From Gammaproteobacteria bacterium (lineage in GTDB: Bacteria > Pseudomonadota > Gammaproteobacteria > Steroidobacterales > GCA-2729495), in contig JAAERX010000027.1 of NCBI GenBank assembly GCA_024229935.1, positions 92,968 through 156,967 of the forward strand: DNA of 64,000 nucleotides, in the 5' to 3' direction. This document shows, in pieces, positions 1 through 64,000 of the stretch. The translations under genes and the position numbers were made by a program. The first letter of the stretch is position 1, and every line of letters starts with the position of its first letter. A model generated the notes under the pieces. That model was not told where the DNA came from. It worked only from the letters and a program-made list of their open reading frames with translations, and ran no database searches.

Positions 1-990
1 CTCGGCGTAGGCGAAGGCTACATGGATGGCTGGTGGGAGTGTGACCAACTGGATGAAATGATCTGCAGAGCTTTCAGAGCCAATTTTCATCACGACATTC
101 GCCCAATAAAATACCTGCTGTTCACACTCGATGCACGCCTGCGTAACTTGCAACGTAAGACACGAGCTTTTCAGGTAGGTGAACAACATTACGACCTGGG
201 TGATGACCTGTTTCGCGCCATGCTCGATAAACGCATGATTTATAGTTGCGCTTACTGGAAAGATGCCGAAAACCTGAATCAGGCGCAGGAAAATAAGCTA
301 GATCTGATTGCCAGGAAACTGCAGTTTGAACCCGGCACAAAAGTACTCGACATAGGTTGCGGATGGGGTGGCGCACTCAATTATTTTGCAGAAAAATATG
401 GCATTGAGGGCGTCGGTATAACCATTTCTCGCGAGCAGGAACAAACAGCAAAAAACCTTTGCCAGAATCAGGCTGTTGATATTCGGTTACAGGACTATCG
501 CGATCTCAATGAAAAATTTGACCGGGTTTATTCAGTCGGAATGTTTGAACATGTAGGCTATAAAAATTATCGCACCTACATGCAAACGGTATATGACAGT
601 CTAAAACCACATGGGTTATTTCTATTGCATAGCATAGGAGACCGATTCTCAACTAACCGTACCGACCCATGGCTTACTCAATACATATTTCCCAATGGCA
701 TGCTCCCCTCGTCTGCCCAGATAACAACTGCATCTGAAGGCCTTCTTAATATTGAAGACTGGCACAACTTTCCACACGACTACGAACGTACACTGATGTG
801 CTGGTACAACCGTTTTGAGCAGTCCTGGGACTCACTAAAAGAGCACTATGATGAGCGCTTTTTCCGCATGTGGCGCTACTACCTACTTGCCTGTGCCGGA
901 GGGTTTCGAGCGGGAGGCAACCAACTCTGGCAAATTGTATATTCACGTGACGGTGTACCCGGTGGTTATTCCGCCGATAATATTCGCTGA
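1..990 (+). CDS. cfa: Cyclopropane-fatty-acyl-phospholipid synthase, 5'-truncated by window edge
   Basis: Adds a methylene group from S-adenosylmethionine across double bonds of membrane phospholipid acyl chains. The reading frame is open from base 1, and the residues before the first in-window ATG (LGVGEGY, then MDGWWECDQLDE) match the family's conserved N-terminal stretch. The real start therefore lies upstream, and about 60 residues are probably missing. Visible motifs are HYDLGDDLFRAMLD, the YSCAYW substrate region, the SAM-binding loop VLDIGCGWGG and GMFEHVGYKNY. The C-terminus is complete. An exported SDR follows 26 bp downstream on the same strand and may be cotranscribed. Family assignment is firm; the symbol is by homology. 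Confidence 0.93.
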   Translation, partial: LGVGEGYMDGWWECDQLDEMICRAFRANFHHDIRPIKYLLFTLDARLRNLQRKTRAFQVGEQHYDLGDDLFRAMLDKRMIYSCAYWKDAENLNQAQENKLDLIARKLQFEPGTKVLDIGCGWGGALNYFAEKYGIEGVGITISREQEQTAKNLCQNQAVDIRLQDYRDLNEKFDRVYSVGMFEHVGYKNYRTYMQTVYDSLKPHGLFLLHSIGDRFSTNRTDPWLTQYIFPNGMLPSSAQITTASEGLLNIEDWHNFPHDYERTLMCWYNRFEQSWDSLKEHYDERFFRMWRYYLLACAGGFRAGGNQLWQIVYSRDGVPGGYSADNIR

Positions 991-1016
991 ACAGATATCT
1001 ATAACAGGAATCCGCT

Positions 1017-2036
1017 ATGACTAAACCACTTAATCGTCGTCAGATCCTGCAAATAACACCCGCACTAATTGCAGCACCCTATGCAGCCAGCCTTACAGGT
1101 TGCACATCAGAAGACCCCCTACGACCTCCCGGAGTACCCATTAGTCCCTTTGGCGCCAATAGCACCGCTGAAGAAGTAACAGCAGGACTTGATCTGAGTG
1201 ACAAACTGGTTCTTGTTACAGGCTGTAACTCAGGTATAGGTTATGAAACCATGAGGGTTCTGGCGCTACGTGGAGCCCATGTGCTCGGTGCAGCGCGCAC
1301 CGCTGAAAAGGCGACAGCAGCCTGCGATAGCGTGACCGGCCAAGCCACACCCCTAGTCATCGAACTGACTGAGTTTAATTCCATTGTTACTGCCACTGAT
1401 CAGATACGCGCCATGGGTAAGCCGCTCGACATATTAATCTGTAATGCCGGAATCATGGAGCTACCCGAACTCAACCAGGTCAATGGCATAGAAAGACAGT
1501 TCTATGTCAATCACCTTGGTCATTTTGTGCTGGTCAATCGACTGCTGGCAGAAGTTATAGCTGCCCCACAGGGTCGCATCGTTAATGTCAGCAGTGGCCA
1601 GGCAACACGCAACGCGCCTGATGAGGGCATCCAGTTTGACAACCTGTCAGGTGAACAGGGTTACGACCCTGCCATAGCGTATGGGCAATCAAAGCTGGCC
1701 AATGTGCTCTTTACCCTGGAACTTGCAAAGCGTCTGGAAGGTACTAATGCAACAGCTAATGCACTGCGACCCGGGGTAATACCCACCAACCTGGGAAGAC
1801 ACATGCCCCGCTGGAAGGTTGTTGCACTGGAAACCGTTGGCAAACTATTCACCAAAACAATTAGCCAGGGTGCTGCCACGACCTGTTATGTCGCCACTGC
1901 ACCTGCCTTAAGTGAGACCAGCGGGTACTTTTTTGATCACTGCAATCCAGTTTTTGCGGGTGGTTATACGGAAGACACTGAGATGGCTAAAGAACTCTGG
2001 GCCACATCAGAACAACTGGTTGCTGGCTATATCTGA
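1017..2036 (+). CDS. Exported short-chain dehydrogenase/reductase (Tat/lipoprotein-like N-terminus)
   Basis: A 339-residue NAD(P)-dependent oxidoreductase of the SDR superfamily, closest in style to retinol-dehydrogenase-like SDRs. The Rossmann motif TGCNSGIG, the NAG motif (ICNAGIM), the catalytic Ser region (NVSSG) and the YGQSK catalytic Tyr/Lys are all present. Unusually, the N-terminus has NRRQILQ followed by a hydrophobic stretch and a lipobox-like LTGC near residue 29, suggesting Tat export and lipid anchoring. An AGGAA ribosome site lies before the ATG. Its end overlaps the convergent MATE gene by 10 bp. The substrate is unknown. A second SDR with a signal peptide is encoded at 6219. 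Confidence 0.88.
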   Translation: MTKPLNRRQILQITPALIAAPYAASLTGCTSEDPLRPPGVPISPFGANSTAEEVTAGLDLSDKLVLVTGCNSGIGYETMRVLALRGAHVLGAARTAEKATAACDSVTGQATPLVIELTEFNSIVTATDQIRAMGKPLDILICNAGIMELPELNQVNGIERQFYVNHLGHFVLVNRLLAEVIAAPQGRIVNVSSGQATRNAPDEGIQFDNLSGEQGYDPAIAYGQSKLANVLFTLELAKRLEGTNATANALRPGVIPTNLGRHMPRWKVVALETVGKLFTKTISQGAATTCYVATAPALSETSGYFFDHCNPVFAGGYTEDTEMAKELWATSEQLVAGYI

Positions 2037-3376
2037 AGCTTTTCAGCGCCATGCACACGTATATTTCGGCCCAACCAGAGATAGGCTAAAACACCTACAA
2101 GAATATTAGATACTGCTGCAGCCACAAAAATTCCATTTAGCCCAAGGGACATCACTCCAAGTAAGGCCAGGGGCAGAAAAACCACAAGTGCACGTAGCGC
2201 AGAGATAATTACACCGGGGAATGGATAACCCACACCATTAAAAGCAGCACAAACAGACATTACTACACCGTAGCCACCATAACTAATAGACATGATCCAC
2301 AAATAATCAATGGCAACGGCCTGGATTGATTCAGTTTCACTAAATAACCCTGTCAATGGGTCAGCAAGTAACATAAAAATAATTGCCAAACTTACTCCAT
2401 AAGCTATACAAAATTTTCCTATAACACGACGTGCCTCATCCAAGCGGCTCACTTTTCCTGCCGCAAAGTTCTGCCCCATAAACGGGCTCGTAACAGCTGA
2501 CATGGCATAAAATGCTATAAGTGCAATTGGTTCAATCCTAATGGCAACACCAAAACCGGCCACTGCATCAATACCGAAAGTAGCAACCATCGCAACAATA
2601 ATGGCATTTGAAAACGGCACAATGGTATTGGTAAGCATTGCAGGCAAACCCACATGCAGCATACGTTTCCATGAGTCCAGAATGTTCACAAAGGCAGTAA
2701 AAGGAGTTGCAAAGGCCCGCAGACTTATATGCAAATAGGTCAGCGTACCTGCCAGCACAATTATATTAGCCGACAGCGTTGCCAATGCGGCACCTGCCAT
2801 TTCAAGTCTGGGAAATCCAAACAAACCAAAAATCATAATTGGATCGAGTATCGCATTAATAATTGCGGCGATAACAATGATCTTTCCTTCAAGCATCGTG
2901 TTACCACGTGCACGCATTGAAGCAAGTGCAATCCAGGAAATTGCTGATGCTGGCACTGACCAGTACCAAATGCTCATGTACTCTGTGACAAGTGGCATCA
3001 GTTCATCAGTAGCACCCAGCAGCGGAAATATAATGTCAATACTCAATAAACCAAACTGACAAATTACAAACGTAACTATCCCAGCTAACATTGCCGTGTC
3101 TGTTGTTTGCCGCCGGGCACTTTGCTGGTCACCCTTACCTACAGCCCTTGAAACAGTCGAGGCAGCACCCGCCTCAAAACCAATAATGACACTCGTCAAT
3201 AACCAGAGCACAGGGAAACAGAAGCTAATTGCAGCAAGGTGCATATCACCTAATTGCGACAGGAAGAATAAATCCACTGCATCAAAAGAAATGATGGCAA
3301 TAAGACCCAACGCCATGGGCGTAGCCTGACGTCGCAGATGAGCAGGGACTGGCCCATTAGTCAGGTCAGATGACAA
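2027..3376 (-). CDS. MATE-family multidrug/Na+ antiporter
   Basis: A polytopic inner-membrane transporter of the MATE family (about 12 helices, 449 residues from the start chosen here), expected to export cationic drugs or metabolites using a Na+ or H+ gradient. Family signatures include an N-terminal LTNGPVPAHLRRQATPMA segment, FLSQLGD, GAASTVSRAVGKGD and MRARGNTMLEGK. The frame is open up to an ATG at 3466, but the extra 30 residues look non-homologous. A TTG at 3376 is preceded by TTGAGGAAATATAC, a well-placed Shine-Dalgarno, so that start is preferred. It is convergent with the SDR gene at 1017, overlapping by 10 bp. Confidence 0.9.
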   Translation of the reverse strand: MSSDLTNGPVPAHLRRQATPMALGLIAIISFDAVDLFFLSQLGDMHLAAISFCFPVLWLLTSVIIGFEAGAASTVSRAVGKGDQQSARRQTTDTAMLAGIVTFVICQFGLLSIDIIFPLLGATDELMPLVTEYMSIWYWSVPASAISWIALASMRARGNTMLEGKIIVIAAIINAILDPIMIFGLFGFPRLEMAGAALATLSANIIVLAGTLTYLHISLRAFATPFTAFVNILDSWKRMLHVGLPAMLTNTIVPFSNAIIVAMVATFGIDAVAGFGVAIRIEPIALIAFYAMSAVTSPFMGQNFAAGKVSRLDEARRVIGKFCIAYGVSLAIIFMLLADPLTGLFSETESIQAVAIDYLWIMSISYGGYGVVMSVCAAFNGVGYPFPGVIISALRALVVFLPLALLGVMSLGLNGIFVAAAVSNILVGVLAYLWLGRNIRVHGAEKLQI

Positions 3377-3554
3377 GTATATTTCCTCAAGATTAAAACC
3401 AGAGCCGATCCAGCCCAAGTGGGTGTATTGTCTACTAAATCGCACCAGACCCCAATGGCTGCCCACCTCCCGGACACGCTCGGTTTTACGCTATCGTTAA
3501 GTAATATGAGTGGTAGATTAGTCGGTAATGTTCAAACAGCTGGAGCCATAAGTC

Positions 3555-4556
3555 ATGACAACAATTTCCAAACTGAGTCTGCTGCTAGGAACAGCCACCC
3601 TGCTCTTCATTACCGGTTGTGTAACATCAGGAGGGGCCTCCACCCAGGCTGATGATGTTGCCAAAGGCCGTGAACAAATGATTCGAGCTTTTGATGCCGC
3701 CTGGGTCAGAGTCATTGCCAGTGGTAAATACCAAGAGGTACTAAATGAAGAGCCCGCCTACGAACCTGGGCTCTCTAATACCTATGTAGTACGTATGGCT
3801 GACTGCCTGCCCCTGCCGGACCTGACACCTTACCCGGAAAACCCTACCGGCCTGCTTAAAAAGGTGCTTGATACCGGCAAAATACGCAGGCTCGGACAGA
3901 ATGTACCCAGTACCCGTGCAGATTCTTCTTATTACTTTTCAGGTATTGGTGACAAGTATTTTCAGGCCATGCTGGATGAAATCGGGACTCACTATGGAGT
4001 AAAGATCAGCTATACGACTGTTCTGGCACAACCCGGCAGACTCGCAAGCACCTCTTATTTAATAGATGATGAAGTGGATATCGTGTCACAACTGAATGCT
4101 ACGGGCGGTCGCACCCAGAACCTCCGCAGACGTATCTCAAGACGCTTTACCTGCACCATGCTCGCCTCTAGTCAGTTTATTCATATACCAGAGAGCAGCA
4201 CACTGACCAACGAAATAAATAACCTAAGTGATTTGATAGCCCGACCTGATGTGCGGGTCTGTGCAGGCCCGCTGACAACCCAGACTGCCAAGTCTTTCAT
4301 GCCAAATCACAAGGTAACCACACGTTATATTTCTGATATTGCAGAGTGTGATGAACAGGTCAAAAAAGGCAAAGCAGATGTAATTATGAATCCCCTACCG
4401 AACCTCGATATGGCAAAGGTACCCGGATATAAATCACTGCACACATTAATTGTGGCGGGCACCCCATTGTGGGTAGCCCAAGAGGGTATCGTATGTGATA
4501 TCCCACCTGCAAGGGGCAAAGGTGAAAATGAATGCCGCGAAATAGATCCGCTATAA
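3555..4556 (+). CDS. Lipoprotein resembling a periplasmic solute-binding protein
   Basis: A 333-residue protein with a lipoprotein signal (hydrophobic core then ITGC near residue 22). The mature part resembles family 3 extracellular solute-binding proteins: a segment starting near KIRRLGQNVPSTRADSSYY, then DKYFQAMLDEIGTHYGVKI, and a second lobe with DVRVCAGPLTTQTAKSF and KGKADVIMNP. No ABC transporter permease or ATPase gene is adjacent, so it may be an orphan sensor or binding protein. The ligand is unknown. A GGAG ribosome site precedes the ATG. A small-ORF candidate and a terminator follow. Confidence 0.6.
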   Translation: MTTISKLSLLLGTATLLFITGCVTSGGASTQADDVAKGREQMIRAFDAAWVRVIASGKYQEVLNEEPAYEPGLSNTYVVRMADCLPLPDLTPYPENPTGLLKKVLDTGKIRRLGQNVPSTRADSSYYFSGIGDKYFQAMLDEIGTHYGVKISYTTVLAQPGRLASTSYLIDDEVDIVSQLNATGGRTQNLRRRISRRFTCTMLASSQFIHIPESSTLTNEINNLSDLIARPDVRVCAGPLTTQTAKSFMPNHKVTTRYISDIAECDEQVKKGKADVIMNPLPNLDMAKVPGYKSLHTLIVAGTPLWVAQEGIVCDIPPARGKGENECREIDPL

Positions 4557-4629
4557 CAGGGCTGGACTTTTTATCCGGTTCTGCAATACTGACCGCATTG
4601 TTCAGCAACAACACAAGGAGGTGATCTAA

Positions 4630-4707
4630 ATGTCTAGTGAGACTGCAAGTGAGTCGTATCAACCTGGGTGCATTGGTCTTATGAGGGAGCAACCTTCTCT
4701 GTGCTGA
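4630..4707 (+). CDS. Candidate 25-residue peptide gene
   Basis: An ATG at 4630 is preceded by AAGGAGGTGATCTAA, almost an exact complement of the 16S rRNA 3' end. It opens a 25-codon frame beginning MSSETASESY, containing PGCIGL and ending in PSLC before TGA. An intrinsic terminator follows 50 bp later, so the unit could be a short transcript for a peptide or a leader. I do not recognise the peptide. The two cysteines, one at the very C-terminus, are notable. The evidence is only the ribosome site and the context. Confidence 0.35.
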   Translation: MSSETASESYQPGCIGLMREQPSLC

Positions 4708-4759
4708 CACACCATATCAGTTGATATAAAAGAGGTTGAATCGATTCGATCTCACGGAA

Positions 4760-4790
4760 GGCCGCAGTAATGCGGCCTTTCTTTATTTTA
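4760..4790 (+). terminator. Rho-independent terminator
   Basis: The stem GGCCGCA/TGCGGCC (7 bp, loop GTAA) is followed by TTTCTTTATTTTA. It lies downstream of the solute-binding-like gene and the small-ORF candidate and should end that transcript. Confidence 0.8.
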
Positions 4791-5054
4791 TACCTTCTTT
4801 TTTATACTGCACGCTGAATAACAGCACTCAACTTATCGATAATTTGGATAACTCTGAGCAGAGAGCCGTTTTGACCGATACACTCGGTAGTAACGTCAGC
4901 CTTAGAATTGTTTTGTTTGCGCTTGGTCATATGCATTAAGCTACTGTTCCAGCACATCCAACAATACCTCGCCAGTAGCACCAGAAGGTGGTTTTGTTCC
5001 AATAGCGGTGGCAAGCATCAATGCTAACAGGGGCATTTAATAGTTACAGAAAAT

Positions 5055-6035
5055 CTACCTGTACCTGAGACGCTTACAATAGTTCACTTCACACACATCG
5101 CAGCGTGCATCTGCAATACAGATATTACTGAGCTCCTTGTCACCAAAGATACGCAATAGACTCTCTATATAGTGCACACCTTTACCAGACCTTTTAGCTA
5201 ACTCAAGAATCAACAAAGGCACCTCATCTACTTGAGGAGTTACATGACGCAGGCCAAAGCGGCCTGGCCCAAACATAATGGCAAGCAATTCATCCGTTAC
5301 CTCAGTCTTGATTACATCATCACCCGCAGCACTAATTAAGTGTTTAACATCAACCTTATGGCGCATCAGAGTCTGCTCAATCTGTGCTAAAAGTTCCACA
5401 GGGTTGGCCCAAGCCTGATTCGGTCTGAACCAGTAATACGCCTGCACCATGCCACCACCTACCAGACTGGTCAGATCTTCAAATTCTTCACGGGCAAAAA
5501 ACCGCTCCTGTAGTTCAGGTGCAAAGAAAGTCTTAATGGCATCACGACTGACTCGGGTAGGCCCCATCTTGCCATTGGGCTGTCCGTCATAACGCGGATG
5601 CCAGTGCAATAACACAAACTCACCATCAGGTGCCAATGCCTTAAGCACACAGGCACGATAAGCATCATGCCGCACTGTATCCATGTTGTGTAACAAACCA
5701 TGATCCAGTACTAGGTCGTACTGTACTGGTGGCTCCCAGTCAGTAATATCAGCAACTACAGGGGTAATAGAAACCCCCGCAGCCTCTGCTCGCTGCTGAG
5801 TATACTCAAGTGCTTTAGGTACAAAATCGAGGCTGGTCACATCCCAACCCTGCTCGGCCAGAAATACTGAATCTGTACCACCACCACAACCTATATCCAG
5901 TGCCTTACCTGGCTTACGTCGACGACATATCTCGGCCAGAAATAAAGAGGGTTCCCCATGTGCCCAGGGCAGATCTTCCCAGCCCTTAGCCCAATCATAG
6001 GTTGAGGTAAAGGTGTCTCTCTCATGTGTACTCAT
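5055..6035 (-). CDS. SAM-dependent class I methyltransferase with Cys-rich C-terminal tail
   Basis: A 326-residue protein. The N-terminal two thirds is a class I methyltransferase resembling the thiopurine/tellurite methyltransferase-like group: WAHGEPS start region, SAM loop ALDIGCGGGTDSVFLA, acidic end of strand 2 (SLDFV) and DLVLDHGLLHNM. The rest is an extension ending in CIADARCDVCEVNYC, with Cys at 306, 312, 315 and 320. That spacing could bind a metal, but I recognise no known domain. The substrate is unknown. It is transcribed away from the SDR at 6219. Confidence 0.75.
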   Translation of the reverse strand: MSTHERDTFTSTYDWAKGWEDLPWAHGEPSLFLAEICRRRKPGKALDIGCGGGTDSVFLAEQGWDVTSLDFVPKALEYTQQRAEAAGVSITPVVADITDWEPPVQYDLVLDHGLLHNMDTVRHDAYRACVLKALAPDGEFVLLHWHPRYDGQPNGKMGPTRVSRDAIKTFFAPELQERFFAREEFEDLTSLVGGGMVQAYYWFRPNQAWANPVELLAQIEQTLMRHKVDVKHLISAAGDDVIKTEVTDELLAIMFGPGRFGLRHVTPQVDEVPLLILELAKRSGKGVHYIESLLRIFGDKELSNICIADARCDVCEVNYCKRLRYR

Positions 6036-6218
6036 AACCGTACTCGTATAGTTGTTATTGGCAGGCGACTTCTACCTTAGTTTGCCATGTCTGGGCATTC
6101 ATACGACAAATCTGGCCCACCAATTATGCACAGAGTGGACAAACAGGACCCTATACTGACTATGTGGACGGCGCTTGATAAGCTGCTGGGGAGCAATAAC
6201 CTATCAGGGAATCGAACC

Positions 6219-7100
6219 ATGCTGAGCTCTATCTCTACCCGTCCACTTGCCCTTGTTGCGCTACTCACTGTATTGACCAGCCTGGCATTACCAGACAGTA
6301 GTTTTGCTGGCGGCCACAACAAGGCGCCTAAAACCAAAAAACCTGTTCAGCTAGACCCAACTCTGCGCAGCGACATTACCGGTACGGTGCTGATCACCGG
6401 TGCCAATCGAGGCATTGGTCTGCAACTTGCTACCAATTACGCCAAACGTGGCTGGACTGTTATTGCCACTGCACGTAAACCTAAAAAAGCTGATGATCTA
6501 AATGCATTAGCCAAGGCTCATGAGAATGTCTCTGTTGAATATATGGACCTACTCGATCATAAGGGCATCGACAAGCTGGCGAACAAACTTAAAGATATAC
6601 CCATAGATGTGCTATTAAATAATGCAGCCATGCTTGGCGATCCAGCTGAACAGGACTTCGGCACACTGGACTACAAATTGATGCAACAAATCTATGCCGT
6701 TAATACAGTTGGCACCATGAAGATGTCTGAAGCCTTCTTCGAACACGTAGCTGCCAGCGAGCAGAAAAAGATTGTTGCTATTACCAGCCTGCAGGCCTCC
6801 ATAGGTGCCATGCGCGAACCACTCATACCTTTCTATAAAATGAGTAAAACTGCTCTGAACATGGGCATGAAATCCACATCCAAGCGAGTCAAACGCAAGA
6901 AAGTTACAGTAGCTCTGATTTCACCCGGTGCGGTGGATACACGCATGATGAATTCAGCTCTTGATCATGCAGGCGTTAAAGGAAACTTTCTAATCACGCC
7001 TCAGGAAAGCGCAGAAGCGGTCATCAATATTATTGACCAGTATAATCTCAAAATGACCGGCACCTTCATGTCACATCGTGGTGATGTGATCCCTTGGTAA
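6219..7100 (+). CDS. Secreted short-chain dehydrogenase
   Basis: An SDR-family oxidoreductase with Rossmann motif TGANRGIG, NNAA (LLNNAAML), a Ser region (ITSLQ) and the catalytic YKMSK. The frame is open from 6087, but an ATG at 6219 has AGGGA about 8 bases upstream and begins a clean Sec signal peptide (hydrophobic LALVALLTVLTSLAL, likely cut after SFA). That start, giving 293 residues, is preferred. An exported SDR is unusual because NAD(P)H is cytosolic. An anchored hydrolase gene follows 30 bp downstream and is probably cotranscribed. Confidence 0.82.
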   Translation: MLSSISTRPLALVALLTVLTSLALPDSSFAGGHNKAPKTKKPVQLDPTLRSDITGTVLITGANRGIGLQLATNYAKRGWTVIATARKPKKADDLNALAKAHENVSVEYMDLLDHKGIDKLANKLKDIPIDVLLNNAAMLGDPAEQDFGTLDYKLMQQIYAVNTVGTMKMSEAFFEHVAASEQKKIVAITSLQASIGAMREPLIPFYKMSKTALNMGMKSTSKRVKRKKVTVALISPGAVDTRMMNSALDHAGVKGNFLITPQESAEAVINIIDQYNLKMTGTFMSHRGDVIPW

Positions 7101-7130
7101 ATAAGTTTTAGAACACCCAAAGAAAACATT

Positions 7131-7874
7131 ATGAAACTACGTTGGAAAATTTTGCTTGGCATAGTCTTAATCCTCACTCTGGGTATAGGCTATTATTTTA
7201 CTATCGACAAACAAGACCGGGTCTCACAGGCCACATCAGAAGCCCTGGCGGCACTTGAGTCTGATGAACAAGTGACAGTCACCGAGGGCGAATGGATAGT
7301 CTTTACACCAAGCACAGGTAAACCTTCCAAGGGCTTAATTTTCTACCCAGGCGGTGAAGTTGATGAACGTGGTTACGCACTACCATTACATGAAATAGCA
7401 GCCGCAGGTTATCTCGTTGTGCTGGTGCCCATGCCATTGCAATTGGCTATATTCGCACCGGACAAAGCCAGTGAAGTTATTGCTGCTTACCCTGAAATTA
7501 ATACCTGGGCTATTGCAGGTCATTCCCTAGGTGGTTCTATGGCAGCACGCTATGCTTTTCATCACCCGGACAATATAGCTGGACTTATTATGTGGGATGC
7601 CTACCCGGCTGACGACATGACAGAAAGCACTTTAGCAGTACGCATGATTCACCGCTCAGATACTACGGGTGCACCGCCTGAGGAATACACGCCCCAACTA
7701 TACCGGTTACCAAAGCAAACGGATTTTGTACCACTGGAAGGTGGACAGCATTTAAATTTTGGTAACTTTATTGCTGGCCGGATGTATCGTAATGAACCGA
7801 CACCGGAACTTGACCCATCACAGCAACGTATTAGGGCAGTATCCGCTTCCACAGAATTCTTACGTACTCTATGA
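7131..7874 (+). CDS. Membrane-anchored alpha/beta hydrolase
   Basis: A 247-residue serine hydrolase with an N-terminal membrane anchor (residues about 5-25) and the alpha/beta hydrolase fold. The nucleophile elbow is GHSLGG, and a late His in GGQHLNFG fits the catalytic triad. It resembles the family of small anchored hydrolases whose fold begins GLIFYPGGEVD. The protein encoded at 8576 has the same architecture and is probably a paralogue. The substrate is unknown, with a carboxyl ester most likely by family. It sits 30 bp after the secreted SDR. Confidence 0.78.
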   Translation: MKLRWKILLGIVLILTLGIGYYFTIDKQDRVSQATSEALAALESDEQVTVTEGEWIVFTPSTGKPSKGLIFYPGGEVDERGYALPLHEIAAAGYLVVLVPMPLQLAIFAPDKASEVIAAYPEINTWAIAGHSLGGSMAARYAFHHPDNIAGLIMWDAYPADDMTESTLAVRMIHRSDTTGAPPEEYTPQLYRLPKQTDFVPLEGGQHLNFGNFIAGRMYRNEPTPELDPSQQRIRAVSASTEFLRTL

Positions 7875-7890
7875 AGTAAATACAGCTAGA

Positions 7891-8358
7891 TCAGTGGTCA
7901 TGCTTGTGGCCATGACTATGGCCGTGACTATGGCCATGACTATCTGATTTTTTGCCTGAATCTTTCTCGGGTTTATCATGTGCATGCGAGTGCGAGTGTC
8001 CATGTACATGCTCACGCACTATTTTACCCACCCCACCAGCCTGCTCATTCTGGCTATGACCATGCCCCTTATCATGTGACTGTTCAGTTGCTGTAGAAGG
8101 GCCGTCATGCTTGTGTTCTGCATGCGCGACTGGTGAATCCAGCGTATGTGCAAACTTTGGCCTGATAAAAGGCTTCTTTGGAGTATCGTCAGAATTACGC
8201 CAGCCCTTGCCCTTTAAATGAAACGCGGGTGCGGACAGCAGTTTTTCTAACTCTGGCTGACCGCACTCAGGACAATCTGTCAGTGGATCTGCACCCAGCT
8301 TTTGCAGCATATCAAAGCTATGGCCGCAGGCCTGGCAACTGTAATCAAAAATAGGCAT
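7891..8358 (-). CDS. FmdB-family zinc ribbon protein with His-rich tail
   Basis: The first about 45 residues form an FmdB-type zinc ribbon (MPIFDYSCQACGHSF start; Cys 8, 11, 29 and 32 in two CxxC knuckles). FmdB proteins are usually 70-110 residues and regulatory or unknown. This one is 155 residues because of a C-terminal tail with about 20 histidines in HGHSHGH-type runs. The tail suggests metal (Ni, Zn or Co) binding or storage. The DNA encoding it is a low-complexity CATGG/CATGA repeat. It is convergent with the hydrolase at 7131. Confidence 0.85.
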   Translation of the reverse strand: MPIFDYSCQACGHSFDMLQKLGADPLTDCPECGQPELEKLLSAPAFHLKGKGWRNSDDTPKKPFIRPKFAHTLDSPVAHAEHKHDGPSTATEQSHDKGHGHSQNEQAGGVGKIVREHVHGHSHSHAHDKPEKDSGKKSDSHGHSHGHSHGHKHDH

Positions 8359-8575
8359 AGGACTCTCAGATCCTTAAATAAAGCCAACATCATTTGTATG
8401 GCACTTAGGGTGGAGAAGGATAGCAGCTTTTAGGTTGCCCTGAACCCCACAAACCTATTCTTTGGCAGCCAAATTGACTATGCAACAGAACTCCAGCATA
8501 AGCATCACTTCACTATTCACGTTTGCCCTACACAATGCTAGGCTATAATCATCACGAGTACGCATGAGCTAAGTA

Positions 8576-9298
8576 ATGGTTAAAACGCTCTCCTTGTTAT
8601 TTCTCGGATTATTATCCTGTTGCATCATATTGTTATTTGTCTGGTATCAGATTGACGGCATCCCTGCCGATAGCTCAGAAAATTACATGTCAGGAGACGG
8701 GTTTACCGCCATCAAAGAAAATGATGGCAGCCTTTTATTTACGCCTGTCACAAGCAATGGTTACGGCATCGTTATTATGCATGGCGCACTCATACTTCCA
8801 AAGAGCTATACAAAAAGTGCCGCTTATTTTGCTCAGCTTGGCTACACCGTTTATGTACCTAATGGTCTGGCCCGCATGTCCATAGCAATCATTGCAGATA
8901 CAGCAGAAAAAATTAACAACTCTACTATTGAAGAATGGTTTTTTGTTGGTCATTCCATGGGCGGTATGGCCAGCCTTGAGATTGTTTCCAACCACCATAT
9001 TGAAGCCAAAGCCATCGCACTATGGGCTACAAGCATACCCATTGATTACAGTGATATAGAAGCTCCTATCCTGTTTATCTGGGGTGATAACGATGGGCTG
9101 CTTCCCGAGGAACGTTTCAGGCACGCCAAAGACAACCTTCCACCCTCTGTTGACTATGTCACACTTAAAGGTGCCAATCACAAAAATTTTGCACTATACA
9201 CACACCAGTTTTTTGATAATGAGGCAACCATTGACTGGATGGAACAAATAGATTTTGCCAATGAAATGACTGCTAACTTCTTCTCTGATCACCTCTAA
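8576..9298 (+). CDS. Membrane-anchored alpha/beta hydrolase (paralogue of the 7131 product)
   Basis: A 240-residue protein with a hydrophobic N-terminal segment (LLFLGLLSCCIILLFVWY) followed by an alpha/beta hydrolase domain. The nucleophile elbow is GHSMGG, the acidic residue is in WGDNDGLLP, and the catalytic His is in ANHKNF. It shares the short-anchor layout of the 7131 product, implying an old duplication. The substrate is unknown. An LLM oxidoreductase gene follows on the same strand. Confidence 0.75.
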   Translation: MVKTLSLLFLGLLSCCIILLFVWYQIDGIPADSSENYMSGDGFTAIKENDGSLLFTPVTSNGYGIVIMHGALILPKSYTKSAAYFAQLGYTVYVPNGLARMSIAIIADTAEKINNSTIEEWFFVGHSMGGMASLEIVSNHHIEAKAIALWATSIPIDYSDIEAPILFIWGDNDGLLPEERFRHAKDNLPPSVDYVTLKGANHKNFALYTHQFFDNEATIDWMEQIDFANEMTANFFSDHL

Positions 9299-9390
9299 AG
9301 CAATCACAAATTGCCCACTCAATGGGCGCAATTACAGCTTTCCCTGCCATACCTCATCAGCTCAATTTATTGTATTCAGCAAGCTACAGC

Positions 9391-10494
9391 ATGCCTGGAG
9401 GCACTCCATTGGATATCGACATTATTCTGGAACCGGATGTTACTCCGTCACAGGTTGCCGAACTGGCTATAGAAGCTGAAAGGCTGGGCATTCGTGCCCT
9501 CTGGTCATCCAACTACCACCAACACTGGGATAGTTTCCTGTCACTGGCACCCGCAGCAGCTGTCACATCAAAAATAATTCTGGGGCCACTGGCTGTAAGC
9601 CCCTGGGAAATCCACCCCCTTAAAATGGCCAATGCACTCCTGACACTAAATGAAATGTCGAATGGCAGAGCCATGGTAGCTGTTAGTGGTGGTGGTGGCA
9701 TTCTGGGAGCCATTGGCTGGCGTGCTGAAACCGGAGGCACTGTCTGGCCAGGCCATCACCCCATCAAAAAAACCCGTTACCCGGACCGCCGGGTACGTGG
9801 TGTACGTGAATGTCTGGAAATACTTATTCAGGCACGCTCTGGCAAATTTGCATCCGGTTATGATGGCGGTACCTTTGTCATTAGCCGACCATTTGTCATG
9901 AACTGGGCTGAGTCTTCAGACCCACTTATATACAGCTGCAGCAGTGGGCCACAAATGATACGCATGGGTGCACGTATAGCCGACGGTATCCAGGTCAGTG
10001 ACTTCACTGTTGATATGCTGGCCGAGGCAAAAACAAATATTGATATTGGCCAGGCAAAACGTAGTTTGCCACCTGCTGATTTCCGCTTTGGAAATTTTTG
10101 GGCCTGGCACATTAAAGAGGATCGGGAAGCCTCCATGTATGAGGCTCGTCGCGAACTAATCTGGCGTGGTGCAGTTATTGGCAAAGAAAAAGAAATTCTG
10201 ATGAAGTTTCTGCATGACACTACTGAACTCAATATCGTCATGGAGAACTGGGACAACTTTCGCAAAGCATGCTGGACACGCTCCGGCAATATAGAAGGTG
10301 TGCCTGAAGACCTGGTTAATCGCTTAATTGCTGGACTGTCATCAGCAGGTAACATGAATGATTTGGATGCTGAGCTCGAACGGTTCCAACAAATGAAAGC
10401 CGGCGGACTTACAGAACTATCCCTGCGCCTGCATGATGACCCGATGGACGCCCTGCAGCTAATAGGCCAACATGTGCTTCCAGCACTCCAATAA
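9391..10494 (+). CDS. LLM-class flavin-dependent oxidoreductase
   Basis: A TIM-barrel oxidoreductase of the luciferase-like monooxygenase/F420 family, using reduced flavin or F420. The homologous region begins LDIDIILEPDVTPSQVAELA, which aligns with the first residues of the paralogue at 12816. The ATG at 9391 is therefore a better start than the one at 9322, although neither has a strong ribosome site. Conserved blocks are ALWSSNYHQHWD, LGPLAVSPWEIHPLKMANAL and SNGRAMVAVSGGGG. Compared with the paralogue it carries a short insert near the GGTVWPGHHP stretch. It lies tail to tail with the ygiQ-like gene. The substrate is unknown. Confidence 0.82.
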   Translation: MPGGTPLDIDIILEPDVTPSQVAELAIEAERLGIRALWSSNYHQHWDSFLSLAPAAAVTSKIILGPLAVSPWEIHPLKMANALLTLNEMSNGRAMVAVSGGGGILGAIGWRAETGGTVWPGHHPIKKTRYPDRRVRGVRECLEILIQARSGKFASGYDGGTFVISRPFVMNWAESSDPLIYSCSSGPQMIRMGARIADGIQVSDFTVDMLAEAKTNIDIGQAKRSLPPADFRFGNFWAWHIKEDREASMYEARRELIWRGAVIGKEKEILMKFLHDTTELNIVMENWDNFRKACWTRSGNIEGVPEDLVNRLIAGLSSAGNMNDLDAELERFQQMKAGGLTELSLRLHDDPMDALQLIGQHVLPALQ

Positions 10495-12768
10495 CTAATT
10501 TTTTCTGTTGCCTTTAGCTTTATCGCCGCGACCCGCTACTCGATTAATATCTGAACCGTCCTCTCGCGGTGGCAAACCCGTATGCTGAGTCAGTATGTCG
10601 CCCTGCTTACGTCTCTGGTGCGGCTTAGCTGAATTCTTGCGGCGTGGAGCGCGGTAATTCTTCTTACCCTCATCCGGGCTATAAGCGGGAATAAGCTGTT
10701 TCTCACCATTACCAATTAAATCTGCCCGCCCCATACGTTTTAATGTCTCCCGCAATAAAGGCCAGTTATGTGGGTCGTGATAGCGTAAAAATGCCTTATG
10801 CAGCTTTCGCTGTTCAGGGTCTTTAACCGTTTCAACATCTTCAGTTTTATAACTGACTTTATGTAGCGAGTTTTTCCCTGAGTGGTACATAGCAGTTGCT
10901 GTTGCCATTGGAGATGGATAAAACGCCTGCACTTGGTCAGCACGAAAATCATTCCGTTTTAGCCACAGCGCCAGGCTCAGCATATCTTTATCAGTCGTGC
11001 CAGGATGAGCAGCAATAAAATAAGGGATTAGATACTGCTCCTTACCAGCTTCTTTCGAGAACTTTTCAAACAACTCTTTAAAACGTTCATAGTTGCCTAT
11101 ACCAGGCTTAAGCATTTTTGATAAAGGACCCTGCTCTGTATGTTCTGGGGCAATCTTGAGATAACCACCCACATGATGGGTAACCAATTCCTTCACATAC
11201 TCAGGGTCTTCCACTGCCAGGTCATAACGTACGCCTGAACTAATAAGAACCTTTTTAATGCCCGGTAAATTTCGGGCCTCACGATATATTTCTGTAAGAG
11301 CTGAATGATCTGTATTCAGATTACTGCAAACCTTCGGATAGACACAGCTGGGCCGCCGACAGGCAGCCTCAATTGAACGGCCTTTACAGGCAATACGATA
11401 CATATTGGCTGTTGGGCCACCTAGATCAGAAATCACCCCTGTAAAGCCGGGAATTTTGTCACGGATATCTTCAACTTCTGCCAGAATTGATTCTTTGGAA
11501 CGATTCTGAATAATCCGACCTTCATGTTCAGTAATGGAACAGAAAGTACAACCACCAAAACAGCCACGCATGATGTTGATAGAGAAACGTATCATTTCAT
11601 ATGCAGGAATTTTCTGGTCACCATAGGAGGGGTGAGGCACACGCTGAAAAGGCATGCCATATACGTAATCCATTTCCTCCGTATTTAACGGAATTGGCGG
11701 CGGGTTTAACCAGACATCCACATCACCATGCCGTTGCACCAAAGCACGAGCATTGCCTGGGTTGGTCTCAAGGTGCAACACCCGGTTAGCATGCGAGTAC
11801 AGCACCTTGTCATTCCGCACCTTTTCAAAAGAAGGTAAACGCACAACTGTTTTTGTACGATTCAGCTTTGGCTGTGATTCAGGTTGCAGACTTTGACCTT
11901 TCTCAGCATCCCTTTGCTCTGTTTGCACACCAGCAAGTGCGGCATCTCGACGCTGGCGTTCTTCTGTACTCATTTCTCGAGTATTCAGATACGGGTTTAC
12001 CACCCGCTCTACTCTGCCTGGCCTGTCTACGCGGGTAGAATCAACCTCCATCCAGTTCTTTGGGGTATCTTCCCTGATGAAAGCTGTACCACGAACATCT
12101 GTAATGCGTTCTGCAGGTTCCCCACGAGCAATACGATGTGCAATATCAACAATTGCTCGCTCAGCATTGCCATAGACCAGCATATCAGCGGTTGAATCCA
12201 CCAATGCAGAACGACGCACACCATCCTGCCAGTAATCGTAATGTGCAATCCGCCGTAAGGATGCTTCTATTCCACCCAGTACAACCGGCACATCAGGAAA
12301 TGCCTCTTTACAACGCTGCGCATAGACAAGCAAACACCGATCTGGCCGCAGTCCACCCACTCCTCCAGGCGAGTAGGCATCATCAGAACGTACTTTTCGA
12401 TCAGCCGTATACCGATTGATCATTGAATCCATATTGCCTGCAGCAACAGCAAAAAAAAGATTTGGCTGGCCAAGTGCTGCAAATGCATCTTTGGAGTGCC
12501 AGTCCGGCTGCGCGATCATACCCACCCGGAAACCCTGGTTTTCCAGCAGGCGGCCTATAAGGGCCATGCCAAAGGATGGGTGATCAACGTAGGCATCACC
12601 CGTTACAATGATGATGTCACAGGAATCCCAACCCAATTCATCCATTTCCACACGACTGGTTGGCAGGAAATCAGCAGTCCCATAGCACTCTGCCCAGTAC
12701 TTTGGGTACTGGTAGAGTTCTGTACGTGGCTTGGGTATAACTGCTGCGGACATGGTAGTTTTGGGCAT
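10495..12768 (-). CDS. ygiQ: YgiQ-family radical SAM protein (UPF0313)
   Basis: A 757-residue radical SAM enzyme of the YgiQ family. The [4Fe-4S] motif is [10 protein letters not shown] (CxxxCxxC). An N-terminal cobalamin-binding-like region ([30 protein letters not shown]) precedes it. Further family blocks are [30 protein letters not shown] and QAFYPSP, followed by a basic, low-complexity tail. The reaction of YgiQ is not established. It lies between two LLM genes but shows no clear functional tie to them. Confidence 0.93.
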
Positions 12769-12815
12769 TGGTAACGGCCGCCTATTCTAACCGGATAACC
12801 ATGCCACTATCAGAT

Positions 12816-13823
12816 TCAAAGCTCAGGTAGCACTCGTTCACCAATCAAGCGAATTGCAGCCACAGGGTCATCATGTACACGCAAGCCGATTTCAGTAAGG
12901 CCCGCAGCAGCAAATTCACGCAATGAAGCTATAGCCTGATCAATGGCATCAAGGCCACCAACATAGGAAATATTACTGATCATTTTATGAACTAACTCAT
13001 CAGGTACATTCTTTATCTGATCACTACCCTGCTTCCAGGCCTCAAGAAAATCATCAAAATGATCAAGCATGAACTGCAATTCATCCTCTTCCAGAAAGGG
13101 CTCAAAATATTGCTTGCCGAGGTAACCACGCAAGATGAGTTCACGCCGTGCTTCTGCCCATGAAGCATCAACATCCTCTTTAATATGCCAGGCCCAGAAA
13201 TTACTAATCCGGAAACTATCGCGAGGTCGGTTAGCTGCATCCAGCTCCATATGAATTTCCTCAATACGCTGGCGCATCAGTGGAATACAAAAATCACTGG
13301 TCATTAATCCATCAGCCATCTTAGTCGCAAGTCGCATTGTTTGTGGGTGGTTTGAAGCAATGTAAATCTGTGGCTTTTCCTGTGTTACCCACTTCAATTT
13401 GTAACCCCAAGTGGTATAGAACTCACCGTTATAATTCAGATCTTCATCTGCAGACACCTGAGTCATTATTTCCAGACACTCACGTAAATGCCCAACCATA
13501 CGGTCACTCTTTTTGCCCATGTGTTGTATGACGCCACCACCACCGCCTACACAAATCATGGCGCGCCCGTTACTGAGTTCATTCAGTGAATGCAGTGCAT
13601 TGGTCATCTTAAGGGGGTGCAATTCGTAGGGGCTCACTGCCAGAGGGCCAAGCCTGATATTACTGGTGCGGTCTGCTGCCAGGGACAGCGACATGAAAGG
13701 GTCCCAGCCATCACCATAACTGCTGGACCAGACACCCCGCAAGCCATAGCTTTCTGCCAGTTTGCTCAATTCCGCCGCCTCTGCAGGGCTGGCGAATTCA
13801 TTCAAAATAATGTCAATTTCCAT
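12816..13823 (-). CDS. LLM-class flavin-dependent oxidoreductase (paralogue)
   Basis: A 335-residue luciferase-like monooxygenase family protein starting MEIDIILNEF, paralogous to the 9391 product along its whole length. Shared blocks include GVWSSSYGDGWDPF, LGPLAVSPYELHPLKMTNAL, SNGRAMICVGGGGG and FWAWHIKEDVDASW. It is followed by, and on the same strand as, genes for an FMN reductase-like protein and a MAPEG protein, which could supply reduced flavin. The substrate is unknown. Confidence 0.83.
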   Translation of the reverse strand: MEIDIILNEFASPAEAAELSKLAESYGLRGVWSSSYGDGWDPFMSLSLAADRTSNIRLGPLAVSPYELHPLKMTNALHSLNELSNGRAMICVGGGGGVIQHMGKKSDRMVGHLRECLEIMTQVSADEDLNYNGEFYTTWGYKLKWVTQEKPQIYIASNHPQTMRLATKMADGLMTSDFCIPLMRQRIEEIHMELDAANRPRDSFRISNFWAWHIKEDVDASWAEARRELILRGYLGKQYFEPFLEEDELQFMLDHFDDFLEAWKQGSDQIKNVPDELVHKMISNISYVGGLDAIDQAIASLREFAAAGLTEIGLRVHDDPVAAIRLIGERVLPEL

Positions 13824-13875
13824 AAGGACTCATACCTGCACTGATGATGATCAAGTTATACGCTCATACATATCT

Positions 13876-14670
13876 TTACCGAAATAGATTTTGATTGCCT
13901 TTACGGGTGGATTTGCGCATCTTTCCCGCTATGTAGCCTGCCATCACCCGGGCAAAAATATTAATTGGCACTTTATTGTAGTACTCAGCATCAAACCAGC
14001 CACGGTCTTCCCAAAATTTGTGGTTGATTGAATTCTTCTGTCTATATGCCATATTCTGCATCGCACGGAAATTTATCAGATGCCTGAATTTAGGTGAACC
14101 CAATTTACCCTCATTAATTTCTGACACAAAGGTATCGGCCACCTCTTCTGCAACAACATCAACCCGTTTTAAATAGGATTCCTTTAGCATCTGGGAACTG
14201 GAAATACCCATGCGACTCACCACATCACAACCCCATGCATTGGCAGTCTGTTCAAGAAAATCCATAACGACCGTATGGCCACCACCGGAAGCAATTGAAG
14301 TAACAACCGCTTTCTTGCCAAAGAAGGTTGGCCGGTTGCGTTTGTACATGAAGTACTCAAAAAAATTCTTCATCAGGCCAGTGACATTAAAGGTATGCAC
14401 AGGAGAACCCAGAATAATGCCATCCGCTTTATTTATTTTGTCTGCAATTGGCCCAACTTTGGCATAGTCCGGACACGCACTTTCACCAACATTAACGCAC
14501 TTCAGACAACCATCACAAAACGGAAGATGTAATTTTTGTACAAAGATGTATTCGAACTCTACCGGCTGTATAGCCTGCATTTTCTCTTCAAGAATCCTGA
14601 TGCTCTTATAGGTCCAGCTCTCCTCATTACGAGGAGAGCCAACCAGCACCAGTATATTCAGCGGCTGCAC
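13876..14670 (-). CDS. NAD(P)H-dependent FMN reductase / flavodoxin-like protein
   Basis: A 264-residue flavodoxin-fold protein of the NADPH-dependent FMN reductase family. It has the phosphate-binding loop LVGSPRNEESWTYKS and the GSPVHTFNVTGLMKNFFEYF block typical of iron-sulfur flavoproteins and related reductases. A CDGCLKC motif followed by a further Cys (ESACPDY) resembles the iron-sulfur flavoprotein cluster site, so an Fe-S cluster is possible. It starts 10 bp after the MAPEG gene ends and lies just upstream of an LLM gene on the same strand, consistent with a flavin supply role. Confidence 0.8.
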   Translation of the reverse strand: MQPLNILVLVGSPRNEESWTYKSIRILEEKMQAIQPVEFEYIFVQKLHLPFCDGCLKCVNVGESACPDYAKVGPIADKINKADGIILGSPVHTFNVTGLMKNFFEYFMYKRNRPTFFGKKAVVTSIASGGGHTVVMDFLEQTANAWGCDVVSRMGISSSQMLKESYLKRVDVVAEEVADTFVSEINEGKLGSPKFRHLINFRAMQNMAYRQKNSINHKFWEDRGWFDAEYYNKVPINIFARVMAGYIAGKMRKSTRKGNQNLFR

Positions 14671-14680
14671 GCGGGCAAGT

Positions 14681-15049
14681 TCAGGTCACAAATAAAGCAA
14701 TAGTCATTGCAAAGCCTATACCCCATGAACTGGAGCGCAACAAAGGCTTATCAGTAATATAAAAAAAACCATAGGCTATCCGCATGAGGATAAAGGCCCC
14801 AGCTAATATATTAATAGTCATTTGTGATGGATCAGTCAGTTGCGCCACAACCACAGCAGCAGCAAAGGGAGGAAATGCCTCATAGGAGTTCTGCTGCGCA
14901 GCGTTTGCCCTTTGTGCTCTACCCTCCTGCTTCGCCATCCAGACCCTTGGGTTTGAATTATCGTAATCCGTTGCACCAATTTTCGAGATACCGGCCCAAA
15001 TAAGCGGTAAAAACATTGCGATAAATATGCACCAATAAGCAAATGTCAT
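14681..15049 (-). CDS. MAPEG-family membrane protein
   Basis: A 122-residue integral membrane protein with four predicted helices. It has the MAPEG signature around RAQRANAAQQNSYEAFPPFAAAV, the glutathione/eicosanoid-type segment with conserved Arg, Asn, Glu and Pro. Bacterial members are mostly uncharacterised, and some have glutathione transferase or peroxidase activity. It sits in a same-strand run with the deiodinase-like gene upstream (29 bp) and the FMN reductase-like gene downstream (10 bp). Confidence 0.85.
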   Translation of the reverse strand: MTFAYWCIFIAMFLPLIWAGISKIGATDYDNSNPRVWMAKQEGRAQRANAAQQNSYEAFPPFAAAVVVAQLTDPSQMTINILAGAFILMRIAYGFFYITDKPLLRSSSWGIGFAMTIALFVT

Positions 15050-15078
15050 TTCTTAAGCTCCCAATATTTATAAAGCGA

Positions 15079-15744
15079 TTATTTAAGATATTCATGCAAC
15101 AACTCACGTAAAGTGTCTGGTTCAACCCAGTCCTGAAATACACCACATTGGCCTTGTTTATCAATCAACACTGCTATATTTGGTGAGCACCCCAGTGCCT
15201 TCCAGGCAGTATTTTCCATGTTATCGACCAGCACAGGCACCTTAAGCCCCAATTGCTCACGATATTTTGTTGCCAACGCATTACGCTCATTCTGTTTGCT
15301 TGGTTGACGTACTAACAACCCTGCTTCCTGATTATCTTTGGTTAACCAATCCGTACCTGTATAAGGACAGGGGGCACCACTGGGGTGCGCATCTATTACA
15401 TACAGAACTGCCATATTAATACGATCACCAAATTCCTCACGCAGGTCATTAATAGCAGGGTTATAGAGCCGGGATAGTGGACAGCTCAGTGAACCTGTAA
15501 ACAGCAGTACGGGCCGCCCCCTCCAGGTGTCTGCAAGTCTAAACTGCTCCCCCTCTGGAGTACTTACCTCTACATCATCGATACTGATAGCAAAAGCTTC
15601 ACCAACAACTTCAGCTATACTGACAGGCCTCATGAACTGGCTCAGGTCAGTTGTAGCATTCTCTATATGCCACTGCTCATCAGCACTCCAGTCACGCTGA
15701 CCGGCCTTATCACCCGTATTCTGCTTTGATATATCATCAGTCAT
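15079..15744 (-). CDS. Deiodinase-like / thioredoxin-fold protein
   Basis: A 221-residue thioredoxin-fold protein. The active segment GSLSCPLSR (Cys88) and the downstream LYVIDAHPSGAPCPY match the iodothyronine deiodinase-type family. In that family the catalytic position is selenocysteine in animals and often Cys in bacteria. Here it is TGT (Cys), so no recoding is needed. The resolving residue, if any, is unclear. The substrate is unknown; peroxide or a halogenated compound are both possible by family. It is first in the run with MAPEG and the FMN reductase-like gene. Confidence 0.75.
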   Translation of the reverse strand: MTDDISKQNTGDKAGQRDWSADEQWHIENATTDLSQFMRPVSIAEVVGEAFAISIDDVEVSTPEGEQFRLADTWRGRPVLLFTGSLSCPLSRLYNPAINDLREEFGDRINMAVLYVIDAHPSGAPCPYTGTDWLTKDNQEAGLLVRQPSKQNERNALATKYREQLGLKVPVLVDNMENTAWKALGCSPNIAVLIDKQGQCGVFQDWVEPDTLRELLHEYLK

Positions 15745-15889
15745 ATCCTGATTTTAGCAGCAGAACCTGCTACTTACAGCATCCAATACTAAGCGTTCAT
15801 TCATGGTAAATTTAGCCATACCTTAAACCAGTTTTGGCTTTAGGCCACACAGCCATAGCCCACTCACAACAGACGGAGACAAATTAGCT

Positions 15890-16600
15890 ATGACTGATCT
15901 GAAAACCAGCATATTGCCGTTTATAACCACTCTTTTTATGAGCACGGCTTCTGTGGCACAACCCACAATATTGCCTGACCCCACTTCCACAGACTTCTGT
16001 GTAACAGTACAGAAGATTCTGGCTAATACTGAGATCACTGGCACTAATGAAATTTTCAACAATATGCCAGATTACCGACATTCCAAACCTGAACCAAATC
16101 CACTACTAATCTTTCAGGTTGTTACCTATGACGAAGTCAGCCCTATACTGGTTTCGTGCAAAGTTAAAACTGCAGACCATTTACAGGCCGAGTATGGCGA
16201 AGATGCAGCAGGCCCACAGGTCTATTGCCCTGCTGTAACCAGCATGGTGCGAGCACAAGCAGTCTCCGAACTAAAAGCCGAAGGTAATGCTGCAGCCGCT
16301 ACCGCTGCCGAAGGTTTCATACTGGATAACACCGAGCCCTTCCTGATGGGCAGTGATTACCTGTCAGACTTTGAGCCTGTTTACATAGGCAAAGATGGTG
16401 CAATACATATTGCTTCGCCGGGTCTGCAGTCTAACTGGGATAGCTGGATCAGCTACATCATGCCAGACCGGTTGCTTGGCCAGACCTACTGTCATCTGAC
16501 TACAGTCGCTTACATGAAACGTATTGCCAAGGGTGATGCAGAGCCTGGTAAGACACTGACTACAGAAGATAATGCCCCCGTTAACCCTCCAGAGAGCTGA
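15890..16600 (+). CDS. Secreted hypothetical protein
   Basis: A 236-residue protein with a Sec signal peptide (MTDLKTSILPFITTLFMSTASVAQ, cut after VAQ likely). The mature part contains several cysteines (FCVTV, VSCKV, VYCPA, TYCHL) that could form disulfides in the periplasm. I recognise no domain. A GGAGA lies about 10 bases before the ATG. An intrinsic terminator follows 58 bp after the stop. Confidence 0.7.
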   Translation: MTDLKTSILPFITTLFMSTASVAQPTILPDPTSTDFCVTVQKILANTEITGTNEIFNNMPDYRHSKPEPNPLLIFQVVTYDEVSPILVSCKVKTADHLQAEYGEDAAGPQVYCPAVTSMVRAQAVSELKAEGNAAAATAAEGFILDNTEPFLMGSDYLSDFEPVYIGKDGAIHIASPGLQSNWDSWISYIMPDRLLGQTYCHLTTVAYMKRIAKGDAEPGKTLTTEDNAPVNPPES

Positions 16601-16657
16601 TAATTCTTTACAGCGCCTCATTCAAATCTTATTCGAAGCGCCATGGTAAACACAAAA

Positions 16658-16694
16658 GGCCCGCTACTAGTTCACTAATAGCGGGCCTCTTTTT
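16658..16694 (+). terminator. Rho-independent terminator
   Basis: A 9-bp perfect stem GGCCCGCTA/TAGCGGGCC with a 12-base loop is followed by TCTTTTT on the plus strand. On the other strand the hairpin ends in TTTTGTG, so it may also act for the convergent gene at 16723. Confidence 0.85.
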
Positions 16695-16722
16695 AGTTAT
16701 ATGTATTTATAAATAGATAAGT

Positions 16723-17154
16723 TCAGACTGGCTTTAGCAACATTAATGAAAAGGCTACGATCAACAATAAAACATGACCAATCTGCAGAATACACTGCAT
16801 ACCTGTCTTAATCTCACTTCCGCTTCTTGCAACTTCCATACGCGCTGGTTTTGTGATCCGTACAAGAGCAACCATATAAAAAATCATAATCACCAGACTC
16901 ATCCACAGCCAAAGCTCTGACATTGCCCACGGGCCCTGTATAGCCAGAACTAAGCCTGTGACGGTTAGAATACCGGCAACTAAATTTTCAATAAAGCCAA
17001 CTCTATTAGCTGTATTTACAGCCAGTAAATTGCCCTGATCTTTAGCCGGTTTTACAGCTATCCATACAGCAAGCCCTACAGAAACATGTGCCAATATAAG
17101 TAGCAAAATTGCAGAGCCAGCATGAACAGTGCTTAAAGTAATCGGAAAACTCAT
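16723..17154 (-). CDS. Four-helix membrane protein, unknown function
   Basis: A 143-residue protein with about four transmembrane helices (segments around AILLLILAHVSVGLAVWIAV, NLVAGILTVTGLVLAI, LWLWMSLVIMIFYMVALV and ILQIGHVLLLIVAFSLML). Histidines inside helices 1 and 4 could bind heme or metal. It resembles uncharacterised DUF2269-like proteins. It lies 78 bp downstream of a cytochrome b561-like gene on the same strand, so the two may form one redox membrane unit. Confidence 0.65.
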   Translation of the reverse strand: MSFPITLSTVHAGSAILLLILAHVSVGLAVWIAVKPAKDQGNLLAVNTANRVGFIENLVAGILTVTGLVLAIQGPWAMSELWLWMSLVIMIFYMVALVRITKPARMEVARSGSEIKTGMQCILQIGHVLLLIVAFSLMLLKPV

Positions 17155-17232
17155 AAAAAAACCTTACTTCAGTTACAACAATCTGTCTAACACTACAAAA
17201 CCAGACAGTAAAATGGTATCAAAAATCAGATA

Positions 17233-17724
17233 TCAGTCAGATAAGCCTATTATGGTTCTTTCAACACCATGCACGAGCACAAGCACAATAAGCAACCAGG
17301 CCATCATGCCATGCATATCCATAAACACAGCATGCAGGCGCTCATTGGCATCAGCAAGTGCTGAAATATTAATAAAACCAAATGCACGGACCTCATAATC
17401 AATAAATGCGGCATTCAATATGCCTATAACAGCCTGTATCAGTACCAGCGGGTAGAAAACCCATTGCAAAATCATAGACGGTCTTTTCCACCACCCCGGC
17501 GGTACATAGAGTTTATGCGCTCTGCGCCACCACCAACGGTACAACATCAGGACAATTATTAAGATGCCTATCCCTGAGTGAATCATGAGATATATCAGCT
17601 TTATATTCAATTCAAACCCTCCGAATCTCCATCCGGACAGCAAATTAAAGGCTATAAAAAATCCTGCAACCCAGTGCAATACTCTGGCAACGGTGTAATT
17701 AAATTTTGTATTTGATCCAGACAT
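17233..17724 (-). CDS. Cytochrome b561-like membrane protein
   Basis: A 163-residue four-helix membrane protein. Histidines at the helix positions expected for di-heme b561 binding are visible in HWVAGFF, HSGIGIL, HGMMAWLL and HGVERT. Such proteins pass electrons between quinone and periplasmic partners. It precedes the unknown membrane gene at 16723 and lies about 900 bp downstream of the NOD-like gene on the same strand, separated by a hypothetical gene. Confidence 0.75.
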   Translation of the reverse strand: MSGSNTKFNYTVARVLHWVAGFFIAFNLLSGWRFGGFELNIKLIYLMIHSGIGILIIVLMLYRWWWRRAHKLYVPPGWWKRPSMILQWVFYPLVLIQAVIGILNAAFIDYEVRAFGFINISALADANERLHAVFMDMHGMMAWLLIVLVLVHGVERTIIGLSD

Positions 17725-17793
17725 GAAATTCGTTTCTCTTACTTTAGCTTCCTAATAGACAACATCTAAGCTGCTTTAAGCTGATTCTTCTAC

Positions 17794-18417
17794 CTACTCG
17801 GGATTTGGAGTCTGCCCCGCAAATTCCACAGCCTCAAGCATGCCAACACCTATACTAATATTTTCCCTTACTGCTCCCTCTGTCCCGACACGTACTCGAT
17901 TGGCACCAATAATACCGCCCTCAAATGCTCCACCAGTATACGTTGAGGTGATTTTCTCATGCATCAAAGTTGTGTTATCTACCGTACGGTAAAGTGTCCA
18001 CATAACATCCATAGTGACAGTCATACTTATACTGAATGAGGGTGCATCAACCTTAATAACCCTGATTTTTAGTAAATATGGAGTGTTACTACTAAGCTCA
18101 GTGCTGGGAAAAGCGCCCTTGGCACGAAGCATGGGCACTATGAGCTCCACCTTCTTAGAGTCATCAATCCCAGAGAAGATGCCACTTTCGATAATCGCTT
18201 CTGCAGCAGCCTCAGTAAAGTAATCTGTATTTATACCGCTGGATGCACCACTGACAACCAGACCAAGTGGGCCAGGTTTCATCTCTTCAGTTAGTGAGAG
18301 GTTATCTGAAGCCTTAGCATCTGTAACCTCCAAAGCCTCAGATGCCATCACTACAGAGCAGAATGCCAATATACTGCCTGCAATAATGCTCAACATTAAA
18401 CGCTGTTTCATAGCCAT
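17794..18417 (-). CDS. Secreted hypothetical protein
   Basis: The frame is open from 18552, but the ATG at 18417 has GAGGAG seven bases upstream and starts a good signal peptide (MAMKQRLMLSIIAGSILAFCSVVMAS, cut near MAS). That start is chosen, giving 207 residues. The mature protein has alternating strands, including SISMTVTMDVMWTLY and TYTGGAFEGGIIGANRVRVG, that recall outer-membrane-associated lipoprotein-like proteins. No family is recognised. It lies just past the terminator of the NOD-like gene. Confidence 0.65.
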   Translation of the reverse strand: MAMKQRLMLSIIAGSILAFCSVVMASEALEVTDAKASDNLSLTEEMKPGPLGLVVSGASSGINTDYFTEAAAEAIIESGIFSGIDDSKKVELIVPMLRAKGAFPSTELSSNTPYLLKIRVIKVDAPSFSISMTVTMDVMWTLYRTVDNTTLMHEKITSTYTGGAFEGGIIGANRVRVGTEGAVRENISIGVGMLEAVEFAGQTPNPE

Positions 18418-18531
18418 TTCAGATCTCCTCAGAAAGCTTTGTATCATTTTTTCCCTGCACCGGTCATCCGTGTTTAGCACCCGGACATCCGTGATTAACA
18501 CAATGTATGGCAATGATTCAGACATAAAGAA

Positions 18532-18586
18532 GCGGGCTCTGCGGAGGGTCATTCAACTCAGTTGAACAAACCCCTACAGAGCCCGC
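18532..18586 (-). terminator. Large hairpin terminator after the NOD-like gene
   Basis: Arms GCGGGCTCTG (18532-18541) and CAGAGCCCGC (18577-18586) pair perfectly, with a further inner hairpin TTCAAC-TCA-GTTGAA. Reading on the minus strand the hairpin is followed by TTCTTTAT. The plus strand also shows a T-run (CGTTTTTACC), so it may work both ways. Confidence 0.75.
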
Positions 18587-18630
18587 CGTTTTTACCTAAC
18601 CCCCTATTACAGGGAGCCCGGGAGTCTTAC

Positions 18631-21000
18631 TTAACCTCCCAGAGAAGGGTCTTTCTGATGCTGCCAGTCATTCTCATAGACAGTCCATTCACCCTCTTCA
18701 ACCTCTTCTTCCTTACGACGAAGCTTGGTGCCTCGAGAAAGGATGAACCACATCATAGGTAGCAAGCCACCCCAGATGAATACGGCGCCACCGATGATAC
18801 GGCAGGATGTCAAGAATGCGAACACCGGACCCTCTACAATTTCTGCAGAACGGGCATACCAGGTACCTTCTGTGTAAGCGATCCAAGTCTGATACAACCC
18901 AACTGGGAACAGATCAAGGAACATCATCAGTATCAAACCAATATTCAAAGACCAGAATGATGTGCGAACCAGTTTTGGATTCCAGGCAGATTTATGGAAT
19001 AAATGCTGACAGCAGAACAGCATTCCGCCCAGCGCGATATTACCTTTCACACCAAACATAGCTGCATGAGCGTGGTTACCCGTTAGATAAGTTGCATGCT
19101 CATAGTAGTTAACGATAGGCAGGTTAACTACCGAGCCAAGTACACCAGCTCCAAAAATATTCCAGAAGTTAACGCCCAGGATAAACAACCAGACACCTTC
19201 CATAACAATAGTCTGTTTACCTTCAACCACTTTCTGGTTAGCCAGTGCACCTTCCTGACGCATTTGCCATGCATCAAGAGTAAGCAGGAGTAATGGCAAT
19301 ACCTGAAGAGTTGAGAACACACTACCAAGGGCAATGATGCCTGTAGGTTTAGCTATCCAGTAGAAGTTATGAGAGATACCAATCGTTGCAGTAATCAGGA
19401 AGAGCATCACAGCAAGGAAGATAACTCGTTCTGCCATCATCCGGGTGATAAGACCCATCTGAACCAGCATGTAGCCGACGATGACGGTTGTGAATACCTC
19501 AAAGGTAACCTCAACCCACATATGTACGACCATCCAACGCCAGTAATCAGAGATAGCAAAGTTCATTTCTGGTTGAACTAAAAGACCAAAGAACAGGAAC
19601 ATAACCATGATGCCACTGCCATAAAGCAGCCATGATGGAACAGACCAGATATTTCTTCGAGTCAGCCAAGGCTTAACAGCACGGTAGATAATAAAGATCC
19701 AGAGGGCAAATGCAGCCAACAGGGTGAACTGGAAGAAACGACCCAGCTCCATGAATTCCCAACCCTGACTACCGAACCAATATGCCATGTTGTCGCTAAG
19801 CATACCGGTGATACCCATGTAGATACCTACGATCGCACCAACACCGGTAACGAGACACAGGACAAACAACAGGTTAATCAGTGTCTTTTGACCGGCAGGA
19901 ACCTTCGAAATCCTTGGCAGGAAGAAGATGGTATAGCCAACCCAGCACATAAAGAACCAGAAAATCTGAAGGAGAGTATGGTAACTACGAACAACCTGGA
20001 AAGGAATAAGTTCATTCAGATTTATTCCAAACGGACGAACAAAGTCCATCGCGCCAATAACACCACCCAGAATCTGAACACCAAATACTAGAACCGCCAA
20101 AACGAAGAACTTATAAGTAGCTCTCTGAGTAGGCCGAACATATTCGTTCTCAAGGTCATAGGTGGTAAGTGACTGCCCACCTTCTGCCTCACTAGAATCG
20201 AATACATCAACTTCCTGCTCTTTCATCTGACCGTATGCATACAGAACAACCATCACGCCTACAAAAAGAGCAAAGATTGAAAACACACTCCAGAAGAATG
20301 TTGCTGCAGTAGGGCTGTTGCCAGCGTCCTTATCACCAGGCCAGTTATGCGTATAACTGTATGTTTCACCCGGTCGATTTGCTCCAGAAACCCAACCACC
20401 CCAGTAGAAAAAAGCTGATAAAGCACGAAGGTCAGCAGGATCAGAAATAAACCCTGTTGGCTCAAATGATTCAGCATAAGTAGGGTCATTAAACATCCGT
20501 GTGTAATGGTCTGTCAGGTCAGCATAGGCTGAAACCTGAGCATCATTAAGACGAATAACACCCGCTTCTTCATCATATCCGTTGTTATGAATTTCACGTA
20601 TTACACGAACCGCAATTGCATCATGATCATGTTGGGACAGCTCTCCAGCTGAACGCCCAAGCTCACGAGCATAATGTGCACGCATGCCCAATACAGTTCT
20701 ATGCAAAGCATCAGCCGTAAAATCGGGCCCACGCTCTCCGCCATCACCCCAGAAGGAGCCATAATTCATCAAACCACGGATATGGAATAGTTCCTGTCCA
20801 CGTTTGATTTCTGCTCTTGAAAACACAGTTTCCCCTGTGGGGGATACATAAGTTTCCAACGGAGGAGAACCCATATAGGTTGCACCACCGAGATAAATCA
20901 ACCCAGCGATACATATCGCAGAGACGATCATAAAGTGCGTTAGCCAGTTTTTCTTATTAACCAGCCATAACGCCATGTTCTGGGGACTAGAGTCACTCAT
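18631..21000 (-). CDS. nod: Putative nitric oxide dismutase (NOD), qNOR family
   Basis: A 789-residue heme-copper-oxidase-superfamily protein with qNOR architecture: an N-terminal periplasmic cytochrome-like domain lacking CxxCH (YGSFWGDGGERGPDFTAD near 80-96) and a 12-14 helix core. Core residues keep H493, E497 and H544 but have N545 instead of the third FeB His (GISHNFYW), and Q566 instead of the Glu in the SALEPLP motif (STLQVLP). All map to the known Geobacillus qNOR residues (H508, E512, H559, H560, E581) with one constant offset of 15. The quinol site His and Glu (qNOR H-Y-G-V-E) are replaced around A317-V321, and the Asp of the late R-x-P-G-D region is Gly738. These changes are those reported for NODs of Methylomirabilis and strain HdN1 (2 NO to N2 + O2). 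AAGGAG precedes the ATG. The alternative is a divergent qNOR, but loss of a metal ligand argues against it. Confidence 0.85.
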   Translation of the reverse strand: MSDSSPQNMALWLVNKKNWLTHFMIVSAICIAGLIYLGGATYMGSPPLETYVSPTGETVFSRAEIKRGQELFHIRGLMNYGSFWGDGGERGPDFTADALHRTVLGMRAHYARELGRSAGELSQHDHDAIAVRVIREIHNNGYDEEAGVIRLNDAQVSAYADLTDHYTRMFNDPTYAESFEPTGFISDPADLRALSAFFYWGGWVSGANRPGETYSYTHNWPGDKDAGNSPTAATFFWSVFSIFALFVGVMVVLYAYGQMKEQEVDVFDSSEAEGGQSLTTYDLENEYVRPTQRATYKFFVLAVLVFGVQILGGVIGAMDFVRPFGINLNELIPFQVVRSYHTLLQIFWFFMCWVGYTIFFLPRISKVPAGQKTLINLLFVLCLVTGVGAIVGIYMGITGMLSDNMAYWFGSQGWEFMELGRFFQFTLLAAFALWIFIIYRAVKPWLTRRNIWSVPSWLLYGSGIMVMFLFFGLLVQPEMNFAISDYWRWMVVHMWVEVTFEVFTTVIVGYMLVQMGLITRMMAERVIFLAVMLFLITATIGISHNFYWIAKPTGIIALGSVFSTLQVLPLLLLTLDAWQMRQEGALANQKVVEGKQTIVMEGVWLFILGVNFWNIFGAGVLGSVVNLPIVNYYEHATYLTGNHAHAAMFGVKGNIALGGMLFCCQHLFHKSAWNPKLVRTSFWSLNIGLILMMFLDLFPVGLYQTWIAYTEGTWYARSAEIVEGPVFAFLTSCRIIGGAVFIWGGLLPMMWFILSRGTKLRRKEEEVEEGEWTVYENDWQHQKDPSLGG

Positions 21001-21606
21001 TTGTCAGCTCCTTCAATTAAACGGCTCCCAAATGGCCGCTAAACTAAGCTTAGGTATATTAATACTGATACCAACTATAAATAACGAGTTACCCACAGCA
21101 CTGGCACCAGCCATATGACGAACATTTACTACTTACTGATACTTATTTCAGAATGGAAAAATAAGTTATTTCAAGCAGCTGTGATATAAGTATTAGCGCG
21201 TAATGGCGATTTATTAGTACCTAGAAGTAAGTACAAGTACCTACATTAACTTATGGTCTGAGCACCTCCTTCCCCTCTTGTGAAGCAGTATGCTGCGAAG
21301 CTCACCTTTGATTTCACCTCTCTCAGCTTATATTTCTCCTGACAGTAGATATTTAAATCTGCCATAAGCACGCAAGACAGCAATTTTGTGGCATTTCATA
21401 AAGCCAAATATTTTTTCCTTCCAGATATACGGCATCTCCGCAATAGAATCATGGTCTGGGTTAGGGGTAGACTTCCCTGCTGAAAGACTCGAGGCATCAT
21501 TAATGCATATCATTAGTAAATGCTGCATCACAGCTTTCACAAGCCTGTCAGATCCAGTAATGCATCAAATGCAATGCAAGCAGAAGCAATAAACTAGAGC
21601 ATATAA
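21001..21606. other. Divergent intergenic region upstream of the NOD-like gene
   Basis: This 606-bp AT-rich region separates the NOD-like gene (minus) from a MORN-repeat gene (plus). It contains an inverted repeat ACTTATT-N12-AATAAGT (21141-21166), a GGTAT-N10-ATACC repeat near 21053-21072 and, on the minus strand, a GTAGGTACTT motif (21235-21244) that recurs upstream of the second nirS. I see no clear FNR or NsrR box and no gene; the open frames lack family resemblance. Confidence 0.5.
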
Positions 21607-22494
21607 ATGGCGACTAACCCCTTTTCATGGTTTACCTCTCTCTTTACAAAGGCTAAAGCTGATGGCCCATATGAGGTATTTCATAAAAACGGTCAACTAA
21701 AATGTCAGGGTACTTATAAAGACGGTCATAAAGATGGCCCTCACGAGTCATACTCCAAAAAAGGCCATTTAGAATCCAAAGGCAACTATAAGGACAACAA
21801 AAAAGAGGGCTTATGGGAAAGTTATTCTGCAACAGGTGACGTATTGTTCTCAGGCAGCTATATATCTGGACAACCTGATGGTACCCACAACCGATTCCAT
21901 AATAATGGCCAGTTACGAGACAAGCAGTCCTATATAAACGGCAAAAATGAAGGACTCTGGGAACTCTTTTATGCAAATGGCCAATTAAAATCCAGGGGTG
22001 ACTATAAAAACGGTAAACGAGAAGGTTCCTTTGAGATTTACTACAACAATGGTCAGCTAAGATCTAAAGGTAGTCATCATAATGATAAACGAGATGCTCT
22101 TTATGAGTCATACTTTGAAAATGGTCAGCTAGAATCTACAGGTAGCTACAAGGACGGCAATAAAGATGGGCCATGGAAAGAATTTTATGAATATGGTCAG
22201 TTAAAATTTTCAGGGTCCTATATAGATGGGAAACAAGATGGTTTTTGGGAAATCTTACATGAGAACGGTCAGCTGAAATCTGCTGGAAGCTATAGGAATG
22301 ATAAGCAGGAAGGTCCCTTTGAGGAATTCTCTGAGAGCGGTCAATTATTGGTTAAAGAGCATTATGAAAACGGTCAGAAGCATGGACCATATGAGTCTTA
22401 TGAAGACAATGGTCAATTGAAGTCCAGAGGAAGCTTTAAGTACGGCAGACTCGATGGGTCATTTGAACTATATAAAGATGGAGTCCTTCAATAG
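21607..22494 (+). CDS. MORN-repeat protein (12 units)
   Basis: A 295-residue protein made almost entirely of twelve 24-residue repeats with the core NGQLKSxGSYKDGKxDGPWE, the MORN_2-type beta-hairpin repeat. No signal peptide is visible, although residues 1-18 are moderately hydrophobic. Such proteins are often toxin-antitoxin-associated or cell-envelope partners, and their function is not known. A second MORN gene starts 47 bp downstream. The pair is divergent from the NOD-like gene. Confidence 0.8.
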   Translation: MATNPFSWFTSLFTKAKADGPYEVFHKNGQLKCQGTYKDGHKDGPHESYSKKGHLESKGNYKDNKKEGLWESYSATGDVLFSGSYISGQPDGTHNRFHNNGQLRDKQSYINGKNEGLWELFYANGQLKSRGDYKNGKREGSFEIYYNNGQLRSKGSHHNDKRDALYESYFENGQLESTGSYKDGNKDGPWKEFYEYGQLKFSGSYIDGKQDGFWEILHENGQLKSAGSYRNDKQEGPFEEFSESGQLLVKEHYENGQKHGPYESYEDNGQLKSRGSFKYGRLDGSFELYKDGVLQ

Positions 22495-22541
22495 AGGAGC
22501 ATGAGAGCAGCGATAACTCAAAGCCTCATCAACTATTTATT

Positions 22542-23153
22542 ATGAATTCTAAATCTCGTTTTTGGTACAAAATTATAAGTCTGCTCCCAGACGGCCCCTG
22601 GATGTGGGGTCTAAAAGCCAGACAGCTGGACTCAAAAGGCGGCTATAAGGATGGAAAACAGGAAGGCCCCTGGGAAATGTACTACGAAAGTGGCCAGATT
22701 GAATTTAAGGGCCACTATAAGTCCGGAAGGCGCCACGGTCCTTGGGAACTGTTCTATGAAAATGGGCAGTTAAGAGTTAAAGGGAAATCCAAGAATGGCA
22801 GACCTGATGGCTTTTTTGAAAAGTATTATGAGAATGGCCAGCTAGAAGAAAGGTACAGCTGTACAAACGGGGAACAATTTGGCTCATTTGAAAAATTTCA
22901 TGAAAACGGCAGATTAAAAGAGAAGGGATACTATAACAATGGTTATAAAGACGGCCTTCTGGAAGCCTACCATGAGAACGGCCAGCTAAATAAAAAAGGA
23001 CATTACTTGGGCGGTGGTATGGATGGTCCCTGGGAGTACTACTATGATAATGGCCAGCTGGGAAAAAGAGAAAACTATAAAGACGGTATGCTTGATGGCC
23101 TTTGGGAATATTTTGATGAAGACGGCCAGCTAAAAGAACGACGAAACTACTAA
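22542..23153 (+). CDS. MORN-repeat protein (about 8 units)
   Basis: A 203-residue protein with about eight 24-residue MORN_2-type repeats like those of the preceding gene, and a short non-repetitive start (MNSKSRFWYKIISLLPDGPW). The two genes probably arose by duplication or repeat shuffling. The ATG has no strong ribosome site, so translational coupling or an alternative start is possible. Function is unknown. Confidence 0.75.
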   Translation: MNSKSRFWYKIISLLPDGPWMWGLKARQLDSKGGYKDGKQEGPWEMYYESGQIEFKGHYKSGRRHGPWELFYENGQLRVKGKSKNGRPDGFFEKYYENGQLEERYSCTNGEQFGSFEKFHENGRLKEKGYYNNGYKDGLLEAYHENGQLNKKGHYLGGGMDGPWEYYYDNGQLGKRENYKDGMLDGLWEYFDEDGQLKERRNY

Positions 23154-23205
23154 GTTAGTCGTGCACACAACCCTTTTAAGGGTATCTACTTAAAGTTTAA
23201 ATTCT

Positions 23206-23529
23206 CTACCTACCTATTCGCCCGGGATCCGGAGTAACCTCTGGCTCTCGCATGTCGGTTGCAATTGCTCTGGCAAAACTCCAGTCACCACCAGAATTCG
23301 TATACAACCAAACATCCTGATGCATTTCCTTATCCTCGGGCTTTTCATAGTAGATATGACATTTAACACTATCTACAGACCCATCACTTGAACCAACATC
23401 AAAAATTTTATAGGTAGGATTCTGTGCAGAAAAATCGTTCTTAACCAAAATATTGCATGGGTCCTGCAGAAAAACATAGTAAAGAACCGCCATAAAAATT
23501 AGAAATAGAAAAAAATAATATTTTGACAT
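23206..23529 (-). CDS. Small membrane-anchored hypothetical protein
   Basis: A 107-residue protein with an N-terminal hydrophobic anchor (YYFFLFLIFMAVLYYVFL), then a periplasmic part with two cysteines (DPCNILV, KCHIYY) and a WLYTNSGGDWSFARAIATDMRE segment. I recognise no family. It is convergent with the MORN gene pair. It is supported mainly by the credible signal anchor. Confidence 0.5.
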   Translation of the reverse strand: MSKYYFFLFLIFMAVLYYVFLQDPCNILVKNDFSAQNPTYKIFDVGSSDGSVDSVKCHIYYEKPEDKEMHQDVWLYTNSGGDWSFARAIATDMREPEVTPDPGRIGR

Positions 23530-23591
23530 CTTCTCAACCCTTAAAACTTTAGGACAATTGTTAGGCGCACATTAACAGCAGCCAAAACCAT

Positions 23592-23915
23592 CTAGCGCTC
23601 TAACAGCTTCAGTTTATCTGGCACGCCATCCCATTCCTCTGCATCTGGTGGTGATGATTGTTTTTCTGAAATATTAGGCCAAATAGCAGCCAGCTCTTCA
23701 TTTAGCTTGATAAACCCACGCTGTCCCTCAGGAACCTGCTTATAGTCCATAATCGCGTCCACTGGGCATGCTGGCCTGCAAAGCGCACAGTCTATGCACT
23801 CACTTCCATCGATCACTAAAAAATTGGGCCCTTCATAAAAAGCATCAACCGGACAGACATCTGCACAATTTGTATGCTTGCAGTTTATGCAATTTTCTGT
23901 AACAACAAATGGCAT
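23592..23915 (-). CDS. fdxA: 7Fe-type ferredoxin (FdxA-like)
   Basis: A 107-residue ferredoxin with two cluster motifs: [14 protein letters not shown] (C-x2-C-x4-C-x3-CP) and [12 protein letters not shown]. This pattern and length match FdxA ferredoxins, which carry one [3Fe-4S] and one [4Fe-4S] cluster and transfer electrons at low potential. The start MPFVVTENC is canonical. The symbol is by family resemblance. It could serve NOx-related electron transfer, but nothing in the sequence links it directly. Confidence 0.9.
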
Positions 23916-24157
23916 TATTAAAGTGCTCGTTGTATTTCTTTCTGAAGTTCAGCGACTGGTTTAGGCTACTTCTCAGACTCTATTTTATTTCTTCTACAAA
24001 AGAAATAGTTAATATCCAACAGAAAAGCAACACAAAACCCTTGTATTTCTACTTATAAGAATTTCTTGAGACAGACTTCACCGTGACAAAGTAGAACAAC
24101 CCTGCCCGCTTTCATAAAATCAGAGAACTGTTCAAAATTATTCAAAGCTATAAGAAA

Positions 24158-24640
24158 TTAGAGCCACAGCCACCCATGACTACCCGCAACAGCCCCCGCA
24201 ATGGTTACCAGGCTAAACATCAACATTACCCAATGCATCCAGTTAATATGCTGAAAGGCTGTCTGTGGTGCCACCTTTATAGCGTTTGCAAACCATCGAT
24301 GCAGAAACAACGGCTCAAGAATAAATAACATGAGCGCAAATACAAGCCAGACGAAAGACATGGAAAAAAGCCACCAGTAACCAGCCCTTAGGAACAAAGC
24401 CCATGAGTCAGTTACATACAGCATATAAGTTCCTGACAAGCCAGTCAGTAGAACGGCTGCCCGTGCCTGCAACGAAAATCGGGACTCAAGGCATTCAAAT
24501 AACTCTACACTATCCTTATCACAACCCTTCTCAACAACACTTGGAATAATGATAGTGGTAACAAACCAAACCCCACCAATCCAGATCACCACACCAAGTA
24601 CATGTACAATACGGGCAAATGCAACTGCTTCCATAGGCAC
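24158..24640 (-). CDS. CopD/DUF2269-like membrane protein
   Basis: A 160-residue four-helix membrane protein. The start FARIVHVLGVVIWIGGVWFVTT resembles CopD-type domains, with His residues in helices 1 and 4 (AFQHINWMHWVMLMF) that could hold heme or copper. CopD-like domains occur in copper uptake and respiratory contexts. It is divergent from the hemerythrin-like gene at 24725, with an 84-bp gap. Confidence 0.65.
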   Translation of the reverse strand: MPMEAVAFARIVHVLGVVIWIGGVWFVTTIIIPSVVEKGCDKDSVELFECLESRFSLQARAAVLLTGLSGTYMLYVTDSWALFLRAGYWWLFSMSFVWLVFALMLFILEPLFLHRWFANAIKVAPQTAFQHINWMHWVMLMFSLVTIAGAVAGSHGWLWL

Positions 24641-24724
24641 CTCCTGCCTTAAGTTTAGTGGGATTTCTTCTTCATATAAAATGCAAATGAAAATCTATCT
24701 GCTATTACCCAAAAAGCCCTGATA

Positions 24725-25261
24725 ATGCCTGATAATGACAAACTAACTGAAGCAATTACCCTGTGCCATCAAGGGCTTGATGAATATTTTCTGCTGCACC
24801 AGGAAGCTGTTCTACTGGGGAAATTTGATGATGCCAGTCAAATATTAAATTGCTTTAAGGTGCTGCATAACCTGCACATGCGCTTTGAAGATGAGCTATT
24901 AATCCCCAAGCTCACCGATTTGGGTGATAAAGGCCGTTGGCCTGCTTTTCTCTATACGGCAGAGCATGCCAAAATCCAGGAATTACTGGAAAAAACCACA
25001 AGAAACCTGCAGTTACTTAGTAATAAGCAGCTAGAGGGAAATAGCTTAAGAAGGAGCATTATAGCTTTCTTGGATAATGAAAAGGTTTTCAAAGGCGTAT
25101 GTGAGCACCATCAGGAACGAGAGGAAGCAGGCATACTTCCAGAACTAAATAAGCAAACCGATAAGACGTGGCGTAGAAGCATTATTAAGCCATTTCTTAA
25201 TGAATGGGAGCGCTGCATGGAACAGAATATGCAGGTAATAAATAAAATAGACTGGCTGTAA
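24725..25261 (+). CDS. Hemerythrin-like (HHE domain) protein
   Basis: A 178-residue all-helical protein with metal-ligand motifs of hemerythrin-like proteins: LHNLHMRFEDELLIPKL (H-x3-E type), AEHAKIQELL and CEHHQEREEAGILPEL. Family members bind non-heme di-iron and are often linked to O2 or NO sensing or Fe-S repair under nitrosative stress (YtfE/DnrN type). The position in an NO island fits an NO-related role, but the exact function is not readable. Confidence 0.75.
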   Translation: MPDNDKLTEAITLCHQGLDEYFLLHQEAVLLGKFDDASQILNCFKVLHNLHMRFEDELLIPKLTDLGDKGRWPAFLYTAEHAKIQELLEKTTRNLQLLSNKQLEGNSLRRSIIAFLDNEKVFKGVCEHHQEREEAGILPELNKQTDKTWRRSIIKPFLNEWERCMEQNMQVINKIDWL

Positions 25262-25484
25262 TAACCCGCTTATCCAACTAGTACTGAGCCATAACAAATC
25301 AAATCACATGGTGCCCTGCATTCCTGAACAAGATGATTTACTTGCTTATACCTTTGAGAGAGAATAGCAGTCGTGCCAGGTCAATAATTTCTAGCACGCT
25401 ATATCAGAATGGGCAGTCTGAGCTTAATAAAAACATTCAGCATGCCTTAGGGATGCACCAAAGGCGTTACTGAGAGGAATTATC

Positions 25485-25790
25485 ATGCAAACATTTGGTC
25501 TCAACTACGAAGTAAAGCCTGACCGTGTCGAAGACTTTAAAAAAATTCTGGCTGATCTTATTGCAGAAATGGAGGCTTGTGATGGTCACGAGCAAACAAT
25601 ACTTTTTGCAGATGTGACACAACCCAACTTAATGATGATTTACTCAAATTGGGGGAAGAAAGCTGAATTTGCTGATTTTGTTAAATCAGACACCTTTATG
25701 AATGCTATTACTAAAGCCACAGAGATGCTTGAAAGCCACCCATCCCACTTTGCAGGCCAGAACATTAGGCTCATAAAACCTCCCGGGTAA
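25485..25790 (+). CDS. Antibiotic biosynthesis monooxygenase (ABM) domain protein
   Basis: A 101-residue dimeric alpha+beta barrel protein of the ABM/YgiN quinol monooxygenase-like family. It starts MQTFGLNYEVKPDRVEDFKKILADL and contains MMIYSNWGKKAEFADFVKSDTF, the usual central block. GAGAGGAAT precedes the ATG. Members act as cofactor-free monooxygenases or heme-degrading enzymes. The substrate here is unknown. Confidence 0.75.
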   Translation: MQTFGLNYEVKPDRVEDFKKILADLIAEMEACDGHEQTILFADVTQPNLMMIYSNWGKKAEFADFVKSDTFMNAITKATEMLESHPSHFAGQNIRLIKPPG

Positions 25791-26110
25791 AGCCATCGCT
25801 CTAAGCACATATCCCTAAATAACAGTGCCGCATACAGGCAACTTATACAGCCCTAAAGTTTTATGGTTTTTTTTCGTAGGCCCTTAAAAAACCATCCGCA
25901 CCTCTTTGCAACATACTTCATGTTAACCAGAACTACGGCCCACACAAAATCAGGTTAACAACCAATAAGAGCTGCCTGGCATGAACCCCTACCTTCTCAA
26001 ATTACCATTCTGGGCAAATTAAGCCTCAGGCAACTAATCAGGCACAAATAAAAAAGCCCGCACAAAGTGCGGGCTAAGGTTCATCTGAGAGATCAGATAA
26101 GTATTACTAA
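25791..26110. other. Intergenic region
   Basis: A 320-bp gap between the ABM gene and the 3' end of nirS copy 1. It contains only the terminator at 26044-26075 that I can identify. The rest, including a poly-T stretch near 25867, shows no gene or RNA signature. Confidence 0.4.
26044..26075 (-). terminator. Rho-independent terminator of the nirS fusion gene
   Basis: Perfect 9-bp stem AGCCCGCAC/GTGCGGGCT with a three-base loop. On the minus strand it is followed by TTTTTTATTTG. It sits 35 bp after the stop of the cd1 gene. Confidence 0.9.
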
Positions 26111-28599
<2,489 letters not shown>

Positions 28600-28963
28600 A
28601 TGAATAAAACATCTGACAGCCTTTATGCCCGTCTCAGTGGCTATAATGGAATTAGCGCCGTGGTTACCCAACCTGCTGCCATGCTTAGCCGATGATGCAA
28701 AGCTTGATGGCTTCTGGGAGTACCAAAGTGAGGCTAGTATTAAGTGTGAAAAAAGTCTTATTAATTTTCACTCCCACAATGCTAAGAGGGTAACGAAATT
28801 ACACAATGGCATTAAGATCAGCCAGAGTAACTGGGATGTCCTTACTAGCAGCATTAAAGCAATACTGAGAACATTCGATCCGCCCGATCAGAAACGTAAT
28901 CACGCACTGGACTTTATTAATAGTATGGCCACAGTCATAGTTGAGAAACACCAACCCAGGTAA
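28600..28963 (+). pseudogene. Truncated haemoglobin (group 1) with a frameshift
   Basis: The frame from ATG 28600 reads MNKTSDSLYARLSGYNGISAVV, a typical truncated globin start. The globin then continues in the +1 frame as LPNLLPCLADDAKLDGFWEY, RKSL-like helices, the proximal-His segment KLHNGIKISQSNWD and a normal C-terminus ending at 28963. The switch falls at CCC 28667-28669, where one extra C would explain it. Truncated haemoglobins detoxify NO or carry O2. The frameshift is either a real inactivation or a sequencing error. The internal ATG at 28625 is not the true start. Confidence 0.75.
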
Positions 28964-29005
28964 GGGTAAAGGCTGCCACCTCAGTACTTACCCTGAAAAT
29001 TAAAT

Positions 29006-29329
29006 ATGGAAAAAAAACCTTTTTCAGAAGATCAAGCAGCCCGATATGCTGAGTTGTTTCTACTAACACACCACCAATTATTCTGCATACAGAAACAATT
29101 GGGGCCTGGTCAGAGCGCCTGGGAGCGCTGGCGTTTCCGTTCGCGTCACCGATATATTCAGCAATCACTTAAAAAATTGCTGATAATTAATGGCGGCGAC
29201 AATGAAGAATCAAGAGAATCCATTAAAAAAGATTTAAAATTTATAGGCACGGGCAAAAAGGGCTGGTTCTATATATCTGCTGGCGAAATTGAATATCTGG
29301 AAGGCCTGCTAGAGGGAGTTTCCTTATAA
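29006..29329 (+). CDS. Hypothetical protein downstream of the haemoglobin remnant
   Basis: A 107-residue soluble protein, basic in the middle (WERWRFRSRHRYIQQSLKKLL). I recognise no domain. It starts 42 bp after the truncated haemoglobin frame and probably shares its promoter. The ATG is preceded by an AT-rich stretch without a strong ribosome site. Confidence 0.5.
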   Translation: MEKKPFSEDQAARYAELFLLTHHQLFCIQKQLGPGQSAWERWRFRSRHRYIQQSLKKLLIINGGDNEESRESIKKDLKFIGTGKKGWFYISAGEIEYLEGLLEGVSL

Positions 29330-29373
29330 AAATATACCAGGAACTGTCGTTTTTTTAATTGAAACGATAATCT

Positions 29374-29733
29374 TTATAAGACTACCGTTGATATTGAACC
29401 ATCTGACTTCTTAATTTCTTTTTTTACCTGCTTCCCATCTTCATCATAAAAATAGGTTTCGGAAAATTCAACAACACCCTGTGTAAATGCCTTAAAAATC
29501 ACTATCTGTTCCTGAGAGTTAAAAACTGCCTCATAGTAATTATAGTTTTGATAAACCTCTTCAAAGTTCTTTTCCTCACCAAGCTCGGCAATATCATTAC
29601 TAATTGAATATTCATCAGAATAGTAAGACATACCAGCTTCAATCAGGTAAGGCTCAAACTCACCTGCATAAAGTACGGCAGGTGACGCAAGAATAAAGCA
29701 TATAGACCGGATTAACTTTTGCATAATTAGCAA
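29374..29733 (-). CDS. Secreted hypothetical protein
   Basis: A 119-residue protein with a signal peptide (MLIMQKLIRSICFILASPAVLYAG, cut near YAG). The mature part is acidic and rich in Tyr and Glu (EEVYQNYNYYEAVFNSQEQ) and ends with ETYFYDEDGKQVKKEIKK. No family is recognised. It is on the same strand just downstream of the NapF-like gene, but its role there is unknown. Confidence 0.5.
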   Translation of the reverse strand: MLIMQKLIRSICFILASPAVLYAGEFEPYLIEAGMSYYSDEYSISNDIAELGEEKNFEEVYQNYNYYEAVFNSQEQIVIFKAFTQGVVEFSETYFYDEDGKQVKKEIKKSDGSISTVVL

Positions 29734-29745
29734 ACCTTTAAGTCA

Positions 29746-30042
29746 CTAAGATTTGTCTTCTGGTTGGCGCTGTTTCATATCTATTGCATCAACCGGGCAA
29801 ATGCCAAGGCAATCACCACAACCAGTACATTCATCTGCAACAATTACAGGCACAGGCAACTGACCTTCTGCTTGTATAAAACGTATGGCATTTAGCTCAC
29901 ATAAATTGCCACATATTCGGCAGGACTCCCCACGAATAGGCAAGCAGGTGCGACCAATTTTGGCAATAACCTCAGATGATGGGGGTAAGGGCGCTTCTTG
30001 CCAGCGACCTCTTAGAAATTGTGCACGTGTTATCTTTGCCAT
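29746..30042 (-). CDS. NapF-like 4Fe-4S ferredoxin
   Basis: The frame is open from 30081, but the ATG at 30042 (MAKITRAQFLRGRW) follows AGGGTCTC and starts the homologous part, giving 98 residues. Cysteine clusters are CRICGNLCELNAI with upstream CLPIRGES, and CTGCGDCLGICPVDAI. The layout resembles NapF, a cytoplasmic ferredoxin that helps load or mature molybdoenzymes. As the last gene of the molybdoenzyme run it is a plausible maturation factor. A NapG-type role cannot be excluded. Confidence 0.75.
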   Translation of the reverse strand: MAKITRAQFLRGRWQEAPLPPSSEVIAKIGRTCLPIRGESCRICGNLCELNAIRFIQAEGQLPVPVIVADECTGCGDCLGICPVDAIDMKQRQPEDKS

Positions 30043-30144
30043 GATCAGAGACCCTAGCACACTCCCTGGAGCACAGCCCATGGTTTGCTAATATTCAAAT
30101 ATCTTTAGCTGCACCCATAGAGTAAAAATATACGTTTTTTCTAC

Positions 30145-30861
30145 TTATCTCTTTGCAGACTCTTCGCTTACAACCTTATCCTTTACAACAGCTGTTGAGT
30201 CCGGCTCCTTCCATTTTACTTCTTCATGAACGAGGTTGTAATGGCACTGGATACAGGTCTTTTCTGTGGCCTGATGCCGCTTGATCTTATTAAACCACTT
30301 GCTCTCAGTCTTATGACAAACCTTGCATTTGGCACTGTTATCTTCAAGCATTTGACCACGTACTTTATGTGCAAGTACCGGACGCAATTCTTCCCATTCC
30401 GGAATGTCACGCAGACCACTGGAGATCACATGGAAAGGGCTCTCACCAAATGTGCCTTTATTAATATAAAAGAACTTCCAGACCAGAAACTCCTTGACAC
30501 TGTGAGGGTTGTGACAGCCTAAACACCCGGCTTTAATCCCCTGCTCATTATCATAATGAGCAGATTCTCGGTACTCCTCATAGGGGTAGGCATGACACTC
30601 AGCACAACCTACCGTCATATTAAAGTGCCCCAAATCAATTTCTCTATTGGGCCTGAAGTCTTCTATGGATTCACTTAATGGGCTAGTCTGTTTGTACTCT
30701 TCATACTCAACAAATACCTCATGACAGGTAGTACAGACATTTGCCCGGGTAAAGCGAGTATGGCTCCAGCTCAGAATACCAATGGCGAGAAGCAGACCAA
30801 ATACCACAACAATGGTTATAACTCGCCCTATTGTTGATTGAAGGAACTTTGGAAATTTCAA
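30145..30861 (-). CDS. Pentaheme cytochrome c of the NapC/NirT family
   Basis: A 238-residue membrane-anchored quinol-oxidising cytochrome. One N-terminal helix (about residues 12-31) is followed by a periplasmic multiheme domain with five CxxCH sites: C43, C86, C113, C179 and C203. Classic NapC/NirT proteins have four, so one extra heme site is present. The family passes electrons from quinol to periplasmic reductases, which could be the adjacent molybdoenzyme or NirS. It starts 40 bp after the molybdoenzyme gene on the same strand. Confidence 0.88.
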   Translation of the reverse strand: MKFPKFLQSTIGRVITIVVVFGLLLAIGILSWSHTRFTRANVCTTCHEVFVEYEEYKQTSPLSESIEDFRPNREIDLGHFNMTVGCAECHAYPYEEYRESAHYDNEQGIKAGCLGCHNPHSVKEFLVWKFFYINKGTFGESPFHVISSGLRDIPEWEELRPVLAHKVRGQMLEDNSAKCKVCHKTESKWFNKIKRHQATEKTCIQCHYNLVHEEVKWKEPDSTAVVKDKVVSEESAKR

Positions 30862-30901
30862 TCTACTATTCCTCCACTATACTGCGGCTTGTTATCCATG
30901 C

Positions 30902-33259
30902 TTATCCCTGTGAATCCTTATAAACAGCAAAGTGCTTGGTATTATCAACTTCAATATCACCATACTTATCGCCTGGTTCAGCTCTGGAAAGCGTTACCAC
31001 TGAGTCATTCCATATCTGCGCACCCGTTTCCGGGTCTATAGCTACCGGCATAATGTCATTAGGGTTAACTCCGTTATCCCGCCACCAGAGGTTATGCTCA
31101 ATATCCGGGTCCTCTTGCTCATGACGGGCATAAGAAGGCGCGTGTGCATGTGGATTAGCCTGAGCCACACGACCATAAGCAGTACGTCCCACTGAAGTAC
31201 TCATGCCGAGTGTCTGGGGATGAATGCCTGAGGTCAGCCATGCCTTGGTAACCATATAACCAGCTGCGGTGGTCACTCGCACCAGATCGGCATCACCAAT
31301 TTCAAGCCTTAATGCCGTCTCCCTGTTAACCCAAAGTGGATTGGCATGCCACAGTTCCGACAGATATTTTAGATTTGAGGTCATAGAAAGAGAGTGATTC
31401 GCAACCTTGAAAGTGGTCAGCACAAACTGATTAGATTGAAGGTCTGCATGTTTTGGATTTTCACTCCAGGCAGGCTTACGTAGTTCAATTTTTCCTGATG
31501 GAGTGGGAAAACCAGCTGAGCGATAGGTATTGTATTCGGCCTCAGCTAATACACCCTTTTTAACAATCTGTCGTGTTGCAGGATCTATTTTTCCATACGA
31601 TGGCCATACGCCCTTAGATTTTAATTTCTTATAGGTTTTCTTCTCCGTTCCTGATGTCGCCTTAACTACCTGCTTGGTCCATTCTTCGACATCAGCAAAT
31701 TCCCAGTAAGATCGCATGCCACGACTGCCATCAGGGTCGATGGTCTCAATCACCTGCTTTAGCGTCATCCGCACATCCTGGGCCTGTCCCCGCGGTGAAA
31801 CTTTTGGGTAGCTCATGCCAATCCATGGCCAAAGTGCCGTTGGGCTACTGGCTACTTCATGACGCTCTACATCAACTACATCCGGAAGGATAATATCAGC
31901 CAGCTCTGCTGTCTCACTCATAAATGGACTAAAATCAACAAGATAAGGAATCATCTCTTCATCCTGTAAAACCTCCCGCCAGACGCTTGCCGCCGGAGAT
32001 GAGTAACCAGGATTACTCATATGATTGATGAGTAAGGCAACCTGACGGGAGCCATCCATTACTTCAAAGGGAAACGTCGGGTTCAACTGCTTTGACTGAC
32101 TACCTGCCAACTTTGGTATTGGCTCAGGTGCAGCAACATCAAACTGGCGTGGCAGACAATAACCACCCTCGTTATCAATATTACCTGTAATAACCGCAAG
32201 GGTCAGACAGGCCATCTCCGCATTAATTCCATTTTGATGCCAGCTAAGACCATTTTGACTCATCACCGTTGCCGGTTTTGTCTTGGCAAATTCAACAGCT
32301 ATCTTCTTAATAGTTTTGACTGGCACCCCACTGGCTTTCTCAGCTATTTCTGGGGTAAATTTTTCTAACTCTGCAGCCAGCTTCTTACTTGAATAGTTAG
32401 TCCAGGTATTAATAAATTTCTCATCCATTAATCCCTTCTGCATGATGATATTGGCCATCGCCAATGCAACGATGCCATCACTGCCTGGAAATACAGGAAT
32501 CCATTCATCACTTCTACCAGCGGTATTGGACATGCGAACATCGAATGTCACCAGCTTCAAGCGACTATTAACAACACCATCAGTCAACCTCTGTGCCAAA
32601 GGCGGAGCAGTTTCCATGATGTTGGCACCAAAATTCAGAATATATTTAGTATGTTCAAGGTCGGGGAGCATACTTGTAAAACCAACAGCCTCTTCAAGTG
32701 CGATCTGTTTTGGCGCTGTGCCTATAGAAGGCAGCCGACTACGAATAACTGACTGGGAGCCTATAGTATCCATGAACCGGACACTCCCCCCCTCCTTGAA
32801 ACCACCCTCGTTGAGGACAATGCTATTAGGGTCATCTAATGCTTCCAACACCTTGGCTGAAAGTTCTGCTATAGCTTCTTCCCAACTGATTTCCTGCCAT
32901 TGTCCGGCACCTCGCTCACCTACACGTTTTAGAGGAGCCAGTATCCTGTCCGGGTCAGAGGCGCCAAAGAAAGAGGCAAGACCCTTGCTGCAAAATTTAC
33001 CGCGGGTGGCAATATGGTCCGGGTTACCCTCGGCCTTCTTTATGACTCCATCTTCTGCATAGGTAAACCCCCCATCAAACCATGGGCACATGGTACACAG
33101 ATAGGGTTTCTTTTCCCGGGGATGAAAAGTTCGTATCTGGTGGAAATCCTTTCCGCCAAGTTCGAGCTCCATTGCATTAACAACAGCAGGACAAGCTGCA
33201 GTGGCAGTCGCAGCTGCAGCACCAAGCTTTACAAAATTACGTCTATCGATATCTGACAT
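30902..33259 (-). CDS. Tat-exported molybdopterin oxidoreductase, catalytic subunit
   Basis: A 785-residue Mo-bisPGD enzyme of the DMSO reductase family. A Tat signal (DRRNFVKLGAAAAT) is followed by a cluster-binding region whose pattern is C55-x2-C58-x3-D62-x27-C90. The third position is Asp where PsrA-like enzymes have Cys. At the position expected for the Mo ligand I read RLPSIG (Ser178) rather than the Cys of polysulfide or tetrathionate reductases, but this is an eye alignment. The domain order is otherwise normal (YILNFGANIMET, PVFPGSDGIVALAM, YLVDFSPFMSETAELADIILPDV). It is operonic with a four-cluster Fe-S protein and an NrfD anchor. The substrate (nitrate, sulfur or another oxyanion) is not determinable. 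Confidence 0.85.
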   Translation of the reverse strand: MSDIDRRNFVKLGAAAATATAACPAVVNAMELELGGKDFHQIRTFHPREKKPYLCTMCPWFDGGFTYAEDGVIKKAEGNPDHIATRGKFCSKGLASFFGASDPDRILAPLKRVGERGAGQWQEISWEEAIAELSAKVLEALDDPNSIVLNEGGFKEGGSVRFMDTIGSQSVIRSRLPSIGTAPKQIALEEAVGFTSMLPDLEHTKYILNFGANIMETAPPLAQRLTDGVVNSRLKLVTFDVRMSNTAGRSDEWIPVFPGSDGIVALAMANIIMQKGLMDEKFINTWTNYSSKKLAAELEKFTPEIAEKASGVPVKTIKKIAVEFAKTKPATVMSQNGLSWHQNGINAEMACLTLAVITGNIDNEGGYCLPRQFDVAAPEPIPKLAGSQSKQLNPTFPFEVMDGSRQVALLINHMSNPGYSSPAASVWREVLQDEEMIPYLVDFSPFMSETAELADIILPDVVDVERHEVASSPTALWPWIGMSYPKVSPRGQAQDVRMTLKQVIETIDPDGSRGMRSYWEFADVEEWTKQVVKATSGTEKKTYKKLKSKGVWPSYGKIDPATRQIVKKGVLAEAEYNTYRSAGFPTPSGKIELRKPAWSENPKHADLQSNQFVLTTFKVANHSLSMTSNLKYLSELWHANPLWVNRETALRLEIGDADLVRVTTAAGYMVTKAWLTSGIHPQTLGMSTSVGRTAYGRVAQANPHAHAPSYARHEQEDPDIEHNLWWRDNGVNPNDIMPVAIDPETGAQIWNDSVVTLSRAEPGDKYGDIEVDNTKHFAVYKDSQG

Positions 33260-33272
33260 TATTTATATCTCC

Positions 33273-34178
33273 TCAATAGAACGTCTGTAGATACTGACCG
33301 CCAAGCACCCACCAGATCCTCATACCATAGACACCAATCGCCACACAGAAACAGGCAACTAATATCCCGGACTTGGTTTTCCTAAGGGGTGAAACAAGAA
33401 TGCCAAATGGAATAATCAGGCCGGTAACAATCTCCAGCCACAAGTAGGGGCCCTGAAATACAGTCATTAGCACATGATGCCCCATTACCTCAGCCTGGCT
33501 GCCGTAAAGGCCCTGCATAAATTCCAGAAACAGCAGAAATGCATCAAAGACCAGCCCAAACATCATGAACTGAGACATTTCTTCGATAAGCACCCACTCA
33601 ACCTTCTTTTCTGCAGGTACAAATTTATTTCGAATTGCCAGCACCCATACCAGCAGTGCAATACCAGATATAAATGCACCGGTAAGAAATAAAATAGGCG
33701 CAAGAGCAGTGTGATTCAGGATTCGTCCTGGATTCAACTCCATCACTACACCGGTATACCAATGAGTTGATAACGCCAGCACTATAGAAATGATGCCAAT
33801 AGTCCTGGCCCAGAATATATTGTTCTTCACCACAAAAAAGCTATAAACAATCATCGCTATTGGGTAGGTCATAATCAGAACAGAACCCCAGGACATGGGT
33901 CCGGTGGCATGCCAATAACTGGGCAACATCAGGTAAATAAAACGTAAGGGTTTACCTAAATCCCAGATCAGCAGTATAGGCACCAGCATAAGCATGCTAA
34001 TAGCTGTTACTGATGCCGTCAGAGCCAGCGGTTTATAACGTTTGATGCCAAAAACCCAGCCAAAACTTGAAATCACAAAAGAGCCGGCACTTGCTCCCAC
34101 AAGCCAGAAATAGACCGAAATGGTCGTCCCCCATGCAACATGGTGGAACACATTCGAAATAACTACACTCTCATTCAT
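33273..34178 (-). CDS. NrfD/PsrC-family membrane anchor of the molybdoenzyme
   Basis: A 301-residue membrane protein with about eight helices of the NrfD/PsrC family, which binds quinone and links it to an Fe-S subunit. Typical segments are FWLVGASAGSFVISSFGW, GKPLRFIYLMLPSYWHATGPMSWGS and EFMQGLYGSQAEV. Only 13 bp separate it from both the Fe-S gene upstream and the catalytic subunit downstream, so these three are one operon. Confidence 0.9.
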   Translation of the reverse strand: MNESVVISNVFHHVAWGTTISVYFWLVGASAGSFVISSFGWVFGIKRYKPLALTASVTAISMLMLVPILLIWDLGKPLRFIYLMLPSYWHATGPMSWGSVLIMTYPIAMIVYSFFVVKNNIFWARTIGIISIVLALSTHWYTGVVMELNPGRILNHTALAPILFLTGAFISGIALLVWVLAIRNKFVPAEKKVEWVLIEEMSQFMMFGLVFDAFLLFLEFMQGLYGSQAEVMGHHVLMTVFQGPYLWLEIVTGLIIPFGILVSPLRKTKSGILVACFCVAIGVYGMRIWWVLGGQYLQTFY

Positions 34179-34191
34179 TACCTGCTGTTCC

Positions 34192-35043
34192 TTACCTGAA
34201 GTAAAGATTTATATAAGCATCAATTACATCTTTTGCTTTATGTGGAATCGTGCGGCAGAAGCCCATAAAGTTCTTGCCAACCTGGGCCATCGTTGGCTGC
34301 CCCTCAACAAGGTCACCGAAAGCATCACCTTCATGGTTTTCCTTAAAAGTATTAAACTCATCCTTGAGCTGTTCTGTTCTGTTGGTATAGCTGTGTGACT
34401 CATCCATCATTTCCCAGTCACCACCTATATAGGATACTGATGGACTGGTACCCAACTCTGGCTTGAGTACTGTCAGATTTTCTTTAGCAGCCAGTTTCGA
34501 CACTTCACTTTCAGGGTCATTCATATCACCAAAAATACGTGCGCCACCTACGCAAGCCTGCACACAAGCAGGAACAACACCCTTCTTAACCCGATGTATA
34601 CAAAGGGTGCATTTATCAACCACCAGTTTGGGAAGCTTTTCATCAGTCCGTTTTGCAGGAATAAGATGCCTAGCGTTATAGGGACACGCGACCATACAGG
34701 TACGGCAACCAATACAACGGTTATAGCGCTGCAGGACAAAGCCATCCTTATGCTTGTAGGTAGCCTGGGTGGGGCAGTTACGGACACACACCGGATAGTC
34801 ACAGTGGTTACACATACGCGGCATAAAAGTCCGCTTGGTATTTGGATAGGTGCCCTTATCAGCTACTTTTACCCATGTTCGCCAGACACCCATAGGGATG
34901 CCAAACTCTGCTTTACAGGCCACCATACAGGACATGCATCCAATACATTTCCTAAGATCAATCACCATGCCATATCGTTTGACTCCAGCCACCCCCTTGG
35001 TGCCTGGAGTCTGCAGTCCATATGAACGAGGCTGATGAGACAT
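34192..35043 (-). CDS. Four-cluster 4Fe-4S subunit of the molybdoenzyme
   Basis: A 283-residue ferredoxin-like subunit with four cysteine groups: CIGCMSCMVACKAEF (from Cys33), CNHCDYPVCVRNCP, CIGCRTCMVACPYNAR and CTLCIHRVKKGVVPACVQAC. This is the electron wire of DmsB/NrfC/PsrB type between the membrane anchor and the Mo subunit. A C-terminal extension of unclear function follows. No Tat signal is visible, so it may be exported as a complex with the catalytic subunit. Confidence 0.9.
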   Translation of the reverse strand: MSHQPRSYGLQTPGTKGVAGVKRYGMVIDLRKCIGCMSCMVACKAEFGIPMGVWRTWVKVADKGTYPNTKRTFMPRMCNHCDYPVCVRNCPTQATYKHKDGFVLQRYNRCIGCRTCMVACPYNARHLIPAKRTDEKLPKLVVDKCTLCIHRVKKGVVPACVQACVGGARIFGDMNDPESEVSKLAAKENLTVLKPELGTSPSVSYIGGDWEMMDESHSYTNRTEQLKDEFNTFKENHEGDAFGDLVEGQPTMAQVGKNFMGFCRTIPHKAKDVIDAYINLYFR

Positions 35044-35479
35044 GAGTTTTCCTTTAAATTCCTTTTAGCTGGCGAGACTCTGTTTTCCTGACTGAGCCCT
35101 TACCTGGTATACGTTCTGCGTAAATACGCAATTAATTCCCAGAGCTGTTCTTTGGACAGACCTACATCTGAAGTAAGGGCCGACCGGTTCTGTTTCAGTA
35201 CCTTCTCTGCTATTTATCGTGATCCAGAAAAGCCTCATCTACTTCCTAATAAACAGCAGGGTTTACTATGCCTAGATACTCCGACAGAGCATCAGGAATC
35301 AGATGCACTTCTCCAAAAGCTACTGAGGTGAAAAAACTAACCCGAGACTACACACCAGCACACTTGTTAGTTTCATTTCTATCAACTTCTTCTTTTGAAG
35401 AAATCCATCTCGGACAAAACTCGTGGATAACAAGAAACGAATAGTTATTGATTAGTCGCCCCCTGCCCTAAGATCACTA
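35044..35479. other. Intergenic region with a cytochrome c remnant
   Basis: 436 bp between the molybdoenzyme operon and the cytochrome c gene at 35480. The part at 35100-35250 is a decayed copy of that cytochrome's C-terminus (listed separately). The rest of the gap shows no further feature. Confidence 0.5.
35100..35250 (-). pseudogene. Remnant of a cytochrome c C-terminal region
   Basis: On the minus strand two frames in succession read LFWITINSREGTE and SDVGLSKEQLWELIAYLRRTYTR-stop. They match QLFWIIEYGSEGTE and SDAGLSEEKLWELVSYMRANFTN of the intact gene at 35480. The shift occurs near the GGCCCTTACTT stretch. No heme motif or start is left. It appears to be a decayed tandem duplicate. Confidence 0.7.
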
Positions 35480-35917
35480 TTAATTGGTAAAATTAGCTCG
35501 CATATAACTTACAAGCTCCCAAAGTTTTTCCTCAGAAAGGCCAGCATCTGATTCAGGGCCAAAGCCTTCCATCTCAGTACCTTCACTTCCGTACTCTATA
35601 ATCCAGAAAAGCTGTCCGTCAGATTTACTTTCCATATAACCAGTAGCATTAAATGCAGTTGGCTTGATTTCTATATCTGCAGCAGCAGACCCTTCACCAT
35701 CACCTGACATACCATGACACTTTTTACACTTGCTCTTATAAACCCTTTTAGTGGTCTTAAGAAAATCCTCATCAACATCATCATCATCAATTGGTGATTC
35801 CATATCGAGATATTCCTGCGGAGCAATCGGCGTCTGATGATCCTGCGCCATCACTGTCATGGCTGATAAGAGAAAAACAGGCCCCAGTACTAAAGTGATC
35901 ATACGTAAATGTTTCAT
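35480..35917 (-). CDS. Mono-heme cytochrome c
   Basis: A 145-residue periplasmic cytochrome with a signal peptide (cut after VMA) and one heme site CKKCHG. An acidic stretch (ESPIDDDDVDEDF) precedes the heme. The C-terminal part (GFGPESDAGLSEEKLWELVSYMR) fits a class I cytochrome fold. It is encoded 84 bp after the second nirS on the same strand, so it is probably an electron donor for it. Confidence 0.82.
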   Translation of the reverse strand: MKHLRMITLVLGPVFLLSAMTVMAQDHQTPIAPQEYLDMESPIDDDDVDEDFLKTTKRVYKSKCKKCHGMSGDGEGSAAADIEIKPTAFNATGYMESKSDGQLFWIIEYGSEGTEMEGFGPESDAGLSEEKLWELVSYMRANFTN

Positions 35918-36001
35918 GCTATTTACCTCTGATTAAAAGGAAAAAAGGGAGCTGAAACGTAACGCACAGACCCCTTATTTTTCCCGACAATCTACTGACT
36001 G

Positions 36002-37591
36002 TTAGTAGATATCATGTGTTGTGTTGTAGACATTGAACTTGCCCGTTGGTGTATATAGACCTTTCACCCGACCTTTTACTTCCAGAGTTTTGTCATCCAG
36101 AATTACGACTTCACCCTCTTTATCCCAAAGAGATATCCACACCTCATTACCATCTTTGTTGAACTCCATGTGCACCACTTTCTTATCAAAAGTAAGTTCA
36201 CGTGGCGCTGCTTCAGGGTTTTCGATGTCAAACACAGTCAGGACATTAGACTTTTCCTGATTGATCGTGTTGTCACAATAGACATTAGTGCTCTTGGGGT
36301 GAGTCTTAATAAACAAAGAGTTACCACCAAGTTCCCATTCCCTGACAACTGTCCAGGCATAGTCTTTCTTAGGGTCAGTACTAATAATAGAAACCAACCC
36401 TTCACCAAGGTGAACGGTAGCCCAGACACGTCCATATTCTGGATCAACCCAGTTAGCACCACGACCAGGATGAGGCTTGGTGCCCGTTATGATATTTGCA
36501 ACCAGTTTACGGTCTACCGTATCAATAACAGAGATCGTATCCCGAGCATTTGCTGCCACCATGAAGTAGCGCTTGGTGGAATCCCAGCCACCATCATGAA
36601 GGAAACGTTCAGCATTGATCTTGGTCTCAACAACCGTATCTTCATCCATCTTGCTGTAATCAACCAGCAAAACTACACCCGTTTCCTTGAGAGTAAGGAT
36701 CCACTCAGGTGCGTGATGTGAAGCAACAATAGAAGCAACACGTGTCTCGTCACGGTACTCATTGGTATCATAGGTATAGCCACGGGTACCAATAATTTTC
36801 AGAGGCTTGAGTGTGTCACCTTCCAGGATCACATAGTGAGGAGGCCAGTAGTCACCAACAACGGCGTACTTATCTTCAAACCCTTTAAATTTACTAGTAT
36901 CAATAGACCGCGCATCGATTCCGGTTCTTACCTCAGCAACGATATCTGGTGGTGTAGCCCACATATCCATCATGGTGGCCTTACCGTCACGACCAATGGC
37001 GTACATATAACGGCCAGTAGCTGATGTCCGGAGGATATGAGTAGCAAAACCAGAGTTAATAATATTCACAGTCTCTTTGGTATCACCATCAATGATGGCA
37101 ATCTTGCCTGCATCCCTCAGAACCACACCAAAGTAGTTCTCCCAGTTCACGCCCTTAGGTGGCTTGGCAGGCCTGTCCGAAACAGGCACATAAACTTTCC
37201 AGGATTCTTTCATCTCCTTCATATTCCACTCAGGGGGCTCAGGCACATCATTCTGAACAAAGCGCGCCATGAGATTGGTTTCTTCAGGCGTCATAAACCC
37301 ATCTTTACCCCAACCCGGCATACCACCATCTGTGCCTTCATATAGAATCTTTTCTAATGCAGCCAGAGTCTTTTTTCTGGTATTCGCCGGTTCGATATTC
37401 TTACCTGTCGCACCCTTTCTCAACGCACCATGACAACCAGAACAACGGTCAAAATAAATATATTGAGCCGTTTTTAACTCATCTTCTGATATTTTAGGAA
37501 CAGGCTGTAAATCTGCTGCACCTGCAGCCCCCCCGAACGTTAGTAAAAGGCCGGATGCAATAGTTGCTGAAACAGCTGACCGTATGTTCAT
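36002..37591 (-). CDS. nirS: Cytochrome cd1 nitrite reductase, second copy
   Basis: A 529-residue periplasmic enzyme with a signal peptide (about 1-25), one cytochrome c domain (C50-x2-C53-H54) and a d1 beta-propeller. The propeller keeps the proximal heme-d1 His (GFATHIL), an active-site His pair region (ASHHAPEW, residues 292-293) and FLHDGGWD (H332). The C-terminus is [16 protein letters not shown]. It lacks the extra c domain of copy 1 and has ASHHAPEW where canonical NirS has SHEHPEF, so it is clearly diverged. It may be a NirS subtype with different kinetics or a heme-d1-related paralogue (NirN-like function), although its end is NirS-like. Confidence 0.85.
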   Translation of the reverse strand: MNIRSAVSATIASGLLLTFGGAAGAADLQPVPKISEDELKTAQYIYFDRCSGCHGALRKGATGKNIEPANTRKKTLAALEKILYEGTDGGMPGWGKDGFMTPEETNLMARFVQNDVPEPPEWNMKEMKESWKVYVPVSDRPAKPPKGVNWENYFGVVLRDAGKIAIIDGDTKETVNIINSGFATHILRTSATGRYMYAIGRDGKATMMDMWATPPDIVAEVRTGIDARSIDTSKFKGFEDKYAVVGDYWPPHYVILEGDTLKPLKIIGTRGYTYDTNEYRDETRVASIVASHHAPEWILTLKETGVVLLVDYSKMDEDTVVETKINAERFLHDGGWDSTKRYFMVAANARDTISVIDTVDRKLVANIITGTKPHPGRGANWVDPEYGRVWATVHLGEGLVSIISTDPKKDYAWTVVREWELGGNSLFIKTHPKSTNVYCDNTINQEKSNVLTVFDIENPEAAPRELTFDKKVVHMEFNKDGNEVWISLWDKEGEVVILDDKTLEVKGRVKGLYTPTGKFNVYNTTHDIY

Positions 37592-38227
37592 AAGTCTTCA
37601 CCTAAATCTGCTTTGTGGAATGACTAAAAATAATCTGCTTAACACAGTCTAAATTCAAAAAATCAATGACCTGCAGAGCGGACTATAGTAAACAGCGATA
37701 TATCAACCATTAGAGCAATTACAAATTGACAAAAATATCGCTGTAAGTGAAAGTACCTACCATAAAAAATCAGGTTATTAATCCCGTGCAGAAACCAGCA
37801 ATCATAGGGGTCAGGGCTCTTTTACAAGCCTGTTGTGTTTAAGGGTATTCCTAAATCTTGTCAGAGAAATTTGACTACAACTACTCAAACTAATAACCAA
37901 AAAACCATAACTAATCTGGAACGCCAAACCATAGCGCTAACCAATACTTATCCAGCTCTATTATTCTGAAAAATACTTTCCCATTTGAAATAGTTAGATT
38001 GGAACTATTGAAAACTATTACCTGCTATCAACATTGGGACAGGTAATTGCCAATGGGAGAATATTCCAAGGTGGTTAGTTCAATCTGAGCACTCAGTAAA
38101 ACTATAATTTTCTAAGGCCTGACAAGAAAAAAACCGATCCATAGGTAAAAGAACCTATATAGATGCATTGCTGGTGCATCTTGAAAAATGATATAAACTG
38201 CGCCTCGTTTGTTGCGGTCGATTTATA
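37592..38227. other. Divergent intergenic region between nirS copy 2 and nsrR
   Basis: 636 bp, AT-rich. It holds the GTAGGTACTT motif (minus strand, 37751-37760) shared with the NOD-like upstream region, the inverted repeat ATAGGT-N6-ACCTAT (38141-38158) and a clear NsrR box (38161-38181). A plausible nsrR promoter is TTGCTG (38168) - 18 bp - TATAAA (38192), which overlaps the box. I see no gene in the gap. Confidence 0.6.
38161..38181. promoter_or_regulatory. NsrR operator
   Basis: Inverted repeat AGATGCA-N7-TGCATCT, matching the known NsrR consensus half-sites and spacing. It lies 47 bp before the nsrR start and overlaps a candidate -35 (TTGCTG), so NsrR bound here would block its own gene and the downstream nor operon until NO releases it. 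Confidence 0.8.
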
Positions 38228-38659
38228 GTGCATTTCACGGTATTTACGGACTATGCGTTTCGTGTCCTGATCTATCTGGCACTGGAGCCAGATAGTCGTG
38301 TCACCATCAATGATATTGCGGAAAGCTATAGTATTTCCAAGAATCACCTGATGAAGGTTGCAAACCTGCTGGCACAAGCCGGGGTTATTAACTCAAGTCG
38401 CGGCTCTAATGGAGGGCTGGAATTAGCCAGGCAAGCAGATAAAATTATGGTTGGAGAAATTGTCCGCCTTACAGAGGATAGTTTTCAGCCGGTAGAGTGC
38501 TTCAAAGCTGACAATCAATGCATCATTACCCCAGCATGTGGGTTAAGGGTTGCACTTGGTGATGCTCTACAGGCTTTCAATGAGGTTCTGGATAATTACA
38601 GTATTCAGGACCTGATAGGAAAAAAAGTACAGCTAAAAAAATTGTGTAAACGCACATGA
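38228..38659 (+). CDS. nsrR: NsrR-type Rrf2 family NO-responsive repressor
   Basis: A 143-residue winged-helix Rrf2 regulator starting from a GTG (MHFTVFTDYAFRVLIYLAL). Helix-turn-helix region SISKNHLMKVANLL and wing (GVINSSRGSNGGLELA) are canonical. The Fe-S ligands are C91, C98 and C104 (C-x6-C-x5-C), close to the NsrR pattern C-x4/5-C-x5-C. NsrR senses NO through its [Fe-S] cluster and derepresses NO-metabolism genes. The NsrR box upstream suggests autoregulation together with norCB, 360 bp downstream. Confidence 0.9.
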   Translation: MHFTVFTDYAFRVLIYLALEPDSRVTINDIAESYSISKNHLMKVANLLAQAGVINSSRGSNGGLELARQADKIMVGEIVRLTEDSFQPVECFKADNQCIITPACGLRVALGDALQAFNEVLDNYSIQDLIGKKVQLKKLCKRT

Positions 38660-38677
38660 ATCAGCTGGAGAAACATC

Positions 38678-38986
38678 ATGTTTGAACCCGTTGGTGTGAA
38701 CGATATGATGGTTGCAGCTATGGCTGGCGCCATGATTGTAATGTTTGGAGCAGCATATGCCTTTGCCTTTGCTTTGAGCAAGCTGAACAAGAAGCGCTGG
38801 CTTGCTTTTGCTGCATACGGTTGTTTTGCAGGACTTACTGTGAATGTGCTGATATTAGCCAAATCACTGAATATGAATGGTTTTTGGACGATTGTGGCTA
38901 TTACGATGCTGGTTGGTTATCTGTTAGCGCCACAAGCGATATGGAAATTGTCTGTCGGAACGCACGAAAGTTCCGACTCAAAGTAA
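38678..38986 (+). CDS. Small three-helix membrane protein in the nor operon
   Basis: A 102-residue membrane protein with about three helices (DMMVAAMAGAMIVMFGAAYA, LAFAAYGCFAGLTVNVLIL and FWTIVAITMLVGYLLAPQ). GGAG sits before the ATG. It lies between nsrR (19 bp gap) and norC (33 bp gap), so it is cotranscribed. I do not recognise the family. It could be an assembly or stabilising factor for NorCB. Confidence 0.7.
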   Translation: MFEPVGVNDMMVAAMAGAMIVMFGAAYAFAFALSKLNKKRWLAFAAYGCFAGLTVNVLILAKSLNMNGFWTIVAITMLVGYLLAPQAIWKLSVGTHESSDSK

Positions 38987-39019
38987 GCTAATGATTAAGG
39001 AATGTAGGAGTAGTAAGTA

Positions 39020-39625
39020 ATGGAAACTGTATGGTGGGCTAGTGAGGATCTATGGCGCAAGGTAGCCATCTGGATAACTGCCTTTATGACTGTCGTGCTG
39101 ATCGTTCTGACTTATGACTCGCTCCACGCAATCACTGCTGGTGGCGAATCAGGTCGGGTTAAGGCATATAGCGTTATTAATAACCGGGTTTATTACAAGT
39201 TTGATAAAGAAAGAAACCTTCCGGTACCCGTCATCGGTGACTCGGCACCCCTGTTTGGTAAAACCCTAACTGAAGACGAGGCCTATGCCCTTGTTACTAA
39301 GGGTAAAATCACAACTCACGCCAAAAACTGCATGGGCTGTCATACCTTCCTCGGTAACGGTGCCTACTATGCACCAGACCTGACGAAGTCCTGGCTGGAT
39401 CCAGCCTGGGGCAGCGAAGGCGTACGTGAAGAGCTGATGGTGACCTTTTTAAAGGACCCGGAAACAAATGCACGTGGTTTTGGCAGCGATCGCAAGATGC
39501 CTAATCTGAATATTACTGACGAAGAAGCGCACGCAATCGTGGCATACCTGAAATGGTTATCCACCATTGATACCAATGGCTTCCCACGTAATTTCACACC
39601 TATTTCGCAGGAGGGTGATCGATGA
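39020..39625 (+). CDS. norC: Nitric oxide reductase subunit C
   Basis: A 201-residue membrane-anchored mono-heme cytochrome c, with an N-terminal helix (WITAFMTVVLIVLTYDSL) and heme site CMGCHTFLGNGAYYAPDLT, which is the NorC signature. It passes electrons from periplasmic donors to NorB. Its last codons overlap norB by 4 bp (ATGA), so translation is coupled. Confidence 0.95.
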   Translation: METVWWASEDLWRKVAIWITAFMTVVLIVLTYDSLHAITAGGESGRVKAYSVINNRVYYKFDKERNLPVPVIGDSAPLFGKTLTEDEAYALVTKGKITTHAKNCMGCHTFLGNGAYYAPDLTKSWLDPAWGSEGVREELMVTFLKDPETNARGFGSDRKMPNLNITDEEAHAIVAYLKWLSTIDTNGFPRNFTPISQEGDR

Positions 39626-41064
39626 GCATCGGCACACTAAGTTTTTCACACTTGACCACCGGGCAACAACTGGCGATTAAGTATTACTCTGTGGCAGTCA
39701 TACTGTTCGCAGCACAGGTTCTGTTTGGGCTACTGGCAGGCTTGCAGTACCTGAGACCTGACTTTCTCTATGAAGTACTGGACTTCAGCGTTAACCGCAT
39801 GGTGCATGTCAATGCCATGGTGGTCTGGATGCTGTATGGCTTTATGGGCGCTATCTTCTGGCTGGTTGAAGAAGAAGCCGGGGTTGAACTCGTAGGTGCC
39901 AAGCTCGCTAACCTGGGCTTCTGGGTACTGACTGCTGCGGTTACCGTAGTGGTACTCGTCTATCTGTTTGTACAGATAGGGCCGGGCACTATGGAGTCAC
40001 TCTGGTTTATTAATGAAGGGCGTGAGTATATTGAGGCACCACGATGGGCTGATATCGGTATCGTCATCTGCCTGTTGATATTCTTCTATAACATTTCTGC
40101 CACTTTCATGAAGGGCAAGTGGAGCGGCATATCCGGCGTCCTGGTTTTGGATCTGGTTGCTGTTGCTGGCCTGTACCTTGCCGGCATGTTCTACATCACT
40201 AATACTTCAGTAGAGCAGTACTGGTGGTGGTGGGTCATCCACATGTGGGTAGAGGCAACCTGGGAAGTTCTGGTTGGCTGTATCATGGCATGGGGTCTTA
40301 TCAAGACTCTGGGCGCAAGCCGCAAGATCGTTACAACCTGGCTCTATATTGAAGTAGCGCTGATGCTTGGCTCCGGTATTCTGGGTCTGGGTCATCACTA
40401 CTTCTGGATTGGCACACCTGAATACTGGTTCACCGTTGGTGGGTTCTTCTCGGCACTGGAACCGGTACCGCTGGTAGCCATGGTAGTACACGCAGTCTAT
40501 GACTCGGGCGTGCATCGCTTTAAGAACTCCAATCACCCGGCTCTGGCATGGTTTATTGCACATGCATTCGGCAACTTTTTCGGTGCCGGCGTGTTTGGGT
40601 TCATGCACACGCTCCCACAGATCAATCTGTATACGCATGGCTCCCAGTGGAGTTCATCCCACGGTCACCTGGCATTCTTTGGCGCCTATGCCACCATAAA
40701 CATTGCGATGTTCTATATGGGAATTCAAAAGTGGCGGGGCGATGTCTATATGTCCGCTAACATAGCGCATAGCTGGAGATGGAAATGGGCTCTGTCACTC
40801 CTATGCCTGGGTATGACGGGCATGACTATAGCCTTGCTGATATCAGGCTATGAGCAATCCTTTATTGAACGTGCACTTGGCGGAGCTACCTGGGCTGCAT
40901 ATTTCGAAGCACAGCAAACCGCATGGTACGTACAAGGTATGGTCTGGCGTCAGATATGGGGCTATGTGTTTGCTTCCGGACTGGTTCTGCTGATCTGGGA
41001 TCTGCTTACCATTGGTAAAGGTGATACACGACCCATGTTATTACCCGAACCAGCTGAGCATTAA
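39622..41064 (+). CDS. norB: Nitric oxide reductase subunit B (cNOR, catalytic)
   Basis: A 480-residue heme-copper-type membrane enzyme that reduces 2 NO to N2O. FeB site residues are H207, E211, H258 and H259, with E280 in SALEPVP. These are the same numbers as in Pseudomonas cNOR. GHHYFWIG is intact, in contrast to GISHNFYW of the NOD-like protein at 18631. norQ and norD, usually needed for activation, do not follow. A hairpin terminator and a cytochrome c gene come next. Confidence 0.96.
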   Translation: MSIGTLSFSHLTTGQQLAIKYYSVAVILFAAQVLFGLLAGLQYLRPDFLYEVLDFSVNRMVHVNAMVVWMLYGFMGAIFWLVEEEAGVELVGAKLANLGFWVLTAAVTVVVLVYLFVQIGPGTMESLWFINEGREYIEAPRWADIGIVICLLIFFYNISATFMKGKWSGISGVLVLDLVAVAGLYLAGMFYITNTSVEQYWWWWVIHMWVEATWEVLVGCIMAWGLIKTLGASRKIVTTWLYIEVALMLGSGILGLGHHYFWIGTPEYWFTVGGFFSALEPVPLVAMVVHAVYDSGVHRFKNSNHPALAWFIAHAFGNFFGAGVFGFMHTLPQINLYTHGSQWSSSHGHLAFFGAYATINIAMFYMGIQKWRGDVYMSANIAHSWRWKWALSLLCLGMTGMTIALLISGYEQSFIERALGGATWAAYFEAQQTAWYVQGMVWRQIWGYVFASGLVLLIWDLLTIGKGDTRPMLLPEPAEH

Positions 41065-41082
41065 TAGCAAAAAAGATGAAAT

Positions 41083-41113
41083 GATGCTGCGGCTTAGGCC
41101 GCAGCATCCTTTA
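41083..41113 (+). terminator. Hairpin terminator after norB
   Basis: Perfect 11-bp stem GATGCTGCGGC/GCCGCAGCATC with loop TTAG. The T-tract is short (CTTTAAAATT), so it may be a partial terminator or an mRNA-stabilising hairpin ahead of the cytochrome c gene. Confidence 0.7.
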
Positions 41114-41145
41114 AAATTAGTTTGACTAGCACTGGAGGTGCGAAA

Positions 41146-41445
41146 GTGAGAATCAGTATTTTTGTAGTCGCGGCAGCGATTGCTATTACAAGTACGTCAG
41201 CCATGGCTGGCGATCCTAACCCGGCAAATATTGCCAAAACCGTTTGTGCAGGCTGTCATGGACCAGAGGGTATTAGCACTAACCCACTCTGGCCAAACCT
41301 TGCCGGACAAAAAGAACAGTATCTAAGCAAAGCTATCAATGATTACCGTAGTGGTGCCAGAAAAGACCCTGTTATGGGCCCTCTTGCACAGGGATTAAGT
41401 GATAGAGATATTGAAGATCTCGCTGCTTACTACTCAAATAAGTAA
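41146..41445 (+). CDS. Class I cytochrome c (c553/c4-like) after norCB
   Basis: Start chosen at GTG 41146 with GGAGG seven bases upstream; the TTG at 41122 would put the ribosome site inside the gene. The 99-residue product has a signal peptide (cut after AMA), heme site CAGCHGPEG, and PLWPNLAGQKEQYL with the C-terminal DIEDLAAYYSNK typical of c553/c4 cytochromes. It is a likely soluble electron donor to NorCB or NirS. A strong terminator follows. Confidence 0.85.
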   Translation: MRISIFVVAAAIAITSTSAMAGDPNPANIAKTVCAGCHGPEGISTNPLWPNLAGQKEQYLSKAINDYRSGARKDPVMGPLAQGLSDRDIEDLAAYYSNK

Positions 41446-41510
41446 ATTAAAAATCAGCTGCCCTTATTAAATATTGGGCGCTACACTTTAGAAACAAGCA
41501 TATTGTTACA

Positions 41511-41547
41511 AAAGCTGGTCAGGTTATTTCCTGACCAGCTTTTTTTA
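41511..41547 (+). terminator. Rho-independent terminator
   Basis: Stem AAAGCTGGTCAGG/CCTGACCAGCTTT with loop TTATTT and a run of seven T. It ends the nsrR-norCB-cytochrome region. Confidence 0.92.
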
Positions 41548-41653
41548 TACTGTAAATATCTTAATGCCATATCTTCTAAGGTGCCAAATCAGCTGATTCA
41601 ACAACAAGGAGACATGAAGCTGTTGCATTGAGGAAGAAGTATTACCTTCTTTC

Positions 41654-42220
41654 TCAGAATGCTACGGTGGTTTCCTGTGCATTCTGCTTGCGGCGCACTA
41701 CTGCCAGCGGGTTCATAAAATGCCTATCAGTTGCCACATGCTGAGCTTCCGGATGCCTTGACAGCATCATGGATTTAATAGCCTCACCCTGACCTTTATG
41801 GGCATAAATAAGAATTAGATACTTACCAGCATCTATTTCGCCCTGCCAGTGTCTTAGCTTCTGACTCTTTGCACCGATACCCGATAACCCACCTATCCAG
41901 GCACCCATTAGTATTGCCACAACAACCAGAAGCAGATAAATAAAAACAGGGATGTCTGGACCAAAGAACTGGGTATACATCAATAGCCCTATACCAATTA
42001 GGCCGCCTGCAAAGCCTATAATGGCACCTATAAACCCACCCCGAAGAAGATCAAGTGTCTCAAGATAATTGCTCGAATGAAGCTTTTCCCTCTTGAGACC
42101 TGCTTCATCCTTACTGACCACATGCATAAACCATTCATTCACTCCGGCATCATGCAGATCATCTGATATTTGATGCGTGTGATGCAGGGTTGGCGCGAGA
42201 TAATACAAACATTTCATCAC
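41654..42220 (-). CDS. Two-helix membrane protein, unknown function
   Basis: A 188-residue protein with two central hydrophobic segments rich in glycine (GGFIGAIIGFAGGLIGIGLLMY and IYLLLVVVAILMGAWIGG), typical of DUF1269-like small membrane proteins with cytosolic ends. The C-terminal part holds KYLILIYAHKGQGEAIKSMMLSRHPEA. No function is known. It is separated from the nor region by a terminator. Confidence 0.6.
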   Translation of the reverse strand: MMKCLYYLAPTLHHTHQISDDLHDAGVNEWFMHVVSKDEAGLKREKLHSSNYLETLDLLRGGFIGAIIGFAGGLIGIGLLMYTQFFGPDIPVFIYLLLVVVAILMGAWIGGLSGIGAKSQKLRHWQGEIDAGKYLILIYAHKGQGEAIKSMMLSRHPEAQHVATDRHFMNPLAVVRRKQNAQETTVAF

Positions 42221-42504
42221 ATTGCCCCTTAAATTAGTTACAAGTCAGATTACTTATGTACCCAGGTGCCACTTAATATACCTAAAAAACCACATCCAAA
42301 ATATACCTGAAAAACACTTGAATACAGCCCGTGTTCCTCTTTAGCATTTAGCTAAAGATATGCATAAACAACTGAATTAAGTGTTGCATAGATTTTCAGG
42401 TTTTTAGGACGCAATGCAAAATAAATACAGGTACTAATCGTGGCTGCTGCGAGACAGCATGATCAGTCAACAATAAGCTTTCTGGCCATCATCAATTACG
42501 ATCA

Positions 42505-43512
42505 CTAAAAACTACGCGCTCTTTCACTAGCCTCCGGATGTGTTGAAAGCAGGCTCATCGCATCAGGGCCACCCTCCTCAAGTTCACCCAAGCGCAAAAT
42601 AATTGTTGCAAAGCGATTCAATGGAATACCATTTGCCAGTAAATACTCTCTGGCAACTTTGTCTGCTTCATATTCAAACTCACGTGAGTAACCCGCATTT
42701 GCCAGTAAAGTTGGAATACCGGCAGCAAAACTAGTTGCCGACGAGGTATCACCCGTTAAAACAATTATTAATCCAGCAACTACCGAATTTTGCAACAAGG
42801 AACGTAATGCATGTCGATTACGAATATGCCCTACCTCATGTGCCAGAATAGCCGCCAACTCATCATCATGCTCAGCCAAAGCAACAAGCTCATCAGTAAT
42901 AACTATAGTTCCACCTGGTAATGCCAGTGCATTAGCACCCAGTCTCTGCCCCTTTCTGAAGACAAGCTGATACCGATAATTTTCTGTAACACCTACCGTT
43001 TCAACAACCGAAATAAATACGGTCATTAACTGCAACTGCCTTTGCATATCAAGTTCACTGGGTGCCAGCATATGACCATCCAGCATGGCCAGACCTTCTA
43101 TGCCAATAGCATCATCAACCTCAAGTGGCAACATATTAGCAACTAGTTGAGCCCCCTTTGGCACCCCCCAGACATACCCTACCCAGCCCAAGGCCAGTGT
43201 AAGCAGGAGTGCCAAAAGGGCAAAAGACCAGCGTGACTCCAGTTTATGAAGCCACTGACTCCGCCCGGTTGAATTAGTCAACTGAGTATAGAAAGCTCCA
43301 CTATCAGCTATTTCCAGATGAGCACCATCCGGTAATTCGACCCGCGCCGGCTGACTGCCAAGCTGCTCTGAAATATCAACATCTTCAAGGCGAAAACGTG
43401 AAAGTGTGCTGAACTCCTGCAAGACAATATAACCAGGTACAGTCAGCTTGACCGTAACATTACGTCGCTGGGCCGTTTTCCCATCATATAAATATGCAGA
43501 CAGTGTGGTCAT
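42505..43512 (-). CDS. M48 family zinc metalloprotease
   Basis: A 335-residue protease with the zinc motif HEVGH (225-229) and downstream EFEYEADKVA (ExxxD, E280) as third ligand region. An N-terminal soluble part precedes one membrane helix (SFALLALLLTLALGWVGYVWG). It is a periplasmic or membrane-bound peptidase of the HtpX/BepA type. Its start overlaps the YjgN gene by 4 bp, a common gene pair. Confidence 0.9.
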   Translation of the reverse strand: MTTLSAYLYDGKTAQRRNVTVKLTVPGYIVLQEFSTLSRFRLEDVDISEQLGSQPARVELPDGAHLEIADSGAFYTQLTNSTGRSQWLHKLESRWSFALLALLLTLALGWVGYVWGVPKGAQLVANMLPLEVDDAIGIEGLAMLDGHMLAPSELDMQRQLQLMTVFISVVETVGVTENYRYQLVFRKGQRLGANALALPGGTIVITDELVALAEHDDELAAILAHEVGHIRNRHALRSLLQNSVVAGLIIVLTGDTSSATSFAAGIPTLLANAGYSREFEYEADKVAREYLLANGIPLNRFATIILRLGELEEGGPDAMSLLSTHPEASERARSF

Positions 43513-44600
43513 AAACCAATATCCACATCAAATACATCACCAATTTCCTCGCCCAGTGAAGAAACCTCGGTTAACTGACCTGAAACTACATCATCTAGAC
43601 TACCTGACACATCAACCCAGGTATGATTCAACTGGTATCTGAAAATACGCATCTGCGCCCATGGCACCAGCAAACCAAGTGACAGAACAATCACAACAAT
43701 ATTGCTAAGATAAATACCCAGCATTCCTGTCAGGGACCAGTCACAACCCAGCTTATGGACTTCACCAGTAGAAAGTTCTGCGCGAATGGATGTTCCATTT
43801 GTCGTTGCACGAAGAATGTAAGCTTTAATAAACTGAAGTACTACGTAATAAAATAATCCAAATATAAGAAATGGTAATGCAACCATTAAATTAAATGACA
43901 TATCGAGCTTACCCTGAGCAGCCATTCCTGAAGTGTAGGCAAACAACCCCATAGGAATAAGCACAAAAATACCCAGCAACGCTCCAAGCGCATAACCCGT
44001 ATAGAATTTTTTGCTACTTAAATTAAGCCTGAAGATCAAATTGCCAAAATTAGTATTATCTACAAGCATACGGTTACGTTGAAAATGCGCAAAAGGGATA
44101 GCAAGCCCCAACGTCATCACCGATAAAAGCCCATAAAGCAAAATAACCTTGATAGCCTCACCATATACAGGGTTGAATGAAAATTTTATATTTCTGTAAG
44201 CCGTATAGCGCATATTAAACATACGTGATCGAACGATCACCCAGGGCGTCACCAAACTAAGCAGCAGAATTATTGCACCGCTAAGCAGTGGTACAAAATA
44301 ATCTGCAGTTAAATAAATAACCAATAATGCCAGTGCAATTAAACGACCACGCAGAATGACCAAGGGTCTGGCCGTATAGTCGAAGTGACTGCCTGCTAGC
44401 TCCAGGTTACCGTAGATATAACAATTCTTTCTGACCTTGGCCCAGGCAGAATAAATACCCAGAGTCAGTATGGTTAATAAAAGATTAACAATCCATATCC
44501 GAAAATATTCACCGGCTTGGCCATTAAACTGCAGCCATTCTCGTTGCAACTGAACTGATTCCGGCCTAGTCAGTGCTGACTGATCAGTTTTGCGATCCAT
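43509..44600 (-). CDS. YjgN family membrane protein (DUF898)
   Basis: A 363-residue polytopic membrane protein of the YjgN/DUF898 family. The repeated pattern around LLTILTLGIYSAWAKVRKNCYIYGN and SLGLLVPWAQMRIFRYQ is the family signature. Function is unknown. It is translationally coupled with the M48 protease gene (4-bp overlap), suggesting joint work in envelope protein quality control. Confidence 0.85.
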   Translation of the reverse strand: MDRKTDQSALTRPESVQLQREWLQFNGQAGEYFRIWIVNLLLTILTLGIYSAWAKVRKNCYIYGNLELAGSHFDYTARPLVILRGRLIALALLVIYLTADYFVPLLSGAIILLLSLVTPWVIVRSRMFNMRYTAYRNIKFSFNPVYGEAIKVILLYGLLSVMTLGLAIPFAHFQRNRMLVDNTNFGNLIFRLNLSSKKFYTGYALGALLGIFVLIPMGLFAYTSGMAAQGKLDMSFNLMVALPFLIFGLFYYVVLQFIKAYILRATTNGTSIRAELSTGEVHKLGCDWSLTGMLGIYLSNIVVIVLSLGLLVPWAQMRIFRYQLNHTWVDVSGSLDDVVSGQLTEVSSLGEEIGDVFDVDIGL

Positions 44601-44665
44601 AGGTCTACATACCCTGTAATCTATTTGCAGCCCCCATGACCTTTCAGTCTATACCATAAAAAACA

Positions 44666-45259
44666 TTAACTACCTGCCCACATGCGGCGCAACACCCCAT
44701 CTTTAACAACAAACTGATGCCACATCGCACCAACAACATGCAAGCCAAGTATGGCTGCCCCAACCCTCCAGCAATAACGATGGACCCCGGCAAAAAATTC
44801 ATAGCTGAAAAAAGCACCTTCTGATGCCTGCGGGACAATACCTGGAACACTATTCCACCCAAAGAAGAAAATGGGAAATTCACCTTCATACGCCGACAAA
44901 GATGCCCAGCCTGAAAATGGGTAAATAAACAACAGCAGATAAAGAGATATATGGGTCAAATGTGCAAGCCAGCGTTGATAACTCACAAGATTTACAGGAA
45001 GCCCTGGGGTTGGATGACTCATTCGCCAACCAAAACGTGCAAAGCTGATACCAAGAATGAGAAAGCCCAGGGTGTGATGCAGCAATGAAGTTCGCATAAC
45101 CCAGGTATCATCAGTATAGGTTTCTGCATATACCTCATATACCTCTACCATCCAAAAACCCAACGGAATCTGGACAATAATTAAGATCAGCGTAAGCCAG
45201 TGAAAGCTCCTGGCAAGACGACTCCAACCCGGCACTGGCGCTTCTCTGAGTACAGCCAT
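44666..45259 (-). CDS. Cytochrome b561 family protein
   Basis: A 197-residue four-helix membrane protein of the bacterial cytochrome b561 type. Heme-ligand His candidates are in FHWLTLIL, LLHHTLGFLIL, HISLYLLLFIYPFSGW and LHVVGAMWHQFVVKDGVLRRM. It should pass electrons from quinol to a periplasmic acceptor. It is a monocistronic unit on the minus strand. Confidence 0.88.
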   Translation of the reverse strand: MAVLREAPVPGWSRLARSFHWLTLILIIVQIPLGFWMVEVYEVYAETYTDDTWVMRTSLLHHTLGFLILGISFARFGWRMSHPTPGLPVNLVSYQRWLAHLTHISLYLLLFIYPFSGWASLSAYEGEFPIFFFGWNSVPGIVPQASEGAFFSYEFFAGVHRYCWRVGAAILGLHVVGAMWHQFVVKDGVLRRMWAGS

Positions 45260-45675
45260 CCTATCTACACACCAAGTACAAGCTGATAAATAAATCCCTT
45301 CTTATTTAGCATAATCCAACCCCCCTCAGGGATGGCTATAGATTTATAGGGTCATCTGACCTTGAATCTGCAGCATAGCTATAGAGGTGACCAGAGGTTT
45401 TTGGTGCTGCATCCATTTTTTAAGTATTTGTACGTAGGTTTGGCGCTGCTATAACCATCTCAAGCAATTATTTGCATGTGCATCAGTTATTTAGCAAGAC
45501 ACACACTTGTAGATAATTTACTTGTCACTGGGCAGATACATCAGTAAAATAAAGATGCGAAAACAGGCTCCCTAAGAGGCTGAATGTTTCACACAATAAT
45601 AAGAACTAATTCACACAATAATAAGAACTAAACAGATATAAGATCCTAGAACTAAAACTATAAGGATTTATACCA
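45260..45675. other. Intergenic region with a tandem repeat
   Basis: 416 bp, AT-rich. It contains two perfect back-to-back copies of a 22-bp unit (45588-45631). No other gene or regulatory site is evident. A small secreted-protein gene follows. Confidence 0.5.
45588..45631. repeat. Two perfect tandem copies of a 22-bp unit
   Basis: Each copy begins TTCACACAATAATAAG and ends AACTAA. The copies abut exactly at 45609/45610. They lie about 45 bp before the TTG start of the small secreted protein, so they are in its 5' region. Confidence 0.9.
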
Positions 45676-45873
45676 TTGAAAATATTTAAGGCCACTGTAA
45701 AAAGCTTTGTGTTTGCGTTTATATTATTTGCAGGTTATCTCACATTTGCGGGTCTTGACCCTCAGGCAAAAGAAGCAGCCGAATCTGTTTTCAATGAAGA
45801 TAAGAAGAGTTACCCGGAAAAAAACCTGGCCACCATCAAAGAACCGGTTTTTTCTGTTGAAACTACCGGCTAG
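45676..45873 (+). CDS. Small secreted protein, unknown
   Basis: A 65-residue product from TTG 45676 with AAGGATT upstream. It has a signal peptide-like N-terminus (VKSFVFAFILFAGYLTFAG) and a short acidic mature part (EAAESVFNEDKKSYPEKN). No family is recognised. The TTG start and small size make this less certain. Confidence 0.45.
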   Translation: MKIFKATVKSFVFAFILFAGYLTFAGLDPQAKEAAESVFNEDKKSYPEKNLATIKEPVFSVETTG

Positions 45874-45952
45874 TAAATCAATATAAAAACCTAGCGACAC
45901 TTTACCCGAGCTGACTTTGGGCTTGCGCATTACAAACAAGCAATATTTTTAT

Positions 45953-46900
45953 CTAATCCCTAACTTTAACCACAATCTTGCCTACCGCATGCTCTGTCTG
46001 ACTTTTGAGATGGGCTTTTTTAATCTCATCAAGTGAAAAAACACTGTCAATGACCGGTCGCAACTGACCCTCATTAATCCAGTCTGCAAGTATCTGCAAA
46101 TCTGCCGCCGTGGGTGTCCAGGCCACAAAATACCCCTTACCTGGCTCCCACTCTGTTTGCCCTGGTATAAAAAAATCAATATTTGGAACCGGCACCAAGG
46201 TTAGATAAGTGCCATCAGTCTTAAGGGCCTGTCTGGCCTCTTCATATGTTCGTACCCCCACGGTGTCATAAACAATATCGTAGGGTTCACCTGTCTGCAG
46301 TGCATCTTTCTTGTTGTAATCAATGACTGCATCCGCTCCAAGTGAAGCAACAAGGTCCATATTTTTTTCGCTACATACACCGGTTACATGTGCACCCATG
46401 TTTTTAGCAATCTGCACCGCCAGTGTACCTACACCACCCGATGCGCCAATAACCAGCACTCGCTGATCTGGCTGCAAATTTGCACAGCTACGTAAACCAT
46501 TAATTGCCGTCAAGCCTACCAGTGGTATAGAAGCCGCTTCCTCATGACTTAATTTAGACGGCTTGGGTACTACTGTGCGGGTATTTAGTTCTGCAAACTC
46601 AGCATAGCAACGACCAGTACTAACATCCGAGCGGGCAAAAACCTCATCACCCACCTTAAAATCTGTGACACCCTCACCCACCTCAGCTACTACACCTGAG
46701 CAATCCCACCCAAGGATCATTGGAAAATCATCTCCATAGCGCATTGCCATGGTGCCCTCACGCATCTTCCAGTCTATCGGGTTGATATTGGTGGCATAAA
46801 CTTCAACAAGTACTTGTCCTGCTCCTATAGCAGGCATGGGTATGTCCCTAACCTGCATTACATCAACTGACCCAAACTCATCCAATACAGCAGCTTTCAT
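45953..46900 (-). CDS. Zinc-free MDR-family (quinone) oxidoreductase
   Basis: A 315-residue medium-chain dehydrogenase of the quinone-oxidoreductase type. The coenzyme motif is GASGGVGTLAVQIAK, and the substrate domain contains NPIDWKMREG and GWDCSGVVAEVGEGV. There are no zinc ligands. It uses NADPH to reduce quinones or enones. It is divergent from the UbiD-like gene. Confidence 0.88.
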   Translation of the reverse strand: MKAAVLDEFGSVDVMQVRDIPMPAIGAGQVLVEVYATNINPIDWKMREGTMAMRYGDDFPMILGWDCSGVVAEVGEGVTDFKVGDEVFARSDVSTGRCYAEFAELNTRTVVPKPSKLSHEEAASIPLVGLTAINGLRSCANLQPDQRVLVIGASGGVGTLAVQIAKNMGAHVTGVCSEKNMDLVASLGADAVIDYNKKDALQTGEPYDIVYDTVGVRTYEEARQALKTDGTYLTLVPVPNIDFFIPGQTEWEPGKGYFVAWTPTAADLQILADWINEGQLRPVIDSVFSLDEIKKAHLKSQTEHAVGKIVVKVRD

Positions 46901-47077
46901 TATTATTCTCCCATACTCTAAGGTGCCTGCTGAACCTACATGAGCATAACCTGCAACAGGTCAAGTACCAAGTCACCTAAGGAATCTGTAGACAAGCAGA
47001 CACGCCAAGCCCAAATAAGCTAATGTGTATGACAAAATCAGAGTTAATAATATATTGTTTAAGCGAGGCACATCATC

Positions 47078-48739
47078 ATGTCCGACCCAAAGCAACCTGA
47101 AAATAAAAGTCAGCTCGACCGCCGCATGTTCCTTGCTGCTGGCACAGGAATTGCGGCATTAACTGCAGGTTGCTCTTCACTTGCCAACCAGAACAAAACA
47201 CCTGCTCCAGGCATAGTGGCTTCTGGTGATGTACCCACAGCACCATTTGATTCAATTCGTGATTACATGGCAGCAATGGAAGCACACGGGTTACTTATGC
47301 GCTTCCCAGAAATTGATCAGGATAAATATGAAGCTACAGGGCTTTTCTTTAAAGCTACTGATCTCTTTGGCATGTATGGCACACCCGCCATGATATTTGA
47401 GAGAATAAAAATCAATGGTCAATGGGTTCAGGGGCCTGTTATGGTCAACACTCAGGGTCACTGGAATGCTGACAGTATTGCCTTTGGTCTGAAACCAGAA
47501 CCACGAGAGCATTATAAAAATTATCGTGCTGTCAAAACTAAGATGAAAAAAATGCTGGCCACTAACAACGGTCGCTACCCTGAGATACCACCCAATGAAG
47601 TCACGCGTGATACTGCACCCTGTAAAGAAGTAACGCTGGAAGGCGATGATATAGACCTGACCAAATTTGCTTTTCTCCAGACCAATCCAGCAGATGATGG
47701 TCGCTATATTAATACTGCATCAATCTTCACCTCTGACCCGGAAATGGGCGGTAACTATGGCACCTACCGATGTGCCCTGCGTGGCCCCAGACACCTTGGC
47801 TTTAACCCGGAGCCTAACCAGACCGGCAATAAGATGATGATGGCCGCCAAAGAACGCGGTGAAAAATCTGCCAAAATTGCACTGGTGCTTGGGCAGGATC
47901 CAATAGTCTGGATGATCAGCGGAAGTCGTATCGCACCACGTTTCGGACCCAAGCCCAAACCTGTAGATGAACTTGCAATTGCAGGCGGTTTACGCGGGAA
48001 AGCTATGGATGTTGTCAGATGTGACACCAATGACATGCTGGTGCCGGCCCACTGCGAAATGGTGATTGAAGGTGAAGTACCACTTGATGACGCCTCAATG
48101 GAGCCGGAAGGTCCTTTTGGCGAGATGTTTGGCTACCTCGGGCCTAGGAAGAAGTCTAACTTTGTGATTAATGTAACCAGAGTTACCCACCGCACTAAAC
48201 CATGGCTTATGAATGCTTTTACAGGCATGCAGCGAGGCATGCTGACTGCACCTATGGATGCCTTGTATGAAGTCTTTCTGAAAAAACTCGTCCCAGGGAT
48301 AGTTGAATACCAAACCCCACAGTACTGCATGGGTGTTGTCTTTATGAGCATAGACAAAACCAAACCAGGGGAAGGGCTCAAATCCGGCAGAACAATTGCA
48401 AAAAGCAATCCTATTGCCAAGGTGGTAGTAGTAGTGGATAAGGACATCAACATACTCAACCCAATTGAAATGCTGATGACTATAGGTTCACGCTGGCAAC
48501 CCTACCCCGCTACATTAATTATAGAAGAAGCCTTTGGCCTGATGACAGATCCAAGTCAGGTTGAAAACCGGAAAACCAGTAAGATTGTGATTGATGCAAC
48601 AATGCAGTGGCCTGAAGAAGGTGGCCAGGAAGAATTCCCGTTACGTAATCGTACTCTCCTTGAGCAAGGTGAACCCGATATTTGGGAAATCGTGGACAGT
48701 AAATTTGGTGAAACACTAAGGAACTGGAAGGAAGTCTAA
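47078..48739 (+). CDS. UbiD family decarboxylase-like protein with Tat/lipoprotein signal
   Basis: A 553-residue member of the UbiD family (prenyl-FMN-dependent (de)carboxylases). Family motifs include the block EGPFGEMFGYLGP, MVIEGEVPLDD and GVVFMSIDKT. Unlike ordinary cytosolic UbiD, the N-terminus has DRRMFLAAG followed by LTAGC, that is Tat export plus lipid anchoring. The prenyl-FMN cofactor is made by UbiX, whose gene is not in the window. It may have lost the classical reaction or act in the periplasm. The substrate is unknown. Confidence 0.82.
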   Translation: MSDPKQPENKSQLDRRMFLAAGTGIAALTAGCSSLANQNKTPAPGIVASGDVPTAPFDSIRDYMAAMEAHGLLMRFPEIDQDKYEATGLFFKATDLFGMYGTPAMIFERIKINGQWVQGPVMVNTQGHWNADSIAFGLKPEPREHYKNYRAVKTKMKKMLATNNGRYPEIPPNEVTRDTAPCKEVTLEGDDIDLTKFAFLQTNPADDGRYINTASIFTSDPEMGGNYGTYRCALRGPRHLGFNPEPNQTGNKMMMAAKERGEKSAKIALVLGQDPIVWMISGSRIAPRFGPKPKPVDELAIAGGLRGKAMDVVRCDTNDMLVPAHCEMVIEGEVPLDDASMEPEGPFGEMFGYLGPRKKSNFVINVTRVTHRTKPWLMNAFTGMQRGMLTAPMDALYEVFLKKLVPGIVEYQTPQYCMGVVFMSIDKTKPGEGLKSGRTIAKSNPIAKVVVVVDKDINILNPIEMLMTIGSRWQPYPATLIIEEAFGLMTDPSQVENRKTSKIVIDATMQWPEEGGQEEFPLRNRTLLEQGEPDIWEIVDSKFGETLRNWKEV

Positions 48740-48813
48740 GCATCCTTGTTTAGACAAAGATAAGTGTGCGTCCACATTGCACCCTTACAAGGGTAAAGCA
48801 ACACCCAAAAAAA

Positions 48814-50082
48814 TCAGGCTTGAGCAGCTTCTGGTACAGGCAGCTCCGGGAGCTTTACCTCATGATTTTCACTAAGGAGGTAATCATTAAATACATGTTC
48901 TGCGGTTAATATCTGATAACTACCATCAGGTAATTGATTGGTCGTATCTTTTAACCGGTAGGTATTTGAACCGCAGGTCCAGACATTATGCTGACCAAAG
49001 TGATAGCAAATGCAAACTTTATCCATCACTGACAATTTCTTGCCATTCTCATCATTATCTGTTGCATGATAAGCATCCACATATAAGCATGTGCCTTTAG
49101 TACTTAGCGTGTAACCAAGCGGCTCGCACTGTGGCTTAACATTGGCCCCAATAGCAGGACTATTTTTGAGCATGCGCATCAGATAACCCGTTGCTGACAA
49201 GCTATTGACCACAATATCCTCTTCACCAGCCGCAAAATACTGCTGTTTAACTGCCGGTGGCAAGCCACACTCCTTAGTTACAGTAAAACGCGTAGCAACC
49301 TGCACTGCACCACAACCCATTTCCATATACTCAACTGCATCGGTACCAGTGAATACACCACCTGCAGGAATAACTGCAACATCAAGTTTCTCATTACGAA
49401 CATATTCAAGAACTTCAGGCACAATCTTTTTCAGGTCATAATCTGCCCAGTCTTCACCAAAGCCCAAGTGACCACCGGCAAGTGGACCCTCAACAATAGC
49501 GTAATCAGGCAGACGGTCCAGTTTTACAGCACCCCGAATAAATATTTTCAGGGCACGCACACTGGAAATGATGATGCCAATCTTAACGTCACGAAACCGA
49601 GGATGATCCTTTATAAGTTTCAAAGTACCGTTATGTAGCCCAGCTGACAGAGTTATACCATCAATACCTGCATCCAACGCTGCTTTCAGGCGCATACCCA
49701 ATGTATCTGCTGCTGCACCCATAGTCAGTTTTTCCATTACATTAATGAATAAACCACCATCACCTTCCTTACGCTCAACAGCAGCTGAGACAACCTTTAG
49801 TGTTGCGCTATATAACTCATCAAGATTGAACTTGATTTGAGTCTTATCAATATTGTCTCGATTAAACTTGTAACGCCCGGACTTAGTCTTAGTAAAATGT
49901 GTTTTAAATTTTCGGTCAGAAACAAAGGGTGTCATGGCATCAGAAAGATGTCCTATACCACCCAAACGGCATGCCTCCAAGGCCAACTCAGCCGTCGAAA
50001 TATCCACACCCATCCCCCCCACCATGATGGGCAGGTATTCATCGCTGCCAAGACGCAGGCGAAAGTCATTTAAAACAGTCAT
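48814..50082 (-). CDS. Nitronate monooxygenase-like protein
   Basis: A 422-residue TIM-barrel FMN protein of the nitronate monooxygenase/2-nitropropane dioxygenase group. Motifs: PIMVGGMGVDISTAELALEA, the GPLAGGHLGF His region and VIPAGGVFTGTDAVEYMEMGCGAVQVATRF. A Cys-rich C-terminal part (KVCICYHFGQHNVWTCGS) is atypical. It oxidises nitronates in the family, and the exact substrate is not readable. It is convergent with the UbiD-like gene. Confidence 0.82.
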   Translation of the reverse strand: MTVLNDFRLRLGSDEYLPIMVGGMGVDISTAELALEACRLGGIGHLSDAMTPFVSDRKFKTHFTKTKSGRYKFNRDNIDKTQIKFNLDELYSATLKVVSAAVERKEGDGGLFINVMEKLTMGAAADTLGMRLKAALDAGIDGITLSAGLHNGTLKLIKDHPRFRDVKIGIIISSVRALKIFIRGAVKLDRLPDYAIVEGPLAGGHLGFGEDWADYDLKKIVPEVLEYVRNEKLDVAVIPAGGVFTGTDAVEYMEMGCGAVQVATRFTVTKECGLPPAVKQQYFAAGEEDIVVNSLSATGYLMRMLKNSPAIGANVKPQCEPLGYTLSTKGTCLYVDAYHATDNDENGKKLSVMDKVCICYHFGQHNVWTCGSNTYRLKDTTNQLPDGSYQILTAEHVFNDYLLSENHEVKLPELPVPEAAQA

Positions 50083-50283
50083 CTAAACTCTTTATAATTG
50101 CCACAAGGATGCTGGCAGCTATTACGCATAATCATGATTTGGCCGGGAAAACGGCCCGGAAAGCGTTAATATGCCACAAAGTGACTTTGCGCGCCTTGAT
50201 TTTAAGTATGGCCTGATCAGAATCAATACCCTCTGAACCTACTGCAACACATTGTTTCATAAAACTAATTAGACAACATTCCC

Positions 50284-51225
50284 ATGTATTTAAAGGATAA
50301 GACTTGGATACTGACACGTAGAGAATTACTTGCCACAAGCGCAGGCAATGGGATTTGCCTGGGATTGGGGCTAAATCCGGCCGCCAACGCACAAACCGGA
50401 CAAATAATTCTGAAACCAATTCCATCAACTGGTGAGCTCCTGCCCGTTATAGGCTTGGGCACCAATCGCTGGGTTGCTGATGGTGACAAGAATACGACAA
50501 CTGCACTCAAATCCACACTGACAACCTTCAGCAACCTGGGTGGCCGCGTTATTGATACAGCACCCGCATATAGAAGCTCTGAGTCTGCGCTGGGTGAACT
50601 GATTGCTGATATTGGCATTCGTAATGCATTCTTTCTGGCAACCAAAGTAGACAAGGAGGATTCCGTTGACGGTGTAATGCGCATGGAAAACTCCAGGCTC
50701 AATTTGCAAACAGAACAATTGGACCTCATGCAGGTACATAATCTCCGCGGTGCAGAAACACAGCTACGCAGTATGCTTATCTGGAAAGCCACAGAACGAG
50801 TTCGCTACATAGGCATTACGACATCACGTACTAACCAGTTTGCAAAAATGGAACGACTGATGAAGCGCTACCCACTGGATTTTATACAACTAAATTACTC
50901 AGTTGTTGAACGAGAAGCAGAAAAGCGTTTACTACCACTTGCTCAAGAAAGAAAAATTGGTGTCATGGTCAACCTTCCCTTCCACCGTGGCCGACTTTTT
51001 GCAGCTGTAAAAGATAAGCCTTTACCCAAATGGAGTTCCGAATTTGATTGCAGTAGCTGGGCACAGTTCTTCTTAAAGTATGTGGTATCGCATCCTGCAG
51101 TTACATGCACTATCCCTGGGATGACCAAGGCCAAACATGCAGAAGACAATATGGGTGCCTGCTACGGGAAACTGCCTGATGAGGCTCAGCGTAAACGTAT
51201 GGCCGCAATATTTAAGGCTACCTAA
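50284..51225 (+). CDS. Aldo/keto reductase with Tat-type signal
   Basis: A 313-residue AKR-fold protein. The N-terminus has TRRELLATSAG then a hydrophobic stretch ending AANAQ, fitting Tat export and signal peptidase cleavage. Catalytic tetrad candidates are Asp and Tyr in IDTAPAYRSSE, Lys in FLATKVD and His in LMQVHNL. It uses NAD(P)H, so periplasmic location would be unusual. It is divergent from the nitronate monooxygenase-like gene. Confidence 0.82.
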   Translation: MYLKDKTWILTRRELLATSAGNGICLGLGLNPAANAQTGQIILKPIPSTGELLPVIGLGTNRWVADGDKNTTTALKSTLTTFSNLGGRVIDTAPAYRSSESALGELIADIGIRNAFFLATKVDKEDSVDGVMRMENSRLNLQTEQLDLMQVHNLRGAETQLRSMLIWKATERVRYIGITTSRTNQFAKMERLMKRYPLDFIQLNYSVVEREAEKRLLPLAQERKIGVMVNLPFHRGRLFAAVKDKPLPKWSSEFDCSSWAQFFLKYVVSHPAVTCTIPGMTKAKHAEDNMGACYGKLPDEAQRKRMAAIFKAT

Positions 51226-51236
51226 TTCTTTTACTT

Positions 51237-52073
51237 CTAGTTTTTAGTAGATTCAACCACTCCATCTACCCAGTCAGGACGACCTGGGGCTATACCACCA
51301 TGCAGTGCCACACCTTTCTGTGGCTTTGATGTCCAGAGCTCTTCCGAAAAACGTGGGATGGCCATAGCAGCAACCGGAAAACATTCCACCATCTGACCTA
51401 CACCTACCGGCATACCTGTAAGCGCATAACAAAAGAAATCACGCTCTGTAATATGCCAAAAACCGGTTAATCCTTTTATATTACTCGCAATTGAACCATC
51501 CGTTTTGTTATAGACATCAAAACGCAGTTCCTCACCAGCGCTTTCATTAACCCAGCGATAACGCACAGTGTTATACATCAGATGATTCCAGAAACTAGGA
51601 AATCGCTCAGAAGGCGGCAAAGAACGATCAGCCTGATTTGCTGTAAATGCCGTTGCCGGACGCGGCCAGTCTACAGCCCCAGTTTCAATAAGCATAAATG
51701 AAATCAGATCCAGCCTATCTGCAGCAGGAACTGGCTCAGGAATACCCATAATATTACCTGGCAGATAACCCTTAGGGTCAGCCAACCAGTTATTTAACCG
51801 GTCTGCCGACCACTCAAATTGTTCCTTTGTGAGGGTTGCAGAATAAGCAAAACCTGGCTTTGAACCAGCCTGGCGCTCAAACACACCCCAGAGATTAGGT
51901 CCGGCAATATCAGCACCATCATCACTCAAAGTATGACATGCACTACAACGCCCCTGGAAAGTCTGTTTGCCCTTCATATAATCTGCTGCCTTAAGCATAT
52001 CCATAGTTAGGGTTTCCTGGGCAAAAATAACACCACAACCCAATACCAAACTTACAAACAAAAGAAACCTCAT
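51237..52073 (-). CDS. Cytochrome c with C-terminal domain
   Basis: A 278-residue secreted protein. After the signal peptide (cut near FAQ) lies a class I cytochrome c domain with CSACHTLSDDGADIAGPNLWG (Cys43, Cys46, His47) and a distal-Met region (NIMGIPEPV). A C-terminal domain from about residue 145 has no recognised family. It is convergent with the aldo/keto reductase gene (11 bp) and shares strand with the SDR-like gene upstream. Confidence 0.75.
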   Translation of the reverse strand: MRFLLFVSLVLGCGVIFAQETLTMDMLKAADYMKGKQTFQGRCSACHTLSDDGADIAGPNLWGVFERQAGSKPGFAYSATLTKEQFEWSADRLNNWLADPKGYLPGNIMGIPEPVPAADRLDLISFMLIETGAVDWPRPATAFTANQADRSLPPSERFPSFWNHLMYNTVRYRWVNESAGEELRFDVYNKTDGSIASNIKGLTGFWHITERDFFCYALTGMPVGVGQMVECFPVAAMAIPRFSEELWTSKPQKGVALHGGIAPGRPDWVDGVVESTKN

Positions 52074-52106
52074 AATTAACTACCTGTCACCAGATTATTT
52101 GTCGTT

Positions 52107-52883
52107 CTATTGACCATCGTCCCAGGGTGCCGAACGAGCCGGATCAATTGCCGCGAGCGTTTTACCAATCGTCCGGTCATCATCAAGCACACCAACAATT
52201 AATGGTGCAAGATCCTGACGGTTTATAAAGCCCATTGTCATTGGGTCTTCACTCAAAATACCACCACCAGTACCTGTTCCAGGTGGCAGACCACCCGGGC
52301 GAATAATTGTGTAATCCAGGCTACTAGCCTGCAGATGCTCTTCAGCCCGAGTTTTTAAAGGCAATATTTTTGATAATGCCAATCGTGAAACTAATGGAGC
52401 AGCATCATGACTATTACCTGCACCAACCGTACTGATCATAATCACTCGCTTAATACCAACCATGCCAGCTGCATCAAAAATATTGGCATTACCTATATAA
52501 TCCGGCATCACTTCACCAAAACCACCTATAGTGGTTATCACAGCATCAAACTCACCCTGTTTTAGGCCCGCCAGTACAGAATCAGCATCTAGCGCATCCC
52601 CAACAATAAAGTCGACACCTAAAGGCTCAAGATAACTACGATCTGATGTAGCCCGAACAAAGGCTGTAACCTTATCACCACGAGCAACCAGGACCTTGGT
52701 AATCTCCAGCCCAAGGTTACCACTGGCCCCAAATACCAGAACATGCAGACCGCCCGTGGTTATTGGTGGCTCCAGAGTGAATGTCTCCTCCGGCACATTT
52801 GGCCGCAAAGTAACCACCACCCAGATCACCACCACAGCAAGCAACAGGGCAATAGCACCAAGAATTTTTAATAACAGCTTCAT
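52107..52883 (-). CDS. Atypical SDR / NmrA-like NAD(P)-binding protein
   Basis: A 258-residue protein with an N-terminal membrane anchor (LLLKILGAIALLLAVVVIWVVVTL) and a Rossmann domain: VFGASGNLGLEITKVLVARG, DALDADSVLAG and IMISTVGAGNS. This is the atypical SDR (NmrA/SDR_a5) type, which often lacks catalysis. Anchoring before the Rossmann fold is unusual. It is 33 bp upstream of the cytochrome gene on the same strand. Confidence 0.78.
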   Translation of the reverse strand: MKLLLKILGAIALLLAVVVIWVVVTLRPNVPEETFTLEPPITTGGLHVLVFGASGNLGLEITKVLVARGDKVTAFVRATSDRSYLEPLGVDFIVGDALDADSVLAGLKQGEFDAVITTIGGFGEVMPDYIGNANIFDAAGMVGIKRVIMISTVGAGNSHDAAPLVSRLALSKILPLKTRAEEHLQASSLDYTIIRPGGLPPGTGTGGGILSEDPMTMGFINRQDLAPLIVGVLDDDRTIGKTLAAIDPARSAPWDDGQ

Positions 52884-53234
52884 TCAAAACTCCTAAAAGT
52901 AAAATATTTCTGCATAATCCAAATAAAGTAAACAAGCCTGACCAACTATGCCAAATTAATCAATTACTCAGCCAGATATGTGAGAAATCTGTGCTAATTA
53001 TGCAGTCCACCTAGTGAACAACAAGACTGCTGGCATACTATATATAAAATAGTAATCAGCTTACATCCCTGGAATGCTTATAGATAAAGGCCTAGAAGAA
53101 CATGAGGGTAATGAGCAACAATTCCACACACGTATATTATAAGTATTTTCCAAACTGCCCAAAGACCCCCCATCTTTCCATTATTAGCTCACTATTTTTT
53201 CATACAAACAAAAAACAAGCAGGCAGACTTAATC
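52884..53234. other. Intergenic region
   Basis: 351 bp, AT-rich, between the SDR-like gene (minus) and the Rieske oxygenase gene (plus). It shows a weak ACTAT-N7-ATAGT repeat near 53037-53053 and otherwise no identifiable gene or site. Confidence 0.4.
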
Positions 53235-54350
53235 ATGTTTATTAATTTTTGGTATCCCATCGCTGCCAGCGATGAAGTTACAAATAAAGAGCCTCACCGT
53301 GCCGAAGTGCTTGGCTTAAAACTAGTTACCTACAGGGACAGTGAAGGAAATGCACATGTTCTGGCTGACACCTGTACCCATCGTGGAGCCTCTTTGGGCA
53401 AAGGCTGGGTCAAGGAAGACTGCGTAGTATGCCCCTACCACGGCTGGGAATTTGATAAAGATGGTCAATGCACAAAGATTCCTTCTCTATCTGCAGATGA
53501 AAACGTTCCTGCTCGTGCCAAGGTAGACAGCTACCCGGTACAGGAAAAATACGACATCGTATTTGCATTCCTGGGTGACCTGCCTGAAGAAGAACGCCCA
53601 CCACTGGTAGAAGTACCCGAGTGGGGTCAGGAAGGCTGGCGCGCTAACCGACTGCTTGTTTTTGAGGTACCCACCTTCTATGAACGCTCAATAGAAAATG
53701 GCCTGGATCCATCACACAATGCCTTTGTACATCCAGCACAGGGCTCTCCAGTCATGCAGGAACATCTGGCTCGCCAACCACTGGAGATGGAAGACATCCC
53801 CTGGGGCAGCAAGTTCATGATGACCTTTGATAACAAGGAAACTGGCACCGAAGCGCTAGGAGACCCAACCACCATCGAGCCAACAGAAGTAAATGCCGGC
53901 TCCGGTTTTGTTGGCCCTAATCAGATGATTACCTGGATTAATTTCTCTGAGAAGAACAAGTTCAGTCAGTACTTTTTTGAAGCCCCGGTCAATGAAAACC
54001 TGACCCGTGTATTCTTTGTGAACATGCGATCATGGCTGCTGGAACCTGAGATGGATGAGCGGTTAACCAAAGTAAATGCCGCTGTTGCAAAGGAAGATAT
54101 CGATGTCCTGCGTGAACTTGATCCAGTGCGTACACCACCTACCGCAAGTGAGGAGGTGCTGATCCGTTCTGATGGTGCAGTATCACGTTACCGTCAGGGT
54201 CTGCAGGAATGGACAGAAAAGGGCTGGCGCATCGACATTAAATCGTTACGTGAACAACGGGGTGACCGTGCTTTTGCCATCCCATGTCCTTCACGCAGAA
54301 CTTCCAAAAACTGGGTACAAAAAACCATACCACTGGTATCTAAAGACTAA
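53235..54350 (+). CDS. Rieske non-heme iron oxygenase, alpha-type subunit
   Basis: A 371-residue oxygenase with an N-terminal Rieske [2Fe-2S] site C47-x-H49...C66-x2-H69 and a mononuclear Fe site in ENGLDPSHNAFVH (D158, H161, H166). This is the layout of ring-hydroxylating and demethylating oxygenases, which need O2 and electrons from a separate reductase. No reductase or beta subunit is adjacent. The substrate is unknown. A strong terminator follows. Confidence 0.9.
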   Translation: MFINFWYPIAASDEVTNKEPHRAEVLGLKLVTYRDSEGNAHVLADTCTHRGASLGKGWVKEDCVVCPYHGWEFDKDGQCTKIPSLSADENVPARAKVDSYPVQEKYDIVFAFLGDLPEEERPPLVEVPEWGQEGWRANRLLVFEVPTFYERSIENGLDPSHNAFVHPAQGSPVMQEHLARQPLEMEDIPWGSKFMMTFDNKETGTEALGDPTTIEPTEVNAGSGFVGPNQMITWINFSEKNKFSQYFFEAPVNENLTRVFFVNMRSWLLEPEMDERLTKVNAAVAKEDIDVLRELDPVRTPPTASEEVLIRSDGAVSRYRQGLQEWTEKGWRIDIKSLREQRGDRAFAIPCPSRRTSKNWVQKTIPLVSKD

Positions 54351-54370
54351 TTATTCTTACATCTCTATTT

Positions 54371-54406
54371 GCCGGGAAGCCTGACCAGGCTTCCCGGCTT
54401 TTTTTT
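54371..54406 (+). terminator. Rho-independent terminator after the Rieske gene
   Basis: Perfect 12-bp stem GCCGGGAAGCCT/AGGCTTCCCGGC with loop GACC, followed by eight T. Confidence 0.95.
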
Positions 54407-54452
54407 GCCCAAATTTATGCCTAAACAACCAGTCATGCTTTAATAGCAGCCT

Positions 54453-55196
54453 ATGTCAGAAAAGAAACACAAGCTAAAGATCCTGTTACTACAAATTCGG
54501 AATCAAACACAGGTAAGACAGGAAGAACTCGCCAGTTTTATAGCCTACAGCGGACTACAGGCACATCAATTTGATGTTCTGAATGTCTTTGATACACCAG
54601 AGTTTAATAGCAACATAATTGAGGGTTATGACGCATTATTTGTTGGCGGCGCAAGCGAAGCCAGTGTTCTGGAGCCCGATACCTACAATTTTGTAAACCC
54701 ATCTATACGGTTACTACAACACTGCATTAACAATACATTCCCTGTGTTTGCCTCCTGCTTTGGGTTTCAGCTTGCCATACTTGCACTTGGCGGAACGATT
54801 ATTCGCGATCTGGCTGACTTTGAAATGGGCACCCCGCCTATATTACTTACAGATGAAGCGGCCAGTGACACTCTCTTTCATGATGTAGCTGACAAGTTCC
54901 CTGCTGTTAGCGTACATAAGGAACGTGCAATTGAGCTACCGAAACAATGTCAGCTACTGGCCTATACCGAAGCCTGCATACATGCATTTAAAGTCATTAA
55001 TAAACCATTCTGGGGCTTTCAATTCCACCCGGAGGTAAATCGAGCTACGCTGATAGAGCGCCTGACTATTTTCAAAAATCACTACACAGATGGTGATGAC
55101 CATCTGGAAAAGGTTTTGCAGGCAGCTTTAGAAACACCTGAATCAAACAGACTCGTTAAGAAATTTATTGACAGAGTTCTTTTGGCAAAAACCTGA
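54453..55196 (+). CDS. Class I glutamine amidotransferase-like protein
   Basis: A 247-residue GATase1 domain protein. The nucleophile is Cys102 in FASCFGFQ and the His/Glu pair is in GFQFHPEV (His192, Glu194), so the triad is complete. A GMP synthase-type glutaminase domain alone, it may hydrolyse a gamma-glutamyl compound or amidate a partner. No synthase domain is attached. It is convergent with the hypothetical gene at 55198 (1-bp gap). Confidence 0.85.
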   Translation: MSEKKHKLKILLLQIRNQTQVRQEELASFIAYSGLQAHQFDVLNVFDTPEFNSNIIEGYDALFVGGASEASVLEPDTYNFVNPSIRLLQHCINNTFPVFASCFGFQLAILALGGTIIRDLADFEMGTPPILLTDEAASDTLFHDVADKFPAVSVHKERAIELPKQCQLLAYTEACIHAFKVINKPFWGFQFHPEVNRATLIERLTIFKNHYTDGDDHLEKVLQAALETPESNRLVKKFIDRVLLAKT

Positions 55197-55197
55197 A

Positions 55198-55596
55198 TTA
55201 ACCGTAAGGATTAAACCCACCATTACCATCTACCTTCTTTCCATACCTATTAGCAACACTATCATCATTCCTTGCCTCACCCAGTTTCTTCAGTTGCTCC
55301 TCCGTTAGAATAGGATGAAGTTCAGTATGGATGGGTTCACCTGCTGCATCGACACGCAACCTTGACTCATGGGAAACATCTTTTGCCTGATCCTCTGTTG
55401 GTGGCTTAAGGCCCGGTGAACCAACAATTTCCAGATCATCATTTTCAAGACTTCTGATCATCGCAGTTGTACTACCGTGCACCTCATCAGACTCATTCCA
55501 CTCCCACATATTTTCCTCAGGTTCGTCAGTCGTGATAGGGACTGCATCATTACCAATGTGCAGTGTATGCATGATTTTTGTGATCGCAGTAGACAT
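55198..55596 (-). CDS. Hypothetical acidic protein
   Basis: A 132-residue, soluble, charged protein starting MSTAITKIMHTLHIGND, with Glu/Asp-rich stretches and no signal peptide or helix. I recognise no family. It ends one base after the amidotransferase gene, convergent. The region upstream contains strong palindromes. Confidence 0.5.
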   Translation of the reverse strand: MSTAITKIMHTLHIGNDAVPITTDEPEENMWEWNESDEVHGSTTAMIRSLENDDLEIVGSPGLKPPTEDQAKDVSHESRLRVDAAGEPIHTELHPILTEEQLKKLGEARNDDSVANRYGKKVDGNGGFNPYG

Positions 55597-55737
55597 AATT
55601 CTCCGAAAATAAACAGACTATCTATACTTTACAGTCATAGCAGCTGCATTACCGCCAACCAGGTCACAGGATCAGAAACTGGCTGTTCGGCATTATCTTA
55701 ATTACTTCCCAGCTGTGAAAAAATGGCCAGAGACCCT

Positions 55738-55761
55738 ATTACCTTTCAATTGAAAGGTAAT
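55738..55761. promoter_or_regulatory. 24-bp perfect palindrome
   Basis: A perfect palindrome centred on CAATTG with arms ATTACCTTTCAA/TTGAAAGGTAAT, without a loop. It sits between divergent genes (55198 minus, 55888 plus), 127 bp before the latter's start. It could be a dimer-binding operator. No regulator is identified. Confidence 0.5.
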
Positions 55762-55825
55762 TACCTGAAGATACCTCATCTGATGCTAAGTGACATAAAG
55801 TCAGACACAGTTCTATAATCAGTTC

Positions 55826-55856
55826 TGCCCTTACAGGCAATATACCTGTAAGGGCA
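55826..55856. promoter_or_regulatory. 12-bp-arm hairpin in the leader of the STT3-like gene
   Basis: Arms TGCCCTTACAGG and CCTGTAAGGGCA are perfectly complementary, with loop CAATATA. It ends 32 bp before the start at 55888. There is no T-run after it, so it is more likely an operator or an RNA structure than a terminator. Confidence 0.5.
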
Positions 55857-55887
55857 TTCATAACTCCGACCACAGAACAGGGAAGAT

Positions 55888-57720
55888 TTGATGAGCCGAC
55901 AGACCTTACTACTGGGCATCTGGATACTCTCATCTCTGATTGCAGCACTTTTATCTCTGGAATTTACACATGCCACTTATCTGGACGGCGTCTGGCATCC
56001 AGTTGGTAATGACTCTTTCTACCATGCAAGACGCATACTTGATGCAGTTAATTCACCACGGGGGTTCTACCAGTTTGATGAAATGATTCATGCACCACAA
56101 GGCAGTTGGCTGACCTGGCCTTGGGCGTATGACTGGATTATGGCGAAATTTGTACAGTTCTGGCAATTTTTCAGCCCAAGCACCGACAGCATGCACATCA
56201 TCACCCATACTGCGGTGTACTGGATCTTTGTAAATGCGGCAATACTGTTAGGCATCACTATCATACTTAACCTGCCAACCAGTCTATCTGCTTTGGTATT
56301 ACTGGGTTTTGCCCTGTCACCTCTGACACAAAACCTGCATGGCGTAGGACTGATTGACCACCACTATATTGAATACACTTTTGTATTGCTTACTGTTTTA
56401 AATGGGCTGGCTTGGTTTAAGAAACCTGATAAAACAGGTCATGCCATCGCACTGGGCATTACACTGGGTATTGCACCGGCATTTCATACCGGGTTATTTA
56501 TTTTGCAGGCGCCAGTTCTACTGACACTTGCTTTGCTATGGGTGCAAAATAAGCTGCCACCTAGCAATACAATGCTTGCTCTGACCTACTCTCTCTTGCT
56601 TGGGATGCTGGCAGCATTACTACCATCTGAACCCTTTCAACAGGGCATGTTTAAATTTTCAATTTTATCATGGTTCCACCTGTACATTGCTGCAACTTCG
56701 ACCCTGTTTATTGCCAGCATGTCCCGGTTTCAGTTTAGTATAAAAACATTACTCAGTTTTATTCTACTGGCTGTCATGCTGCTCATACCTATATGGGAAG
56801 ACACCATCGGTGGTGCAGCATTTATTTCCAAAGACATTCCATTACTGAGTGCTATCTCAGAGGCTAAGAGCCCGTACTCAATGATGTTAGGCAGTGAAGG
56901 GTTCACAAAAATCATTGGTTACTACTCATTATTTGGCCTGATAGCTCCTTTGCTAATACCGTTATTTATTTACCTGGCATGGAAGAAACGCTCAGGCAAA
57001 TATATTTTTCTTTGCATCATGGTGACATTCGGCATCAGCTTATTACTGACTCAATTCAGGCTCAATTACTTTGGCAGCTTTGCAATATTTCTTGGCTGGG
57101 CTTTTCTGCTTAACGAGAAATTTAGTTTTATCAGCCGGAAACCACTGATAAGCTTTCTACTTGGCTTGATTATTATGTTCGGCGCCTTCGCACCAGGATC
57201 CTTTGATGTCCTGTTCATGCGTTACTATCTGACATGGGATGACAGATATAAAGATTCAATACCTTTATTTGAAAGGTTAAAAGAAAAATGTGATGAGAGC
57301 CCAGGCATAGTTCTTGTTGACAATAATTATGGGCATATCCTTCGTTTTCATACGGAGTGCAGTGTTATAGCTAATAACTTTCTCATGACCAAACAGCATG
57401 TTGATAAAATCCGCGAAATGTGGCGCTACCTTGAGATGTCACCGGAAGAACTGTTAGAGAATAAACCCAATGAGATGCGCTATGTATTTGCACGCTTGAG
57501 CAATTACATGGCTCGATTAGATGATGGAAGAACCGGCCTGACTACAGAAGAATACCTGGAAGAAAATAATCTGCGCTTGATATTTGAGCTAAATACTCGC
57601 AATGATTTACCTGATCGTTACAAACTCATCGCACAAGTGCCACTCGATAAAAAACGTGGCTTTATGCGCGCACGTGTCTTTGAAATACTTCCAAAAACAC
57701 CTGTAAACAATCCGGAATAG
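55888..57720 (+). CDS. STT3/oligosaccharyltransferase-like membrane protein
   Basis: A 610-residue multi-helix membrane protein (about 10-12 helices) with a soluble C-terminal part. The early NDSFYHARRILD and the GVGLIDHHYIEY (DHH) motifs match STT3/PglB/AglB-type oligosaccharyltransferases. The C-terminal domain lacks an obvious WWDxG motif. It may transfer glycans to proteins or lipids. GGGAAG lies just before the ATG. No glycan-pathway genes are adjacent. Confidence 0.7.
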   Translation: MMSRQTLLLGIWILSSLIAALLSLEFTHATYLDGVWHPVGNDSFYHARRILDAVNSPRGFYQFDEMIHAPQGSWLTWPWAYDWIMAKFVQFWQFFSPSTDSMHIITHTAVYWIFVNAAILLGITIILNLPTSLSALVLLGFALSPLTQNLHGVGLIDHHYIEYTFVLLTVLNGLAWFKKPDKTGHAIALGITLGIAPAFHTGLFILQAPVLLTLALLWVQNKLPPSNTMLALTYSLLLGMLAALLPSEPFQQGMFKFSILSWFHLYIAATSTLFIASMSRFQFSIKTLLSFILLAVMLLIPIWEDTIGGAAFISKDIPLLSAISEAKSPYSMMLGSEGFTKIIGYYSLFGLIAPLLIPLFIYLAWKKRSGKYIFLCIMVTFGISLLLTQFRLNYFGSFAIFLGWAFLLNEKFSFISRKPLISFLLGLIIMFGAFAPGSFDVLFMRYYLTWDDRYKDSIPLFERLKEKCDESPGIVLVDNNYGHILRFHTECSVIANNFLMTKQHVDKIREMWRYLEMSPEELLENKPNEMRYVFARLSNYMARLDDGRTGLTTEEYLEENNLRLIFELNTRNDLPDRYKLIAQVPLDKKRGFMRARVFEILPKTPVNNPE

Positions 57721-58002
57721 ACTCACCACTTACAAGGATCAGAGTATGCACTGGTTATTACATCATCTGTCAGCCTTTTTATACTCACTATAAATACTGC
57801 AAGCTCTCACCATACTCAGGTTTGACCAATGCAGTAACATGCAGATATTCATACGTATCCACTAATCTATCTGAAGCTAATGCATCAAGAGATATTCTCA
57901 GACTAAAATAAAACCGCACAGGACCAGCCAGCTACAGGTCAAGATTTTGCCTGAAATTATTCATTCGCCTATTTTGTCCAACTGAGCTATATACTTACCC
58001 AC

Positions 58003-59199
58003 ATGAAAATACCTGTTATAAGTGCAGTAATAATTATTCTGCTTGGCCTTATGAGCGGCATTTACTATATGGTTGGGCGGTCCTACGAACTAACCAATAC
58101 AGTTGTATTATCTGGCCCCTACCAGCCCCCTGAACAAACCCAGGCCTTTCATCAGCAATTATTCATAGCTGACATGCATGCTGATACATTCACCTTCGTG
58201 GATTCCTTCATGCAGCGTAAGGACTATGCACACCTTGATTACCCCCGGGCTCAAGATGGTGGCTTGAACCTGCTCACCATGGCCATTGCTACTGAAGTAC
58301 CACTTTCAATGGTCAAACGCTCACCAGAAGGGGTTAAACGTGGCACTAATCTGATTCAGGTTGGCGCTATAGCCGGACTTGAACCTATTAGTAACTGGAG
58401 CTCAAATTATGCCCGTGGGCTATGGGTAATCAATAATATTAAAGAGACTGTAGCAAATAACCCTAACGAATTATTACTGGTTACTCACCGTGAAGATATT
58501 ACAGAACTACTAATGGAGCATGAACTTGAACCTAACAAACGCATGGGCCTGCTTTTGGCAGTTGAAGGTGGCCACCTGCTAGAAGGCAACCTGGATCGAT
58601 TAGATCATGTATACAATCTGGGCGTGCGGATGTTAAGCCTGACCCATGCATTTGATAATGATTACGGCGGAGCATCCGAAGGCGTTGAGCAGTATGGGCT
58701 TACAGAAACCGGTAAAGCTCTACTCGAAAGAATGACAGAGCTTGGCATCATTATTGATATTGCCCATGCATCTCCTGCACTGGTCAATGACTTGCTAATT
58801 GAGGCAAAAAATCCAATCGTTTATTCACACGGAGGGGTGCAAGGGACATGTAATATCAACCGGAACCTTCCTGATAACTTACTTGGGAAAATCCAGGCCA
58901 ATGGCGGCCTTATTGCTATCGGACTGTGGGATCGCGTGCTTTGTGGCAATACTCTAAATGATGTTGCTGCCACTATGCGCTATATCGCTGACAAAATTGG
59001 TACAGAACATCTTGCGCTTGGCTCCGACTTTGATGGCGGCGTTAAAACCATTACAGATTCTAGTGGCATGCCACTACTCACTGAAGCTCTACTGAAAAAT
59101 GGTTTTAGCAAAGCTGAAGTACGTGCCATCATGGGTGGAAATTATGCCAACCTTCTAATGAAACAATTACCTGCAAGGGAACCTCAACTAAGCGAGTAA
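58003..59199 (+). CDS. Membrane dipeptidase (peptidase M19)
   Basis: A 398-residue zinc dipeptidase of the renal dipeptidase/M19 family with an N-terminal signal anchor (VISAVIIILLGLMSGIYYMVG). Motifs: DMHADTFTFVD (first metal ligands), AVEGGHLLEGN, LTHAFDNDYGGA, DIAHASPALVND and SHGGVQGTCNINRN. The metal-bridging Glu is in AVEGGH. It cleaves dipeptides in the periplasm. It is a single gene, with tRNA-Ser downstream on the other strand. Confidence 0.9.
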   Translation: MKIPVISAVIIILLGLMSGIYYMVGRSYELTNTVVLSGPYQPPEQTQAFHQQLFIADMHADTFTFVDSFMQRKDYAHLDYPRAQDGGLNLLTMAIATEVPLSMVKRSPEGVKRGTNLIQVGAIAGLEPISNWSSNYARGLWVINNIKETVANNPNELLLVTHREDITELLMEHELEPNKRMGLLLAVEGGHLLEGNLDRLDHVYNLGVRMLSLTHAFDNDYGGASEGVEQYGLTETGKALLERMTELGIIIDIAHASPALVNDLLIEAKNPIVYSHGGVQGTCNINRNLPDNLLGKIQANGGLIAIGLWDRVLCGNTLNDVAATMRYIADKIGTEHLALGSDFDGGVKTITDSSGMPLLTEALLKNGFSKAEVRAIMGGNYANLLMKQLPAREPQLSE

Positions 59200-59453
59200 A
59201 CTTGCAAACTTAGCGGGAAACGAAATCAGCTAAGAAACTAATGACCGACACCAGAGCTATATTCATACGCCCCCTATAAGTAACAGACAATAAAAAAGGC
59301 CCCAAAGAGAGCCCTAATCAACAACAAAGATGCATGCGCGGCTTATTTGAATCACGAGCACAAATACTCATTTACGTCCTAACAGACAGCACTCTTCGAG
59401 AAAACGAACGGTTTCACCGCTCTAAAATTCACTCATTCAATCACATGTAAGAT

Positions 59454-59544
59454 TGGCGGAGAAGGAGGGATTCGAACCCTCGATGGGCTTTTGACCCATA
59501 CTCCCTTAGCAGGGGAGCGCTTTCGACCACTCAGCCACTTCTCC
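59454..59544 (-). tRNA. tRNA-Ser (anticodon GCU)
   Basis: On the minus strand it begins GGAGAAGTGGCTGAGTGG and ends in the encoded CCA after CTTCTCCG, so the acceptor stem GGAGAAG/CTTCTCC pairs perfectly. The anticodon loop is CTGCTAA (GCU), and a long variable arm (class II, serine) and the TTCGAAT arm are visible. Length 91 with CCA. Its place next to csrA is typical. Confidence 0.96.
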
Positions 59545-59665
59545 ATAAACTGTATTTTAACCGCACAAATATATCGTCGCCCTGTACGGGGCGCTAAAGA
59601 TACAGCAATTTGAACGCAGACTAAATGACTATCTGGCTGATAGCCCTAATTACATGCAAACAGGC

Positions 59666-59905
59666 CTACTCGCTGACAGCTCTATGATGGCCGTTATGAC
59701 CATTGTGACTGCGAGCGGAACTGCGGTCAGGACCTTCCTGCTCCTCATCCTTGATTCGCTTGTAAATTTCTTCCCGATGCACACTTACTTCACGTGGGGC
59801 TTTTACACCAAGGCGTACCTGATTCCCCTTTACCCCAAGAACCGTTACATCAATATCATTACCGATAACAACTGTTTCGCCGACTCGTCTTGTCAAGATC
59901 AGCAT
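59666..59905 (-). CDS. csrA: Carbon storage regulator CsrA
   Basis: RNA-binding global regulator. The frame is open to 59941, but the ATG at 59905 ([15 protein letters not shown]) has GAGGAG upstream and is the family's start. The core keeps [16 protein letters not shown]. The product has 79 residues, longer than the usual 60 because of a polar tail ending [13 protein letters not shown]. Its leader has several GGA motifs around the ribosome site (CAAGGACAGGGGAGGAGAC), consistent with CsrA autoregulation. Confidence 0.95.
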
Positions 59906-60004
59906 GGCTGTCTCCTCCCCTGTCCTTGTTATTTTTTTCATCCATGTATGTGCGCAGAAACACAGACATCAGGCTTTATATGCCGCAGCGAAACCCCTGA
60001 GCTT

Positions 60005-60027
60005 GTCCGACGCAGGGTAAGTCGGAC
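60005..60027. other. Inverted repeat between alaS and csrA
   Basis: GTCCGAC-N9-GTCGGAC, a 7-bp perfect stem in the 268-bp gap. There is no T-run on either side. It may be a structured element in the csrA leader. Confidence 0.4.
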
Positions 60028-60209
60028 CGGGGAAGGAACCATGGCTTTTTATTGTTTTAGCTTAATGACTTACGTGTCCCAGCTGCTACCTTCTCATATA
60101 AGCCAAGCAACGTCCAATGTGCGTATGAGGCCTGCTCAGGAAAAATCCAGGCTGCAGGAAAGTTTCAATCAAAAAACAAACACTTATGTGACTTCAGCGG
60201 CTCTAGACA

Positions 60210-62810
60210 CTAGCTGCTTCTGGACTCAATCCAAGCTCCCACACCTGCCAGAGCCTTATCCAGTGCTGCAGGATTATCACCACCAGCCTGGGCAAAATCG
60301 GGTCGGCCACCACCCTTGCCACCCACCTGCCCGGCAACTTCACGAATTAAATCACCCGCCTTGACCCGGTCAGTGATATTTTTACTTACCCCTGCAGCCA
60401 ACCGAACTTTGCCATCTGCAGTTGCCGCACCCAGCACTACAACAGCCGTACCCAATTTATCTTTCATGCGGTCTACCGTATCACGCAGCGAGCCAGCATC
60501 TGTATCATCATCCATCCGGGCAGCAAGTACCTGGATGCCATTAATTTCCTGCACAGCATCTGCAAGACCCTGACCAGCCGCACCTGCAATTTTACTGCGC
60601 AGGCTTTTAAGCTCTTTTTCAAGTGCCTTATTATTATCAACCAGCTGGCCAACCTTGGCTTTAACCTCTGTGCGCGAAGCTTTCAGCACGCCACCAATAG
60701 AATCCAAGACTGATTCATACCAACGTACTGAACTTAATGCTTGCTCACCAGTAATGGCTTCTATACGTCTAACACCTGAGGCAATTCCAGTTTCAGACGC
60801 TATACGAAATAATCCGATATCACCAGCACGTTGCACATGCGTACCCCCGCAAAGCTCAACGGAGAAATCACCAATCTGCAAAACTCTGACTTCATCACCG
60901 TACTTCTCACCAAATAAGGCAACAGCACCCGATGCAACAGCATCATCATAAGCCATTAACCGGGTATCGGCAGATTCATTGTGACGAATCTGAGCGTTAA
61001 CCAGGTCTTCAATCTCAAGCAATTCTTCAGCACTGACTGCCTGATTATGAGAAAAATCAAAACGCAGTTTATCCGGCCCCACAAGTGAACCTTTCTGAGC
61101 AACATGCTTGCCCAATACCTGACGTAATGCGGCATGCAACAAATGGGTTGCAGAGTGATTCAACTCAGTCGCCAGACGGCTGTCCTTATCGACGACCGCT
61201 GCCAGCATATCGTCGACACTTATACTACCTTTTGTAATCCGGCCTATATGCAGATATGCATTACCGCTTCTCTGTGTGTCTTCCACAGAAAAAGTTGAAT
61301 CTCTGGAATTAAGTGTACCGGCATCACCCACCTGCCCACCACTTTCTGCATAAAATGGGGTGCGCACCAGCACGACCTGCCCTGCTTCACCTTCATTCAA
61401 CGTGTCTACCAGCTTACCGTCACGAAATAACAATAACACTCGCCCAGCATCATCCAGAGTTTCATAGCCGGTGAAATGCGTTTCAGCATCAATTTTAAGC
61501 TCGCCTGCCTCTACAGCAAATCTTGCAGATGAGCGGGATCGATGTCGTTGCGCTTCCATAGCAACATCGAAACCCACCGCATCAACCGCTATACCCCTGC
61601 CACGTAAAATATCAATTGTTAAATCAAGTGGAAAGCCATAGGTATCGTAAAGAGTGAAGGCCACATCACCTGGCAGTTGCTTACCATCAAGTTCAGCCAG
61701 CGCTTGTTCAAGTATAGTCATACCCTGGCTCAGGGTTTCATCAAACCGTTTTTCTTCTTCAAGCAGAATTTTTTCAACATGATGATCATGTTCCAGAAGT
61801 TCAGGGTAGGCATCTCCCATCTCACCAACAAGCGCAGGGATAAGCTTGTGAAAGAATGCTTTTTTAGTACCAAGCTCATGACCATGCCGTAATGCCCGGC
61901 GAATAATTCGTCGTAGCACATAACCACGCCCTTCATTACCCGGCAATACACCATCAACTATTAGAAATGAACAAGCACGAATATGATCAGCAATAACCTT
62001 CAGTGAAGGATGAGCAAGGTCTTTAGCCCCGGTCAATATGGCTGCTTTTTTGATAAGCGCCTGAAACACATGGATATCATAGTTACTGCGCACGTTCTGC
62101 ATCACTGCTGCCATTCGCTCAAGCCCCATACCCGTATCAACTGAGGGTTTAGGCAGGTCAACTAAGGTGCCATCTTTAGTGCGATCAAACTGCATGAACA
62201 CCAGATTCCAGATTTCAACATAGCGGTCTCCATCCTCATCTGCAGAACCAGGTGGGCCACCCGGCACATCAGCACCATGGTCATAAAATATTTCACTACA
62301 GGGACCACAAGGACCCGTATCACCCATAGACCAGAAGTTATCTTTCTCACCCAGCCGGCTAAAGCGCTCGGGGTCTACGCCCATATCTTTTAGCCAGATA
62401 TCAGCTGCATCTTCATCATCCTGATAGACCGTTACCCAGAGTTTTTCAGGAGGCAACTGCAATTCTTTGGTGAGAAATTCCCAGGCAAAGTGTATAGCTT
62501 CTTTTTTAAAATAATCACCAAAACTAAAGTTACCCAACATTTCAAAAAAAGTGTGGTGCCTGGATGTGTAGCCAACATTCTCAAGGTCATTATGCTTACC
62601 ACCCGCCCGCAAACACCGCTGGGATGTGGTCGCACGAGTGTAGCTGCATTTATCAAGCCCCAGGAATACATCCTTAAACTGCACCATACCTGCATTGGTA
62701 AACAACAGCGTTGGATCATTACCTGGCACCAGTGGTGCACTTGCAACTACCTTATGGCCATGAGCCTCAAAGTAATCCAAAAACCGCTGTCTTATTTCTG
62801 TTGCGTCCAT
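60210..62810 (-). CDS. alaS: Alanyl-tRNA synthetase
   Basis: An 866-residue class II aminoacyl-tRNA synthetase. Class II motif 1-2 region ([22 protein letters not shown]), the editing/zinc site [11 protein letters not shown] and [13 protein letters not shown], and the C-terminal [15 protein letters not shown] loop are all visible. Length matches the family (about 875). It stands in the recA-recX-alaS-csrA order, 21 bp after recX. Confidence 0.98.
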
Positions 62811-62831
62811 TTATCCGTTATCAATAATCAT

Positions 62832-63395
62832 CTAAACATCGCCCATTGCGACTCTAATTTGCTCGCTGGTAAACCCACGGTATTCAAGAAAACGCATCTG
62901 CTTTGCCTTCTCTTTAAACCCTGTCGGCACACCCTCACCAAACTTCTTACTACGCACCTCACAAGCAAGACCATGCCATTCAACAGCCACATCATCCAGA
63001 TACATACCTATAACCCGGGCATCTACCCCACGCTGCTTAAGCTCCCCGCGTATCCTCACGGGGCCCTGCCCCGTACGGGTTCTCGCTGCAATATAAGCTT
63101 CTGTAAAGCGCTCATCAGACAGCAGCCCATCTGCAACCAGTGTGGTTACTGTAGCCTCTATTTCCTCAGGAGAATACTCACGAGCAGCAAGCTTTGTGCG
63201 CAACTCAGCTTGTGAATGTTCGCGGCGAGCAAGTAAATTCATCGCCTTGTTCCTTGGCGATAAAGTCGAGCCGGTTTTTGGCTGCTTTATATCCTCGGAT
63301 ACATCCTTATTCACATCCGGCTCGGGCAGATCCTCATTCACATCTTCAGCCACATCAGGCTTCGCCGACTGCTGCCTCTTCCTCTGATGCATCAT
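62832..63395 (-). CDS. recX: RecX regulatory protein
   Basis: A 187-residue modulator of RecA. The core from [23 protein letters not shown] to the end (three-helix RecX repeats, [33 protein letters not shown]) is typical. The first about 48 residues (acidic, with [19 protein letters not shown]) are extra, and the frame overlaps recA by 41 bp, so the true start could be downstream. Family length is about 155. Confidence 0.88.
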
Positions 63396-64000
63396 CAGGT
63401 GCTATACCATCATCTTTTGGTAGCAAGATATCGCGTATTTTGGCATCAACCGTGTCAGCAATCTCTGGGTTATCAAGCAAGAACTGACGAACATTCTCCT
63501 TGCCCTGGCCAATACGGTCACCGTTATAGCTGTACCAGGAACCTGCTTTTTCAATCAGGTTGTGGGCAACGCCCAGATCAATGAGCTCACCTTCACGTGA
63601 GACACCATGCCCATAAAGAATTTCAAATTCAGCAATTTTGAATGGCGGTGACACTTTGTTTTTAACTACTTTAACGCGGGTCTGGTTACCCACAATCTCA
63701 TCACCTTTCTTGATTGCACCTATACGCCGGATATCCAGTCGAACTGAGGAGTAAAACTTCAGCGCATTACCACCCGTTGTAGTCTCCGGGCTACCAAACA
63801 TGACACCAATCTTCATACGAATCTGATTAATAAAGATCACCATGCAACCCGAGCGCTTAATGTTAGCCGTCAGCTTACGCAGCGCCTGCGACATCAACCG
63901 AGCCTGCAAACCCACATGATGGTCACCCATCTCACCCTCAATCTCAGCTTTAGGTGTCAGCGCAGCAACTGAATCAACAACAACCAGATCAACAGCACCA
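63355..64000 (-). CDS. recA: RecA recombinase, 5' end beyond the window
   Basis: The C-terminal part of Rec[27 protein letters not shown] at the edge, then [60 protein letters not shown] and the tail ending EEEAAVGEA. The frame runs off the window at base 64000, so the first about 140 residues are missing. It mediates homologous recombination and SOS induction. Confidence 0.97.

Follow-up and report, generated by a model that had tools for sequence, protein, structure and literature searches.

The 64,000-nucleotide stretch of gammaproteobacterial DNA analysed here (the window) codes for a protein which, on its residues and its place in phylogenetic trees, is a conserved member of the NOD (nitric oxide dismutase) clade of qNOR-like proteins. 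In the clade that it shares with strain HdN1, the nod gene is accompanied by genes for a pair of MORN_2-repeat proteins and for a 7Fe ferredoxin of the FdxA type (Table 1), and the products of these genes are likely candidates for dedicated NOD partners, as judged from gene neighbourhoods. The nod-MORN_2-fdxA linkage in the HdN1/window clade appears to be new: no mention of MORN proteins or of a ferredoxin beside nod was found in the open-licence literature searched, and none of MORN, ferredoxin, b561 or antitoxin in the main text of PMC13386854.

The window NOD is a new member of a known, still putative family, whose members are presumed to form nitrogen and oxygen from nitric oxide with no light required. 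Such proteins were proposed to be dismutases in 2012, with HdN1 among the proposed organisms (PMC3413370), while according to PMC13386854 the enzyme had not been isolated as of 2026 and opposing results exist. The same source detected nod in 66 MAGs out of 1,362 from lakes, with Pseudomonadota making up almost two thirds of the carriers, and describes other nod neighbours, and with HdN1 and many Pseudomonadota MAGs as known carriers, the occurrence of NOD in Pseudomonadota, or in a gammaproteobacterium, is not itself new.

Table 1. Position and strand of nod, its two diagnostic codons and the other genes of the window discussed in the text.
Feature	Positions	Strand	Basis or remark
nod, NOD-family protein with qNOR fold	18631..21000	-	789 aa, ATG start; PF22085 and PF00115
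Asn545 codon (AAC); replaces the third FeB His (His560 of 3ayf)	19366..19368	-	
Gln566 codon (CAG); replaces the active-site Glu (Glu581 of 3ayf)	19303..19305	-	
MORN_2-repeat protein 1 (MORN1), 295 aa, divergent from nod	21607..22494	+	Pfam MORN_2, 141 bits
MORN_2-repeat protein 2 (MORN2), 203 aa	22542..23153	+	Pfam MORN_2, 98.7 bits
nod-linked 7Fe ferredoxin, FdxA paralogue, 107 aa	23592..23915	-	NCBIfam FdxA_Protbact, 146.5 bits
Gene immediately downstream of nod; product of unclassified family, called at 252 aa	17794..18552	-	Present in 8 of 19 clade loci
Membrane protein of the cytochrome b561 family, also downstream of nod	17233..17724	-	PF01292, 43.7 bits; present in 6 of 19 clade loci
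NirS (cytochrome cd1) with extra N-terminal cytochrome c domain	26111..28195	-	893 bits to 1bl9, residues 158-694
Second NirS (cytochrome cd1)	36002..37591	-	576 bits to 1bl9
NorC, cytochrome c subunit of canonical cNOR	39020..39625	+	CxxCH motif and position before norB
NorB of canonical cNOR	39622..41064	+	325 bits to 3o0r_B; ghhyf and alep motifs aligned

Active site, fold and selection

In regard to the catalytic site, the window NOD aligns with the qNOR of G. stearothermophilus (chain 3ayf) at 433 bits, and H493, E497 and H544 fall on H508, E512 and H559, while N545 pairs with H560 and Q566 with E581 (codons CAT AAC for H544 and N545, CAG for Q566). In the quinol region, H328, E332 and D746 of 3ayf are replaced by M318, R322 and G738. 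The first-pass annotation had read the three retained ligands, the two catalytic substitutions and the altered quinol-binding His, Glu and Asp from the sequence, and the alignment bears it out in all of these. The constant offset of 15 on which it had relied holds around the catalytic site but not in the quinol region, where the offsets are 10 (M318/H328, R322/E332) and 8 (G738/D746), and the loss pattern that it had ascribed to the NODs of NC10 bacteria and HdN1 is the one given by Ettwig et al. 2012 (PMC3413370).

Both substitutions are invariant in 121 of 121 sequences, namely the window protein and the 120 listed among 990 database homologues. They are likewise present in 87/87 aligned NODs and in 0/11 qNORs from the same order, all 11 of which have His and Glu at the two sites, and the FeB ligand and the active-site Glu are also retained in both readable cNORs. 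The aligned set consists of the window protein, four database proteins, two relatives and 80 loci from genome records, the best 80 of 228, with no record under the name Methylomirabilis among them; ten loci were dropped before alignment, nine as copies (L006-L011, L013, L015, L016) and L003 as the window's own cNOR, and the fragments L017, L018, L023 and L032 were left out. Further columns separate NODs from qNORs, K551, N631, H635 and N642 among them, each in 87/87 NODs.

A sequencing error at the HN codon had been named in the first-pass annotation as something that could overturn its reading. An ordinary qNOR carrying such an error, or a local mutation, is ruled out for practical purposes by the occurrence of Asn and Gln in all 121 and all 87 sequences, and the placement in the NOD clade persists in trees built without the diagnostic columns.

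The qNOR fold is predicted across 722 residues, and NOD resembles qNORs of solved structure (3ayf, 6qq5, 6fwf) in overall fold and in its N-terminal cytochrome c-like domain, this hydrophilic domain being without haem c in NOD. It differs from them in the third FeB His (N545), the active-site Glu (Q566) and the quinol residues (M318, R322, G738), and from cNORs in being a single 789-aa chain that carries the PF22085 domain, with no separate cytochrome c subunit.

It is also possible, though improbable, that NOD is an NO-binding or NO-detoxifying protein, a sensor or a sink with little turnover. Regulators of the NsrR/Rrf2 type beside nod in other clades do point to NO stress, and PMC13386854 also notes regulators beside nod. 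Against such a role, His 341, 643 and 645, aligned with the haem ligands of qNOR, are invariant in 87/87 NODs together with H493, E497 and H544; dN/dS is 0.06-0.07 in three of five pairs (window against L035, L037 and L039, dS 1.4-2.1), synonymous sites being saturated in the remaining two, L036 and L040; and nod lies 5-20 kb from the genes for NirS and NorCB, which is a respiratory setting.

Phylogeny of NOD

The first-pass annotation had placed the protein with NODs rather than inside active qNORs, and two trees agree with this, separating NOD from qNOR at supports of 99-100. In the tree of 100 rows, built without columns 318-322, 545, 566 and 738 and without the fragment L025, there is one NOD clade (99) and one qNOR clade (100); within the former, a clade of 23 rows holds the window and HdN1 proteins (SH-aLRT 94) and another holds the Bacteroidota NODs (99). 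A slower mixture-model tree of 42 of the 101 aligned rows gives the same picture, with 100/100 for NOD against qNOR and 94/96 for the window/HdN1 clade.

The Bacteroidota NODs (Algoriphagus, Cecembia and others; L094-L104, L107-L114) share N545 and Q566 with the window protein in 19/19 rows, yet they differ from it in keeping the quinol-site His at position 318 and Tyr652 as in qNOR, again in 19/19 rows. Since these residues are kept together with the Asn and Gln, the FeB change probably preceded the full loss of the quinol site, and the Bacteroidota proteins, their FeB His already an Asn, could represent an evolutionary intermediate.

Gene surroundings in these and other groups differ from those in the window. 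In Cyclobacteriaceae, the neighbours of nod are Rrf2-type and OsmC genes; among the Bacteroidota loci, L094-L098, L103, L104 and L110 have a Rrf2-type regulator just upstream of nod and an OsmC-family gene 0-24 bp downstream of it. Three loci of alphaproteobacterial MAGs (L043-L045) hold an NsrR-like regulator divergent from nod, and in L072, from a Myxococcota MAG, nod is directly followed by another NOD/qNOR-like stretch (12360-14123), which shares 39% identity with the window NOD over 591 aa.

Genes linked to nod in the window/HdN1 clade

Clustering of neighbouring genes first pointed to the MORN_2 proteins and the ferredoxin beside nod. With tblastn, at E 1e-6 and a query coverage of 40% or more, all three of MORN1, MORN2 and FdxA were found beside nod in 19/19 loci of the window/HdN1 clade and in 0/64 other nod loci, 54 of which extend at least 3.2 kb upstream of nod and 10 less; the 19 include copies or near-copies (L126 of L050, L125 of L051) and one locus, L128, in which the contig ends inside nod. 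Profile searches gave MORN_2 in 16/16 clade loci searched and in 0/64 others, and FdxA at 157-203 bits in the same 16/16, with weak matches of 23-32 bits in 5/64 others. Among the 23 window genes tested, each of the others occurs in at most 8/19 clade loci, except for nod and for NorB, the 24-27% matches of which at these loci are taken to be nod itself. Neighbourhoods of nine qNOR genes, two from the order and seven, including a near-copy, from the family, hold neither MORN_2 nor the nod-type ferredoxin (0/9), and an NsrR-like gene adjoins qNOR in seven of them. Since FdxA and MORN_2 are missing at the 64 nod loci of other clades, they are not needed for NOD generally.

In the four NOD genomes G000, G007, G014 and HdN1, all 17 MORN_2 repeat matches (E 1e-3) fall within the pair beside nod, and at the same threshold the repeats are absent from two NOD-free species of the genus, G001 and G004. 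Downstream of nod, the 252-aa protein has no match in Pfam or NCBIfam, and the cytochrome b561 has no solved relative by sequence at E 0.01; in HdN1, the b561 gene follows nod at a distance of 19 bp. The relatives L035, L036, L038, L039 and L042 have, on the nod strand and just upstream of nod, so placed that it separates nod from the MORN_2 pair, a small protein of 171-183 aa, labelled PAS by eye, the profile of which gave no match in the window.

Across 40 family genomes, NOD at a minimum of 62% identity is present in 17, that of the window included, and in none of the four other species of the window's genus. Sixteen of the 40 hold both nod and MORN_2, 21 neither, one nod only and two MORN_2 only (Fisher 3.8e-8, relatedness ignored). 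All three discordant genomes are cut at contig ends: in G017 the contig begins inside nod, in G072 the contig breaks off after about 73 residues of the nod start, and in G073 only 417 bases precede the MORN_2 match on its contig, on which no nod fragment was found. In 14 of the 16 genomes with both genes, the two are on one contig, and in G032 and G035 on different contigs. The genera g1, g4, g7 and g9 each include species with the two genes and species that lack both, although some of the genomes lacking them are incomplete, and because of this pattern nod and MORN_2 appear to have been gained or lost together. A counter-case is G022, with a further MORN_2 gene away from nod.

Properties of the ferredoxin and MORN_2 proteins

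FdxA as such is widespread, being present in 39/40 family genomes, and the window's genome has a second copy elsewhere (contig C76). Six NOD-free genomes (G002, G004, G012, G016, G026, G028) also hold two copies, and a second FdxA alone is therefore not diagnostic. Among the 17 nod genomes, FdxA lies beside nod in 14; G032 and G035 have it next to MORN_2 on a contig other than that of nod, and the contig of G017 breaks off at this place. The 20 linked FdxA sequences, that of HdN1 included, form one clade (100/99) apart from 18 other FdxA of the family, in a tree that includes two identical rows and one linked copy (L184, from G032) that neighbours MORN_2 while nod is on a different contig, and that covers no other ferredoxin of HdN1. 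All eight cysteines are kept in the linked proteins, as far as the truncated L038 copy is readable.

For MORN1, the AF2 model (pLDDT 94) is a long beta-meander, predicted to be elongated, and the nearest solved structures are the MORN proteins 6t69 and 6t4r. At their N-termini, the MORN_2 proteins are for the most part basic and in part amphipathic, with amphipathicity above the shuffled mean in 15/17 proteins. Because at most 5% of shuffles reach the observed value in only 6/17, anchoring in the membrane is weakly suggested.

Genome context

The window belongs to a MAG of 2.71 Mb in 189 contigs, 99.5% complete. Both nirS genes lie within 17 kb of nod, and their products are the predicted source of NO; residues 21-137 of the NirS nearer to nod resemble the cytochrome c domain found on Cu-NIR chains, e.g. 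3ziy. In the canonical cNOR, NorB has the FeB HH and the active-site Glu intact, while NorC has only a weak NCBIfam haem-binding match. As possible O2 sinks, the genome holds two CtaD-type (aa3) oxidases and 16 matches to the Rieske domain; open frames of 368-432 aa contain 11 of these matches, and from this size the proteins may be oxygenases. Neither P450 nor FA-desaturase/AlkB gave a match in the genome, and hydrocarbon use of the HdN1 type is therefore not evident.

NosZ likewise has no match in the window's genome in a search with TIGR04244 that scores the NosZ of HdN1, the positive control, at 968 bits; this model was used because the PF18764 probe matched 0/14 controls. In the same search, NosZ is above the cut-off in five of 12 genomes, all five of which carry NOD. 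In regard to nitrate reductase, five of six molybdopterin proteins were scanned (all but L115), and none of the five reaches the NCBIfam cut-off for NarG or NapA.

Between the nirS genes (30145-35043, minus strand), there are genes for a molybdopterin oxidoreductase (785 aa), an NrfD-like protein, an FeS protein and a NapC-like protein. The Mo, NrfD and NapC genes have relatives in L037 at 70-77%, and the Mo and NrfD-like proteins reach no NCBIfam cut-off. Two molybdoenzymes of the type II DMSO-reductase family are found on contigs C155 and C83 of G000 (L116, L117), below the TIGR03479 cut-off, the nearest solved relatives of L116 being 5e7o (519 bits) and 4ydd (518 bits).

A search for regulatory sites with the FNR-type box TTGATNNNNATCAA, allowing at most one mismatch, gave six sites in the window against 4.1 expected, none of them just upstream of nod. 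A looser scan for TTGA-N6-TCAA also found none within 450 bp upstream of the window nod; by raw count, at least one is present upstream of nod in 8/16 relatives.

Proposed mechanism and its main alternative

The reading that we favour, with moderate confidence, is that NOD converts 2 NO into N2 + O2 at the haem b3/FeB site, likely helped by the ferredoxin and the two MORN_2 proteins. The two NirS enzymes would supply the NO that binds at the active site of NOD, and NOD would rearrange the N-O bonds rather than make N2O, since it has neither a quinol site nor haem c and thus no evident path by which two electrons could enter. The linked ferredoxin could bring the haem/FeB site into the ferrous form, as priming at entry into the cycle or as rescue after damage, while the MORN_2 proteins may serve as a scaffold at the membrane surface or as an assembly factor. 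Finally, the O2 released would feed the two aa3 oxidases and/or the Rieske oxygenases of the same cell. A more elaborate proposal is that NOD in the HdN1 lineage does not work alone but forms, with three other gene products, a module that yields O2 from NO; the MORN_2 proteins would be its scaffold at the membrane surface, a dedicated 7Fe ferredoxin would load electrons into the enzyme in place of the lost quinol site, and related species would gain and lose the four genes together. This is put forward tentatively, and we would sooner doubt it than rely on it.

Alternatively, the proteins of the NOD clade could reduce NO to N2O, drawing the electrons from another donor instead of quinol, e.g. 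the linked ferredoxin or b561. The linked ferredoxin keeps its cluster cysteines and sits more easily with an enzyme that consumes electrons; b561 is near nod in 6/19 clade loci, including HdN1; and nod-like genes in the ocean ODZ have been argued to be NO reductases (PMC5723336). The NosZ of the five NOD-carrying genomes also speaks for a reductase and counts against dismutation, as an N2-making enzyme does not need NosZ. The intact cNOR in the genome weighs on both sides, against dismutation and also against a further reductase, since a canonical one is already there. Nevertheless, the FeB ligand and the Glu, kept in all 11 qNORs and both cNORs, are changed in all 87 NODs, and FdxA is not beside nod in 64/83 loci, so that a reductase with another donor seems unlikely, though it is a more serious contender than a sensor or sink, and dismutation remains the preferred reading.

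Comparison with known systems and significance

The closest counterpart is the putative NOD of HdN1 (FP929140, locus L070), which is 66% identical to the window NOD, has the same Asn/Gln pattern and is likewise found with two MORN_2 genes, FdxA of the same clade and b561 beside nod. HdN1 differs in having NosZ, for which the window's genome gave no match, in the orientation of FdxA, which is on the other strand relative to nod, and in that the 252-aa downstream gene of the window was not found there. The putative NODs of Methylomirabilis oxyfera (DAMO_2434, DAMO_2437) are alike as described in PMC3413370, with His-to-Asn and Glu-to-Gln changes and a lost quinol site, but pmoA-C are reported near nod in that organism (PMC13386854).

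Missing partners for assembly or redox chemistry would be one possible reason why NOD, the single enzyme proposed to split NO into N2 + O2, has still not been isolated. In HdN1, a strain that has been grown in culture (PMC3413370), the two MORN_2 proteins and the nod-type ferredoxin offer specific candidates for such partners, and they make the choice between dismutase and reductase testable there; the linked ferredoxin also sharpens the case for an enzyme that takes up electrons. Dismutase or reductase, either outcome bears on the amounts of N2O or O2 that are attributed to these bacteria where waters and sediments are anoxic.
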